This document shows, piece by piece, positions 1 through 64,000 of a stretch of 64,000 nucleotides of DNA (its first letter is position 1; each line of letters begins with the position of its first letter). The DNA comes from Cloeon dipterum (taxonomy: Eukaryota; Arthropoda; Insecta; Ephemeroptera; Baetidae): NCBI RefSeq assembly GCF_949628265.1, contig NC_088787.1, positions 11,026,501 through 11,090,500 on the forward strand, in the 5' to 3' direction. The notes under the pieces are model-generated. The model searched no databases, was not told the origin of the DNA, and worked only from the letters and a program-made list of their open reading frames with translations. Both the position numbers and the translations under genes were made by a program.

Positions 1-23
1 GTCACAGCCAGCGCTTGATTCAT
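1..23 (-). CDS. start of second bacterial-like ORF (partial)
   Basis: A minus-strand ATG at 23-21 overlaps the TGA of the preceding ORF in the ATGA arrangement typical of translational coupling. Only seven codons (MNQALAV) lie inside the window before it leaves at position 1. Function cannot be judged. Confidence 0.3.
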
Positions 24-151
24 GGCTTTCGGGCTGGCAGCACGCCTTCATCTGCCGTCGGCCAAATCCTGCGCACGGGGACACCGCCTAACATTACAAG
101 AGTCTCGATCACGATTTTCCCTTTATACCGGATAAGGCGCGCGTTTTTCAT
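20..151 (-). CDS. bacterial/phage-like 43-aa ORF at window edge
   Basis: A minus-strand ORF starts with ATG at 151-149 and ends with TGA at 22-20. Directly upstream on the minus strand is AGGAGG (158-163), five to six bases before the ATG, which is a textbook Shine-Dalgarno site. The protein begins MKNARLIRYKGKIVIETL and ends PARKP. The stop overlaps the ATG of a second ORF (ATGA), which begins MNQALAV and runs off the window. Base composition is clearly GC-richer than the AT-rich DNA that follows. Shine-Dalgarno plus ATGA coupling is the layout of bacterial or phage operons, not of insect genes. I do not recognise the family. It could be a recent transfer, an assembly join, contamination or chance; the ribosome-binding site makes pure chance less likely. 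Confidence 0.4.
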   Translation of the reverse strand: MKNARLIRYKGKIVIETLVMLGGVPVRRIWPTADEGVLPARKP

Positions 152-799
152 ATCCACCTCCTGTAATGAAATAACAAGTGACTTTCGATGGATAAACTAG
201 GGCTGATGGTTTTTGACGGTTCTTGGGACAAAATATAATCAGATTTTTACGGTTCTTAAGCGGTACATCGTTTTTTTCACGAAATTTATTTTAAAGGAAT
301 GATTAAATATCAATTCTGGTAATAATCGTTTTTTTTGGAAACAGAAATCTGCCAAAAATATTTAATTGAAAAATTATAGCCTGGTTTTAGAATCACACAT
401 TTTTTAGACGATTTAGATTGTTTATAGACTCTTTAAAACGTGGTTTTTGCAGTTTTAAATAATTTTAAATGGTTCGAATGTCTTCAAATTTTGTCAGTTG
501 TTTGTCAAAATTTTCAGTATTTGTTACGTTTACGTACAGGCTTTTTTCGGGAGTCAATCGGTTTCTTCTCTCAACCCTGACAGTATCGCTCATCGACTTG
601 CAAAATTATGGAAGGGCAGCAATTAAAAACAATTTTGAATTCTTTGAAGGTCGCACTCGAGGATTAATTCATGAAAATCAATTAGAATTGTTGACTGCAA
701 TTTAGAAAATTTACGATTTAGCGCAATAATCAAATTAAAGGACCTGAAAATTATTTAAAATTTTAGATCTACCGAAATTTCCGGGAAAATTAGGCAGTT

Positions 800-1010
800 T
801 ATCAATGATTTTCGCTAGATTTCTATTCCCTTTTTAGATATCTACCCAACGATGTGCATAATTAAATCGTGATTTTCAACAAGGAGTCATTGTTCACTGC
901 ATGATCAGCATGCAAACTATATTTAGCCGATTTTCTCACAAAATTTGAGCTTTATATCTAAATATTTTAAATTTAACTTAAGATCTAGTTAAAAAATATT
1001 TTTTAGAACC
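800..1010 (+). repeat. dispersed repeat family A, diverged copy
   Basis: The segment around 821-856 (TTCCC, then GATATCTACCCAACGATG) is a diverged copy of the family A core (consensus CTCGTCGAGATCTATCCAA). The downstream part (ATTTTCAACAAGGAGTCA, CACTGCATGATCAGCATG, GCCGATTTTCTCACAAAA) matches the same part of the copy near 52,940-53,115. Confidence 0.55.
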
Positions 1011-1984
1011 AGGATTTTCGGTTTAGATCCCCTTCAAAGAATAAAAATGTCATGTAGTTTGAACCAGCAACGTCGATTCTACTATACTAGGTCACTTTTC
1101 TTTTCACGTGTTGCAATTGAAAAAGGTGAGAGAGCTCTGCTGATTAGGATTAGCGGCGGATTAACGCAACCTTTCCAGTCGGATGCGACAAAAAAGTCAG
1201 ACGTAGAAAGTGCACAACGTAACATTTAACGCTCCTTCTGCATGCACGTCTTTTACGTACACACGAAATCAATTAGCGTGGAGTATAATCACCCAGCAGA
1301 GGGCCATTATCTGCGTGCAGCAGCATAGTATAGCGCGACGGACGATAAATTAATATATATGCGTGCACTGGGTTATGATGCCAGCAATTAAAGAGCGCTT
1401 CTGTTGGCCGTTTGTCTTTGTTGCGCGGCTCAGAATTCAGACATTTCAACGGGACCATTTGCATTGCATTAGCGAATTTATGCTGTCACGCTGTAACGCA
1501 CCACCGGACATCATAAATCCTGCCCCCGGAGGCGGCACTTCATTTGTGTGCGAATGACACCGCCACTCTCTGTCGTCTCTGCCGGCAATCGATCCGCACG
1601 ACTCGTGTTTTCATCTAGCGCTTTGATCTTTGCCAAATGATCAAGCCAGCCGTGGAGAATTTCACTCTAAACATTTATTTGTCGTTGGTTGTTGTCTCTT
1701 CAATAAAGTTACATACTTTTCATGCGCAATTTAAACTTAACAACATTAAAATTAATAAAGTTGAGAATTTAAAGATTATGAAGCGGATTAACTGGGTAGG
1801 AAGACCTAAACGACGAAAGACGCTCCCCCTCCAATGATCATATTCCCTATTAGAGGATTGATACTAAAATCCTTGTGCCAATACATGAAATAATTACTAA
1901 GCATTTTCACAACTTAATGAACATGATAACTTCATAGCCGATTTTTTTAGCAAAATTAAATGGAACGTGGCTTAACTTTTTATC

Positions 1985-2366
1985 TAAAGACCGTCTTTGA
2001 AAAAGTTTCTGAGCACACCAATCGATTCTTAAGGGTCAAATTTGGTAAAATGGATGTTTTTCCGACCAAAAAGTCCAGCGCGATGTGCGAACTTTTTTCC
2101 CGCCAAAACAATATGAACGCGAGAAGTGCGCATGCGTCAGAGCTGGCTGGATCTAACAAAGAAGTCATTGGTACAGGCGGTCTCTCTGTAAGTGCTCAAA
2201 CCAGCTCTGACGCAAATACGTTCATATTGTTTTGGCGGGAAAAAAAGTTATATTTTTGCTAATTCCGTTGCGCTGGACTCTTTGGTTGGAAAAACATCCA
2301 CTCTAACTAATTCGACCCTCAAGAATCGATTGGTGTGCTCAGAAACTTCGTCAAAGACGGTCTTTA
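1985..2366. repeat. foldback / MITE-like long inverted repeat
   Basis: The arms 1985-2146 and 2201-2366 are inverted copies of each other over about 160 bp, with a 54-base spacer. Matching landmarks include AAAGACCGTC at the left end with GACGGTCTTT at the right end, GAGCACACCAATCGATTCTT with AAGAATCGATTGGTGTGCTC, CCCGCCAAAACAATATGAAC with GTTCATATTGTTTTGGCGGG, and GCGTCAGAGCTGG with CCAGCTCTGACGC. It has no transposase ORF. It is probably a non-autonomous foldback transposon. Transcribed, it would form a long hairpin RNA. Confidence 0.85.
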
Positions 2367-2679
2367 AATCTTCACGGAGAGCCCAAACCGAGTGTAATAA
2401 TTGGATTGGTCAGTTTTTAGACTTGGGTTTTTATATGTGAGAGAGCACAAGAGACCCGCACGTGACAAGCTTGGCGCTGGGCACAATGGAATCTCGTGGC
2501 CGAGCAGTTTTGTAAAAGGCACGAGGCTAACCCGGCGTGGCCGCTGGCGATCGCTTTGAATCAATCAATTGTTGGCCGGCGCACTAATTGACAATCGGGC
2601 TCGTCTGGCGGTGTCACTCAAAATTTGACGCGCGGCCGAGGCCACCCCCGGTCCCCGCACACCCGCCTGCCCGCACATG

Positions 2680-2686
<7 letters not shown>

Positions 2687-2711
<25 letters not shown>
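2687..2711. repeat. (CT)n microsatellite
   Basis: A simple CT/TC run of about 25 bases at 2687-2711, inside a locally GC-richer stretch (about 2530-2790). Confidence 0.8.
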
Positions 2712-2716
<5 letters not shown>

Positions 2717-3059
2717 CGTGATTGATCGACTCTCACTCAGCTGCACGCATTATGCCACGCCGAGGGGTGATTAGCCAACCCTCCCCACTCGATTTGCCTC
2801 GACGCCCGATTAATTTCGCTTATATATGCTGTATTTAATTCAATCAGGTTCCACTCGTGCCCGTGCACGTGTGGTGCTTGAAATTTTAATTAATAGTTAT
2901 GGGGGCTGTGCCAATGTAAAACAGAAATTGTTTGTTTGCTCGCTCACTCAGCAGACACCTTGAATAAACGAATGATGTTTGTTTTCTTTCTATAGATGGA
3001 CAGTCATAATCAAAACTGCTGGCTGGCTGGATCGTTTTTATTGTCGGGGTTTGAGCAAT

Positions 3060-3380
3060 TTGCCACTGTAAGGGTTCGCAAAAATCCCGAATTTTTTCGG
3101 AAAACCCACTGCATTGCAAAAAAAGGTTTTTTTGTTTTCTGTAATTTTTCGCACCTTTCTGAAAACATGGATCACCAAAAAATAATTTAAATAATCAATA
3201 AAATGCCACTGGTTTCACCGTAAGACCGAAAATTCTAACACTTATCATAATTTACCAAAGGTTCTGAATTTTTCAGCGCAAAAATGTGACATTTTTGGGG
3301 TTAAATTCGGAAAAAAACAAAATTGGTTAGTTTTTCCAGCTGTTTTTTGGCACAAAAAAAAACCAGCTAGCATTTTTCCA
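3060..3380 (+). repeat. dispersed repeat family C copy
   Basis: This copy contains AGGGTTCGCAAAA followed by a TTTTTTCGGAAAACC block and, about 270 bases later, a CCAGCTG / TTTTTTGGCAC block. The same order is seen at 58,975-59,320 inside an intron of the RT gene, and the last block also near 34,410-34,440. The copies are diverged and no ORF is present. Confidence 0.5.
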
Positions 3381-5866
3381 CATTGCAAAATTGGTGCTCT
3401 CTGAAAGATACCAGTAAGGACCATTTAGTCCATCTTTTTCGTGTAATTTTAGTCTTCTTCTAGTTTGTTCCTGGATAAAAAAAAATACTGACCGGTTGTA
3501 GGCTTGGGTATTTTCATACGTTTTCGACCTCAAAGCAGACTTTGAATAGTTCCAGACAGATTTAGCCAATCTCAAAACATACTCACGTACTTCATGATAG
3601 AATAACAAATAGAACGAGTTGAAAAGGATTGATGAAAGAAAGAAAAAAACTCTTGTGGAAATTTTGTCATAGTTTCTTTTTGGAAGCCACGAAAATATGT
3701 AATTGCATTACCATCCTATTGTGAAAATACAAGAAACGCCTCATGAAAAATGTGTGGAGTGGAATTGGAGTTGAAATTTCCGACTGCGGTGTAAATTTGA
3801 TGCTTTTTCAACTGCAAACAGAGGAGCAAATCAGAGTTTGGTCGGTTGGCAGGCAAACTTTGCTCCTTCGTCTGCTCTTCATGAGGTCAGAAACGGCTGC
3901 TTCCCTCTCCTCTGGCGCGCGCAAGACGTGCACATAAGCAAATTTTCGCCAATTTCGCTCCGGCGGGCCTCTTCACAAGAAGTGACTCCGCAGCAATAAT
4001 TCAATTTGCCGAGCCGCCTGCTTAAGAGCTTTTCTCTCTCGCTCGCGAGCGCGCGCGCGCCTTTTAACACTCTCTCGGCTCGAGCAAACGGCTCTTTGGT
4101 CTTTGATTCGCCATAATGCATCTATAATGCAACTGCTCGGGCGTTTTCACAGCTCTCGTCGACACGCCCTGGGGACAAATATATGCACTCGCTCTCACCA
4201 CACACTCCTATACTCACTGGCAAGATGCTCTTTTTAAACGGCGCTTTGATCTTTCGGCCCTTTTCTCCCTCCCGGCCTCGTGGACCATGTGTATAAATTG
4301 CTTCCGTCTCGTAACTCGATATATGCCGCTCGACTCACACAGCAATGCCAGTCAGTCGTTCATTGAGCAAAAATTTATCCATACGCTTCCTCCGCCATGC
4401 GCGTAACATTCGATGGAAGTGACAATTTGCTCTTCCGCCGCTCCAGCCAAAGCAAATCGATCCGACGAGATTGCTCCAATTTGCTCTTGACAAAGCTGTG
4501 TCACATGATTCACAGCCAACCCATACTTTTAATGCAAAGAAATGTGTAATTAATACTTAATAATCATTATTTAGATTAATCAAATTGAAAATTATTATTT
4601 TTTTGTCAGAGCTGTGAATTTGAGATGCTTATATTTTTTTCTAAGCTCTAAAACGTTACATGCAGGACCGCGAAATTAATGCGAATCATTTAAATTCTAG
4701 CAAAACCTGCTAAAACTGTTGAAATCACCCAAAAATCCTTGCAAATTTTCGGCTCTTGAAATTATTTTTGAAAACTTTAAAATTTCAGGTTTAATTTTAT
4801 AATTCCAAAAATGTATTTTTTTTCAATTCGTGATCTTGAATAGTTTTTCCAATACTTTGAAATTATTTTGTACTGTACATTTTGATTTCATTTGGTAAAT
4901 TGTATTTTTTAGGGAGGAAATGGCATTGCACCACACACTTTTAAAACAGCGTCGTACATTTTCGGTTAAATTTCTTACGTATTCAAAACCTTTTCCAATT
5001 TACAGATCATAAATATAATTCCAATTTTTAGCGCTCTCATTTTTAACTATAAGGATTAAAAAAGTCATTAGACAAATTGAAAAAACTCTTTAGTAAATAA
5101 TATTATTTATCTTGTAACCGAAAACGAAACATAATTGGCCAAAAAATGTTTAATTTGTATTCTAAAATACTCAATTCAAGCAATTTTCCCAAAATGTTGG
5201 TGACATAAAAATAAATCCAGGTCAATCCTGTGGCGAGTGAAATATAAAAACAGAGTTGACGGAAAGAGATCTAGAGTGGCGTTATTGACGTCGCCTGTCG
5301 CCTCATGCGGACCCCAAGCTTCATATTTCCTCTTGGAAAAATATACCTTTCTGGTGATTAACTAATTGGACTTGCTCTCATTGATCGTGAGTTGAGACTT
5401 TATTTTTTCAACATAACTCAGCTTTCAAACAACAAGGATAAGTCCGACTATTGAACCAATAGAAGTCCACCCTTCAAGACGAAAATATACATATTCTCTT
5501 AAATCGTCGTTTTCCTGACCCTCAGAAATAATTTTTCAGCGGGAAACTCGAAAAATGCTTCAACTACGTGTCAATCATGCTAGAAAATAAGAAAAGATGC
5601 TGCAAATCATCGTCCAACACGACTTACTAAAAGAATTCGAGTGTTTAACTTAATAAATTTCAATTTAGTGTAGAACAATTAATTATTGCTCGTTCCACAC
5701 GAAAATTTAGAGTTATGCAACGTGCTTCACACAAATGTTTCGCCTGTTGCATAATTTTACCTCGGGAATCCACCTCGGGATTGCTAACATTTATTTCCCT
5801 TGTGTCGAATTCCCTTGTAAAGTTGCTCTAATTCATTTTTTAAAATTCACTCACTGCCTGTTTCAG

Positions 5867-8544
5867 GATGCGTATCGGCGTTGGGTGTGCGCGTCCCTGT
5901 TGCCTTATCACGAGCCACGTGAACCAGCCTCGACGTCGGCGCCAAGCCCGGCCACGGACAACGGCAAGCCGGTCGGGCAGCCTGAAAGGCCGAACCCGAG
6001 TCGTCGGAACGCGTGGCGAAAAGTGCGCCCGTGTCGTGATGTGTGCCAGCAAGTGGAGCAGCGGTGCCCCTTCTTTCTGCCGGGGGACCGTGCGCCAGGA
6101 TACACCACACAGTACGCGGGTGAACCCACCTTCCTGTGCCTCGGTGAGTTTTCAACAATTGAGAAATGACTGGATCGCTTCTGCAGATTTTAAATTTGCT
6201 AAACGCCCGAGCAAAAATGGGGCGACGGCTGGCAACCCTAGCCACTTAGCCCAAATTATTCCCCAAATTCCCATAAATAAACGTCTTAAAAAGCGGTTTC
6301 CCTCCGGCAATTATGTTACACTCATTTAGCTAATTAATTAGGCAACGCGCTTAATTGCAGCCGACGCCCAACGACGTTTGCGTTTCGCGGTGGGCGACAG
6401 GCTAATTAATTATTATTGACTGCGCGAGTCACTTTCCCTGTTTTTCGGCGCTGAAAATAAGCCTATGGCCGGAGACAAGCGAGGTCGAAAAGTTTGCAAG
6501 GAACAACTTTCGATCAGTTTTTGCGCCCGTTTCTTATTTCTTCACTTCCGTTCGATTTTGATCTTCCTGCCCCATCAGCATTTTATGTGTTCTCAATCTC
6601 TGCACAATTTTTTAGGATCGTACGGTTTTAAGCCTCCCACAGCTAACGCCTAATCTGCTTTTCTTGAAAACTTTTTGACGGATGTGCTGAAAAATTGCAA
6701 AACATTTTTAAGATTTTTTTAGTTGAATTGGACCACTTTGTAGATTCTAACCTGGTTTCCAGTTATTTTAGTCCAATTGTTTTACTTTTATAATAAAATT
6801 TTCCTGAACAGGAATCTGGCTGTAGAACAAAGTGACACAAGCGAAATCTGACCAACAGATATTTTCCTTTTATACGTCACAAAGCATTCTTTTGAGCTCA
6901 TGGAGCAGGTGTCGAGTGTCGCTGCGTGTTTTTTGGGTCAGATTTAGTAAGATACCCCTGCTAGAGCTAGCGTGGTAAGAAAAAACAGCCCCTTACTATT
7001 TGGGTGTTGAAAGTTGCGCAATTTTTCCGAGACCAGGACGATAAACTGATTATTGCACCCACTTGGGCAATATAAGAAAATTAAAGACAAAGCAGTGGGG
7101 TCCAGATTCGTGCGACACGCAGATATGGCGTCTGGTGGAGTATGGCACGAAATAACAGTCACTTGAAAATGCGCGAAAAGAATAAAGTTTTCGTCAATAT
7201 TGAGACATAATTTTCATTACTTGTACTAAGTGTGTCTTTTGAATCGTAAAATCAAACTCTTGACACTCGTACGGGAATCCAAAGAGAGCTTTTTCTTTCC
7301 CAAATTCAGACGCCATCTTGGATCTGCGCAGTGGGAATCAATTTTATCGCACATCTGGCTCCCGTTGAGACAAAGGAAACAACATTCCACTAAACCCGAT
7401 TTCCGAAATCAATTGCTGACTGTTGTGTATTGTTCCTTAGGTAGAAGAGATTAGGAAACATCAATCCAGATAGCCTGCTTATTGTTGGGTATTACAACAA
7501 TATGACAGTCTAACCCAACAAAGGGTATCCGGATTGACGTTTCCTAGGGTCTATACAGCGTCATATCCCGATCTCTTCTATCTTACAATGGAAGAGACAG
7601 GATGTAGGAACAAAATTTCCCCTATCGTCCTTGGTTAGAACCTGAATGTTGCATCGATTTGTGCAATATATGTACTATAGATACAGATGGCGGCCAAGTC
7701 TAACGCTGGCGCTGCTTGCGTGCTTTCAGATCCCAACATTCCTGAGACGGGAGAGCAACTAGAGCGTTCATCCTACGGCCGTGAGGATTGCTGCTTCCGG
7801 TACTGTGATACTACCGACAGCATCGCTCACTATCAGAGGACGCGGGCCAACCAAAGCCGTAACTTCGACGTGTGCCCGACGACCGCGTGCGACACTAGCG
7901 CATTCAGCGTACAGGCACGCTCCACTCTTCTCCAGGCCGAGAACAGTGCAGCCACGCGGACAAGCAGACGTGTTCTTCTCAGCACCACAGCAGCCACAAC
8001 CGCCACCTCCACCTCCCATTCCCCCCACCGACACCCCCCGCCGTCTATGTTGTTGGCCCCCGAGCCCCTTAGTCTTAAGAGTCACCATAGCTGGAAGCAG
8101 GCGCCGCAGCATCAACACTCCTCTTCTCAGCAGCAGCTGCAGCCGCGTCAGAATAAAAATGAAGTCGTCGTTGTTGACACACGCAGAGGGCAGGACGAGG
8201 TGCCGTCGTCGGACAGTGACAACGCCGGTCGGCACGTGCGGGACGCTGCCGGCGACAGTGCTGCCAACCGCGGCGGTGGCGTCCGGACCCCCTCGTTTCA
8301 CATACACTCTTGGACTATTAGGCAAGTGCGGCGTGCCAGCGGTGGTGCGACAGTGGCGCTGCCACTCGCGAGTGATCCCACTACAAATATTTTCAGTGAT
8401 AATAGATTACCCGTATTATGGCGGAGATGGTGGTCATCTATTTTTACTAAAATATTCGCAACTGCCGAGCTGATCGCCGCCCTGTTGCCGTATGTGTTGT
8501 TATTTTTACTCGTCCAGAAGAGAGCGGTGGAGGGATATCTCTAG
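5867..8544 (+). CDS. Nlf-1: NLF-1 / FAM155 (NALF) family channel chaperone, C-terminal exons
   Basis: NLF-1/FAM155 proteins are membrane proteins that help assemble and localise the sodium leak channel NALCN/NCA. Two exons are visible: 5867-6143 and 7730-8544. Acceptors TTTCAG and GCTTTCAG and donor GTGAGT join in frame (C-L-D across the junction), giving 363 residues to a TAG at 8542. The first exon starts DAYRRWVCASLLP and holds the cysteine-rich domain (RPCRDVCQQVEQRCPFFLPG, then AGEPTFLC). The second begins PNIPETGEQ and continues with EDCCFRYC and two more cysteines, then a long low-complexity Ser/Thr/His/Gln region. A hydrophobic segment (about 8440-8514) close to the end fits the C-terminal membrane helix known in this family. 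The N-terminal exons lie outside the window or were not found. The last exon's low-complexity part is the least certain. Confidence 0.82.
6144..7729 (+). other. intron of NLF-1
   Basis: Bounded by the GTGAGT donor at 6144 and the TTTCAG acceptor ending at 7729. The intron carries a hairpin-forming inverted repeat (7425-7617). A weaker inverted pair lies at about 7085-7140 and 7305-7365, sharing CAGACGCCAT and TCTGCG blocks. No coding exon was seen in it. Confidence 0.75.
7425..7617. repeat. hairpin-forming inverted repeat
   Basis: The arm 7452-7490 (TAGGAAACATCAATCCAGAT to TGTTGGGT) pairs with 7513-7546 (ACCCAACA to GGATTGACGTTTCCTA) around a 22-base loop, with one bulge. Outside it AGAAGAGAT (7443-7451) pairs with ATCTCTTCT (7571-7579), and TTGTTCCTTA near 7430 pairs with TAGGAACAA near 7607. 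The outer pairs are interrupted by unpaired bases on the right side. It is either a small foldback transposon or a structured RNA in the NLF-1 intron. Confidence 0.7.
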
Positions 8545-11500
8545 CTAATACTACAGGGGAGGCGGTATATTGCATCCTGGCCGCGCACGCCCCTGCGCGG
8601 CAGCCGTCCAGGGGCGGGCGCGGCAGGCCGGACGCCGGCTGTCCCCCGCCAAGGGGCTCTGCCCTGCTCGGCCGCCACGAAGGCCACTTCTGGCTAGTTT
8701 TATAGCTGGAAGAGCCCAGGCCACGCGCACAGTGAGTGAGCGTCTGTCCCCAACACGATTTGATCCGACCAATGGCCGCGAGCTCGCCACTTTTTCCGTT
8801 GACCACTATTTCGCGAAGTTCCAGTCAGGGCGACAATTCCATATAGGTTGAAAACCCATCCAAGCGTCAAGTTCGAAGTTTAAACTCACTGCGACCGTGC
8901 AGAATCGCTTTTTTGTCGATATTTTCAACTCGAAATTAGCGAGCCAGGCCCGTAACACAACGCCACTCCGCTAAAGGCCCCGCGGGGCCGCGCGCCTTTG
9001 ACCCGCACTCACTGGAAATGCGAGAGCAGCAAGCAGAGCAAAGCACGGCAGACCCGCGGTCTGGAGCCAATATGCAGCCTCCTCTTGTGCATACTGCAGT
9101 ATGATACTAGATAACGTCATAGTTACAAGTGTAAAATATTAAAAGCATAAAAATACTGTCCTGTGATTAGAAATAATTCAGACACGACACTGCATTCGCG
9201 CGTTTATTGATTAATTCTTTTTGATTATATAAAAACAGTTTCAATGCAAAACGAAAACACACGTACAGCCAGACGAACAACTAAACCCCGGTTTGAAGAC
9301 CACAATCACATACACTTACTCACACAGAGACAAACAAAAATAATATCTCGAAATTCGCTGTAAGATGGGGCCGTCGCCGCGCCCCACCGATCGATGCCCC
9401 AGGGGCCCCAGAGCCCCCACCGGCTCCATAATCACCTGTTGCTCACGAAAAATAAAACTAAATACTTTGCATATATATTGAGAAAACGAAAAACCTTCGC
9501 AAGTTGATTTGTGAAATCAAAAAAGACGAGCGTAAAATCAAGAGAAGCCCCGCGATTGTTTGAATATCAAGTTAAAAATGAAGGAACATCACAGTCACAT
9601 AACACACTCCCACACACACACACACACACACAAGCAGAGAATTGATTGAAATAAATTTTTATATAATTAAAAAGCATGAAAAGTTGAAAAAAAGAAGCAA
9701 AAACAATTTGATGGACAGTGAAGCGTAAATGTGTTTTTTAAAAGAACACGTACTGTTTTTAATAGCAGCAGGAGTTGACTTAAAAAAGATGCAAAAAATG
9801 AAAGTGTTTAAAAAGAAATAAGAGAAAATCCAGTTTATCAAAGAAAAAACACACACGGAAAATCACACACGACAAAATACAAACACACACGACACACTCT
9901 CTTTCTCTCACCACCAAACTCCGTAAAAATGCAAAGAAAAAGATTATAAAATGGAAATTCTTCTCACTTGATTTAGTTGAAGTTGATGTTCTAGAAAGAA
10001 TATTTAAAGAGGAAAATATTAATAATTAAAAAAAAGAGAACGTATTGTGTCTGCAAAGTAAATGAAAGTATATTTAGTCCTCACTTCTAGCAATTTACTC
10101 TACTTCAGCAGCAAGAAAATATGGAGCAACCGAAATGTAAGCGCGTCCACCATTTCTCTCACTACGCATTCTCAGCATAAAAGTAAAAAATAAATCGCGG
10201 AGATGAACGGAAAAGGAACAGAAGTTGTGTATTTTCACCAAGGGCACTGCTCGAGTAGAAACGAACAAATTTATGAAAGGGGAGGGCAGTCTGCACCTGG
10301 AAGGGAGTGCCTAATTGCCGATTGGGTGCTAATCATAGCCATCTTGGATTTTATGATCACACCCATTGAAAGCATTTATTTTTCAGTTACCTGACCGATA
10401 CAGAAAATTTTATTTTAAACCCAGGATGTTAATTAATTTTATCGGCTTGGTGGAAAATGAATTCGACCAGCATTTGATTGCCGAAAATATCCCAGAGGTG
10501 CTACTCATAAATACATATTGTTAAAAAAAATAAACAGGCACTCGGAATTGCAGCCATTCTGATCGATCACTGCCCTTGTCTTCGATATATGCATAATTTG
10601 CTTCCGTTTCTTTCCACTCACACACACTCACATGCTGCAAAACAATTAGAGGATGTGAAAAGAGCGGCCGTCCGCAAAATATTTTTATCACACGCACCCG
10701 CTGAGGAAATTAAACTATAACCACAAAGGTAACGACGGATGCGAATTTTTAAAAGTACGATCGGGTATAATCATTAAGTAAAATGAAAATCTGGTGTTGA
10801 AAACAAAAAGAAAGCACTCACACGCAAACACACACACACACAAACACACGTATAGAATTAAAAAACTGATCACAAAAGTTACGGGATGGTGTGAAATGAA
10901 AACCTAAGGAAAAGAATCAAACGAAATCGTTGTTTTTCATGCAAGAATTCTGTTATTGATGATGAGAGTATATTATATTATGAATTGAAAAAGGGAAATA
11001 GAGAAGACCTTTATTTATATAGACATTGTTGTGTCCTAAATTGTATTGATCATATAGTTTTTTATAGGATGTACATGGTAAAACAAAACAAAACAAAAAA
11101 CCGACACAAGAATCTCACAACGTGCTTGGATGGTGCAATATACACATTATTATCTGATAACGCAGCAAACAAGCCTGTTTTACCGTTGATTTTGCACAAA
11201 AGCACATACACACACACAGAGTGAATCGGATCAATACGAAGCAGATGCCCGGGTCGAAAACTTGTGTTATATTATGTATTCGTGCATGAAAAGTGAGAAA
11301 AGCGCTTGTTGATTTTTTGCACTGTCGTGTTGATTTGATGATTGTGAGCGAGCAAGAAAGAAAGAGAGTCGTTATAATTCTAATAAATTATTATTACAAA
11401 CATGCCTGTTACACCAAAAACAACTTTTTGTGGTAAATGTTGAAATGAAGAAAATGCTGAATAATAATAATAATGTTGAGAAAGATCTGTTCTTTATATA

Positions 11501-12640
11501 CACTGCATTCTCTTTTGGGTCACACGAAAGGAATTTGCGCCAGTTCATCCTCCCAGTCCGTTGATTTATTCTAAACCTACCGAAACGTTTGGTGAGCGTC
11601 CATAGCTTTTGTGTGCTTGTTGAGCGGTTGGATTTCAGCAAATTCAGTTCCGGAAAGTTAAAGGCGTTTAAAATCAGACCTTAGAGTTGATCGAAACCAC
11701 CTCCAGTAATCGGAAAAAAGCGCCTTAGAGACTACCAAGAACAGTTTTGTTGGTCTCTTAAAGTTGTTGATTTTAAATGCCTTTTGATATCGATGTTGAG
11801 CATGAAATTCGATTTAATTGTGCGCGTCTCCATAGCTAAAGTGTGCGTAAAAGATTAGCTGTCGGTTCGTTTTTTCACTGAATGCTTTTTTCACGTAAGA
11901 ACAATGAGGGGAAATCACGTGTCTGCCACTGGATCCGGTTTTTGTGCCGCGCACGCACGAGGAAATGCCAACAAAAGACTGCATGCCTAAAACCACACAC
12001 AAACACAGAGAGAAAATTAATTGAATACAAAACAAACAAACAAACAAACAAACAAAAAACACGATGATGCACTCGAGTACACGAAAATAAATAAAAGCTA
12101 AACGACGAAAATGTTTTGCGGAATGAAGAGGAACCCACGCAGAATATGGGAGGACCTAAGGAGTGTGAAATGTCAAACGGAAATGTATTGTCAAATGTTC
12201 AACAAAACCAGACAATTGTGTAAATACAAATGCCTCGACGCAAATTCGCACGCAGCCCGCCGTTCGACTTTTGCAAATCGATTGAGAGCGTTTCGTATAA
12301 CTGATGCGCGAGAGAATGAATCCGAAACGAGAAATAATGCTTTCCATTGCTCTGAACTAACAGTAAATTGAGACCATCTGCGACTAAAACAGAGATGAAG
12401 AAGTCAATCTCTCTCTCACACACACGTACACACGAAATGAAAACTCACAAAAAAAAAACACTTACATACACAAACACGCGTTTGATTTACGAATTACGAT
12501 TATTATGTGGACTACACGTCATCAGGATTTTGTGAATGAGAAGGAAAAATTTTATGCGGTCACCTTAAACAGCCCATAATTATTATAGTGTTAATTTACT
12601 GGTAATAAAAACTAATAAAGTTCAAGAAACACTGTTAATT
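8545..12640 (+). other. probable long 3' UTR of NLF-1
   Basis: No coding exon was found. From about 9,100 the plus strand becomes strongly A- and purine-rich with many CA runs (about 9610-9633, 10,830-10,850, 11,208-11,218) and a (CAAA)n run (12,030-12,055). It lacks the dispersed repeats seen on both sides, and then changes character near 12,640. This strand asymmetry is typical of a transcribed 3' UTR. Candidate polyadenylation signals AATAAA lie near 12,085, 12,602 and 12,613, and several earlier ones exist (for example about 9452). The assignment is inference. Confidence 0.4.
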
Positions 12641-13035
12641 ATTTGATTTGCTTCATCTATCACTGTCCGTGGGTGTATTCGATAATCCAAAATGGGGAAA
12701 ATTAAATAAGATGACAACAATGCTAAATCGTCATCCACTTTAAATAAAAAATGGAGAGGGTCGATCGCAACAAAAGACCTCGGGCTTTTGAAACTCTGGG
12801 TTTGCGGCAAGTAGCCAAAATGCAAAGTAAGTATAGATTCGAGTTGATTGGTGGCAAACTTGGGGCTCAATTAAAAGTTGCCGCGGCCTGAATTCAGTCA
12901 GCACTCGAGAGCAGCGTGGCGGCGGCGACGACGACGAAGACGAAGACGACGAGTGAAAGAAGAAAGAGGGAAAGAAAGAAGGAGCTTTTTGTAGAGAAAA
13001 GCACATCGCGAGGCTAAAATCAAGAGGGCGAGTGA

Positions 13036-13156
<121 letters not shown>

Positions 13157-13278
13157 AAGAAAGGAGCGGCGAGATCGGTGGGCTCTGCTGGAAGCGAATC
13201 AGGTGGTGTTGGCCTGTGTATTTTGGCTCGGGCCGGCCATTAATGAAGCTCGGGTTAAAAAGGAGGGCAGTAGGGGTT

Positions 13279-13457
13279 CTCTCTCTCTCTCTCTCTCTCT
13301 GCTCTCTTCTCTCGGTGCACAATGGGCTTATAGATGCAGTGTAAGGTGACGCCGGGTGGAGCGGGGCCGGGCGGCACCACGCGCGCGGGGAGGGGGCGGC
13401 GGGGGCGGAGAAGAGCACCCACCGACGAGAGTTTGGCTGGGCACTGCTAGCAACAGC

Positions 13458-13489
<32 letters not shown>

Positions 13490-13520
13490 GGTCGGTCTCT
13501 CTCTTCTCTCTCTCTCTATG
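13279..13520. repeat. (CT)n tracts flanking a GC-rich block
   Basis: CT runs at 13,279-13,301 and 13,459-13,520 (the latter interrupted) surround a very GC-rich stretch (13,340-13,440). They are complementary to the upstream (GA)n tract. Long ORFs in this area on both strands encode only Ser-Leu or Arg-Glu repeats and are not credited as genes. Confidence 0.85.
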
Positions 13521-13660
13521 GCACACTGCCGCCCGCAGATCAATACCGACGACGAGGAACCAGCGGCGGCGGCCGACGTCGTCCAAGTGGCCGAACGGAG
13601 AGGACGGCCTGTCGGCAAGGTTGCAGAAACACGCCGGCATCGATTGAAGTAGCTTGAGGA

Positions 13661-16600
13661 AACTGAATTAATTAAGGAACACCCCATCCACGGTTCAATT
13701 CATTACACTCTTGAGTCAAAGGGTTTTTTATGGTTACTTTAGAATGCTCATTGATGAAAGTGACACACAGAATCAGCCATCAAAACCACACCTGAGCTCA
13801 ACGCTAAAAAAAGTGAAGCAAATAGGAACTTTGTTGTTGGCTTTGCAAAGACATCAAAACATATATTTTTAAATCATTTTGATTTTAAATTTTGGTGGAG
13901 TGAAAGGACAAATTTATCACTAAGAGAAAAATTTATTTTTTTACCAAAAGTCTTGTATACTCAATTAAATTCTGATTTGGAACTTTTGGAAAAATGAAAA
14001 TGGAGACTTAAAAAGTTTGAGGTAAATTGAAAAAAAAAATAGAAACAATATAAAAGGGCAAATAAGAGCAAATAAGCTCTGGAAAATTTGCACAAATATT
14101 TGTTACCTTTACTTTAAATATTCTGTGAAATTGGAAAATGGCCAAAAAATAGATTAGAAATCGACATTCCAGTTGACCTACTGCTCGATTCAAATTTTAA
14201 ATATTGTATAATTTGGTACAATTTATGCAAGTCAGACAAGAAACCCGACAATCGGGTGAACAGAGTCAATTTACTTTTGTCGAATCCTAATCCCTACCAT
14301 CCATAGCTTGTAGAGTCGTAAAAATCATTAGGAAATTAATTATTTCAAGCAAAATTTGCAGAATGTAAACTAAGAATTATTTTATGAAGAAACTGTCATC
14401 ATTGTTTTTTCATAATTATATTTTGAATTTTGTTTTATTCGTTTTAGATACTAAATAAAGGTCAAATGATCTAAAGATCTGTGACAACCCCTTTTTCCAA
14501 ACAAAAAATTTAGATTTCTAGTTCATTCCTTCAAATGAAAAATTGAAAAATACTTTTCTTTGGTGTGAGGGAGGGGCACACACCCAAATTGTATATTCCA
14601 CTGCTGCATGACGCGCCTCCGTAATGTCATTTGATCTTTGTCCGCGGAATCAAATTTGAAAAATCCCACCGCCCCGTGTGTATGTGTGTGGATGTGACAC
14701 GCACGAGTCGAATTTTATTTTTTGCCCACGCCGTAACACACAACAATGTAATGAAATTTGCCGCAAAAGCCATAACGGCGTGCATGATGGTGTTAAATAA
14801 TTTGCGTCCAACATGCTTCTACTGTCGGCCATCTGGAAATACGAGGACGCGAAAAAGCGCTTGTTTCGTGAATAACACGATAATCGCGAACATGCAGTCC
14901 GGCCCGCTTTATGGATTCGCATTTTAATTTCCTGCCCGCGCGGCGTTGTAGCAGCCGATTGCCGATCAAAATGAAATATCCATCTCGGTGTGCTCTCTTT
15001 TTGCGCAGAATCTGCTCGCTGAATTGAATGAATCCTTCGCGTCTAGAGCAAACAAATCGCTGGGCGGACAAGACTGTGCGCTCTGCTCGCGCTCTATGGC
15101 CTATTCCATGGTTTCATTCCTTTGTGCTCGACTTGAGGGGCGTGTTCAGTTTTTTCCCCACAGCCAGACAATGCATTATACATTCTTTGCACATTTTATG
15201 AATTGAAATCGTTGCAGACGGGATTTTTCACTCAGTATCAGTGGGATATCCTTACACCAGTTGTTTTTCTGACTTATTGTCCGTAAGCCAGGCAAGATGG
15301 CGACTCTTAAAGTGGATCTTTACGGCGGCGAGACAATATTTAGCACGTGCGGTCTGTTGAATTTATTTGCGGACTGCATGTTGCGGCAGTAATTCATCTC
15401 TACAATGTGAATTGATTAAATCTGGATCGAGACACGATTTAATGGCCTACTGACTGACTGAATTGAACTTTTGTCGGCATTTTAAAGTTATAAAAATCTT
15501 TTTTGGCATTAAATTTCGGTTGTCAAGTAGTTTTCACTCAACAATCTACCCAAAAAGTTCGTTTTTATTTTAAAATGGCGAAAAAAGTTCACCTCAGTGG
15601 GCCTTTTTGATTTTGCCATATTTTCAAAAAAATTATATAGTATTCTCGCATGGTTTTTTCCTCTTGATTTTGATTCCTCTCTCGTTGCGATTTATTGAAC
15701 GGTGAGCGAATTGAGATAAATTTACCTTCTGGTTTAATTTTATTGTGGTAAGTGAAGAAGGGTTTATTTGGCCTTTCCTGCGTATTTAGTAAATTAATTA
15801 GAAACCCCAATGCTCAGCAATGTGCTTTTAATGAATATTACATATTAAACTATTTAAATAAAAATTACAAAAATGGCTCCTAAATAGCTCTCTTTGGTTT
15901 TTGACCCAGTATTTACAGTTAAAAAAAGCGAAAATGAAAAATTATCTTTCGCGCTCTCGCTCATGACAGCAGTTGTTTCAGCTCGTTAGACCTTGGCTCT
16001 GTCTAAATATGCAGCATCGTCTATGAAAGCAAAATTCATTCTGTATCAGTAGCTATTGAGAAAAATACTGCAATCATATCTGAAAATAAAAATAATTCTT
16101 CTCTTCGAGTTTGAAAAATCTCCGTGTAGGAAAAAGAATAAAAATCATTGTTAATATCGATAAACCTGTGCTCTCAATTGCTGAGCACGGGGGAGATTTA
16201 AATTTTAATAAATAGTCCATAAAAACTAAAACAGTTTCTTCTGCAAACACCGGGGCAACTTGATTGTGAGCTTGTTTGCTTTTGTATAATATGGAGCAAG
16301 TATTAAATATCGATTCGAGGTGGTTGTGAGTCAAAAGGAGCCGCGAGTGACACCTTTGGCGGGCAACACAATGAGCGTGGAGAAATAAGAAACAACAAGC
16401 AGGGCGGAGCAGCGAGACAAATATTGCGGCCGCATGCGGTGGTCAACAGGCTCTCAGGTTTCCTTGGATGCGTCTCGATACGTGGGCGATGGTGTGTGTA
16501 AAACTGAGACGAGACGGAAGCTCATTTGACAAGTAAAAAGCGAGCGATAGTGTGTGCGAGGCAGATTGCGCGATATTGCATTACGCGCGGGGCCGTGTTA

Positions 16601-17480
16601 TTAGTAAGTAGTGCAGTTTGCGGGGAGGCAAGCAAGGTACTATCAGCAACACTCGGCGCTTTGATGCTGAAAAATTGATGATCGGGCCACTTCTCGCGCC
16701 TCCACCCTAATCGATACACATCGCGCGCGCACAGACTTTCTTTCATTATTCGCGCCCAATCGAGGTCACATTCACGCACACGCTCGCCGCGTTGATGATG
16801 ATCCCTCGCACTCGCAGCCTCCTTCAGTTTCGTTCTGGGACTTTTGCATGAATTCATCCCCCCCCCCCTCTTCCACGAACTACTGCTGAAGGTTTAACCA
16901 CAATAGCGGCGAAAAAGATGTTTGGCAGGCAGCCCAAGGACATTATTTGGACATAATCGAAAGCAGGACGTTGCTGAGGCTTCCGGAAATTCATTTTTCT
17001 TTATTGGCCACTTTATAAGAGTTATTATAGAGTTTTGACTCCTCACCAGATGACACCACGTATTTCCAGATTCAATATAATCTCGCTATAAATAAATTCG
17101 TGCGAGACACCGGGGTCCAGACTGCGATCTGTGTTGGTTCTTGCCGGTCAGAAGTCAATATGGCGTCGAAATAATGGAGGCCAATCAGAAGACAGTCCAG
17201 CGGCCAATCAGAAGCGTTAAAAAAGAGGCGTGGTGACCTAATAATTTCATTCCCCCGTATTTTGTTGCATATCTATTAGCCTGATGTGGCCACCGGGCTA
17301 ATCAGCTGTTAGCAAAGAAATAATAACAACAAAAATATTCATTTTGCTGAAAGCATTTTAATGATAAATTTTCCTCATAAAAAAATATCTAATTATGTTT
17401 AAATTTACTCGCACTTAAATATTTGTTGGTGAAAATAGCAATAATAATGTCCGCAGATGAAAGGAATCCCAGACTGAATA
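13661..17480. other. gene-free stretch
   Basis: No exon, RNA gene or convincing promoter was recognised. It contains a family A repeat core near 15,674-15,720, GC-richer patches near 14,690-15,070 and 16,320-16,860, and an 11-base C run at 16,858-16,868. Confidence 0.5.
15674..15725 (+). repeat. dispersed repeat family A core
   Basis: The segment ATTCCTCTCTCGTTGCGATT followed by TATTGAACGGTGAGCG matches the family A core with a few changes. Similarity beyond the core was not obvious. Confidence 0.5.
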
Positions 17481-17499
17481 TATAGACGCCATTTTGAAC

Positions 17500-18290
17500 A
17501 GCTCTCACTCATTCATCGAACGTAACTGCCGCTTTTACTTCCAGCCCGCTGAGTTTGTCTGGAGGAAAAACTGGATTTGAGTGGATCAGCGGCGGTGGCG
17601 GCGGCGGTCGGCAGAGAATTTAAAACCGATCACTTCTTTCTGCACGCGGCCGTGACTCGGCTGCCTCAATAATTCATCGACGTTCAGCCCGCTGTTTGGC
17701 CAGCCTTTATCTAACGGAGCAGCTCCGTTTCTCATTCAGCCCCCAATGGCTCTCTCGATTTTCGCGTCTGCATTATTGAGCACACGAACGAGCCTCGACT
17801 ATTTGACCAGCACACGCGGGCGCGGGCGATTCAATTAATTGCCGAGTGTCAAGAGAGCTATCCGGGGCTGGCTCTGGCTCGCTCGTTCGACAAAGAAAAA
17901 CGCAAAAAGATTATTGAATTTCTAATCGCTGGGCTAACAAAGCGAAACAAACAACAGTCGGCTCTTTTGCTGCCGCGGGGGAGCGAGCAGAACGGAAAGA
18001 GCCCGTTTCCCCGATAAAATACAAGGAGTGGAAGCCGGCCCGAGCGGCGGCTGCAGCAGCGGCGACAAAGTAGGCTTTTTGTTGAGCACATGTGTCGCGC
18101 GGACTGCATACGTCGCGGCACTCTCGCCACGCAGCACTAATGGCCAACTGATTCGACGCCGCTCCCTCTCTCCCTCGCGGATAAATTACACTCTCTGGCA
18201 GACGACGAAGGGCGACCTCCGGCCTCGATTCCTCCCGCGCGCTTCTCACAATCACCTCCATCTCATTCGATTCCAGACAATAAGGAAGTT
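17500..18290. other. GC-rich island, function unknown
   Basis: This stretch is markedly richer in G, C and CpG than its surroundings and is compact. It holds GCGG repeats (17,588-17,610) and many restriction-like palindromes, but no ORF that resembles a protein family. It could be a promoter or 5' UTR of an unannotated transcript. Confidence 0.35.
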
Positions 18291-18639
18291 GCTCCTGATG
18301 TCGGGGAAATTGTTACTATTATTGCGGATGATGCGTGTGTGCTCAAATAGCGCCCAGCTGCCATTGACGCCAATGGAGTTGTCCAATTCGGTGCTCATTA
18401 AAAATCTCGCATTGGCCTTACAATTAGAAATTTTTGAATGGTTGTGTACAAATCATAAAAAACTGCACTTTTGGCTTCAACAAGAGGGGGTTTACAAATT
18501 AGTCCAATTTTTTTATTTTTAAAGGGCATTTAGCTCTGAAAAGTGGTCAGTAAAGTGGAATGATACTGGGCAACAATTGAAAATTATTTGAATTGTTGGA
18601 TGCCATAAACAATTGATCGATAAACAATTTGTTCTACAA

Positions 18640-18985
18640 TTTGCAATAATAGAAAAGAACCTTCCTACAATTAAAATTCAAATTTTGCCAATTTCCTCCA
18701 AAATTTACAGTGCTTGAACATATTTTCTTGGCATATTCCGATTCCTCTCGTCGAGATCTGTCCAACGGTGTATGCCACTTAATGGGGAACATCTTGGTTT
18801 TGAAATTAAATTTGATTTCAAGTAAAGAGACAGCCATTACCATTTGAAAAACACGGTAACTTTCCAGCCAATTTTCTCAAAAAAATACAGCGCTTCTTAG
18901 GTCAATTAAGGCTTTAACTGAATCCTAAAGGGCGAGGTTATGCATTGGCAACAAGCATTTTCCAGGCTTTTGCAGATCGAACAAG
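18640..18985 (+). repeat. dispersed repeat family A, long copy
   Basis: A roughly 345-base copy. Blocks shared with the 46,170-46,490 copy, in the same order, are: AATTTGCAATAA-like start, CAATTTCCTCCAAAATTTAC, TTTTCTTGGCATATTCCGAT, the core CTCGTCGAGATCTGTCCAA, TTTCAAGTAAAGAGACAGCC, and GGCTTTAACTGAATCCTAA. It ends with a CAACAAG and TTTTCCAG block. Confidence 0.8.
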
Positions 18986-19059
18986 GGGGAGGGTTCAAAA
19001 ACGCTTTAATTTCAAACATTGCACAAATTCTCTAAAATTTAATGGTTTTTCTAAACGTT

Positions 19060-19110
19060 TTTCCTTGCTGCAACTTCCTCTCGTCTCGAACAGTGTACGA
19101 ATTATGAAGT
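19060..19110 (+). repeat. dispersed repeat family A core, diverged
   Basis: CTTCCTCTCGTCTCGAACAG followed by TGTACGAATTATGAAG matches the family A core and the bases just after it in the copy at 23,205-23,345 (GTTCGAATTATGAGGTAAA). Confidence 0.5.
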
Positions 19111-20279
19111 AAAAAATTATAATTTGGGATGTAAAAAGGTTTTTTTTAAAACAACAAAATAAAGTATGTTTATAATGCGATTTAGAGGGTATGATTGACT
19201 GGTAATCGGATTCGCAATACGATTTTTTGCTAAGGGTCATCAATTAAATAGCCACACGAGCTTCTTTTCCTCTTAAAAATGATAAATAAATTTATTTCAA
19301 AGAGTTACCTTGGAAAAATAGCTGAGTTTGTTGATAACTTCTTATTATTTATTACAAAAGTAATAATGTCTACCGGATTCTCTGAGAGCAATGTCCACTG
19401 GGAGAGGGAACTTTGAAATAGGGCGTGGTTCCCTAGAAAATTAAAAAAGAAGGCGTGAAATGTGTTGCAAAGAGCGGGAAAATGGTAAAATTGTAAAATG
19501 TTTTGAAGAAATATTCGGTTTAAATCTAGCTAAAATTATCAATGCAGAAACGGTTAAATAATAATCGATTTTCAAAATGAATCCAACTGGTTTAAAACTC
19601 ATTTGATGATCCAAACATCATAAAAAAATAATCGGCTATGCCCAATCCCTTCATGATTTTAAAGGGAGAAAGTTCTAATCGCTGATGAGAATGAAAAATT
19701 TGTGGAGCGAATTTTGCCAGAACTTTAAAAAGCACCCTGGGAATATTTTAGCTCTTTCCTAATTTTAATAGAGTGGTTAAGGCAAAAAGGATGCAAAAAT
19801 TATTTTCAGAATATTGGTGCACAGATCAACTTTATATTTTACTTAAGAATTAATGCAGCCAATAATATCCTTATTTCTATGAAAGATTTTGACTCCTTCA
19901 ATTATGTTTTTTTGATATTAAACACGATTGTTCACAAATATCAGTGCTCTTATTTTAAAAATCACTAAATCACAAATTTACGGACCCCTTTATTACTTCA
20001 AAATTGATATAATGACCCAGATAAGTTTTGGCATTTATTCAATTCTTTCAAAGAGAATGATTTAACAACGTAAACCATGCTTTTGCATCTATAATTTAAT
20101 GATGCATTCACATTTGACCCAGATTTCGTTAGGTAAAATTGCTCAACCGTAGCAGCTACTGGTGTTTTCACCTTGTAATTATTCAAAACATTAAAAGAGT
20201 CGGAGAGCTGGCACTTGGGCCGGCTGTTTATGCACCAATTCCCTTCTCATTTATTCCACATTACCTAAGGCCCTTTTTA

Positions 20280-21105
20280 AAGCTTTAAATCCTTTGCTTG
20301 CTTGCTTCTGTAGCGCCGTCTGCGCGCCGCGCGCGCGAGAGAGATGCAACGTGTCGGGGAATCGTTTTCTATACTCTACTTAGTCGTCAGTGGCATCAGC
20401 AGCAACTCTTTTTTGCTCCGTTCTTTATTTCTTTCACACGAGACGCACGCCGCTGAAAAGGATAGAAAACTATTCTCTCTCTCGTTCTCTCTCTCTCTCT
20501 CTCTCTCTCTCGCACTCGGAGTCGGTTCATCGCTGCCGTTGGCTCGTTCAAAAGAGCAGTTGCTGGAATTTGAAAGCTGGCGGCTGCAAATAAACACACA
20601 GCTTTTGGGTCAAATGGAAAAAGCGCCAGCAGCCGGCATTATGCAATATGTATACATATAAAAATGCACACAAAGGAATGAGCACGGGCGGCGACGATGA
20701 GATGCTCATCGTGATCGAGAGAGAGAGAGAGAGGCGAGAATTAATTCTTTCGAGTGCCATCCTTTCGTTCGCCGACACGTCGCCTTGATGAGCCTTTTTG
20801 TGCCCAACTGCAAATGTGCTATTAAAGATACGCTCGTTAGTTTAAACGTCTCATCGGTTGCAAAATTATTTTAAAACGACCAGTTGGATGGTACATATAT
20901 ATATGGAGGCTTGTTGGGGGTGGCCGCGGAAAGTGTGCCAGCCGAGCCAGCAGCAGCGTTCTTGCACCGATCGCGAGGAACGGGCGCCGCCGCGGTGATG
21001 GTCAAAAGGCAACGTGCAATAAAATATCCAGGTCACGGACACTCTCGTGCAATTAAAGCAGATTCATACTGCCAACTGCGCGAAAATTGTTTTTGTTGTT
21101 AGTGA
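20280..21105. other. GC-richer island with (CT)n and (GA)n tracts
   Basis: A CG-alternating run (about 20,320-20,338), a (CT)n tract (20,474-20,511) and a (GA)n tract (20,717-20,734) lie here, together with GC-rich DNA at 20,920-21,050. No credible coding exon was found. It may be regulatory. Confidence 0.4.
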
Positions 21106-21424
21106 AATTATTCTCCAAGGAATGAGCAAGGCCAAATTTTATCCAAGCTCCAGTTCTGAAGTATCAATATAATGTAGCTTTTAAAAAGTGATAAATAAAA
21201 TTCTCTGAACTTTTTAAAAGCCATGCAAAAAAGGAAACACCTTTTCAATGGTTTGAAACTAATTTTTATTTCTTACAGTTGATCCGTTAAGCAAAATTCT
21301 GAAAATCATTTTATAGAATTTTCCAGGTCACCGTTTATATTTTATAGAAAATCCAATGAAAAGTTTTCGCGCTAATCAAGCGGAGAAAATCAGAATTTAA
21401 CTCTCCAGAAGAGAAATAAGCTTC

Positions 21425-21480
21425 ATTATTCGCACGCCGTTGGATAGAATGCGACGAGAGGAATCGAAATCAAGCAAAAA
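21425..21480 (-). repeat. dispersed repeat family A core, inverted
   Basis: GCCGTTGGATAGAATGCGAC followed by GAGAGGAATCGAAATCAAGC is the reverse complement of the family A core. Confidence 0.7.
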
Positions 21481-21689
21481 AAACGTGGACAACCCGTTCT
21501 ATTTTTAGAGAAATTTTTAAAAACAAATAAAACCCCGTCTTGGTTTGATAAATGCACATTTTTTGTAAATGTTGTTATATCCCAACGTACGAACGAAAGA
21601 TTTAATGGACCACTTGCAGGAGCCAACAATGAAAAATATTGTTGATTTTCGTCTTGTAAAAATCAACTTTTAAATTGATTTAAACTGGG

Positions 21690-21950
21690 CAACAATTATT
21701 TCGATTCCCCTCGTCGAGATCTATCCAAACTTTTTGGGAAAACCCTTCGTTGTGGAATAAAATAAGATTTCCAGTAGGTAGACAGTCCTCTCAATTTGAA
21801 AAGTATGCCAACTGAACAGTCACTTTCTAAAAATAATTTAAAATTAAAAATTACTACCTAGGTAAATTTTGGCTTTAACTAAATCATTAGAGATTGGTTA
21901 ATATGAATTGCAACAAGGATTTTCTGGGGTTTTGCAACAGCAATCCTCTT
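21690..21950 (+). repeat. dispersed repeat family A copy
   Basis: It contains the perfect core CTCGTCGAGATCTATCCAA and downstream ATTTCCAGTAGGTAGACAG, TGGCTTTAACTAAATC and CAACAAGGATTTTC blocks shared with the copies at 18,640 and 46,170. Confidence 0.8.
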
Positions 21951-21974
21951 TAACAAGGAGTTTACCTAAATTTA

Positions 21975-22025
21975 AGTCATACGCCGTTGGATAGATTTAG
22001 TCGAGACGAGGACTCGAAAACAGCC
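21975..22025 (-). repeat. dispersed repeat family A core, inverted
   Basis: CGCCGTTGGATAGATTTAGT followed by CGAGACGAGGACTCGAAAAC is an inverted family A core, 25 bases past the end of the plus-strand copy, so three copies lie within 600 bases in alternating orientation. Confidence 0.6.
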
Positions 22026-22189
22026 AAAATAAAATTTCCGGGAAAATTGAAAAATTCATATTTTTATCACTTTCTGCGGATTTCATTCGATTTCTGCACA
22101 TTCAACTTTTTCCGTCAATATTTGTTGAGCCAAAAAATAAAATGTATTAAGTTTCTCTCTTCAGTATCAATCCTCTTTAGCACTTTCGC

Positions 22190-22700
22190 ACCTGCAAGGG
22201 GTCCGGGCCTCCAGGGGCCCCGGGGGTTGCGACCGAAGAATCGAAGCCGACACGAGACGGACGGCGCATTTTTATTTGTGTGTTCTTCGGGGTGTAAGGT
22301 GAAAGAGCCATTAATTTTGCCTATCCCTGTACGCAAGGCCTGCTGAGGAGAACATTCGAGTTAGCTGCATCGATCGGGGGAGGAGGAGTGCTCGCTCCCA
22401 ACCTCTCTCTCTCTCTCTCTCGCTCTCGTGTCAGCTGATGCGAGCGAACGAGCGAACGAGTGTCGGTCGGGCCGAACGCCGCGGATGCCTGGCGTCTCGG
22501 GCCCGCACGCAAAAATGGGCCAATCCCCCCGGCGCGCCACCGATGCCCCTCGAAATTCGGCAATCGGGCTCGACCCAGATTCCAGGGCTCACTTTTAAAG
22601 CAGCTGCCGCCGAACGCGCGCACCCACACCCATCCATTCTCGCCTCTCTCTATGTCGTTGTTGTTGCAAATCTGCGCTAAAAGAGCGCCCCTAATGAGGT
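22190..22700. other. GC-rich island with (CT)n tract
   Basis: The GC-rich block has GGGGCCCCGGGG near 22,215 and a (CT)n tract at 22,402-22,427. Overlapping ORFs on both strands are composition artefacts without family motifs. No gene is called. Confidence 0.35.
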
Positions 22701-23204
22701 TTCAACCTAACTCTATTTATCTTCCTACCGAGTTCCCGAGAATTGCGGATGTGCCAGGTAAAAAAATTAGAAAGAAGTGTTCTTCCTCCCTCCGCCCCGC
22801 AAATAAAGATAAAAAAATGTACCCCGTGTTACCGCAAGAAGTATTTTATTTAAAAAATATATTGGATCCCTCCTGCGAATTAAATGACGATTGACGCCAT
22901 TTTTGTGGTAACAAAATGAATTAAATTGTTGAAAATCTGCAGCAATTTTTAACAAACATTTTGGCTGTCTGTAAATCAAGCCAAATAATTTTTAATAATT
23001 AAAAATGACATCATAGTTCATATCAGAGGGCCTGTAAATTGCCTTTATACGTACAGGGCAATGATTTTTAGCTCTGACAAGTGGTTATTGAATTTTTTGT
23101 TGGTGAAATTTAGCAAAAGATCATCTGCTAAAATGTGCAATAATCAAATCAGGAACAAGTATTGTACTACATAAAAAGAAAAATGTCAGATTTTGTCTTC
23201 AATG

Positions 23205-23345
23205 ATTTTTTACTTCCTCTCGTTAGGATCTATCCAACAATGTTCGAATTATGAGGTAAATTTCCCTGTAGACGAAATAAGACAAGTCTTGATTTAAAAT
23301 AAAGAGACAAATGCTCGCCGCTTTATTGGCGTGCAAAATTTGTAA
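23205..23345 (+). repeat. dispersed repeat family A copy
   Basis: The core is CTCGTTAGGATCTATCCAAC, followed by GAATTATGAGGTAAATTTCC, AGACGAAATAAGAC, TAAAGAGACAAATGCTCGCC and GCGTGCAAAA. The same series occurs at 52,940-53,115, including the unusual TGCTCGCCGCTT block. Confidence 0.75.
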
Positions 23346-23539
23346 TTAATTTTTTCAAAAATTACAGTGACTTGTGAAAACTCTATCAAATTTAAATCTA
23401 TATAAATAATTTTTCGGTTGAATAATTTTGATTTATAGCCTTCTATGAATTCAAATTAAAGCCACCTCATGTATTTAATGAGATAAAAAAAATCAGTGGC
23501 GTCGCAACGTCGCAACCATCGCTGGCATGACATGTGTGA

Positions 23540-24190
23540 CTCATTTCGTGAATGACCAACCCGAGCCGTTTGGGCGTGCGGAACGCCCCGCGGGGGCACC
23601 CTAATTTTGGGCCAGAGGCACCTGTTGCCCCCTCTCTGGCGTTCTCCAAAAAGCCGCCTGCGGACTCACGTCCGCAGGAAGCCCACCGACGGCCTCATTT
23701 TCGTCTTCCTCCGCCGTGCCGTCGCGATATTACGCGGCTCTGCTGGTGCATGTCTTTCTCTTTGCAAAGCAGCGCACCAGGTTAGCAGGTTATCTTTCGT
23801 TCGAGCGAGTGAGCGAGCCCAGAGTGGCGAGGCGAGAGCGGAGGAGGGATGCCGCCGCTCGCTCCCTAAAGTGTGGGTGGATGTTCGGCCGCCGGGCCGC
23901 GCCTGCTTCTGCCATCTGCCGGCGCGCTGAGCGAACACGCCGCGGGACGGACGGACGCGTGCGTCGACCCGGCGTACTAACCTCTGCAGGACAGGTGAAT
24001 TTGGGTCAGCTGCCCGTTCTCATACGCGCATTTCAGAAACGGGGGAAGCCGAAGCCGCTCTCCGGCCCTAGGGGTGCAAAAACTGGTTCGCCTGCACGCT
24101 CGACACACGACAGTGATGGAGGGCGTTTTCGACTAGCTGCCGACTTTTTTGCGACGCATTTAATTGTCTGTTCCAGAGTGACAATGTAAA
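23540..24190. other. large GC-rich island, possible promoter/first exon
   Basis: This is the most GC- and CpG-rich part of the window. On the minus strand an ATG near 23,695 opens MRPSVGFLRT and meets a GTGAGT donor near 23,665, as a first coding exon might. No continuation was found in the following DNA. Plus-strand ORFs here are arginine-rich and look like composition artefacts. Confidence 0.3.
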
Positions 24191-24340
24191 CACCAATCCG
24201 CACCAAACACTACAATGCCTCCAGCAAAAAGTACAAACTGAAAAAAAAATGTGTATAAAGTCTTGCATAACATGGGGTTTTTCATTTATGTAAGTTTGAC
24301 TAATGTAGAATGGAATCGATACGGAAAGATTCGAAAAATT

Positions 24341-24430
24341 ACAGTTTCCGCTGGGTTACACATCTCGCCAGTTCTTATGAGAATCCCATATTATGGAAAA
24401 CTGTATAAATCGCCGCGAAAAGTGTAATTT
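24341..24430 (-). repeat. dispersed repeat family D, inverted copy
   Basis: Its reverse complement contains GGGATTCTCATAAGAACTGG followed by CGAGATGTGTAACCCAGCGG and AAACTGTAA. This matches the segment at 62,136-62,190 with few differences over about 55 bases. Confidence 0.75.
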
Positions 24431-24787
24431 TCCAAATTTACATGGCCTCTACATGTTTAATGGTTTCAAAAACTTCAATAGGATTTCACGAATTTTCCAT
24501 AATTTCAATATTAATGCAAGCAATATCTTGAAAACACCAAAGTAATCGAAAAACCATCACAGAAAATCTGTTATTATAATTCTTTCTTCGCTCCACGAAT
24601 TCTTTTAAGGCCTGGAGTAGGCGAATTTTTCGAATTTTTCTATGATGACTGTGTATAATAGTGTAGGTAGCGTAGCTTGACATGTGGCATTCGCGCCAAG
24701 CGCCATTTTCGAATTTCAAAATGTCTCCCGCAATGACGACGCACGCGCCATCTATCAACAGTGGTACTAGTCGGTCACTCCCACCAA

Positions 24788-24821
24788 TCTTTCGTTCAGC
24801 TGCCGCTTGATTGTACCAAAT
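24788..24821 (+). promoter_or_regulatory. RpL35A: RpL35A transcription start, TCT/TOP-type, and 5' UTR exon
   Basis: The sequence AATCTTTCG at 24,786-24,794 resembles the TCT (polypyrimidine) initiator used by ribosomal-protein genes, with a likely +1 C at 24,789. A short non-coding exon would end at 24,821, before the donor GTAAGT (24,822). The coding exon begins after the CCGCAG acceptor that ends at 25,190. The exact start is inferred. Confidence 0.5.
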
Positions 24822-25194
24822 GTAAGTGCTCACATTTTTAGTCAAATTTGGCTAAAATTATTATTATTTAGACTCATCGAAGGGCAAAAATAGAATCTTA
24901 AATAAACGATGTAGGAAATGCAATCGTTTTCTGGTCATTTTCAAGTTCATTCCCACTAGATGATGTCGGATGAAAATACCGTCGGCCATGTGATTGCTAC
25001 GTGTATTTAACTGCCCGGCATTGCTGCTTTATTAATTGTAGTTTTTTCCGCTTTTCCAACGGGAAGCCCGCTAATATCTCACTAATTTTGGCCAAAGAAG
25101 ATATTATCTCCATCCTTCCAGTGCCACTAATCATTTAGCCGAGCGGCCGAGCTTTTGTTTACATGCTAACAGTCGCGTGTTTTTCCGCAGCACA

Positions 25195-27311
25195 ATGGCA
25201 GATGTAGAAAAGAAGTCGAAGCCCAAGGCGCCGAAAGAGAAGAAGGCGCCGAAGGAGAAGCCCGCCGCGGCGCCAGCAGCCGCTGAGGCACCCAAGAAGG
25301 TGTCCAGGAGGCCGCTCAAGAGGCACGGTCGCCTCTACGCCAAGGCTGTCTTCACCGGCTACAAGCGTGGCTTGAGGAATCAGCACGAAAACACGGCCCT
25401 TCTTAAGGTAGAAGGATGCCTGAACCAGCTAGACACCCAATTCTATGTTGGAAAGAAGTGTGTCTTTGTCTACAAGGTAAGCAACCGAGAGTTAAATTGT
25501 TTTAAGGCCGTGTTTTGGAGGGTGCAACACATAAACAAGAGCCATGCGTTGTTTAGATTTTATAACAAACATCCTTGTGTGTAACTTATTATAATTGTAG
25601 TTGATCACAATTTCAGTGTTATCTTTTTGATTTTTACTCGTTTTGGTTTTCGACAAACCTTTCTTACAATAGAATCGAGTTGAACCTGTGGTTATTTGTC
25701 ACAAAATTCATTATACTTTAAATTTCAGGCGAAGAGGAAGACCAGGGTGCCCAACTCTAACAAGAAGTCGAAGGTTCGGGCTATCTGGGGCAAGGTGACG
25801 AGATCACACGGCTGCAGCGGTGGAGTTAGAGCCAAGTTCAGACGCAACCTCCCGGCTAAGGCTATTGGACACAGGATCCGCATTGTAAGTTTGCGTTCTT
25901 CACATCTTCACTACTGTGACGCCAAACTTAACTGGCCAGACACCCCATAAAGACCTAAATTGAATAATTGTTGAGAGAAAGACTTGTGTAAATCTTGCCT
26001 GTATTATTTAAAATTTTTTTGAAACCGGCCAATATTTTAGAATCAGATTAAATAGTTAAAAATATTGTACAATGATTGGAACAAAATCAAATCGTATCTT
26101 GGTGGCATACATGATCCTGTCTTTGAAATGAAGGTCTGGTTTTCTAATTTGCAAAACTTAACTTAAAACTTAGTTGTTTGCCTCCTACAAATTGACGTAC
26201 TTGATAATTAATATTGCTGTCCCAAAATGAAATTAATAGCTGTTTGCTCCGATATTTATGTGCTGAAATTTCCTGAGCAAGCCGCTGAGTTCTCCCGGAG
26301 AGTAAAAACTCTATAACAATAGAAAAAACTTGGTAGCTCTTCTAGAAACATTAAACTTGTGTGCCAAAAAAATGCAAACAGAACAACTTTCAGTTCTTAA
26401 AAATATTTCAGTCCAAAATATTTTTTTTTTGCCGCTGGGGTTTTTAATAAGAGAATACTGGATTCGTTTTGCTCTGGCATACAGATTTTCCTCTAAATGT
26501 GTTCACTTTTGTGATGTTAACATGGACCACCAGTCCAAATTTTTCAATCTAGTGCTGCTTTTGAGCAATGGACAGTACAATTTTAGGCGAATCAATTTTA
26601 AAATACAATTTTCGTTAAAACGTCATAATTTTTGCTAAATTTTCTCCTCACGTCATGACTAATCAATTGACGGATCATTTCCAATCATTCTAAATTCTGG
26701 ATGGTTTTCTGGCACCCCTTTTGTTATGTTTTTCTTCTTAAATTGATTGCCTACAAAGTTATTACCATCATAGCAAGTAGAATTGACCATATTTTTCATT
26801 TTATTTTTTTAATTTTCGAAATCAAAATTAATTAATCGTTAAAATAATATCATTCATAGTACATAGCTTCAAAAATTTGCCAAAATATTGCTCATAAGTT
26901 ACCACAAGAATTAGTCACCCTATAGCTAATAAATACAAAGTTTTTCAGTTTATATCATTTTGGAAATAATTGGAAACCAAATATTAGTTTTCAGGGGTCC
27001 TGTTCTATTACATTAAAATATTTTTGGTGGTATAAATATTAAAAATGCGTCTTTTTTGTGCTCATTTTCAAGATTAAAGCTTGAATTAAACATTCAAATT
27101 TTAATTTTTGACACGTAATTTAATTTTTGATCGGTTTCAACTTCACATTGACCAATAGCTAATCATAAATTGGTTTTGGTGTTTGGTGCGACATTTCTTT
27201 ATTAGTGCATGGCAAATTACTAAATTAGTCATCATCGTTGAACAATTTGATTAAATTTTAACTTGATTATTTTTCGCTTTGTTGCAGATGCTGTACCCAT
27301 CTCGGATCTAA
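25195..27311 (+). CDS. RpL35A: ribosomal protein L35A (eL33)
   Basis: This is a structural component of the large cytosolic ribosomal subunit. The coding exons are 25,195-25,476, 25,729-25,884 and 27,288-27,311, all phase 0, with GTAAGC and GTAAGT donors and TTTCAG and TTGCAG acceptors. The product is 153 residues. The first 37 or so residues are Lys/Ala/Pro-rich (for example [19 protein letters not shown]), an extension typical of insect eL33 and absent from the 110-residue human protein. The conserved body follows: [45 protein letters not shown], and [20 protein letters not shown] at the end. The last exon holds only seven codons and the stop. The start at 25,195 lies four bases after the acceptor and is preceded by CACA. 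AATAAA lies at 27,340. Confidence 0.97.
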
Positions 27312-27339
27312 TTGCTCTGCCCTGTTCCAACTTTAATAT

Positions 27340-27345
27340 AATAAA
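27340..27345 (+). terminator. RpL35A: RpL35A polyadenylation signal
   Basis: AATAAA lies 29 bases after the stop codon, giving a very short 3' UTR as expected for a ribosomal-protein mRNA. Confidence 0.7.
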
Positions 27346-27746
27346 AAACAAACAATTCTTCACAATAATCTCTCTAGTTTTTATTGTTTCTAACTCCACC
27401 ACAAGAAATTACTGGATTAAGTTACAATATTTACTGCTTAGTTATTGATGTAAATTTTATAATCGTAATCGACTAAAAGTTACAATTTTCAATTAATACA
27501 GTAGAATCGGATAATCAAACAATTCTTTGTCGTTAAAGTTGTTTCACAAATCATACTACCAGTAATTATTCCATTCCATTAATTGCCTTCCGGATAAATT
27601 TGCAACTCTGGCACAATGAACGTGTCGGAATGAGATCAAGGTCCACACTCGCACAGTTCAATTACAGGGAAAAAATGGCCCCAAGTGAATTTGAATAGGA
27701 CACGATTGGAAACAAAGGGAGTTGCTGATGGGTGATGAGCGAAGCG

Positions 27747-27754
27747 TGACGTCA
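27747..27754. promoter_or_regulatory. CRE palindrome
   Basis: Perfect TGACGTCA, the CREB/ATF binding site. Four others occur in the window: 39,437-39,444, 39,800-39,807, 47,369-47,376 and 52,139-52,146. Confidence 0.6.
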
Positions 27755-27933
27755 CCGAGGGAAGCACCAAGCGATATTGAGCATCCTTATCCAGTGGACT
27801 GGCCGGTATTGTTTCGTCTGCGTCACTCGGCACGTTCCCAGTCACTCTGTGGCTCTGAACATTGGTGCGACCAGTGCACCGCATTAATTCTAATTTTAGA
27901 TTTTAGGTGGTCCTACGCGCTGGACAGTAGATA

Positions 27934-27939
27934 CACGTG
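27934..27939. promoter_or_regulatory. E-box CACGTG near putative cry2 start
   Basis: Perfect CACGTG, the site bound by CLOCK-CYCLE type bHLH factors. CACGTG is fairly common across this window, so one site alone is weak evidence. Confidence 0.4.
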
Positions 27940-28037
27940 GAGCACGAGAGGAGCCAGCAGAGTTTACTTTTCGTGCCATCTGCGAAAACACAGAGGGAGG
28001 CCCTTGCGAAATCCGCACTGATAAACGCACAACACTT

Positions 28038-31000
28038 GGTGAGTATTAGTTATTTTGTTTTGTCTGTCAGGACTGATTTTCTGTCACTAAATCTGTTAAA
28101 ATGTGAAGTAGAAAATTTTAAAGTCGTTTGGGACACAAAAAAGTTGTAAAATGGATCGACAACTTGTAATTTAGAATTATTTTCGATTGGACCAAATCTA
28201 AGCAAAATTTGCCAGGCATAAAATTTTGGCTCCAATTTTTTGCTGTTATATTGGTGACTATTGATTTATATCGTTTCTTCTCCCAGAGGAATTTAAAAGG
28301 AAAAAAGCAGTGTCAAGCCATGAAGCCATGAGAATGAAATAGAAAATTTTCATCGTTTCTTTTTAGAGATAAATAAACTGGTGTCTCTCAATCCCTTGAT
28401 GAAACTGATGCGAAGAGCCGCATGACCAAAACGAACAGAGGTCAAGAGATTGTGCAATAAATTTTGCTCTAAATTACCTCGATTCAAACAATGCAAACAC
28501 GCGTCATTTCATTAATTATTTATCGATCCACAAAATACTCACTAGAATTCATTTCACCGATGTTACATATTATTATGTTGCGCAAATGCGTGTCCACTCT
28601 CCTTCCCTTTTGAATGAGTCTAATGATTTCAAACTTATTTGAGGAAGAAAACTGGTAAATATTGAAGAAAGGATAAATGCAAATCAGCCAGGATATTTTA
28701 TTTATTTTTGTTCAGAATTAAAGAATGAATTTAAATCAGGGTTTCAAAAAACCTTTTATTTAAAGAGGTTTGATTCTGAAACCCACCGATAACAACCTCT
28801 AAACTAAAATCGGTGAAACTGCACAGGAAATATTTGAGAAAAGTGGCTGCAAATAAGTTAGCATGCTCTCCCTGCTTGAAATCTTATTTTTTCCCAACAA
28901 AATGCGTTTCCCCCAAAATGATTCATCTGGTTATCATCATGCAATGGATCTTATTGAGAGGAATCGAAATCTGCCATAAAAAATAAAGTCACACATTGTA
29001 AATTTTGGATAAAACTGGCAAAAGATTTTTTTATAATTGCACTTGTAATTAAATTGCAATTTGGTCAACTTTCTATTGAAGCGTACAATTCTAATAATTT
29101 CCAATTCACTTTACAACAAAAAAAAAACGCAGAGCCCTTCTAAAAACTGATTTTTTTTCTATAGCCATGACCAATTTCTTGCAGTTTTTGGCAAAGAGAT
29201 GTAATTAAAAGAAAACATTATACTGCTTATCCGGAATTTCGAAATGAGGAGTTGGGTGACGTGTGCTGTGTGGCGAGAGCATGTGTGTCCAGACGAAATT
29301 ATGTTAAAATAAATCTGATCTATATTCCTTGCAACTCGCATAACATTTTTATAAAATATGCCCAACAAATAATTTCCTTGGGCAAGAAATTTCCAAAATT
29401 TAATGACGGTGGTACAAAAATGAAACCTTGCTTCTTTTTTATTTTAAAGTCTTATGTATAATTTTCAGTGAAATTATGACCTTGAAATTTGGTCACCGCA
29501 GACGGAGGGAACGATGAACGAACTAATCGTTGCACAAGCAGCTTAAAAATACGACCACGTGATATTTTGTTGGGCCAATAAGTCGAACGGTCCCTCGTGC
29601 TAATGCGATTATTCGCGTTTCGATAAAAAAAAAATAAACAAAGGAGGGTTGTCGGAGCGAGGGTTCGCCTCTCTCGAAAGAGGCTCCGGGACGGCTGGCC
29701 GATTCACCAATTCAGATTTATGCACCATCCACTCGCTCTCTGTGCGCGAATCTCACTTGCTAATCGCGCGGCTCGACGGTCGCGTCCGTCTGACGCCGGA
29801 GAAAATCTTCATTGCACATATTCGGTTTTTGGACGAACGATTTTCAGTTGCCATGGCGCTCCTCCAAGGCCACTTTCGCTGCTCTAATTGTAACATTCAA
29901 CTCAAATAGTTATTTTTCTATATTAGGCTGTCTGCCATGAAAGAAGATCAATAAAGCTAAAAGAAAATAGATTTTATTTTTATTTCTGAGCTGCTATTTA
30001 AAGCCGAGTTGCGTTTAGTCACCCCGTTGCTTGTTTTGATTCGATTTTTTTTACTCATAATTAGTCATTCGCCTTCCCAATTAAAAAACTTCTCGTTTTA
30101 TTTTATTTAAAAATATTTAAAATTCCTGAAATTGAGTGGTGCAGGACAACAACAATTTGCCTTTAACATTGTTTAGCACACCTTGACGGCGCAGAGGTCA
30201 ATTTTGTTGTGTCTTGAGCGTATACGCCCAATCGCGATGCGCATGCAAAATTCATGCCGATCCATTCTGCGATCAGTCAAAATGTACACAATGCATATAT
30301 AATTCTTTTGACTAAAGCAACAAACAAATCATTTTGGAATCACCGAACACGCGGGTCCGGAAATGAATGCCCAAGCACGTGTGAATCGCCTACGAGCCTC
30401 TAGTCACGTAAACATCGTATTTTATGCAAATTTTTAGGGGTTCGTTTTGCTAATTTCCCCCAAAAGGACCTCTGCTCTTTCAAAATTCAAATCTAAAACA
30501 GCCAACAATTGTTCATTTGCCGAGTTTGCAACAAGTGGAATTTGTATTTATAAAGGGAAAAAATGGGAAATTCTCTACTTCCTCCCTAATGACCATTAAC
30601 ATTTTAATAATAATTTATTCACCCGTGGAAAATAGTTGTTAATTAAATTGAATAGGAGTTAATTCTGTCAACACGTGATTGCATGATTTGTGGCGACTAA
30701 CAAGCTGTTACGTGCGGGTGTGCGCGCGAAATGAACTGAAAATAGCGCTTGTTCACCCCAAGAGTCTAAAGCCTGCACTCCCGCGCCACACCCAAAGCAC
30801 GTTTAATATGGCTTATATTAATTTGCTCGGGTATTACGCAGCAACAGCACAATAGGAAAGTCAAACTGATTTATTGAAAATGAGCACAGCTTGTGAAATT
30901 ACTGAAATTACAAATAGGTAGAGAGAATAATGTTTTCGTTACATCCGCTGACCCAGTTAGTTAAGTACAATTTTTAGCTATATACCGTCTGTGAACTTGC

Positions 31001-32677
31001 GCAAAAGTCTGATTAGAGAGGATTCATCCTTCTAAACACCAGAAAATCGTTCATGCCAATGCACAAACTAATTCCTATGTATTTGCTTCTTAATCTTTTT
31101 TTAGTTTTTCAAGCTTAAGAATAAATTTTAAACAAATTGTTCGATTTGTTTAATAGTTAACCTGAACAATTTCTAACTTTTTTGAATAATAGTTCATGGC
31201 TTTCATGATCACTCTAAATTTTTATAAACGGACAAAATGTATATTAAGAGAAAAACCTACCCCTAAACTTTGAAATATTTGGTAATCATCTTTGAACAAA
31301 ATTAAAAATTGCAAAAAATTCACACTGTCTGGGGAAAAAGGGATGTTTCTTGCTGGTTATTTCCGGACAAAAACTGGACAGACAAAACTGCAAACCGTGA
31401 ATAATTATTTTCTGAATTGTTCCTGCAAAAATATAAATTTATTAAATGTTTAGAACTCTTTCACATTGTCAGCTGCAAGCTGTAGTCAGCTGATAACAAT
31501 AATTCTATTCAGTGTAACAATTTGTTGGAAAATTGAATAATGAGAAGTATGACATTGACACGTCAACTGAATATAATAATATATGCTACATTCATTGTGG
31601 AATTTTTCACTATAAGCATTTTGCGCTTCATTTGACACATTTGAGACACAATAATAGCGGATAGTGTATGCGAAAGTATCTGGGATTGTTTTCCTTGTTT
31701 TTGACCTGAATAGAAGGCGACTGTTGATGACGCTTTTGTACCGATTTTGACATAAACTGTTGATTTGTCATACTGCTAGGCGGGCTCGAGTTCCATTTTT
31801 GCGAAATCGGCAATATTTTTTTGTAGAAATTAAAGTTCTCGTGTAGAGAAAATTAGTCAGTTTACACGGCTGTGCCAATTTTCGATATTCAAATGTCCAA
31901 CACTTGTCTTTGTTCCACCAGAAATCCAATGTTTCAAGGAAGAACTTTTTAAAATTTAAAGAGCAGTTATAGCGAATTTTGACGGAAATTCCGGGTGTCA
32001 AAAATTATGAGTGGCCCTTAATTTTCTCAAAGCACATCATAAGAGGTGAGGAAAATGCCAAGTTTGAGGCTCGGGGTTCCCGATTTTTGGTTGGTTCTAT
32101 CTCAAAAACCCCTGATAATGAAAGTTTGACAGTAATTTTTCCTTTTATCCTGGAAAAGTTTTAAATTATTCAAAGGCCATCTGTTTAGAAACCTCGATTT
32201 TTGATGGTGATATAGCCCCTTTCGATTTTATTTAGGTTCAGGGCTTAAATAAACCTCGTGAAATTCTGCTCAAGTACCCAAAGTTTCAAAGTAGCAATCT
32301 TAGTTTGAAGTTCAAAAGCAGCTCGAAGCTGATAAGCTGTGCGTGAGCAAAAAGAATGAGTAAATTCGGTAAATTCCAATTTTTCACGTCAAAATTTTTA
32401 ATTGTAACAGAATCGGACCATTTGAGATAAAGTTTAACCTTCAGGGTCCGATCCTGATGTTAAACACGAAAATATGACCTTTGATTCAAATAATTATTTT
32501 TGCTTATTGAGACGGCTTCATACAAATAATTTAAGAGGGGATGAAATAAACTAAATTTAAACGGTTTTTTCGGTTCATGAAACGTTTGGTGGCTCAGAAT
32601 AGAAGTGTTTGAATTTCATAGCTGACGCAAACGGCTTTTATTTTATTATTCATTGCTGTTTTCATTATTATTTACAG
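28038..32677 (+). other. cry2: probable first intron of cry2 (5' UTR intron)
   Basis: Bounded by a GTGAGT donor at 28,038 and a TTTACAG acceptor ending at 32,677. It has an inverted family A repeat core at 28,935-28,980 and GC-richer patches near 29,640-29,890. E-boxes lie near 29,557, 30,376 and 30,672. No coding exon was recognised. Confidence 0.4.
28935..28980 (-). repeat. dispersed repeat family A core, inverted and diverged
   Basis: GCAATGGATCTTATTGAGAG followed by GAATCGAAATC is a diverged reverse complement of the family A core. Confidence 0.4.
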
Positions 32678-32766
32678 AGGAAGGCGTGAAGCGTGTGTGT
32701 TGTGTTTTGCGCGGCACGGTGATCGATCGGGACCGGGGTGCGTCCGCGGCAGCAGGGGCGGCCGGA

Positions 32767-32772
32767 CACGTG
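32767..32772. promoter_or_regulatory. cry2: E-box CACGTG in cry2 5' UTR exon
   Basis: A CACGTG lies in the GC-rich 5' UTR exon (32,678-33,033), 262 bases before the start codon; another lies in intron 1 at 33,638-33,643. Confidence 0.4.
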
Positions 32773-33033
32773 AGGCGGCGGAGCACGGGGCCGGCGCCTT
32801 GCTCCGTGCAACGTGACCGCGCCGACCATGTGACCGCGGCGGGCCAATCGGCGGAGGCGCGACGTCAGCGGGCCGGCGGTCACGTTGCGTGCGGTGTGGG
32901 CCGCCGAGGCACAAGGCAGCAGCAACACACAGCCTAGTCTTAGGTCCTGACAGTGCCAGCAGCAACCGATTCGACAGCGTGGAGCTGATATGCTGATAAT
33001 ACGCACCACCGGCCAAACCGACCCTGCCGAAGG

Positions 33034-36000
33034 ATGAGCGGGACCGAGATGGGAACCAGGTCGCCGCCGCACGCAGAGAAGCACACGGTGCACTGGTTCC
33101 GAAAAGGGTTGCGTCTGCACGACAACCCCAGCTTACTCGAGGGCCTCCGCGCCGCCACCACCTTCAGGTGCGTCTTCATCCTCGACCCCTGGTTCGCCGG
33201 ATCCTCCAACGTCGGCATCAACAAGTGGAGGTAGGTTCAGTTTCCTCTCAAAATTTAAAAAAAAAAATTAATAAAAATGAAAAAAATATATTTTAAGTGA
33301 TTAAATATCACAAATTTTTCTGCATATGTATTTTTAAATTTTTATTTCAAAAAATTTTCCCCGCGTCCCGTCAGCCAGCAGGTGTCTCAAGTGCGTAGTA
33401 CGGCGCGCCGAGAAGGTTCGCTCCTACGTGCCCGCTGCCTCGCGCCTTTTTATCCTATAGCTCTCGATATTGCCGCACGGACTCTAATTTTAAAAGCTGT
33501 TTTCGTCGGTGTTCAGAGTTCACAACAGACGCGCAGTTTGCCAATTGCAAATCTGTCTGGTTAATTTTAACGGGCTATCAGGATAAAATTAGACGGCAGA
33601 CTCGTGGGAGTGTTTCTGTTTAATTATTTTCACGAAACACGTGAAATTCGTTCAAAAATTCCGTGTCCCCGGGGGCAGTGAGCAAAATGGAGTCGAAGGT
33701 TAGCATTTCTTTTGCGCAGTTATGTAAAGTGCGCCCCTCTCTCCCCTCAGATAAAGAAAGCTTTTCGCAATTACGCAACCTGAAATCTCTTTGATGGAGT
33801 AGGTGTGACAGATAAATATTGTTTTTCCTCATTTAAAACATTTTTCGCCAATATGATGAATTTATTTTCACTGTCCCAACAAAATCAATTCATTATATTA
33901 TATTAAATATTTTTGTGAATTTTTTCAACTAGTGTTTTGCCATACACCTTGTTATTAGCTGTATTTAAAAAAGTATATAATAAAATTGATTTATTAAAAT
34001 TTAATAAAATTTTCTGTCTTATATTGGGAATAAAGTATAAATGAAAACAGACTAAACTTCATCTTCGTTGTTCTATTAAATTCGTCGTTTTAATTCTCGA
34101 CTATCGACATCAACCAGTACGCCTAATCATGAGTAAACAATTGAAATCAATACAATATAACGTCACAACTTAAATTACAAAAAACTCGGTCATAAAAATT
34201 TCAAACACTTAGCAAATATCACCCACCTATTCATGAGGCAGTTAAAACGACGAATGTAATAGAACAACGAGGATCAAGACTATTTTCATTTATTCCCAAT
34301 ATGAACACAACCTCGAGCGGTCGCCTATTTTTAAAAATTTCTCAGTCTTGTTTGGCGCAGAATATATTATCTTTTTGGGGGAAATGCCTAAAATCAGTGG
34401 ATTTTCCAACGGTTTTTTCATGCAAAAAAACGGTGCATTTTTGCGCATTTGCAAAATTGGCAAACCCTGATCATCTTAATTGGGGAGGATTTTAACTGAG
34501 AAAATTCAGAATTTGAGAGCTGTCATTTACGCCAGAACGATTTTGCGAATTCGTTTTGACTTGTAATGAATGCTGCTAAAGTGAGCAGAAAATATTCCAG
34601 ACGCATTTTAAAAACGGCAATACTCAAAATCCAATCGATCTGAAACTTCCACTGTTCTATTTATCATTTTTTTATTTGTTTCCTAATTACATGCATATTA
34701 AATTTAAATTCAAAATTACCAGAGGTTCATATTTATTTTGAATGCCGCGTCATTTTTTTTAAAAATATGTAATTGTGTATGCATGAAATCACTCTATGTA
34801 TGAAACAAACTTGCAGATTCCTCTTACAATGCCTGGAAGACTTGGACCGCAGCCTGCGAAAACTGAATTCGCGCCTTTTCGTGATCCGGGGCCAGCCCGC
34901 AGACACCCTGCCAAAACTGTTTAAGGTGCGTTAAACATCCTTTGTAGCCGGCATTTTATTGGTTTATGCGATTTATACTTTTCAAACCGAGTCGCATTCC
35001 TTTCCTATTAGCTTACACCGCTGTCATATCTTGTACAGTTTTTTCTATGGGTTCTTTTTCTATCGCAATATTCCGCGATCCCCGATAAGCTCCACGCGTT
35101 ATATAAAATATCAGTTGACCTGTTATCTACCTTCAAACTTAAAAAAAAATGATAAGTCAAATGAATTTCATCAGGCAATCTCAATTTAAAATTTCTTGTT
35201 CAAAACCATGATTTTTTTTTATTGAAAATAAATCATTTTTAAAATAATTAGGAATGGGGCACAACGTGTTTGACGTTTGAAGAGGACCCGGAGCCGTTCG
35301 GTCGCGTCAGGGACCAAAACATCATGACCCTGTGCAAGGAACTTGGTCTGTCGGTCGTCTCGCGCATCTCGCACACGCTCTACGACCTGGAAAAGTAAGT
35401 AAAACTCGCCGACGAACGAGGTTTGTGGCACCGGTGGCTGATCGCCAACCTTGCAGAATTTTAGAGAAAAACAACGGCAAACCTCCGCTGACGTATCACC
35501 AGTTCCAGAACGTGGTGGCCTCGATGGAGTCGCCACCGCAGCCCGAGCCAATGGTCACCCTGGACACCCTGCGCGGCTGCTGGACGCCCCTCACTGAGGA
35601 TCACGACGACAAATACGGCGTGCCGTCGCTGGAGGAACTAGGTTTGCAAAAATACCACACTGGGTTTTTGTATCTTGAAGTGAAAATAAGAAAAGTTAGA
35701 ATTTTAGATCCTTTTTTAAGAACGTGTTTATTTGTGAACAATAAAAGTGTTTAAAAAATTAATTGAGAGCATTTTGAAGAAGTTAATATTTTGAGTAAAT
35801 TAATTATTTCTTTCATTACGATTTTGACTTTTCTCTTGACACAAAAATTTTCAGAAAAAATCTCTTCTTGCATATTTTTTCACCCGCTAAATCATTTTCT
35901 GAATGCTAATTGTTAATTCTTATTTTGAATTGTGGGAAAATCTTACTAACAAGAATTTTATTTCTTGACAAATTACTGAATTTTGAACAACAAAACTTTA

Positions 36001-38801
36001 CTTTCAATTTTTTTTCTAATTTTCAATTTTTCGTTTGTGGCCTTGCAGGTTTTGACACGGAAGGGTTGTTGCCGCCGGTGTGGAGAGGTGGAGAGTCGGA
36101 GGCGTTAGCCCGGCTCGAGCGTCATTTGGAGCGCAAGGCGTGGGTGGCCTCGTTCGGGCGGCCCAAAATGACTCCGCAGTCGCTGCTCGCGAGCCAAACA
36201 GGCCTTAGTCCTTACCTCAGGTTCGGATGCCTCTCGACAAGACTTTTCTACTACCAGCTGACTGATCTCTACAAGAAGGTAACTTTAGTTTTGCCTGATT
36301 AAAGTTATAAATCTGATTATTTTAATTAAAAGATCAAAAAAGCTGCACCTCCGTTGTCGCTGCATGGGCAGCTGCTGTGGCGGGAGTTTTTCTACTGCGC
36401 CGCCACGAAGAACCCCAACTTTGACAAGATGGCAGGCAACCCTATTTGCGTGCAGATCCCGTGGGACAAGAACCCAGAGGCGCTGGCCAAGTGGGCCAAT
36501 GTGAGAAAAATCGAATACGCCACACGTAGCATTTTTCTAATTTAATATTTTCTCCTTCAGGGCCAGACCGGATTTCCCTGGATCGACGCCATCATGACCC
36601 AGTTGCGGGAGGAGGGCTGGATCCACCACCTGGCCAGGCACGCGGTCGCCTGCTTCCTCACAAGGGGCGACCTGTGGATATCCTGGGAGGAAGGCATGAA
36701 GGTTGGTTTTTTAGACAAAATTAAAAACTTACATAAAATTCATCTTTTATTTTAACATCAGGTGTTTGAGGAACTTCTGCTTGACGCCGATTGGTCAGTG
36801 AACGGGGGCATGTGGATGTGGCTGTCGTGCTCCTCCTTTTTCCAGCAGTTCTTCCACTGCTACTGCCCTGTTCGGTTCGGCCGGAAAGCAGACCCCAATG
36901 GCGACTACATCCGGTAAAAATCGACACAGAAACTCGGCGGCAGTATGCTTACTTTCCGATTTTCAGGAGGTATTTGCCTGTACTGAAAAACTTCCCGACT
37001 AAGTACATCCACGAGCCGTGGAATGCGCCGGAAGCCGTGCAACGGGCGGCCAAGTGCATCATCGGCAAGGACTACGCCGTGCCTATGGTCAACCACGCGG
37101 TCGCCTCCAGAATCAACATGGAGCGCATGAAGCAGGTCTACCAGCAACTCTCCAAGTACAGAGGAGCAGGTCAGCCTTTATTTCTGCATTACTAAAAATT
37201 AGAACCGTCAAAATTTGAATAGGCGCTCAAAATTTTTGTACCGAGTTATGTTCTCAATTGGGATCCGAATTAGAGGTCGCGCAAGTATGGCCGCTTCTAG
37301 GATATTTTTGCTAGAATTAAATGTTAGTTATTTTATTGTTTCAATATCTTGAATTACAAATCACTAAATCTCGAAAACAATTTTATTACACTGTCCGCAT
37401 TAGCTGGAATACCCTGGCAGCCGCCATCTTGCCTGTCTGACCGCAGAGGCAACATTTCACCCCACTTTGAGGATCTCATTGAATTTTTCCAAACTATCAG
37501 TGAAACTGGTCCAACCATTCCGTATTAGTGTGTAAGAATTTGCGCAATATTTCTCACAAGGAAACTTTTTTAGGATTTGAGGGTTTAAGCTTTTGGCGAA
37601 GTTATTGAAATCTTGTATTGTCTAACGAGTTAAGAGATATATCCTATGGGGAAATTTTTGATTCGTTATTCCGTTTATGGGAAGTTATGGAGCTCCTGAG
37701 GATTTAAATAGGGAAATCATTAAAAATCGAATTGCGAGACGACAGAAGTTTTCATTCAATCGTGGTGGTAATTTAAAGGTCTACTTGACAAGACAAATCG
37801 ACCGGTGGGTCATTTTTACTTTCCGGAAATTCCCTAACTTTTAGACTTTTCCCGGGAAATTTGGAAATAGTCTAAACCCGAATTGAGATAATTTAAAAAA
37901 CCTTTTTAGGAAATTATACCAGGTTAATTTTTGTCATTTTAGATTTAAATATTTTTTCGGTTGTAAAAAATTGCGTCTGCATATAAAAATATGAAATATC
38001 ATCAGCTCTCAGAATATGTTTAGATTTTGCTCTACAATTTACAGTTAAAAACTTACAAAGACCAGAACTTACCCTGTGGGTATAATTTATTATTGTTTCT
38101 GGAATGTCAAAAAATACCCATCAATCAATTTGTCTCACTGAACAGTGTCTGCCAAAAGAATTTCAGCTAAATTGAGCAAAAACCGTGATTGTCATAAAAC
38201 CTCAAAAAATTGATTAAATCATCAAATCGAGAAATTTCCACTGCCGCACGTGGTTCACATTAGGAAAGGCTTTCACATATAAAAGTAAATCGTCGGAACC
38301 TAAGAGTTTTCTTGTTAGTGTTTGAAGTTTAGAGCCTTTTCCCAGAGATAACAACTCTGTTTTGGGGGCTCTTTTAGTTAACTTCAATAATTTTTCATTA
38401 AAATATTAACTAAAAAAATCATCTCCTGACACTAAATCAACCTCCTGCGTTTCAAAAATGAAACGATATTTGGTTTAAAGCACTAACCGACCGTCAAGCC
38501 AAGCAGTGGCGCCTTTGTTCCCGGCGAGAACTAATCAACCAATCATAATTGCGATTTTACAGGTCTATTGGCGACGGTGCCGTCGTCGCAGAACGGCGTG
38601 ATCCCCAGCGAGACGCCGCACAGCGTGACGACCATGTCACAATCAGGGTCGCCCAACAACATGAACCTGAAGCAGTCGTCGTTGTCGCCGCCCAAGGACA
38701 AGCACCGCAGCAAGTCGCCCGGCGCGCCGATGCTGCCCCCTGCGCGGCCGCAGCAGCACCACAAGTCCAACCAGCACTTCCAGAAGCAGAGCGGCATTTA
38801 G
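33034..38801 (+). CDS. cry2: cryptochrome, vertebrate-like (CRY2) type
   Basis: CRY2-type cryptochromes act in the nucleus as repressors of CLOCK-CYCLE. Ten coding exons: 33,034-33,230; 34,817-34,925; 35,252-35,394; 35,457-35,641; 36,049-36,278; 36,333-36,500; 36,561-36,701; 36,762-36,913; 36,967-37,169; 38,563-38,801. All join in frame with GT-AG borders, giving 588 residues. The photolyase-related N-terminal domain starts at about residue 20 ([16 protein letters not shown]). The FAD-binding domain includes [47 protein letters not shown] and [15 protein letters not shown]. It ends with [20 protein letters not shown] and LLATVPSS, a junction conserved in insect and vertebrate CRYs. The remaining tail (about 75 residues) is Ser/Pro/Gln-rich. 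The ATG is the first in frame after the domain-free GC-rich leader; the leader exon begins at 32,678. Confidence 0.97.
33231..34816 (+). other. cry2: cry2 first coding intron
   Basis: The intron begins GTAGGT and ends TTGCAG. A GC-richer patch (33,360-33,560) and an E-box (33,638) may be regulatory. A family C repeat fragment lies at about 34,350-34,475. Confidence 0.6.
34350..34475. repeat. dispersed repeat family C fragment
   Basis: GGTTTTTTCATGCAAAAAAA followed by CGGTGCATTTTTG resembles the end block of the family C copy at 59,280-59,315 (GGTTTTTCGTGCAAAAAACA, GTGGTG). GCAAACCCTG at about 34,461 matches the inverted form of the family's start block. The orientation of the whole is therefore unclear. 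Confidence 0.4.
37670..38240 (+). repeat. dispersed repeat family B, copy in cry2 last intron
   Basis: Shares ordered blocks with 41,460-41,880 in the neighbouring gene: GGAGCTCCTGA / GCAGCTCCTGA, GGAAATCATTAAAAATCGA / GGAAATCGTTCAAAATCGA, AGTTTTCATT, TTTTGCTCTRCAAT, GTTAAAAACTTACAAAG / ATTAAAAACTTACAAAG, CAATTTRTCTCA and AAATCATCAAATYGAGAAAT-like. It is diverged and non-coding. Confidence 0.65.
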
Positions 38802-39301
38802 TGATGATGATGATGCCGTGTCGCGTAGTTCGCCCACTTTTCTCAAACACTCATAGACTGCGTTGAACCCAAAGAGCAGCGAACTCTATCTATTTTGGCA
38901 ATTCGCGCATCCAGTGGTTTTGATGTGCTGGCACTTAATCCCTCCCTCCCTCTCTCTTTTCCTTATTTTTCGTGCTTTTGTGTCATGAATGCATTTTGTA
39001 CGGACCCTATATCGTGGATAACAAAGAAGTCTCCGTTAAAATGTGCAATTAATCACAGTAAAGTTCCTGTCATTGGACTCGATGTCAACACTAACTGTCA
39101 TTTTGCCAATTCCTGGTGGTGCATTTAGGCACTGCAAATTAAACGCATATGTTTCAATTTTGTTTCTGCATTGAGGAATTCAAATGTGATGTCGTTTATA
39201 AAAGCGTTTAAGGTGCAAGTAGGGAGGCTACAAAATATTTTTAGATCTATATTGTGTAAATATCGATGACCATACTGCTAATCTTTTCTGTAAGATAAAC
39301 A

Positions 39302-39307
39302 AATAAA
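39302..39307 (+). terminator. cry2: cry2 polyadenylation signal
   Basis: AATAAA about 500 bases after the cry2 stop, in AT-rich DNA. It is the clearest candidate before the next gene. Confidence 0.5.
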
Positions 39308-39436
39308 GATGAAATTCCAAAGAGACAAATGAATTTTTCTTCTTAATTCTGACACTGATGATAAAAACCAAAATACATCAAGTGTAAACCTATGGAAAAT
39401 ATCCCATGCGAATTTTAGGAATTTTAAATTCGCAAA

Positions 39437-39807
39437 TGACGTCACTGCCACGTTTCTTTCCGATAACTTAAGCCTTCACTCAAATGCGAAGTAGCATCAA
39501 TACGCAAATATGTAGAGAACTGACGTCTTTCCCGTTCCATTCCAAGAATTTGAATAATCTGCACTGAATTTCATTCTTAACGGAGGCCAAACACGTACAT
39601 ATGCGGACCGCTGCTGACTGACGCAAGTTTCAACAAACGACCCGGAAATTCAGATGAGTTGCATCTTTCCTGATTTAATTCATTCATTGGAACAAGGAAA
39701 TGTCAAAGACGAGCAATGAACATGACGGAAAACAGCAAATTCTTGAATGCAATGAAATACTTATGGGCACGCACATTTGGCGCTAAAATTTGAAAGCTGT
39801 GACGTCA
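39437..39807. promoter_or_regulatory. two CRE palindromes upstream of the DCUN1D gene
   Basis: Perfect TGACGTCA at 39,437-39,444 and 39,800-39,807 lie about 600 and 230 bases before the DCUN1D start codon, inside or next to its GC-rich promoter region (39,790-40,030). Confidence 0.5.
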
Positions 39808-40033
39808 CTCGGCAATCTGCAGTCAGACCAGACAGGCGAGCATCGCTGATCGGACCCGAACTAAAGCAGAAAGAAACACCATCGGTATCGAAGCTCTCTG
39901 CCTCTGTTGTGTGGGCCGCATTAGCCGAAAAAGCAGAGTCCCTGATCGCGAGCCGAATGGCGCGTCCAGCCGTCTGATCCGAGTCGTTGACCGAAGCAGC
40001 AGCGACGCCGAGCGCGTGGCCCTGGCCGCCGTA

Positions 40034-43000
40034 ATGGTTCGTGTGGCGCTGGCCTACATAGTTCTCGATCGCAATATAATTCGCTACTGAAACTAACTGC
40101 TGTCCTTATTCCAGCACAAGCTGAAGAGCTCGCAGCGCGACAAGGTACGCAAATTCATGTCGTTCACGCAGGCCGGTGAGACGACGGCCATCTACTGCCT
40201 CACCCACAATGATTGGAAGTTGGCCCAGGCCACGGACAACTACTACCAAAACCCGGACTACTACTGCAAGGAGTCCAAAATCAGCGTCGATAAGAGAAAA
40301 GTCGAGCACATTTTCTCCGCCTACCGAGGTACGTTTGTATGATTTATTTAGAAAAACGAAATGGAAAGAAATAGAGCGTATTTTGAGGTGGCATTTTGCC
40401 AATTAAAAATAAAAATTGTGCTTGTTTGTGACCTTCAAATAAAAAGGTTCAAAGGTAACCTATTCATTCAGTCATTTAACATGGATGAAGCAGGATTTCT
40501 CTTCGTTTTTTCGATAAATTGAGGGATTTAAGAGTTAGGGAATTTTTTTAGAAAAGGATGTGAGTGGCGACATTCACGGCATTCGTCACGCTTACTTTAT
40601 TTCGTTCAGCAGCTGACAGTGCAGTTGATCGTTTTGCACGGCTGGGGAGGTTAAAATCTCAATGTGCTGCACCTGCTGTTGAATAGAAAAAATATTTTTA
40701 AATTTCGCTGCTATTCCAGAATTTAAATAACAAATTTAGACGTAAATCATTCTTCATGAATTTTGATTTTAAAACATAAAAATTATCTCAATGGTGAAAA
40801 TATAATTTTAACCTTAAGGTTAAGTGGCTTGATTTCGATAATTTTTTATTTTATCACTTAGATAAGTTCTAAATAAATCCAAGGTCACGCAAGGAGGCGC
40901 TTCCTCGAATATCGAACGCAAGGTCATCTCCGTTTGCGTCGCGTCATTGCAAAAGTAGTGTCAGTTACCGAGACATTCATATCCGTTTTCAGATCCGACC
41001 GAGCAGGATAAGATCACGGCGGAGGGCGTGGAACGGTTCCTCAATGACCTGTGCCTCCCTCCAGATTCAATCAAAGTGCTCATCTTCGCGTGGAAGTGCA
41101 AGGCGGCCGTCCAGTGTGAATTCTCCAGAGACGAGTTTGTCACTGGCTTGAGTGACCTGGGGTAAGGATCGATTGCGTGATGCTGGAAATTAAATTATTA
41201 GTTTTGTTACAAGAAAAACAATTTAAAAAATATATATTTAAATTGTGCTTTTATCAAATAAGAGATGAGAGCTTTAATGGAATAAAACTTCATTTTCCAG
41301 CCTTTTTTAATTAAAATAAGTATTTGCATATTTTTTTGTTAATATGCTCTAAACTAATTAAGAAACTAGGAGGATTCTACTTTATAATTTTTGCCAAAAC
41401 CGTTGAATTTTTAAGCATTAAAAGAGCTGTGATAATTATCCCCTTGATTTTACACAATTTATGAGCTTTGCAGCTCCTGATATTAAAAATCCTGAGGGAT
41501 TGTATGAAGGAAATCGTTCAAAATCGACTTGTGAGGCTAGTTTTCATTAATTTTTAAAAACAGCTGTATTTTTGTAGTCAAGAAAAAATAGTTGACCTTA
41601 TTTTTATTTTTCAACTTTCGTATTTTTGTTCGGAAATTAAAAATAGTTCTAGATAATGTTTTTTCAACCTGTAACTAATAAGTTTTCAGCCTTTTGCTCT
41701 GCAATACAATTAAAAACTTACAAAGCAAGGAATTTTCTTATTTTTTCCTGAACTCTGATCAATTTATCTCATTAAATTTGAACTATAAAGAACAAAAACA
41801 GTATTATTTTTATCGTTTTTGGAGTTTCTGGCCATTTTCTTCATATCTTCAAAAATTGCTAAAATCATCAAATTGAAACATTTCCATCACTCCTTAACTG
41901 ATCCACAAATTTAATGGTTTGCTGAAAAAGTAATCAAGTTTGTTTCCTTATAAGCTGTTAAATGAGATTTAAAATCAACATTTTTCAAATATAACACCAA
42001 TAAAACAAAAACAATTATTAACTTCCCATTGCTTTTCAGTTGTGACTCGATGGAGAAGCTGCGGAATCGCCTCCCGGTCATGGAGCAGGACATCAGGGAC
42101 CCAAACCACTTCAAGGAGCTGTACCATTTCACCTTCAATTACGCCAAGAACCCCGGCCAGAAGGGTCTCGACCTGGACATGGCCATCGCCTACTGGAACA
42201 TAGTGCTAAGGGGCAGGTTCAAGTTCTTGGACATGTGGTGCCAGTTCCTCCAGGTACAAACATAACCTTTTAGAGATATTTAAAGCTTCAAACAATATTG
42301 TTATTGTTTGTTATGTGCTATTTTCAAAACAAAATCATTTTTAAAAGCACAATGAACATTGCGCTGAAGTTAATAATAGGATAATATAATTTTATGAATA
42401 GTTTATCCAGCATGAAAATCAACCTTTTGAACAAATAATTGTTTTGAACGCATTTCAATAACAAAGAAACTTTTAGTTTGTCTCAAAAGAATTGAATTAT
42501 ATATTTGTGTCTTCAAAATAGTGCTGCTATTCAAAACATTTTAGTGTTTATTGATTTTGTGTGTTTACCAGGATGTTTTCTACTGATTTTTTAACCGCCA
42601 AAATATTGACACCACATTGACTGTTGTATAAAAGTTGAGAATTTTCTGCACACTGAAAAATGTTGCAAAATCAGTTCTATTTTTAAGGTTAAATTTTTAT
42701 CCACCTAGGGTTACGCCTCTGGTTTTAAACTCATCAATTTTCCACATCATAAAAATTCTCAAATTAATTTTAGACCCGCAAAGGTTGATTATATTAATGC
42801 TGCAAATATTGCTCACTTTTTCTACGTTGTTTGTCTTTTTTTATATATTTGCTAGATGAATATTTTTTAGACCAATTTATGATACCTTTTGAAAGAATAT
42901 TAAAAGTGACAAGAATTAACAGACTAATTTTGGATTTTTTTTTTCTTCGCAGGAGCATCACAAAAGGAGCATCCCGAAGGACACGTGGTACCTGCTGCTG

Positions 43001-43132
43001 GACTTTGCCGGCATGATCAGCGACGACATGTCCAACTACGACGAGGAGGGCGCGTGGCCGGTGCTGATCGACGACTTTGTAGAGTGGGCGCGGCCGCGGC
43101 TGCTCAGATCTCACCTCGGCACGCAGGTCTAG
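40034..43132 (+). CDS. DCUN1D1: DCN1-like protein (DCUN1D1/2), cullin neddylation co-E3
   Basis: DCN1-like proteins bind the NEDD8 E2 and cullins and promote cullin neddylation, activating cullin-RING ubiquitin ligases. Coding exons: 40,034-40,036; 40,115-40,328; 40,993-41,161; 42,040-42,253; 42,953-43,132, giving 259 residues, the same length as human DCUN1D1. The first coding exon carries only the ATG, and its donor (GTTCGT) is weak; [16 protein letters not shown] across this junction matches the family N-terminus exactly in register. A UBA-like region covers about residues 8-45 ([20 protein letters not shown]). The PONY/DCUN1 domain covers about 60-250, with [37 protein letters not shown] and [22 protein letters not shown]1D1 and DCUN1D2 cannot be separated by eye; invertebrates usually have one. 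Confidence 0.96.
41460..41880 (+). repeat. dispersed repeat family B, copy in DCUN1D intron
   Basis: Same block order as the copy at 37,670-38,240 (see there), in the intron 41,162-42,039. Both copies are in direct orientation, about 3.8 kb apart, in introns of two adjacent genes. Confidence 0.65.
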
Positions 43133-43382
43133 CAGCCAGTGCCGCTCGCCAGTGTGTTTTAAACTCGCGAACCCACAAGAAAGAGACACTCCGACTCAGA
43201 CGGACACATGTTTTATTTCTACATGGTTTTTTTTTTCATTTTATTTTTGTCCAAAAAACGATGACCCAATGAAATTGCTAAAAGTGTGCGCGCTGCCGAT
43301 GACAGGGGCGTGAGTGCTTTGCCGCCTGCTTATTCTTTTTCCCTCAATTACTCCCATCAAGTCCCAACTCTATAGAGAGATA

Positions 43383-43388
43383 AATAAA
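43383..43388 (+). terminator. DCUN1D polyadenylation signal
   Basis: AATAAA about 250 bases after the TAG, at the junction where the sequence becomes AT-rich. The 3' end faces the convergent takeout-like gene, whose stop is at 44,220. Confidence 0.6.
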
Positions 43389-44219
43389 GACTTCTTATAA
43401 AATTATTTGGAAGTTTATATTTTGATGATCCCCACGTTTCACTTACAAATTGGTAGCAATTTGAGATCGGTAGTTGCTCTAGTGACTCTTCCCTAAGACA
43501 AAATTAAAGGATTTTTTTATCGAGATTTCTATTTGGAAATAAATTTTCTGAAATGTTTTGAAAAATATTGTTTTACGAATGGGGTGAAACTATTTTTTCC
43601 AAATTGTTACCCAAATCTTCTCAAAGCCTGGGGTCCACAGCCTTTGGAACCTCACGCTTCACGCTAATAACCAAGCGTTAAATCCTAAAAAATCGGACTC
43701 TGGAGCCTTCATCCCTTATAAAATTATTAGGGAAAAAATATAAATTACTCGCCATGATTTTACAGGGTTTTTTTTAATAAAAAAAAAATGAGTAAAATCC
43801 CAGCTTACAATTAGATCAAGGTATTTCTGGTTGAATCAAATCATCCATCAGTTCATTGTAAATCACGTGTTTTTATTTATTTATTTTTCTGTGTCCATTC
43901 ACGGCCAGTGACAAATTATTCTATTGCTCTCAATGGAGCTCTAACTTAAGAACAAAAATCACGGACAAGAAACACCATCAATCAATCAATCACTCATTTT
44001 GCATGTGCTCAAGTAAAAAGTCGGTGTCCAGCGCAAGTGGACGAAAATGTTTGACCCTTAAATTGTGTCAATGAAATGCCAAGGGTCCGCACAGGTGCGT
44101 AGGTGAGAAAAAAGCTTACAACAACTATCAATAGCAGGAATAAATACAAAATATATATTTAAACGTACAAAGACCAGTGTGCGTGTGTTTGCGTTTTTTG
44201 AGCTAAATTAGGCAGCTTT

Positions 44220-47200
44220 TCACGCCGACTTGAGAGGGAAGAGTGTGTCGAAGGGCACCGTGTTGAAGATGCTCTGCGAAGCTGAAATCAGGAAGGCAGA
44301 CACCACGTTCTCGATGATCGGCCGCAGCTCGTCCATCACTTCTTTCCAGTTGCTGTTCAGGAAGCGGTTCATGTTATCACCTGAAAATAAAATTAGAAAA
44401 TTAGATACATCAACAATGAGGATCGAAACTGCTTATCAAATCGGTTCGTTTCAAATGATATCAGATCGTTAAAATGGGTCTGTACTGAAAATTTGAGAAA
44501 CATCATGCCTATCATAGCCATAGATAATAGATATGAATTCTTTAAAAAAAAAATCAGAATAAAGCAAAGATTTTCCCTGGTTGCCAATTAAAATTTGAGA
44601 AAATCAGCATCAAAGTTTTTACACTTATAAAGTGGTTAGCTTTGTCTATCTGTTGAAAATCAGGATTTATTTCGCCAGAAAGGAATAGGATAGATTTGCT
44701 ATGCTTTGCTTTGTTTTGGTTTTTTTTACCAAATGATTTTTGCGCAAAATTCAAATAGACTGGCTGAATATTTTTCCAGCTACAGGGAGCAATGACGAAA
44801 CTGTCTAAGCTTATTAGTTGATTTTTATTTCCTTTTCCAATATTTGCTAAAAAAAATCAATATTTGTTAATTTCGTCAGGATTTGCAAAGTCATTCAAAC
44901 GCCCTTTTTTAGAGTCGTTTTTGTAGTTTAAGAAACCACTGCGAAAAAATCCATTTCCATGTTTTTTCCTCATTCAGGTTTGAGCTTTATTACATTAAAA
45001 TTGTCCAATCCACCTTGAATGAAAATTTGGACATTTAAAATTTATACAAGCGTAAAGTTTCATGATTTGAGCTTGGGAGCTCTCAATTTATTTTCCTTTT
45101 ATAAGACGCCACAAATACTTTTACTTTCACAAATTTTTGCTCTGCAAGAAAAATAACTTTCAAACCAAAGAGAATTCAAAAGAATCGTATTTTTGTCAAA
45201 CCCTGGATTTCGGGAAATTTTAGCACATAAAAAAAGAAAATCACCGAAAAAATTTCTAGTCCAAAATTGCAAAATTTGCTTAACCCTTTTTGCTACGCAT
45301 AAGATGTTGTACAAGATATTATATAATAGTATTAATTAATGGATAAATCGAAAGTAATAGTATTCAAACGGTTGATTGCCTCCAATCGTTCTGATTGTCA
45401 ATGAATGGAGATAAAAATAAAATTGCTGCCTGCGGCAGGTTGGCGGCGCGGGCACGAGAGCGAAAGTGCGCAATCGGGCTGCATATTGGCTTCATATTCT
45501 CTCTTTGGCCGCGTATTCGCTCCTTCTCTAGCCTTGTGTCGAGTGTGCACGCGTGTTGTAAGTGTATAGTGATATATTAAGAAGAGAGCAGCCAACAAAC
45601 ACGCATCAATAAAAACACACACACACACAGCAGTGTGTTATTTTCGCGGCCTTGGATGAGTTAATTCCGATCGGTATGCTGCGCAGGTGCTTTTCACTCT
45701 CGGCAGGCAGGGTTCAAGTCACAGTTGACCATAGAGTGACTTAATTGCGACCAGAGCCAACACTGCGGCGGCGCAAGGTCACACGACGTGTGTCTCTTCG
45801 AAACCTTATTTGAATTTGTTGAGTGTGTGAGTGCGAGTACGCGCGCGCATTGAAATTCGATCGCACATCCAACACACGCAGCCAGGCAGGCAGGCAGGCA
45901 AGCAGGGTGCTCTCTTTTCGCTCGACCTTTTTTCTCAAGCAAAGTTCAAGGTGACCGCGTGCAAACGAGAAACTGAAAACGGTCTGCCCTACATTGCTGC
46001 AAAGAGGGAAATTATTTATCGGGTCAATTTTCCTATTCCTGCACTAATTGGTACTCCATTTTTTTTTTAATTAAATTCGTCGGGAAAAATTAACAATAAA
46101 ATTGCAGGTTTAAGACGGTGCATTATTTGAAAATAATTTAAATTTTTGGCTCCAGTTTGCAATTGCGCACTTTTTGTCGTTAAAATAATTCAAATTTCAC
46201 CAATTTTCTCCAATATTCACAGCGCTTGACCTATTTTCCTGGCACATTTCGATTCCTCTAATTCAGATCTATCCAAAAGTGCATGACTCTTTTCGGGAAA
46301 ACTCTTTGTTTTGTTAAAAACGGGATTTCAAGTAGGGAGACAGCCCTCACCATTAAAAAAGCAACCACTTTTCTAAAAAATTTATATCGCTACTGAAGTC
46401 AATTTTGGCTCTAACTAAATCCTAATTACGGCAACAAGGGGTTCCGGTGTTTTCCAGTATTTTCCAGTGTTTGTCCTCTTTTTATTAATTTGAGGAGAAA
46501 AAATGTTATACCATTTTTTGCTTTTCAGCGCATCTCAGGTTTATTTCTAATAAAAACTCCTGTTCCAGAAGGACAAGTTTTTCTACTTTGCTATATAAAA
46601 GAATAAATACTGGTTTGAATGTCTGGCACACAAAAATTGTCAACATTATTTGAGGAAGCAATTTGGGCTGGAGGCTGCGTTAATTTCGTATGCCAATTAA
46701 CGCGACACGCGACCGGCCAGACCTTGGGCGCTCATCAAACCTAACTCGGACGATATATGAATCTGTTATTTTTCAACCATAAGGAAACGCGTGCGCTGCT
46801 GGCCGTTTCCTCAATTCTCGTCATGACAGGAAAGGATCACTTTCGCGTGCGTGCCCTCTGCCCGCTCGCCGACCGAGAAGAAGGAGGAGGAGATGCGAAG
46901 ACAAAAAAAGCGTAATTTGCAGCGAGATCGAGGAACCGGATCCTTCCTGAATTCGCGGCGCCTGCTCCAAGGTTATTGGATTGTGACTCACCCAACTGCT
47001 TGTTTCCGCCGAAGAGGTTGTCAAAGTTCAGCTTGACCAGGCTGGCCGGGCCGATGTTGACGGGGAAATCCTCAACCTCCATGTATTTGACGCCGTCCCG
47101 CATCACCGGCTTGCCGATCAGCGTCGCGTTTGGCGAGATCTTGTCTGTAATGCAATAAAACATTTAATTTATGAAAATAAAATTTTTTTTGTAGTAAAAA

Positions 47201-49378
47201 TTACAAATGCTTGTGAATAAAGCGCTGGATGAAGCTATTGTGACGTCTTAAAAATTGAGGCTGGTAGAGATTTTCTGTTTGTCTGTTCTGTGCCGTGCGT
47301 TTTGAATATAGAAAATGAAATCCAAGAAAAAGTAGATCGAAACAATGTGGTGGTGCCCTAAACATTGATGACGTCACTGATATGTATGACACACTCCTTT
47401 GCCAAATGGTCAAACAACGATTAAAAAATACTGCATAAAGATTTTTAATGAGGATAAAATTAAAAATAAATATTTTTTGGTGTACAAGTCCTTTAAAGGA
47501 TCCTTGAAGTGCCTTTGAGTTTCCATTTCAACATAATTGCTGTATAATTTAATTTTTTTCCCGAACATTGATGTTTCAATTAATATTTTTCTAACTAAAA
47601 TCCCGCTTTTCAGGAAAAAATTCTAAAATAAATCGAATTTCTGACAGTTCACACAATTTTATGTAAATTAAAATTCTAATTTTTGGTCTAGATTTGATCA
47701 AATTAGAATATGTATCGTTTAAGGTATTTAAATCTGGAGTACAGCCGTGAAGTCGATCTAGTTAAAATAATTGGAGCAAAGAGTGAATAAATACTCACAA
47801 ACGATGATGTCAGCCACGCCCTTGCCCTTGATGGGGAGCACGAGGGCGCGTCCGTCCATCTCGTAGTCGCCGTGCATCTCCAACACGGGCAGGTCAATGC
47901 TGAAGTGGATCTTGTGGTTCTCCAGCTCAGGCCTGCACACGTGGAACAAATCAGAAATACGAAATTTAATTTATTAAAAATGACAGTATAAATATGGAAA
48001 TGCAGTTTTTCGCAATTTCCATGGTTTATTTTAATTAAAATTCAAACTGGAAAAGCCGCTGATTTAAATAAAAAAACAGTTCATAGCTATTAATTTTTAA
48101 GGATAGAATTGTTCTGCCAATTATAATATTTATATTTTCTGCTTGACTTTATTTTATTAATTTTTTCCCAGAGAGATCCTGTCTATGAACATTTTCATTT
48201 TGAAAAGCAATATATTACATAACACAATTGAAAAAAGGTTGAGCAGAAATAATGTGTCGCGCACGGCGGGTGATTCACGCGGCGATTTGAACGCAGGACA
48301 CGTCGAATCGAAGCGAACAATAGATTACAGCACATGCAGCGAACGCATTGGTGTCAGGATGATGCGGTAATCGGCCTGTTTGACCGCCGAAGGCCCGAAG
48401 TCCGCGGCACAAATCGAAATCAGGGGTGAAAAAAAATCGCGTGGTATTGAAAGATGAAATTTGCTGCTTGGTCACGGTCGAGGCTGTTGAACTTGCGGCC
48501 GGCGAGAGAGCAGAGAAAGATACTCACCTGACCCAGTTGACTTTGTAGTCCTGGCCACCCTTGACGCGCAGCTTGGTCAGTTTCAGGTTGATGGCGACCG
48601 GGCCCGTGCCCTCGTCGATGCTCACCTCCTCCAGGCTCAACGGGTTCAGGGGGGGAATCTTGAACGACCGGATTCCTGAGCGAAAATTGAGCTCGTCAGT
48701 AATTGCACTCGTCCGTCGGATAATTTAAATAATTGAAAAATGCTACAGGGCCGAAATACTGATAAATTTATACTTGTTTTATTGAAAGTTATTGGCATTT
48801 CGTAGCTTTAAAATGAAATTGTTTGGCGTTTGGTGGTTGATATTTTAATTTTTAAATAGAGAAAATAGAAACAAAAGGGATAAAAACCATATTTTGTTAA
48901 AATTTGGCTGGTAAAATTATAGATTGTAGCTTAAATTAAAAACCCAGGCTTGCAATTTGCTCATTTTTCAAATTTTAACAGTGCGTAGTAACAAAAAGAA
49001 TAAAATATTTTTCAGGACAATTTGGAAGCTTTTTTAATTGGTTTCAGATCATGAACCAAAAAAGAAAAATTACTCACCCTTGTCCAGATGCGGCCGAAGA
49101 GCGTTGACGGACTCTACAATGCATTCGCCGAAGTTGTCTGCGTCGCGCTCGCACACTTTGAAGTAGCTCGCTGCAATGAGATAAAATAAGTACAATAATT
49201 ATTTCCTGATTCCGATAATTTTCTCCGCGTATACAAATGCAGTTATTTATTATTTCCCATTTTCCTGCCTTGAAAATGAAATATATAGAAGTTACTCACG
49301 CAGCGATTTGGCGTAATAAGTCGGCAAGGCGGCCAGGGCGACGGCCACGAGCGCGACCAGGCTTTTGGACAGCGTCAT
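44220..49378 (-). CDS. takeout / JHBP-family secreted lipid-binding protein
   Basis: Takeout-like proteins are secreted carriers with a long hydrophobic pocket for juvenile hormone-like or other lipids. Six exons on the minus strand: 49,300-49,378; 49,078-49,170; 48,528-48,675; 47,799-47,932; 46,992-47,144; 44,220-44,380. Every donor is GTGAGT or close, and the frame is open throughout, giving 255 residues, usual for the family. Residues 1-23 (MTLSKSLVALVAVALAALPT start) are a signal peptide. Two N-terminal cysteines (C33 and C43, in KVCERDADNFGECIVES) are the conserved disulfide pair. GIRSFKIPPLNPLSLEEV, KVNWVRPELENHKIHFSIDL, YEMDGRALVLPIKGKG and FNTVPFDTLFP follow family pattern. The exact member (takeout itself or a paralogue) cannot be told by eye. 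Confidence 0.95.
45380..45980. other. GC-richer patch in the last takeout-like intron
   Basis: This part of the intron 44,381-46,991 is GC-richer, with a (CA)n run (about 45,617-45,630) and a GGCA tetranucleotide run (45,883-45,905). ORFs here are not family-like. It may be an enhancer or an unrecognised transcript. Confidence 0.3.
46170..46490 (+). repeat. dispersed repeat family A, long copy
   Basis: About 320 bases in the last intron of the takeout-like gene, parallel to the copy at 18,640-18,985: CCAATTTTCTCCAATATTCA, TTTTCCTGGCACATTTCGAT, core CAGATCTATCCAA, TTTCAAGTAGGGAGACAGCC, TGGCTCTAACTAAATCCTAA, CAACAAGG and TTTTCCAG. Confidence 0.8.
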
Positions 49379-49443
49379 CGTTGGTGGAGAGGCGGCGGCG
49401 GCGGCGGTTGGGGACTAACAAGCGAGCTGCCGCTCGGCCGCCG

Positions 49444-49453
49444 CCTTTTATAA
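49444..49453 (-). promoter_or_regulatory. TATA box of takeout-like gene
   Basis: On the minus strand TTATAAAAGG lies 66 bases before the ATG at 49,378, which leaves room for a start about 30 bases downstream and a short leader. The surrounding DNA is GC-rich. Confidence 0.75.
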
Positions 49454-52400
49454 TCTCAGGCCGGTCCAACCTTGGCGGACACCACCACCAACACCACCAC
49501 CCACGGCTCGCGGCTCTTCTCGGCCGCAAATAATGCCGCTTTATTCGTTATCTATATGTTGCATTGCGATTTTTTTTGCAACGCTGACAATTTTAAAACT
49601 GGTTTGAGCTTCAAACATGCCTCGAAATCAGATTTATTTTTGTCAAGAGCAATTATTTATAAATATAAAGCCGTGATTCTCGTAAATTTCCAAGGATTGC
49701 TGAGCCAAGGAAGAGGCTTTCATAAGGTGTCTCGGTCTTGAAAAATTAATTAATAAATTAGAAGACAATTATGCACACCGTTTTTTTTAAGATTAACCTT
49801 AAAATAAATTTTGAAATAGTCTCTGTGCTTAATTTTTGATAAATTTGAAGATAATGGAATATTTGCAAATTCCTAGTACATTTAAAAAATTGAAAAAATA
49901 TAAACAGAATATCAAGAAAAAAGTGAGGACGTTCAGACGATTAGATTTCATTCAAGATTGATTGAATTTTAATTTCATGAACAAACCTAATTTTTCCTTA
50001 ATCGATTAAGAATTCCGTCTACTCAATGAAAAGCTTTTGACCAGAACTTCAACATTTTAATTTAAATAAAGATAAATCATCTCTTGAAATTTCCTTGCAA
50101 TAAATAATTGTCCCTGTCATTTTCATTGCAAACTAATCTTGACATTAAATAAAATTATTTGCCGTGCATGAAAATGATAAATAATTATGCAGTTGAGGTC
50201 AGGCGGAAATTCAAGCGTCCCATTGTTCGACTCGTCTCAAGTCTGAAGACGCTCGTTTGTTTGCAAATTTGCTTTGCGTTCGTTCAAGTCTCCTCTGAAC
50301 ACTTTTCTTATTATTTATTTATTTTTTTGTGCAGGCGGGAAGCACTGGACTGTGTGCAAGCAAAAGCGCTTGCATTTAATTCGATGTACGCGATTACCGC
50401 GTCCAAGGTCTGTCGGAAGAGCCGTACGCCATAACACACAATTTATCTATGTATCGTTCACTTTTAATCTCTTTTTAATTGCGTAACCTCTGCCACCGGC
50501 TAGAAGTTGTCTGAAAAATATTGCTGGCAAAATTTTCCTCTGCTTTTATTTGTCTTCTATTGCAGAAGGCAAACTGGTGGGGAATTTCCCTCTTTCACAG
50601 TTGCACACGACTGGGAAACGAACACAGAGCCGGTTTTTGGATAATAATAACTCTATAATCACTTGAGAATGATTAAATTTTATTTGCAAATTAAAGCCAC
50701 TAAATTTTTTTATCAAAAATTCCAATTCTAAGTGGAATTTCGCTAATTTAGTAATTCCTTTCCTAATTATTTTGGGGAAAACAGCACAATTTGAAAATTC
50801 CTTATCTCAAAAAGGGTTTGATTTTAGTACAATTTATTCTGCCATTGTTTGAGGAAGTTTAAATTTTAATCAACCACCGTGCAAATTATTTTCAGACGCA
50901 ATTGCTGTATTTAATTCCCTCTCATTTCTTTGTTTTCCGCGCAGACGGACTTATCGTCGGTCACGCATTTGCGCTCTTAGTTTTTCAATAATAACACCTT
51001 ATTATTCACCGCATGTGTTATAAAAGAAAAAAAAACTCTTGGTAGTGACGCGAGAGGTGCAAAAATATAAATATCTTACTTTGCAGGCTGTAGTTTCGAT
51101 CATTTGCGATGCGGAATTTCCAGCGCGCGCGGAGGCAAAAAAACAGCCAGAGATCATCTCCGCACATACGTACGTTGAAATTAATCGCGTAGAAAGTTCG
51201 AGAGGAAAATTTTACGAGAGCGAATTTCCTTTGGATGAAAAGTACATTGTCATCTCTGCTGAGCGACGAGATCGGTTTTACTTTCTTTTCTATACACTGC
51301 AAACGAACGGAGGAAAAAAAATAAAGGCCGACGAACGCAAGCAAAACTGAGAATTTTCACTTTATGACGGTTATTCAGGTAAAAATGTTTATTATATTTT
51401 TGGAAGGCTGAATTATCAGAATAATTATTAATTAATTTTATTTCTTTGCAAAGATAAATGCGTGGCTCTAAAACGGCCGTAATGATTCCTGAACTATTTA
51501 ATATGGATTTCTAATTTGAAACAATTTTTGGACCAATTAATTTTTAACAAATCCAAGATTAGCTCAAAATGGAAACTACCGAGCCAGAAGGTTGAGAGAT
51601 CCTGGGAAAAGATTATAAAAAGTTAGAAAAAAATGAAACAGGTTTAAGATAAAAAAATCGTCGAGTTAAAATTAGAAGCAGCTACCTCAGTGTATAGTTA
51701 GCTAATTATTTTTCCATAATTCTACAGAAGTTATCAACTTCCCTGCGACGGGAAAAAGCAAAAAGCTCAACAACCAGTAGTCAAGAGGCCTTTTTTGAAG
51801 AAATGAACAGCTCGCTACGCGCCTAAGAAGCTGCTTCTAATTTTAACTCGAAAATTACGGCAACCTTAAGTGCATAATTATGCCATCATTTAAGAACAAA
51901 AAAAATAATAAGGAATTGTGCTAATTTGCAAGAGAATTTCCTGAGAGGGAAAATTTAGTAATGTCTTTAATTTTTTCAACAGATTTTCCTCTATAATTTT
52001 GTATTAATATGGATAAAAACCGAATATTTCGATTTTTAAGACCTCGGTTTTAAGGTTCGATAAGGTCTGAAACAAATTTTTGATCTCAATGACAAGCGTA
52101 GGCCACGAGACGAACTGGGCCGCGATTAATGCGAGCTCTGACGTCATAAACGCATATTATTATTGCGGCGGAGGAATGCGACACAACAAACAATTTGCTG
52201 AACTGGTCCTTCCACGTGTGTTTTCGTGGACCGTGTGTGACATAATATAAGGCTGTTGGATGCAGCCTTGATCGAGAGAGCTTCAATTATGATTATATCA
52301 CGTGGCGCCAGGAAGGAAGGAAATTTAATTTGTATTCTCTCTCGCACGCGCACAAACAAAGACTATAACACACATAGCACGCACACTTAATGACGAGAGA

Positions 52401-55400
52401 CCGACTCTTGGTCAGGTTCAGGTAATGAGTGCCGCGCTCTTTTCGGCTATGTCAAGGGCGGCTCTGCGCTTACTCAGGAATGCCTGTCAAAAAACGCACA
52501 ATTTTTTATCCTTCTCAATATGTATGTTGATCAATATCAACAACACTGCATTTTTCTAATAGGGGGAAATTTTTGTCGCAAATAAACTGAATTCTTGTTA
52601 CAAATAATCTGGCTGGGAAATTTTTGTAAATTTAATCCTCATGAGAGCCAAGTTTTTTTTATCACAAGCACAAATATTTAGCAGATTTAAACTGGCTTAA
52701 GCGATTTTTAAGCGGCTAAAAATTGCATATTTAATCGTTCGTGATGATTGGAATCTCAGACAAAAGTAGTTGATCGCGTAAAATTTTCAACCCTGGCCAC
52801 GAGAACTTGCTCAGGCAAACAATTAATAACATTTTACATTATTGCAAGAGCAAGATGTTATTTTTTAAATTTAGCAACAAATTATCTTTAAAAATTCTGA
52901 CTGAGAAACAGATTTTGCCCAATTTCTCGAAAAAAAAAACTGAATCAATGATTTTTTTCGCTTGATTCCTTTCGTTGCGATCTATCCAATGGTTTGCGTA
53001 TTAATAGCTAATTAAGTTTCCTTCAGACAAAATAAATCATGATTTCCAATAAGGAGAGAGTGCTCGCCGCTTGATGAGCATTCAAAAACTTTTGCGCCGA
53101 TTTTCTCATAAATACGGTTTTTTAAGTGAACGTAAAAAATTGTTCAGAAATTTTCTGTACAGCTTTGCTCTAAATTTTTTGAAAAATGAAAGTACGAATT
53201 GAAAGCGATTAATAATTAATAATTGAAATTATTAAAGTCTTCAAAAAGAAGAACGTAATTCCTTTGCTTTTTTCCTTCCTGTCAATATACCAAGAACAAA
53301 TTAAAGAGTTGCAAAAATGAGAAAAATCTGGCGTGTCTGGAGTGCAAATATTTATTCATTAGCGCTTACGTAAGCCCGCATCATTACAGAAGCTGGTTTT
53401 GATGCTCAAGCACGAAAAAGGATGTTTGCTCGTTGACATTCCGAACCGCAAACAAAAAAGGCACTCTGCATTTCGAGAGCAGACGAAAGGTGGAGGGAAG
53501 GAAAAATATGGACGAATTTTAATATTTGATGCCGCAATTATCGCGTGTGCGTCACTCTCTCTCTCTCTCGGCGCATATTGTCCTTTGCACATTTTCAAGC
53601 CGGCCGACCTTGCCTGATGGCCGCCAACGACCTTGACCATCAAAAGCTCTGGAGTGAGCCAGCGAGCGTCAATTGATTGAGGCAACTGCTACTCCTCTTC
53701 CCCGTTCCTTCCGCGATTATTCTTGAGGCTAGACAAATTATTTAGGCGCCTCGCACGATCGCGGAAACATAATTTCCATTTGCCCCATTTATGGTTCATC
53801 GTTAAATACTAGGACAGATTCGAGTGGTAGAGTACCGGGATACTGTCACGTGTTTGATGTCCAAAATAATTATTAGCCAGTTTTAATTGAAAGAGCCTTG
53901 CTTTTGACCAGGGCTAGAAATTTAAATGCAAGATTTGTATAAATATCACGTCTTTTTTAAATTTATTTCTTAACTTGGATAAGCTGGTAAAAAATAATAT
54001 ATTTTATTAGGGAATCTTTCCCGCATATTTAAATTGAAGGAAATCAAATCGGTGATTTTCCAAAAATGAGATGACGCCATTACTGTTTAGAGAAACCAGC
54101 ATTACCCTAATTTAAAACTTTAGCGAGGTTGCTAATTTAGCTAATTTGATTTAGGAGTTAGAATTTTTTGTAGTATACAATTAAGGAAGAACTGTTAATG
54201 TTTTTGGTTGTGATGTGTTTTTTGCATTGTTTGATCAAAATTTGTAACGTGATGCAGCTCATGGCCCTTTAGTCTTTGGTCATTGACACCTCGATGCGCG
54301 GCTAATTAGTGAGCTGTTGACCTTTGCGTTTGGCCAGTTGCGGGCCAAAGCGGACGTCCTTTACAGTCTTAACTACGAAAAAATGAGCGCGGCCGCATTA
54401 GATTCGTCTGCTCACACAACACCACGTGTTGACCGGTTTATTGCTCTTTTGGACCAGGAAGACGGAAAAACGTGAAAATTCGCAGCGTTTCTGCCTCGAG
54501 ATGGACCCAGGAAGAATGATGATTTAATTTACAGCCTTCAAGAAAGTGATTATTTTTTGGAGAAATAGAACGGAAGGCACTACATTTGCATCAAATTTGT
54601 CATAATTTATGTATAGACTTGAAGGCTGCTACTGTTTTTTTCACTCTAAAAATCTTTTCCCCAAACAATTAATTGGAGATGCTTCTAGAAAGTCTGAGAT
54701 TTGAATTTAGGGAATTGTAGTGTATTTTTGGTAAAAATATATTTTACACCGTGAAATTTGTAAAAAAAATCGTTATTTAAATGTTAAACAATTTCAACAG
54801 AACATTATTTCTAGAAGCAAAAGTAACATAAAATTCTATCTTTCGACAAGGTTGCATTTTCACATCTGTTTGTGGTCAAAATTTTAAAATAGTAATACGT
54901 TTTTTACTATATTAGTCAACACCATATAGAGCCGATTTTCTCCTGTTGAAGAGAAGGTTAAAAAACCTATTCAACATATATTAAAAACATGGTTACATTA
55001 GCAGCACTTTTAACTGAAATTAAAGTCCACAACACATAGAGGATTCTGAATCAACGGTGGTTGAAAAAGACGACTACAACCAGTCATCAGAGTAAAAAAT
55101 ACGTAATAAAAGAGACGATATATCTTGCGAAACCCCGCCACTTCACCGCCTTGTGAGACTATAAATTCCTCTTACGAAAATTCAGAAGCAATTAACTCGA
55201 TTTCCTTTACTTCAAGCTATGTACCAAAGTGCGAAATTCTGTACATCTCGTGAACACACAAATAATTACCAAGGATTATTTTCATGGCTGCAACAACTGC
55301 TGATCGATTTAAGAGAAATTTTGTGGCAAATGACCCTTTGAGATATTTTCTTATGCGAGAGTTCAATAATTAGCTAGATTTTTCAAATTCCCTATTATTA

Positions 55401-56217
55401 TTTTTGTTTATTCCTGCAATGGATATTACAATAAATAATACATTAAATATGAAAATGTATACATTAATCGTGGTAGCGGAAAAATTGCGCAACTGTCAAC
55501 AACCAAATGCGAAGAGCAATCAATTTAACAAAATTTAAATTTATGTGTTTGTTGAGCTTTGTGCAATTTTGCCAATACCACGACGAAATATGAAAATTTA
55601 AAAGCAAGAAGTGGTGAACAGTAGTAGCAAAATAAAGCTATGTGAGTAAATTTGTCTAATATCTAGTAATGTGTTTTTTTTATAATTTTCCATAGGGAAA
55701 TAGGATTTATATACGTAAAAACTTCAATATTACTTGTTCGCAGAATCAATTGATTTAATTGATTTATATATGTTTAAAAATCTGATGAAAAAATGGCCGA
55801 TTTAACACAACAAAATAACATTTATTCCTAATAGTACAACAAGGAAACAAATTCAAAACCCACTCTCAGTCAATGGTCCGAGACCCAAAGCAGCGGGGCG
55901 CAGCTTTGAAAATTTTTTCGAAATATTATACAGCGCAAAAAGATAACAATAAAGCTCCTTGTCCACTAATGCGAATACAGGAGCGGTCAAATTCAACAAA
56001 CTGTTTTATTTCGGGTGCCTATTGCAATGCATAGGCTAATCACTGAGACCTCCACCATTAAGTTTAACTACAATCGGCAAGAATATAGCGTGACTAATTT
56101 TTCATGTGCAATTTGAATGCGTGGCGACTGTTGGAAAATAATTCCCAGTCCTTTAATCCTAAATTGCAAGGGCGGCGTGTGTTTGACGCCGCAGGTAAAA
56201 TGGAATTAATTGCGGAC
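49454..56217. other. gene-free intergenic stretch
   Basis: No exon or RNA gene was recognised. GC-richer patches occur at 50,180-50,440, 50,930-51,340, 52,080-52,470, 53,340-53,760 and 54,230-54,500. A CRE (52,139-52,146) and a family A repeat (52,940-53,115) are present. The patch at 54,280-54,360 has CTTTGGTCA and TGACCTTTG, which resemble nuclear-receptor half-sites. It may hold regulatory elements for the flanking divergent-to-tandem minus-strand genes. Confidence 0.45.
52940..53115 (+). repeat. dispersed repeat family A copy
   Basis: GCTTGATTCCTTTCGTTGCG followed by ATCTATCCAATGG, CAGACAAAATAAATC, TTTCCAATAAGGAGAGAGTG, CTCGCCGCTTGATGAGCATT and GCGCCGATTTTCTCA. It is the best partner of the copies at 800-1010 and 23,205-23,345. 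Confidence 0.8.
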
Positions 56218-59200
56218 TCACTCGATCAGGGAGAGAAGGTGGTGGATGCCGAACGGGCTCGTCCTGGCCACCCTCTCTATGGTCTCGGTTGGTTCGAGCA
56301 TCAAATTCTTGACCTTCGAGGGTCGATTATCCTCGTAGCAATCTGCTACGTAGCGACAGTAGTTGTCCCTTTCCTCGATGACCTTGCGCATCAGTTCGTC
56401 CTCCGACGAGCACAAATGGCCTTGATTCTCCTTGACGTACAGCACCATGCGGCGCCAGGCAGTCTTGCCTCTCGCTATCACCGAATGCATGTCCTTCCGC
56501 ATCTCCTGATAACTCCCGTCCTTCAGCTGAAAGCGGCATAAAATTATAAATAAGGTTTAATCCGTGATTATTTTAACGATTTATTAATATAAAAAGGATT
56601 TTTACCGTTTGGCGCGCCATTATTTATTAAGTTGTTGAGAAATAATCTTCACCTTTAACCTTAAATATTCTCTGAAAATGGGGAAAGAGCTAAAATGTAC
56701 CCAGAGAGTGCCATTTAAATTTTTGAAAAAATTCTGCTCTTAATTAAGTTTGCAATCATGCTAATCAAGCCAAGTCTCCCTATAGATAATTATAATTTAA
56801 TTCACCAGAAAATTTAGCTCATAATTCGCTCACCATTGGATAGAGCGTGACGAGGGGAATTAAAATCAAGCGAAAAAGTATTTCATAAATAATGGAAGTA
56901 CATTAGGCAAAATCGTAAATTAGTAATAAGTCAATAGCTGATTAATTTTTTATTTTTGCAAGCGATGAGAAAATCAGGTGTGAAAACAAATGCAACCCTG
57001 CAATAATATTAATTTGGAAACAGAGAGTTGGTAAAATTTCTAGTAAAGATAGTGACAAAATTCCAGATCTAAAAAAAAAATCAACAAGTGTTCAAACAGA
57101 AGGGAAAGCACCAACCTGCTTTTTCTCCAGATGAACCATCTCCCTAAGGCAGTTCTCCCTGTTGAAGATCTTGTGCATGAGGTGCAGCTGGGCCATGAGG
57201 CGGCGCGCGTGCAGCGAGTCCCAGCCGAGCTTGGCGCGGTTCGCCTTCCAGCTTGGATGCCAGCTCTGCGAGTGGAACGGGGTTTCCAGGATGAAGGCAG
57301 CCCACTTCTGCTGCACCCTTTCCAGCCTGGCGAAGAGGTCGTCATCCGAATAGTTGCTGCGCAGACCCCAAATCGAGGAGCAAATCTCGAGCTTGGGACG
57401 CAGCACGTGTATGTAGATGCGCCTCTTCATCTTGGCCGGGATCAGTTTGACCAACTCCATGTAAAGGTCCAGCGTCGGCTCGTGCTTATCGATCAGGTTG
57501 ATGACGTGTCTGTAGGGTGTCAGGTCAAACGACAGCGTCACGCCCAGGTACTCGAGGTGGCTCACGCGAGTCACCTTCGCGTCGAACATCAGGTACTCCC
57601 GCATGATCAGGTTTTCTTTCTTGAACTTATCAGGGTTGTAAAAGGTGATGACTTGCACCTTCTTCTGGTTCGCCTGTGAATGGAATTTAATTGGCCAGGG
57701 CGTTATTTAGGGCAAAGAGCACGGACCGTGACACATTTAAAATATCCATACAGTTAAAAAAAATGTGTTGAGCCTAAAGGCACAATTTTCTGGGTTAACA
57801 TTATGAGCTGCAGTGATGAGCAATCAGTTTTGACACGCACAAGTTCAAGTGCAGCATATTGTTCGCAATGACAATTTGATAAATGTTATTATGAAACACT
57901 CATAACAATTATTGTCTATTAAATTAATCAGGGCGTTGAAAAACGATGGACAATTGACAAATATCCAGTCCGTCAGTGATTCTTTTTTGCATTAATTTCT
58001 ACGAATAACCAGCATTATTTGTATAGCAGTTTTTTCATCGGATCGACCCTTTTGAGATGGGTGACCCTCTGATAGCGAACAACTCGCGGAAATTCAATTT
58101 CCCAAGAGCATGATGCGCAAGGACCTCATTGGAGGAAGCCCAGTCCAGAAAAGGAACCGTCATTGCAATGCAAGAAAATCAAATGTAGGCGCAAATAAAC
58201 TCTAACCCCAAACATCGCTTGGATTCTCACATTGCAATGTGCACGCAGTGCATGCGCTCAGCAGTAAGCCAAAAACAATTTGCTGCTTTTTTTAGAAATA
58301 TAATATCAATTTGTAGACGAAAATTTGGCAACCAAAAAAGATCAAATCTCTATTAACCAACCATAGCGTCAATCTCAGCATTCCGAGGCCATAGAAATAA
58401 ACTAAAGGAGTGCAAACCTTGAGGCCGTGGTCGTGGATATATGTTTCTAGCTGATAGAGGTCCTCCTGCAATGAGTACTGATCGTCTTTGTTCTTGATCT
58501 CCTTGTATACCAGAAGATCATCCCCGAAGCCTCGGATGCGCGACTTGTTCCTCAGCGCTTTGAAGATTGAGTTGATGTAGATCAGGAAAAGTGGATTGGT
58601 GAGGGGGCTTCCCTGCGGCAGGCCCTGGCGTAGGTCCAGAATCGGCGATACGGCGCCCTTCACCTTGACGGTCTGCGTGTGTCCGATTAGGAACGTTTTA
58701 ATGAACGCGTACACCGGCCGGTCGATAGGCAGGCACTTCAGCTTGTTCAGCAGCAGTCGGTGGTTCACGAAGTTCGTCGCGGCCTTGAGGTCGACCTTCA
58801 CGCAGTCCACTTGCGAGCCGGAACGCGTGAACAAGCTCACCTCTTCTCGGAAGCAGGCCAGTTGGCTCTCGTTGCTGAAACCCTTGCGATGACCGTGCTG
58901 CCTGCGCAGCGAGAAAAATAAATAAATGATAAGTACGAACGAAAAACTGGATAAAATGAAAATATACAGCTTGAAAATGCAGGGTTCGCAAAACACCGCA
59001 TTTTTTTCGGAAAACCTACTTGCAAAAAACTGTTTTTCCGGGGTTTTCTGCAACACATGCACTGTTACGGTAGATAAAAAATTCTCATGATGTAAGACCA
59101 AAAATAGAAATTTTACAGTATAAAAGCCAGACTTTTGTTTCACTGAAAGGCAGAAATTTTTATTAACTCTGACCATAGTAATTTTCCCAAAATTTCTGAC

Positions 59201-61416
59201 TTTTAAGCTGAGAAATATGATTCATTCAGGGTTAAAATCAGAAAAATGCAGAAAAACTCAAAACTGGTTTTATCCAGCTGGTTTTTCGTGCAAAAAACAG
59301 TGGTGTATTCTGGAAAAAAGTGGATGCTTTTAGAAAATTGACTAAAATTATTTTTCCTTTGCATAAATGTACTCATACAATTTTAAAAGAGCTCATTTTT
59401 CTCAGGTCGTCATTTCATATTCTGGGCTCCTAAGTTTGCATGCAAAAGTCATGTAACACTGTTACACATCACCAGAAGAGAAATGTACCTGGATAATTTA
59501 AATACCATTGGATAGATCACAACCAGAGGAATCAAAATCAAGCGTAAAATCGTCAAGAAAATTAACTGATTGATTTTTCAAGCAATTAAACAAAACTATA
59601 ATATCTTACTGCAGCTCGGTCCCAATTTCATTATTGCACATTGCTAATTGTAAATTCTACTTCTTTTTTAACTCAGCAAGAAGTTTTGGTCAACTCTTAC
59701 CCTTCAACTTGAAAAAGGCCTCACCTGACATGCAGGAGAAAGAGTTCCTTGAGGACATCATTGAGGTAGTCGCCAATGATGTGCTCGAGAAGCCGTCCCA
59801 GAGGCGGCGAGAGACTGATGGGCCGGTAATTGTCTTCACTGGTGACTTCTCCCTTCCCCTTGTACGCTGGAATAACAGTGCTGTGCAGCCAGTCTTCTGG
59901 AATATTCCTGCCATGGAAATATATCGTTCAGTTACATACTAAATCATCTGGTTTACACATTAAAATTTTTGTAATAATTTTGTTAAAAGCAAAATAGCAA
60001 TTATAATATAAAAGTAAACAATATGGAGTCGCACCTGGTTTTCAGAATGAGTTGATAAATTCTGTAGAGGAAAGGTGCGATGGCAGTGGCGTCAAGCTTG
60101 ATCATCTCGTTGGAAACATCGAAACTTCCATGCGACTTGTTCGATGGCAACAGAGCGATCCTCTCTTCGATCATCTGAATGTCAAGTTTAAACTCCACGC
60201 ACTGTAGAGAAACAAAACCAGAAGATGATTTATTGAAGCAATATATAATATACAACATTGAATTCTTAAAACTAAAGAAACCCGAAGATCGGGAAAACAA
60301 AGATTTTGTAATGATTGCTGGCTCATCAAAAAATATTTAAATATGTTTAAGATTAATTTGAAATTTTTAACACAAAATGTGCACAAAAAAGAACTAAAGT
60401 AAAATAAAGAACTTTAGTGTCAAGCTGCAAAGTAAGCACGTGATGAAGGATGATCTCTCTTTATTTTGCTTTGTCTGTCAACTTTTACAATTAATGAAAT
60501 GAATTTTTTGTTTCGTGAATTTAAAAGCCAAAATAAAAAACAAACCATCTCAGACAGTAGTTGTACGGTTGTGCCATATGAACAATTTCATAAACCATTA
60601 TTTATTACCAAAATTTATATTTTCCGATTAAAAAAAGTCATCCAGTTTTTGTCGAAAAAGCTCAACGGGAAAAACTAAAGTGTTAGTAAAATTTTCAGTT
60701 CTTCCTTCAGATGAAGTAAAAATTAATTATCAATGAAAATTTGAGGAATTTTAAAACCTGAAGCAAACTTAACTTCAAATATTTAACAATTAATCAAATT
60801 TCTTTATCATTTTGAATTAATGTGCGTGTCCTTAATCATGATTTTCCAAATTCAAAACATGCAAAAATAAATCCTAACCTTTTCCGGTTTGATGATTTCA
60901 ATTTGGAGAATTTCCTCATCCCTCGAGGTTGGTTGGGACCACAGCAGGTTGAAATAAGTCGCGATTTCCTGCGCATCTTTGATCACCTTGCCTTTAGGGG
61001 TGATCAGCTTGTCAATGGGCGGCTTGCCCTTCACCTCGTCGTGCAGGAACTGCACAGCCCGGTCGAACGCGTCTTCCTCATTGGGTTCCTGCTCGAACAT
61101 TCTTTTGAGGAGCTCCTGCTTCTCTTCCATATTCAGCACATGCGACTCCTTTCTGTGCCTGTAAAACACATATAACACATTTTATTTAAATTCTGCGCTG
61201 GGATCTCGCTCACTTTCTGAAGCTGGAAGGAACTGTCTTATCCACACTTCCGACAATCAACTCCTCGAGTCCTTCTTTGGCCAACTGGACCATGGTGTCT
61301 GCATCGCTTTCCCTCGAAAAGGATCTCTCCCATTCTTTGAGATTGGTCGTTAGCAGCTTTCTCAGCTTGCCCTTGTCGGCCATCGAGTACTTGTAAACTT
61401 TTGTTGGAGCAGCCAT
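56218..61416 (-). CDS. intron-containing non-LTR-type reverse transcriptase (domesticated RT candidate)
   Basis: Seven coding exons on the minus strand: 61,214-61,416; 60,879-61,158; 60,035-60,201; 59,725-59,907; 58,418-58,901; 57,116-57,673; 56,218-56,526. All introns (55, 677, 127, 823, 744 and 589 bases) have GT-AG borders and phases 2,0,2,2,0,0, giving 727 residues. Residues 1-216 resemble the linker that precedes LINE RT domains (LLPSNKSHGSFDV). Then come IPEDWLHSTVIPAYKGKGE and NYRPISLSPPLGRLLEHI (about 218-265), QHGHRKGFSNESQLACF (279-295), motif A VDLKAATNFV (catalytic D315), motif B QGLPQGSPLTNPLFLIYIN (370-388), motif C FGDD (D405, D406) and motif D LKANQKKVQVITF (438-450). A thumb-like region follows (PAKMKRRIYIHVLRPKLEI). 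There is no endonuclease domain. A recently mobile LINE would not carry six introns, so a host gene is inferred. Its function is unknown. Confidence 0.88.
56805..56880 (-). repeat. dispersed repeat family A core, inverted
   Basis: CACCATTGGATAGAGCGTGA followed by CGAGGGGAATTAAAATCAAG, the reverse complement of the family A core, in the last intron of the RT gene. Confidence 0.65.
58975..59320 (+). repeat. dispersed repeat family C copy in RT intron
   Basis: CAGGGTTCGCAAAA, TTTTTTTCGGAAAACCTACT, then TCCAGCTGGTTTTTCGTGC and AAAAAACAGTG. It parallels 3060-3380. It lies wholly in intron 4 of the RT gene; an ORF that reads through here is intronic. Confidence 0.55.
59500..59560 (-). repeat. dispersed repeat family A core, inverted
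   Basis: TACCATTGGATAGATCACAA followed by CCAGAGGAATCAAAATCAAG is an inverted family A core in intron 4 of the RT gene. Confidence 0.6.
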
Positions 61417-61841
61417 TCTTCTTTTCTATCAACATGCAGTCATTGAAATTCATAAATATTATCACGAAAGCAGGTGATAAAAAATCGAAAGAATTTGTTA
61501 CATTTAACATGAAAAATAAAAAGATCCATAAAAGTTAATTCAAAAATCGTTAACAACCTAGAATTTAAACAATATTAGTCTAATGGGCAGAATTTCAATT
61601 TGTTTGCCATCAGGGGAACATTAACGGTCACTGACCTCCTAAAAATTTATTTCTTCAATTTTAAATATTTCGGGGAGAAATTCCAGCAAACAAAGGGAAA
61701 AAATTCTTTTGGAGGTACAAAGGGTGTGCATCCGAATTTTTGAAATTCTGAAGAGAATCTCAATGATGTATTTTAAAAATAATATGAATGCCTTTTAAAT
61801 CCTTAAAATGTATATATAATAATACATATACATACCTGTAG

Positions 61842-61930
61842 TTGAAAATGAAGAGCTGAAATTTAAACGTCGCAATACGAATGCCGCCTTTGCTGCATCA
61901 ATCAACAGCAATCTCACCGTCTCATCGCAT
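61842..61930 (-). other. 5' UTR exon of the RT gene
   Basis: On the minus strand a GTATGT donor at 61,841 follows an exon-like sequence ending CAACTACAG. The next acceptor (GTTGATAG, ending at 61,426) leads nine bases before the ATG at 61,416. A spliced, non-coding leader is ordinary for a host gene and unusual for a LINE. The upstream limit is approximate. Confidence 0.45.
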
Positions 61931-62094
61931 CAAATTAAATACATACAAAACGTAGGATCGGGTTTAAATTTTGTATGTGAGAATGTCAAACGACAGTTCA
62001 ATAAGTCAGTGTTGTCCGTGTCTACATACAAAAATGAGTTATTGGAATAAGGAATTACATATTGTTAACAATATGGAAAAGTCACGCACGGTTT

Positions 62095-62219
62095 TCGCCG
62101 CCGAGTTACAGAGTTTTCGCCACCCCTACTTTAACATGGGATTCTCATAGGAACTGGCAAGATGCGTAACCCGGCAGAAACTGTAACTTTACCATAACTC
62201 GGCGACGCACCTTCGCAGC
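62095..62219 (+). repeat. dispersed repeat family D, MITE-like
   Basis: The segment has near-terminal inverted repeats TCGCCGCCGAGTTACAG (about 62,094-62,110) and CATAACTCGGCGACGCAC (about 62,194-62,211). Inside is GGGATTCTCATAGGAACTGG and CAAGATGCGTAACCCGGCAG, shared in inverted orientation with 24,341-24,395. No ORF. A small non-autonomous DNA transposon is likely. Confidence 0.6.
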
Positions 62220-64000
62220 TTGCCGCCTAAGAGAGTGAAAAATCAGTGCGAAGTCATGTGGTACATAACTGGGGAACAACCAACAATAAACAATAATGGC
62301 AGGTTTGCAAAACGAAATCAGCGTTATGCCCGGTAACGTCCGATTCTACCGGTCTGGTCTATTTTGCTGGAATCAATGAGTGCGAGTTGACAATACTAAT
62401 TTGTGAGGAAGTAGTGGCGCCACTGGGGTTTGCGGTAAATGGTGTTTAAATAATTTTGGGAAGGAAGGAGGAGGGGTGAGTGGGGTGAAGGAAAGTTTCC
62501 TTAGGAAACTTATGTTCACACCTGTACTCCGTTGGTTGCGAGTGTGGCTGGCAAAAGAAGCGACTCTTCTAGCCTGCATTTAAACCGCAATTTTAAAGCG
62601 ATCAGTTAAGAGAAAAAGACTCAGGAGTTGAGAGCGAGTGGGTATATTTTCATCCCTCCCTCTGCCTTGTCCTATATCAAAATCATTATTTTAGTGTTGA
62701 AGACTCTTATTCTCTGATATATGCGTTTATTAAATTTCCAATCTTTTCCTATGGAATGACTTATGTTTGGGAAAATCTCCGGAAATAATTTTTTAAATTT
62801 GTAATTAAATTAATAACGTGCATGGTTTGATGTTTGATTTAAATAAACAATTTAACTGTGTATGTAATATTTCTCATATTTTTGTTTAAATTTTACAAAT
62901 CATCGCTTTGCCACTAACGCAACAAGAAACTTTCCATAATTTGCTACTGCCTAAAGTAATTCCTTTTTTTTTATTTTTTGAAAAAGTTTTCAGAGCTATA
63001 AAGTCATGGCATCGGTTAAATTTAAAAATCAGGTAAAAATGGCACACAATGTTGTGTGATTACATGGTTTCAAATTAATTGTAAGCTCCTGCGGCCGTTC
63101 ATCTCACGGCCGGTATATATATTGCATGAATGTGCAGCTAAAGATCATTGCTCTAAAAAATATTTCACAAAGATGGGAGAGCGGGTTGGGAATGCGCCAC
63201 CACAATATAAGAAATTTTTGTAATTTCATTCAGGAAAAAATGCAGCTATCCCAAAAACGAGAGGTAAAATAAGAAAAGTAATTCTCCTTTTATACAAGAG
63301 TGCGCAAAAGAATGGTATAAATTGCTTTGAAAGGTTAACGACCCCTATTTTTATTTACTCTCCTTATGGCAGTGGCGATAGCCATAGCAAATAATATGCT
63401 CACAATATGAAATCTCTACAATTTAAAGAACAATTAATTTTCAATCCTTTTTCTGAAAGTTATTGGCAATCGCCGGTAATTCAAATCCAAACAATCAGGG
63501 TAATAAAATCAGATACTTTTGTCCTATATCCTAAATGCAGCTCATTTTGGCCATCCGCTGGGTAGTCACACGTCACAAACGCACTTTTGAGACGCTTCCC
63601 TTTTTTGTCAAGTGCCTTCTATTCAAAATATTAGGCGGCCGCGATTCCAGATAACAGCCACTGATTTGTAGATTATTGTGGATCATTTTTCAAACTTATA
63701 TTTTTTCTAGCTCTATCTGTGATAATTAAAGGCGGGTACGGAGAGTTCCCTTATTGTTAGGAGCATAATAAACAAAGTATGTAAATGGTATTTTACCTGA
63801 TTTACAATATTGGTGGCCGGTGGGGTTGGCTAGACGCTTAATGTGACGAATCAATCACTCTGTCACCACGCACTGAGCAAAAACGCTGCGGAATCGTATT
63901 TTATTATGTCTGCTCTCTCTTTTCTCTAGTCGTCCTGCGGGTTGAAAGAACTAAAGCTTTTAGCGAGTAAATTAAACCAAAAATTGCTGATTCTCATCTT
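62220..64000. other. right-edge DNA without recognised gene
   Basis: AT-rich, no exon or RNA gene recognised. A TATATATAT run follows GGCCGGTA near 63,110, and could be a promoter TATA of a gene outside the recognised set. Nothing more is supported. Confidence 0.4.

Follow-up and report, generated by a model that had tools for sequence, protein, structure and literature searches.

Cellular genes derived from reverse transcriptases (RTs) are few, and an intron-bearing RT gene of Cloeon dipterum, found in the 64,000-nucleotide stretch of DNA analysed here (the window), raises the question of whether it belongs to a mobile LINE or to its host and, in the latter case, which nucleotides the encoded enzyme would add. 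We conclude that it is almost certainly a host gene rather than a mobile LINE, and on balance we favour its assignment to an undescribed family of LINE-derived cellular polymerases that is probably catalytic and is predicted from sequence to accept ribonucleotides.

The coding model was rebuilt in frame on the minus strand, in agreement with the original prediction, as seven coding exons and six GT-AG introns, including one of 55 nt, which together encode 727 aa in 2,184 nt (Table 1). GC content at codon positions 1, 2 and 3 is 54, 32 and 74%, respectively, compared with 32% in the introns, which is a coding signature. In the presumed transcript, a plausible 5' UTR leader exon would be joined through a donor at 61835 to a possible TAG acceptor at 61426.

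Table 1. Predicted features of the LINE-derived RT gene, in the direction of transcription (window coordinates)
Feature	Position	Strand	Remarks
Candidate 5' UTR leader exon	61836..61930	-	Predicted; ends at CAG/GTATG donor; start as in the original prediction
Coding exon 1	61214..61416	-	ATG at 61416; probable LINE-type linker, judged by eye
Intron 1	61159..61213	-	55 nt; GT-AG; phase 2
Coding exon 2	60879..61158	-	Gene model
Intron 2	60202..60878	-	677 nt; phase 0; P0001 has an insert at the same place (V...Q), compatible with GT...CAG read-through
Coding exon 3	60035..60201	-	Gene model
Intron 3	59908..60034	-	127 nt; phase 2; absent from P0001
Coding exon 4	59725..59907	-	Fingers, NYRPISL block
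Intron 4	58902..59724	-	823 nt; phase 2; acceptor position common to P0001, P0121 and P0122
Coding exon 5	58418..58901	-	Palm: motif A (D315, gate position T320), motif B, motif C (FGDD)
Intron 5	57674..58417	-	744 nt; phase 0; donor position common to P0001, P0121 and P0122
Coding exon 6	57116..57673	-	LKANQKK block; LINE-type thumb region (by eye); no Pfam match on its own
Intron 6	56527..57115	-	589 nt; phase 0
Coding exon 7	56218..56526	-	C-terminal extension of 102 aa; no Pfam match; exon includes the stop
AATAAA poly(A) signal	56005..56010	-	207 nt 3' of the stop

The Pfam family RVT_1 covers residues 241-486 (E 2.3e-22) and was the only one matched at E <= 1 in a scan of the 727-aa protein. 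Motifs A (D315), B (Q374-G375) and C (FGDD, D405/D406) and the LKANQKK block are present as originally described. The reported absence of an endonuclease agrees with this domain content and with tblastn searches using the N-terminal parts of 14 LINE proteins, which were run without a positive control and are sensitive only to well-kept remnants: no LINE endonuclease was recognised from position 55001 to 9.7 kb past the window end, and the only match (E 0.43) lies elsewhere in the window. In mobile LINEs, the type of linker apparently encoded by exon 1 is located after the endonuclease.

A LINE copy that is decaying or bears introns, or LINE pieces joined by mistake, would likewise carry an RT of LINE type, and 56 LINE-like matches outside the locus were listed from the same genome, with open frames of up to 1,199 aa and CR1-like LINEs with long frames among them. 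However, all 56 are at most 30% identical to the gene, and no close copy is found among the matches listed from the 190 Mb genome (61 of 340 candidates scored). Multi-copy intronless versions, which the original prediction named as an argument for a decaying LINE or mis-modelled exons, are also absent from the matches listed, including those of a later genome search in which 150 of 216 candidates were scored. The list of copies is not exhaustive, since 61 of the 340 candidates were scored and since it missed a diverged paralogue, picked up by the later search, which is located just outside the window, past base 64000, and thus out of reach of the original prediction. This paralogue is an ancient tandem duplicate adjoining the gene; it bears introns, and no endonuclease was recognised in it. 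Together with the unrecognised endonuclease, the openness of all exons and the existence of relatives that share its exon borders and rare motifs, these observations make a LINE copy very improbable.

The relatives are three metagenome proteins (P0001, P0121 and P0122), which are 57-66% identical to this gene over exon 5, where 83 of 161 residues are invariant across the four sequences, and which also keep its unusual motifs; they are likely orthologues. All three run into unrelated sequence at the exon borders predicted here, and such departures imply shared introns, as deduced from protein letters and not from DNA. The donor side of intron 4 in P0001 reads R-Q, which does not match a phase-2 GT and would need a GC or a shifted donor. 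The apparent read-through of orthologues at introns 2, 4 and 5 argues against mis-modelled exons, and relaxed decay, also among the refuting outcomes of the original prediction, is opposed by the seven open exons, the kept catalytic residues and the orthologues with the same motifs. These three are the only members of the clade among the proteins listed, and no orthologue from a named species appeared in the protein searches (120 of 127 matches listed, plus 11, plus 6; most without a source name). Viral and prokaryotic genome contigs yielded only pattern matches (19 and 21, respectively) and no relative. Repeat masking of RT-like genes may explain the lack of named-species orthologues, and such genes may therefore be widely overlooked.

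In a tree built without RVT rows, the family forms a single clade with a long stem within the CR1/Jockey-like LINEs, which supplies the phylogenetic placement that had been proposed as a check. As regards long-branch attraction between the gene and the paralogue, the alternative that groups the paralogue with 18 CR1-like LINEs was rejected (p-AU 0.0018), but the test is itself subject to the attraction between long branches under the model, and the 18-LINE group had been picked after viewing the tree. The original proposal of a host gene derived from a LINE RT is supported by the lack of a close copy among the matches listed, the shared exon borders and the intact frame. We suggest that a CR1/Jockey-like LINE was the source, that the endonuclease would have been dropped and the introns gained during domestication, and that the gene may have been passed on vertically in several species.

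In our view, an RT core with its three catalytic aspartates kept indicates that the protein is still a polymerase, and catalysis appears quite probable. The motif A aspartate and the motif C DD are retained in 4/4 family members and in the paralogue, in contrast to the Prp8 core, described as non-catalytic (PMC5718144), and this retention argues against a domesticated but catalytically idle protein that would bind RNA or act as a LINE-restricting decoy. Such a role has been hypothesised for L1TD1, a precedent for a host gene derived from a LINE (PMC4161310). An idle protein would also agree with the altered neighbouring residues in motifs A, B and C (motif C reads FGDD where LINEs have FADD) and with the presence in the genome of CR1-like LINEs whose open frames are long, yet we regard it as rather improbable.

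The kind of nucleotide added would depend on the residue five positions after the motif A aspartate, which is the "sugar gate" of RTs; an aromatic residue at the gate keeps out the 2'-OH of ribonucleotides. The gate is Thr in 4/4 members (DX4T in this gene) and Gly in the paralogue (DX4G), whereas it is Phe or Tyr in 159/159 counted LINE RT rows, as well as in all 101 dereplicated rows drawn from the 130 that span the domain; the rows counted are relatives retrieved with this gene and do not represent RTs as a whole. The 159 rows comprise 33 own-genome frames (near-copies included) and 126 database proteins, and they remained from an alignment of 170 rows once the gene's own row, the five rows of orthologues (P0121, P0122 and P0001, the last in three pieces) and five rows that were gapped or had no in-register motif A aspartate (the out-of-register P0119, P0130 and a single piece each of P0024, P0083 and L024) had been removed. 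Of 164 rows, 12 without a readable DD were excluded from the motif C count, and the motif B count includes 3 gapped ones. A gate shift through misalignment is ruled out, because V323 and H325 fix the register of the motif and no gaps intervene. The gene combines a non-aromatic gate with a kept catalytic aspartate, the features expected of a polymerase with an open gate. The unusual ATN and FGDD had been correctly noticed in the original prediction, but the threonine of ATN had not been recognised as the sugar-gate residue.

Thr or Gly in place of the aromatic residue points to an enzyme that would likely extend RNA with ribonucleotides, alone or alongside deoxyribonucleotides, and if the enzyme is catalytic, a relaxed choice of sugar is likely. 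A domesticated RT that still makes DNA would need to tolerate Thr at the gate, with assistance from an aromatic residue (F or Y) found at D+7 of motif A in 4/4 members, which might partly stand in for the lost gate; cellular or element RNA would be its template, and the cDNA would serve defence or repair. The catalytic aspartates and the fold of the P0001 model, closest to LINE-1 and R2 RTs, would fit such an enzyme. We consider it unlikely, since the aromatic gate is missing throughout the five family members, which calls for an explanation when every counted LINE RT has one, and since the paralogue has Gly, the very reverse of a gate residue. Loss of the gate can also mean a weaker enzyme, given that in a summary table for Bombyx R2 RT the F534G change goes with reduced cDNA synthesis and with a complete loss of nontemplated addition and of tailing (PMC8857657).

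The LINE-derived polymerase favoured here would add ribonucleotides, or both kinds of nucleotide, to RNA under the direction of a primer or a template, and would work without target-primed integration. A cellular RNA polymerase made from a LINE RT, in which an ancient two-gene family would make RNA on RNA (e.g. double-stranded RNA or primers), its sugar gate having opened either ahead of the tandem duplication or later, is a more tentative proposal that we hold as possible. No RdRP-family match was found in this animal in a search run without a eukaryotic positive control. Neither the gene nor the paralogue has the viral-type DX4D in motif A; the gate position of positive-strand viral RdRps is described as Asp, not Thr or Gly (PMC4634563), which weighs against the favoured reading. 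A role at telomeres was dropped as the main reading. Mayflies and dragonflies reportedly lack TTAGG (PMC8977481), and neither of two telomerase Pfam families had a match in the genome, in searches that also lacked a eukaryotic positive control. A satellite is present at one of the two ends each of C1, C2 and C5 and absent from the single end read of C3 and of C4, a pattern that fits a centromeric satellite better.

To our knowledge, an RNA polymerase made out of an RT is otherwise known as a product of single-residue engineering (MMLV F155V). The gene may encode an RNA-making enzyme that has lost its gate residue, and the gate change yields a sharp prediction for one assay on whether nature has turned an RT into an RNA polymerase. 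If the favoured reading is true, a LINE polymerase has been retained for a host job, presumably a cellular one, in several species. In a 2014 account, no domesticated gene other than L1TD1 was known to stem almost wholly from LINE-1 (PMC4161310), and no described LINE-RT host gene was found among the open-licence papers listed.

Compared with the RTs of CR1/Jockey-like LINEs (P0002-P0030 and the LINEs of the same genome), the gene has the same RT core and, by eye, the same layout of linker and thumb at ~22-36% identity, and it differs from mobile LINEs by the unrecognised endonuclease, the introns, the lack of a close copy among those listed, and the replacements of gate F/Y by T and of FADD by FGDD. 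Human LINE-1 ORF2p is the best solved match by sequence and by the fold of P0001 (19% identity over the P0001 model), with the difference that no EN was recognised here and that T replaces the L1 gate F. The RVT (rvt) genes are likewise domesticated, non-mobile RT genes, and the nucleotide preference of their products was reportedly the subject of an earlier study. They are described as forming a very long branch and as carrying a big insertion in loop 2a (PMC5718144), and we set membership in this group aside as unlikely, because that insertion is missing here in the alignment with L1 ORF2p. L1TD1 is also a host gene made from a LINE, but it derives from ORF1 without an RT, and its lack of discernible homology to ORF2 is stated (PMC4161310). 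Telomerase RT and Prp8 are further RT-related cellular genes; the RNA-binding and C-terminal domains of the former are absent here in the Pfam scan, and the aspartates are kept here, unlike the RT core of the latter, which is described as non-catalytic. An analogy, of mechanism only, is provided by mycobacterial DinB2; this natural clade of bacterial Y-family DNA polymerases is reported to use ribonucleotides and to have a sugar gate that is not aromatic (PMC4176160).

Splicing of the seven minus-strand exons over six GT-AG introns reproduced the proposed intron-split reverse transcriptase (RT) coding sequence, which in the splice model comprises 2,184 nt and 727 amino acids with no internal stop codon. 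GC content by codon position is 54/32/74% in the exons, and 32% in the introns. RVT_1 (residues 241-486) is the single Pfam domain of the protein, no Pfam family matched exon 7, and among solved structures chains of LINE-1 ORF2p come nearest by sequence (E 2.8e-13 and weaker), followed by R2. Comparison with homologues by eye suggests that the regions flanking the RT core are laid out as in CR1/Jockey-like LINEs. The original prediction of an RT without endonuclease also held, as none was recognised by the Pfam scan of the protein or, using 14 query pieces and no positive control, from window position 55001 to 9.7 kb past the window's end.

The interpretation of this locus as a host gene derived from a LINE RT is almost certainly correct. 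A search of the same genome with the spliced protein matched its own exons, five pieces at 87-99% identity and one, which had run beyond the exon edges, at 73%, and then 56 LINE-like places, 25-30% identical, whose open frames reach 1,199 amino acids. Since all matches other than the own exons were of the latter type, the matches listed (61 of 340 candidates scored) point to neither a copy family nor near-identical copies; this list is not exhaustive, because it misses RT-B, a tandem paralogue located beyond the window's end.

The host gene interpretation is further supported by likely orthologues in metagenomes that follow the exon borders. The best match in a collection of 5.8 billion proteins, P0001 (421 amino acids, from a 4,463-base JGI contig), parallels the window gene exon by exon in the alignment and diverges past the final residue of exon 5. 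It has an extra stretch at the place of intron 2 (residues 82-100), which reads V...Q and would fit an unspliced phase 0 intron, GT...CAG, and a second one at the place of intron 4 (residues 219-239), where the donor side (residues 217-221) reads R-Q, a misfit to a phase-2 GT that would call for either a GC donor (GC-AG intron) or a shifted donor in that species. Intron 3 (127 nt, window 59908-60034) is absent from P0001, and was therefore gained or lost within the family. An exon 5 profile built from the window gene and P0001 matched P0121 (61%) and P0122 (66%) end to end of the exon, with unrelated residues on either side, and below them LINE pieces at 29-38% identity (E 1e-11 and weaker). 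Both proteins have R then Q-H-G-H at the exon start (AG/G) and V at its end (GT), apparently the reading expected of shared splice sites. P0001 agrees with P0121 at 82%, and all other pairs at 57-69%, and thus two or three lineages were sampled besides that of the window; no orthologue from a named species was among the matches listed in the protein searches.

A search of the genome with P0122 (150 of 216 candidates scored) listed the window gene (66%), LINE-like places at no more than 34% and, between these, a minus-strand locus at C2:11092107-11092460 on the window's contig (36%, E 1.9e-20), which belongs to RT-B. The RT-B product has at least 733 amino acids, the start exon was not found at locus L039, and about 2.4 kb separate the end of the gene from the window gene's possible leader exon. 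No endonuclease was recognised at RT-B (14 query pieces, no positive control), no close copy of it was among the matches listed (61 of 329 candidates were scored, and the next matches reached at most 35%), and neither the remainder of the window nor the adjoining 29.7 kb upstream yielded a third copy. RT-B retains the catalytic Asp and DD, with YCDD as motif C and Gly (LDFSKAGERVVH) at the sugar gate, the residue five places past the motif A catalytic Asp. One stretch of its C-terminus is strongly hydrophobic (mean hydropathy 2.48 over 19 residues) and may be a membrane anchor. By eye, its two introns differ in position from those of the window gene.

Coordinates of the window, neighbouring genes, RT-B and contig-end satellite
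Feature	Position	Strand	Remark
Window in genome	G000:C2:11026501-11090500		genome of 190,111,064 bases, ten contigs
Ribosomal protein L35Ae gene (PF01247)	window 25075-25581	+	neighbouring host gene
Photolyase/cryptochrome exon (PF03441)	window 36785-37192	+	neighbouring host gene
RT-B exons	L039 3948-3183, 2217-1812, 1571-541	minus	GT-AG introns, phases 0 and 1
RT-B span	L039:541-3948 = C2:11090841-11094248	minus	stop 341 bases past window's end
Satellite ends	C1 start, C2 end, C5 start, C6 start, C8 start		loci L040, L041, L042, L048, L049

The two neighbouring host genes can serve as synteny marks. The genome includes five large contigs of 33-43 Mb, and no tandem TTAGG was found at the ten contig ends read. 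An AT-rich degenerate satellite with periods of about 50, 106 and 146 bases is common to five contig-end loci; it is probably centromeric, because it occurs at just one of the two ends of C1, C2 and C5.

Phylogenetic analysis against LINE clades, as originally suggested, united the window gene with P0001, P0121 and P0122 in one clade (SH-aLRT 100) in a tree with 101 dereplicated LINE RTs. With a stem length of 1.39 changes per column, the clade is nested within what we take, from motifs, to be the CR1/Jockey-like part of trees built without named reference elements. A more careful 54-row tree groups RT-B with this clade (support 100/99), and the placement of RT-B with 18 CR1-like LINEs was rejected (p-AU 0.0018). 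The identity of RT-B is 29% to the window gene over 468 amino acids and 30-35% to LINEs, and so no closer to the window gene. A sister relation is supported by genomic adjacency, the common motif B GLPQGSPL and the gate missing in both; given the long branches involved, we consider it likely, not certain.

At the gate position RTs have a bulky residue, e.g. Phe, that replaces the second Asp (DX4D) of viral RdRps and clashes with the ribonucleotide 2'-OH (PMC4634563). PMC8857657 identifies it as F155 in MMLV RT, where F155V raises NTP binding and incorporation, and as F534 in Bombyx R2, where F534G lowers cDNA synthesis; gate loss can therefore also mean a weaker enzyme. In the window gene this position is T320, which aligns with Phe in L1 ORF2p, and Thr is found in all four rows of the window gene and orthologues. 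The gate is aromatic in 159/159 relatives' rows with the motif A Asp in register (F 107, Y 52; 33 from the same genome), and in the dereplicated set in 101/101 LINE RTs versus none of the five family members. Judging from these alignments, the sugar gate is lost in the family. All three catalytic aspartates are retained in the window gene and three orthologues. Motif C reads FGDD in these four rows, in agreement with the original reading, and of the 152 further rows that carry DD, 147 have A before it and none has G. Motif B reads PLTN in the same four, with TN in 0/164 other rows. The residue two further on from the gate, D+7, is F or Y in all four (window 58418-58900, P0001, P0121, P0122) and mostly T, K, R or S in LINEs; this aromatic residue might assume part of the gate's work, which argues against an easy open-gate reading.

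LINE RTs use a nick cut by their own endonuclease as the site for copying their own RNA. Lacking a recognised endonuclease and having introns, the window protein should not mobilise its own gene; it would have to act in trans, on cellular RNA. Given intact catalytic residues and an open gate, a polymerase accepting ribonucleotides would be the most economical prediction, with RNA made on RNA, RNA tailing, or mixed strands as candidate outputs. A natural precedent for gate loss with a ribonucleotide effect is mycobacterial DinB2, which has Leu at the gate and whose RNA polymerase activity was squelched by an aromatic residue put there (PMC4176160). In the main non-catalytic alternative the protein would be a decoy restraining LINEs, a role hypothesised for L1TD1 (PMC4161310). 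The genome gave no match to RdRP (PF05183) or telomerase (PF12009 and PF21399) in searches without eukaryotic positive control.

Domesticated RTs are already known in TERT, the RVT genes and Prp8, and in our searches of the open-licence literature no comparable host gene derived from a LINE RT was described. The RVT genes have a large loop 2a insertion, a very long branch and an obscure origin (PMC5718144). The window gene is without this insertion; the tree compared it with LINE RTs. The window gene thus adds to the domesticated RTs a LINE-RT-derived case, with a sharp biochemical prediction.
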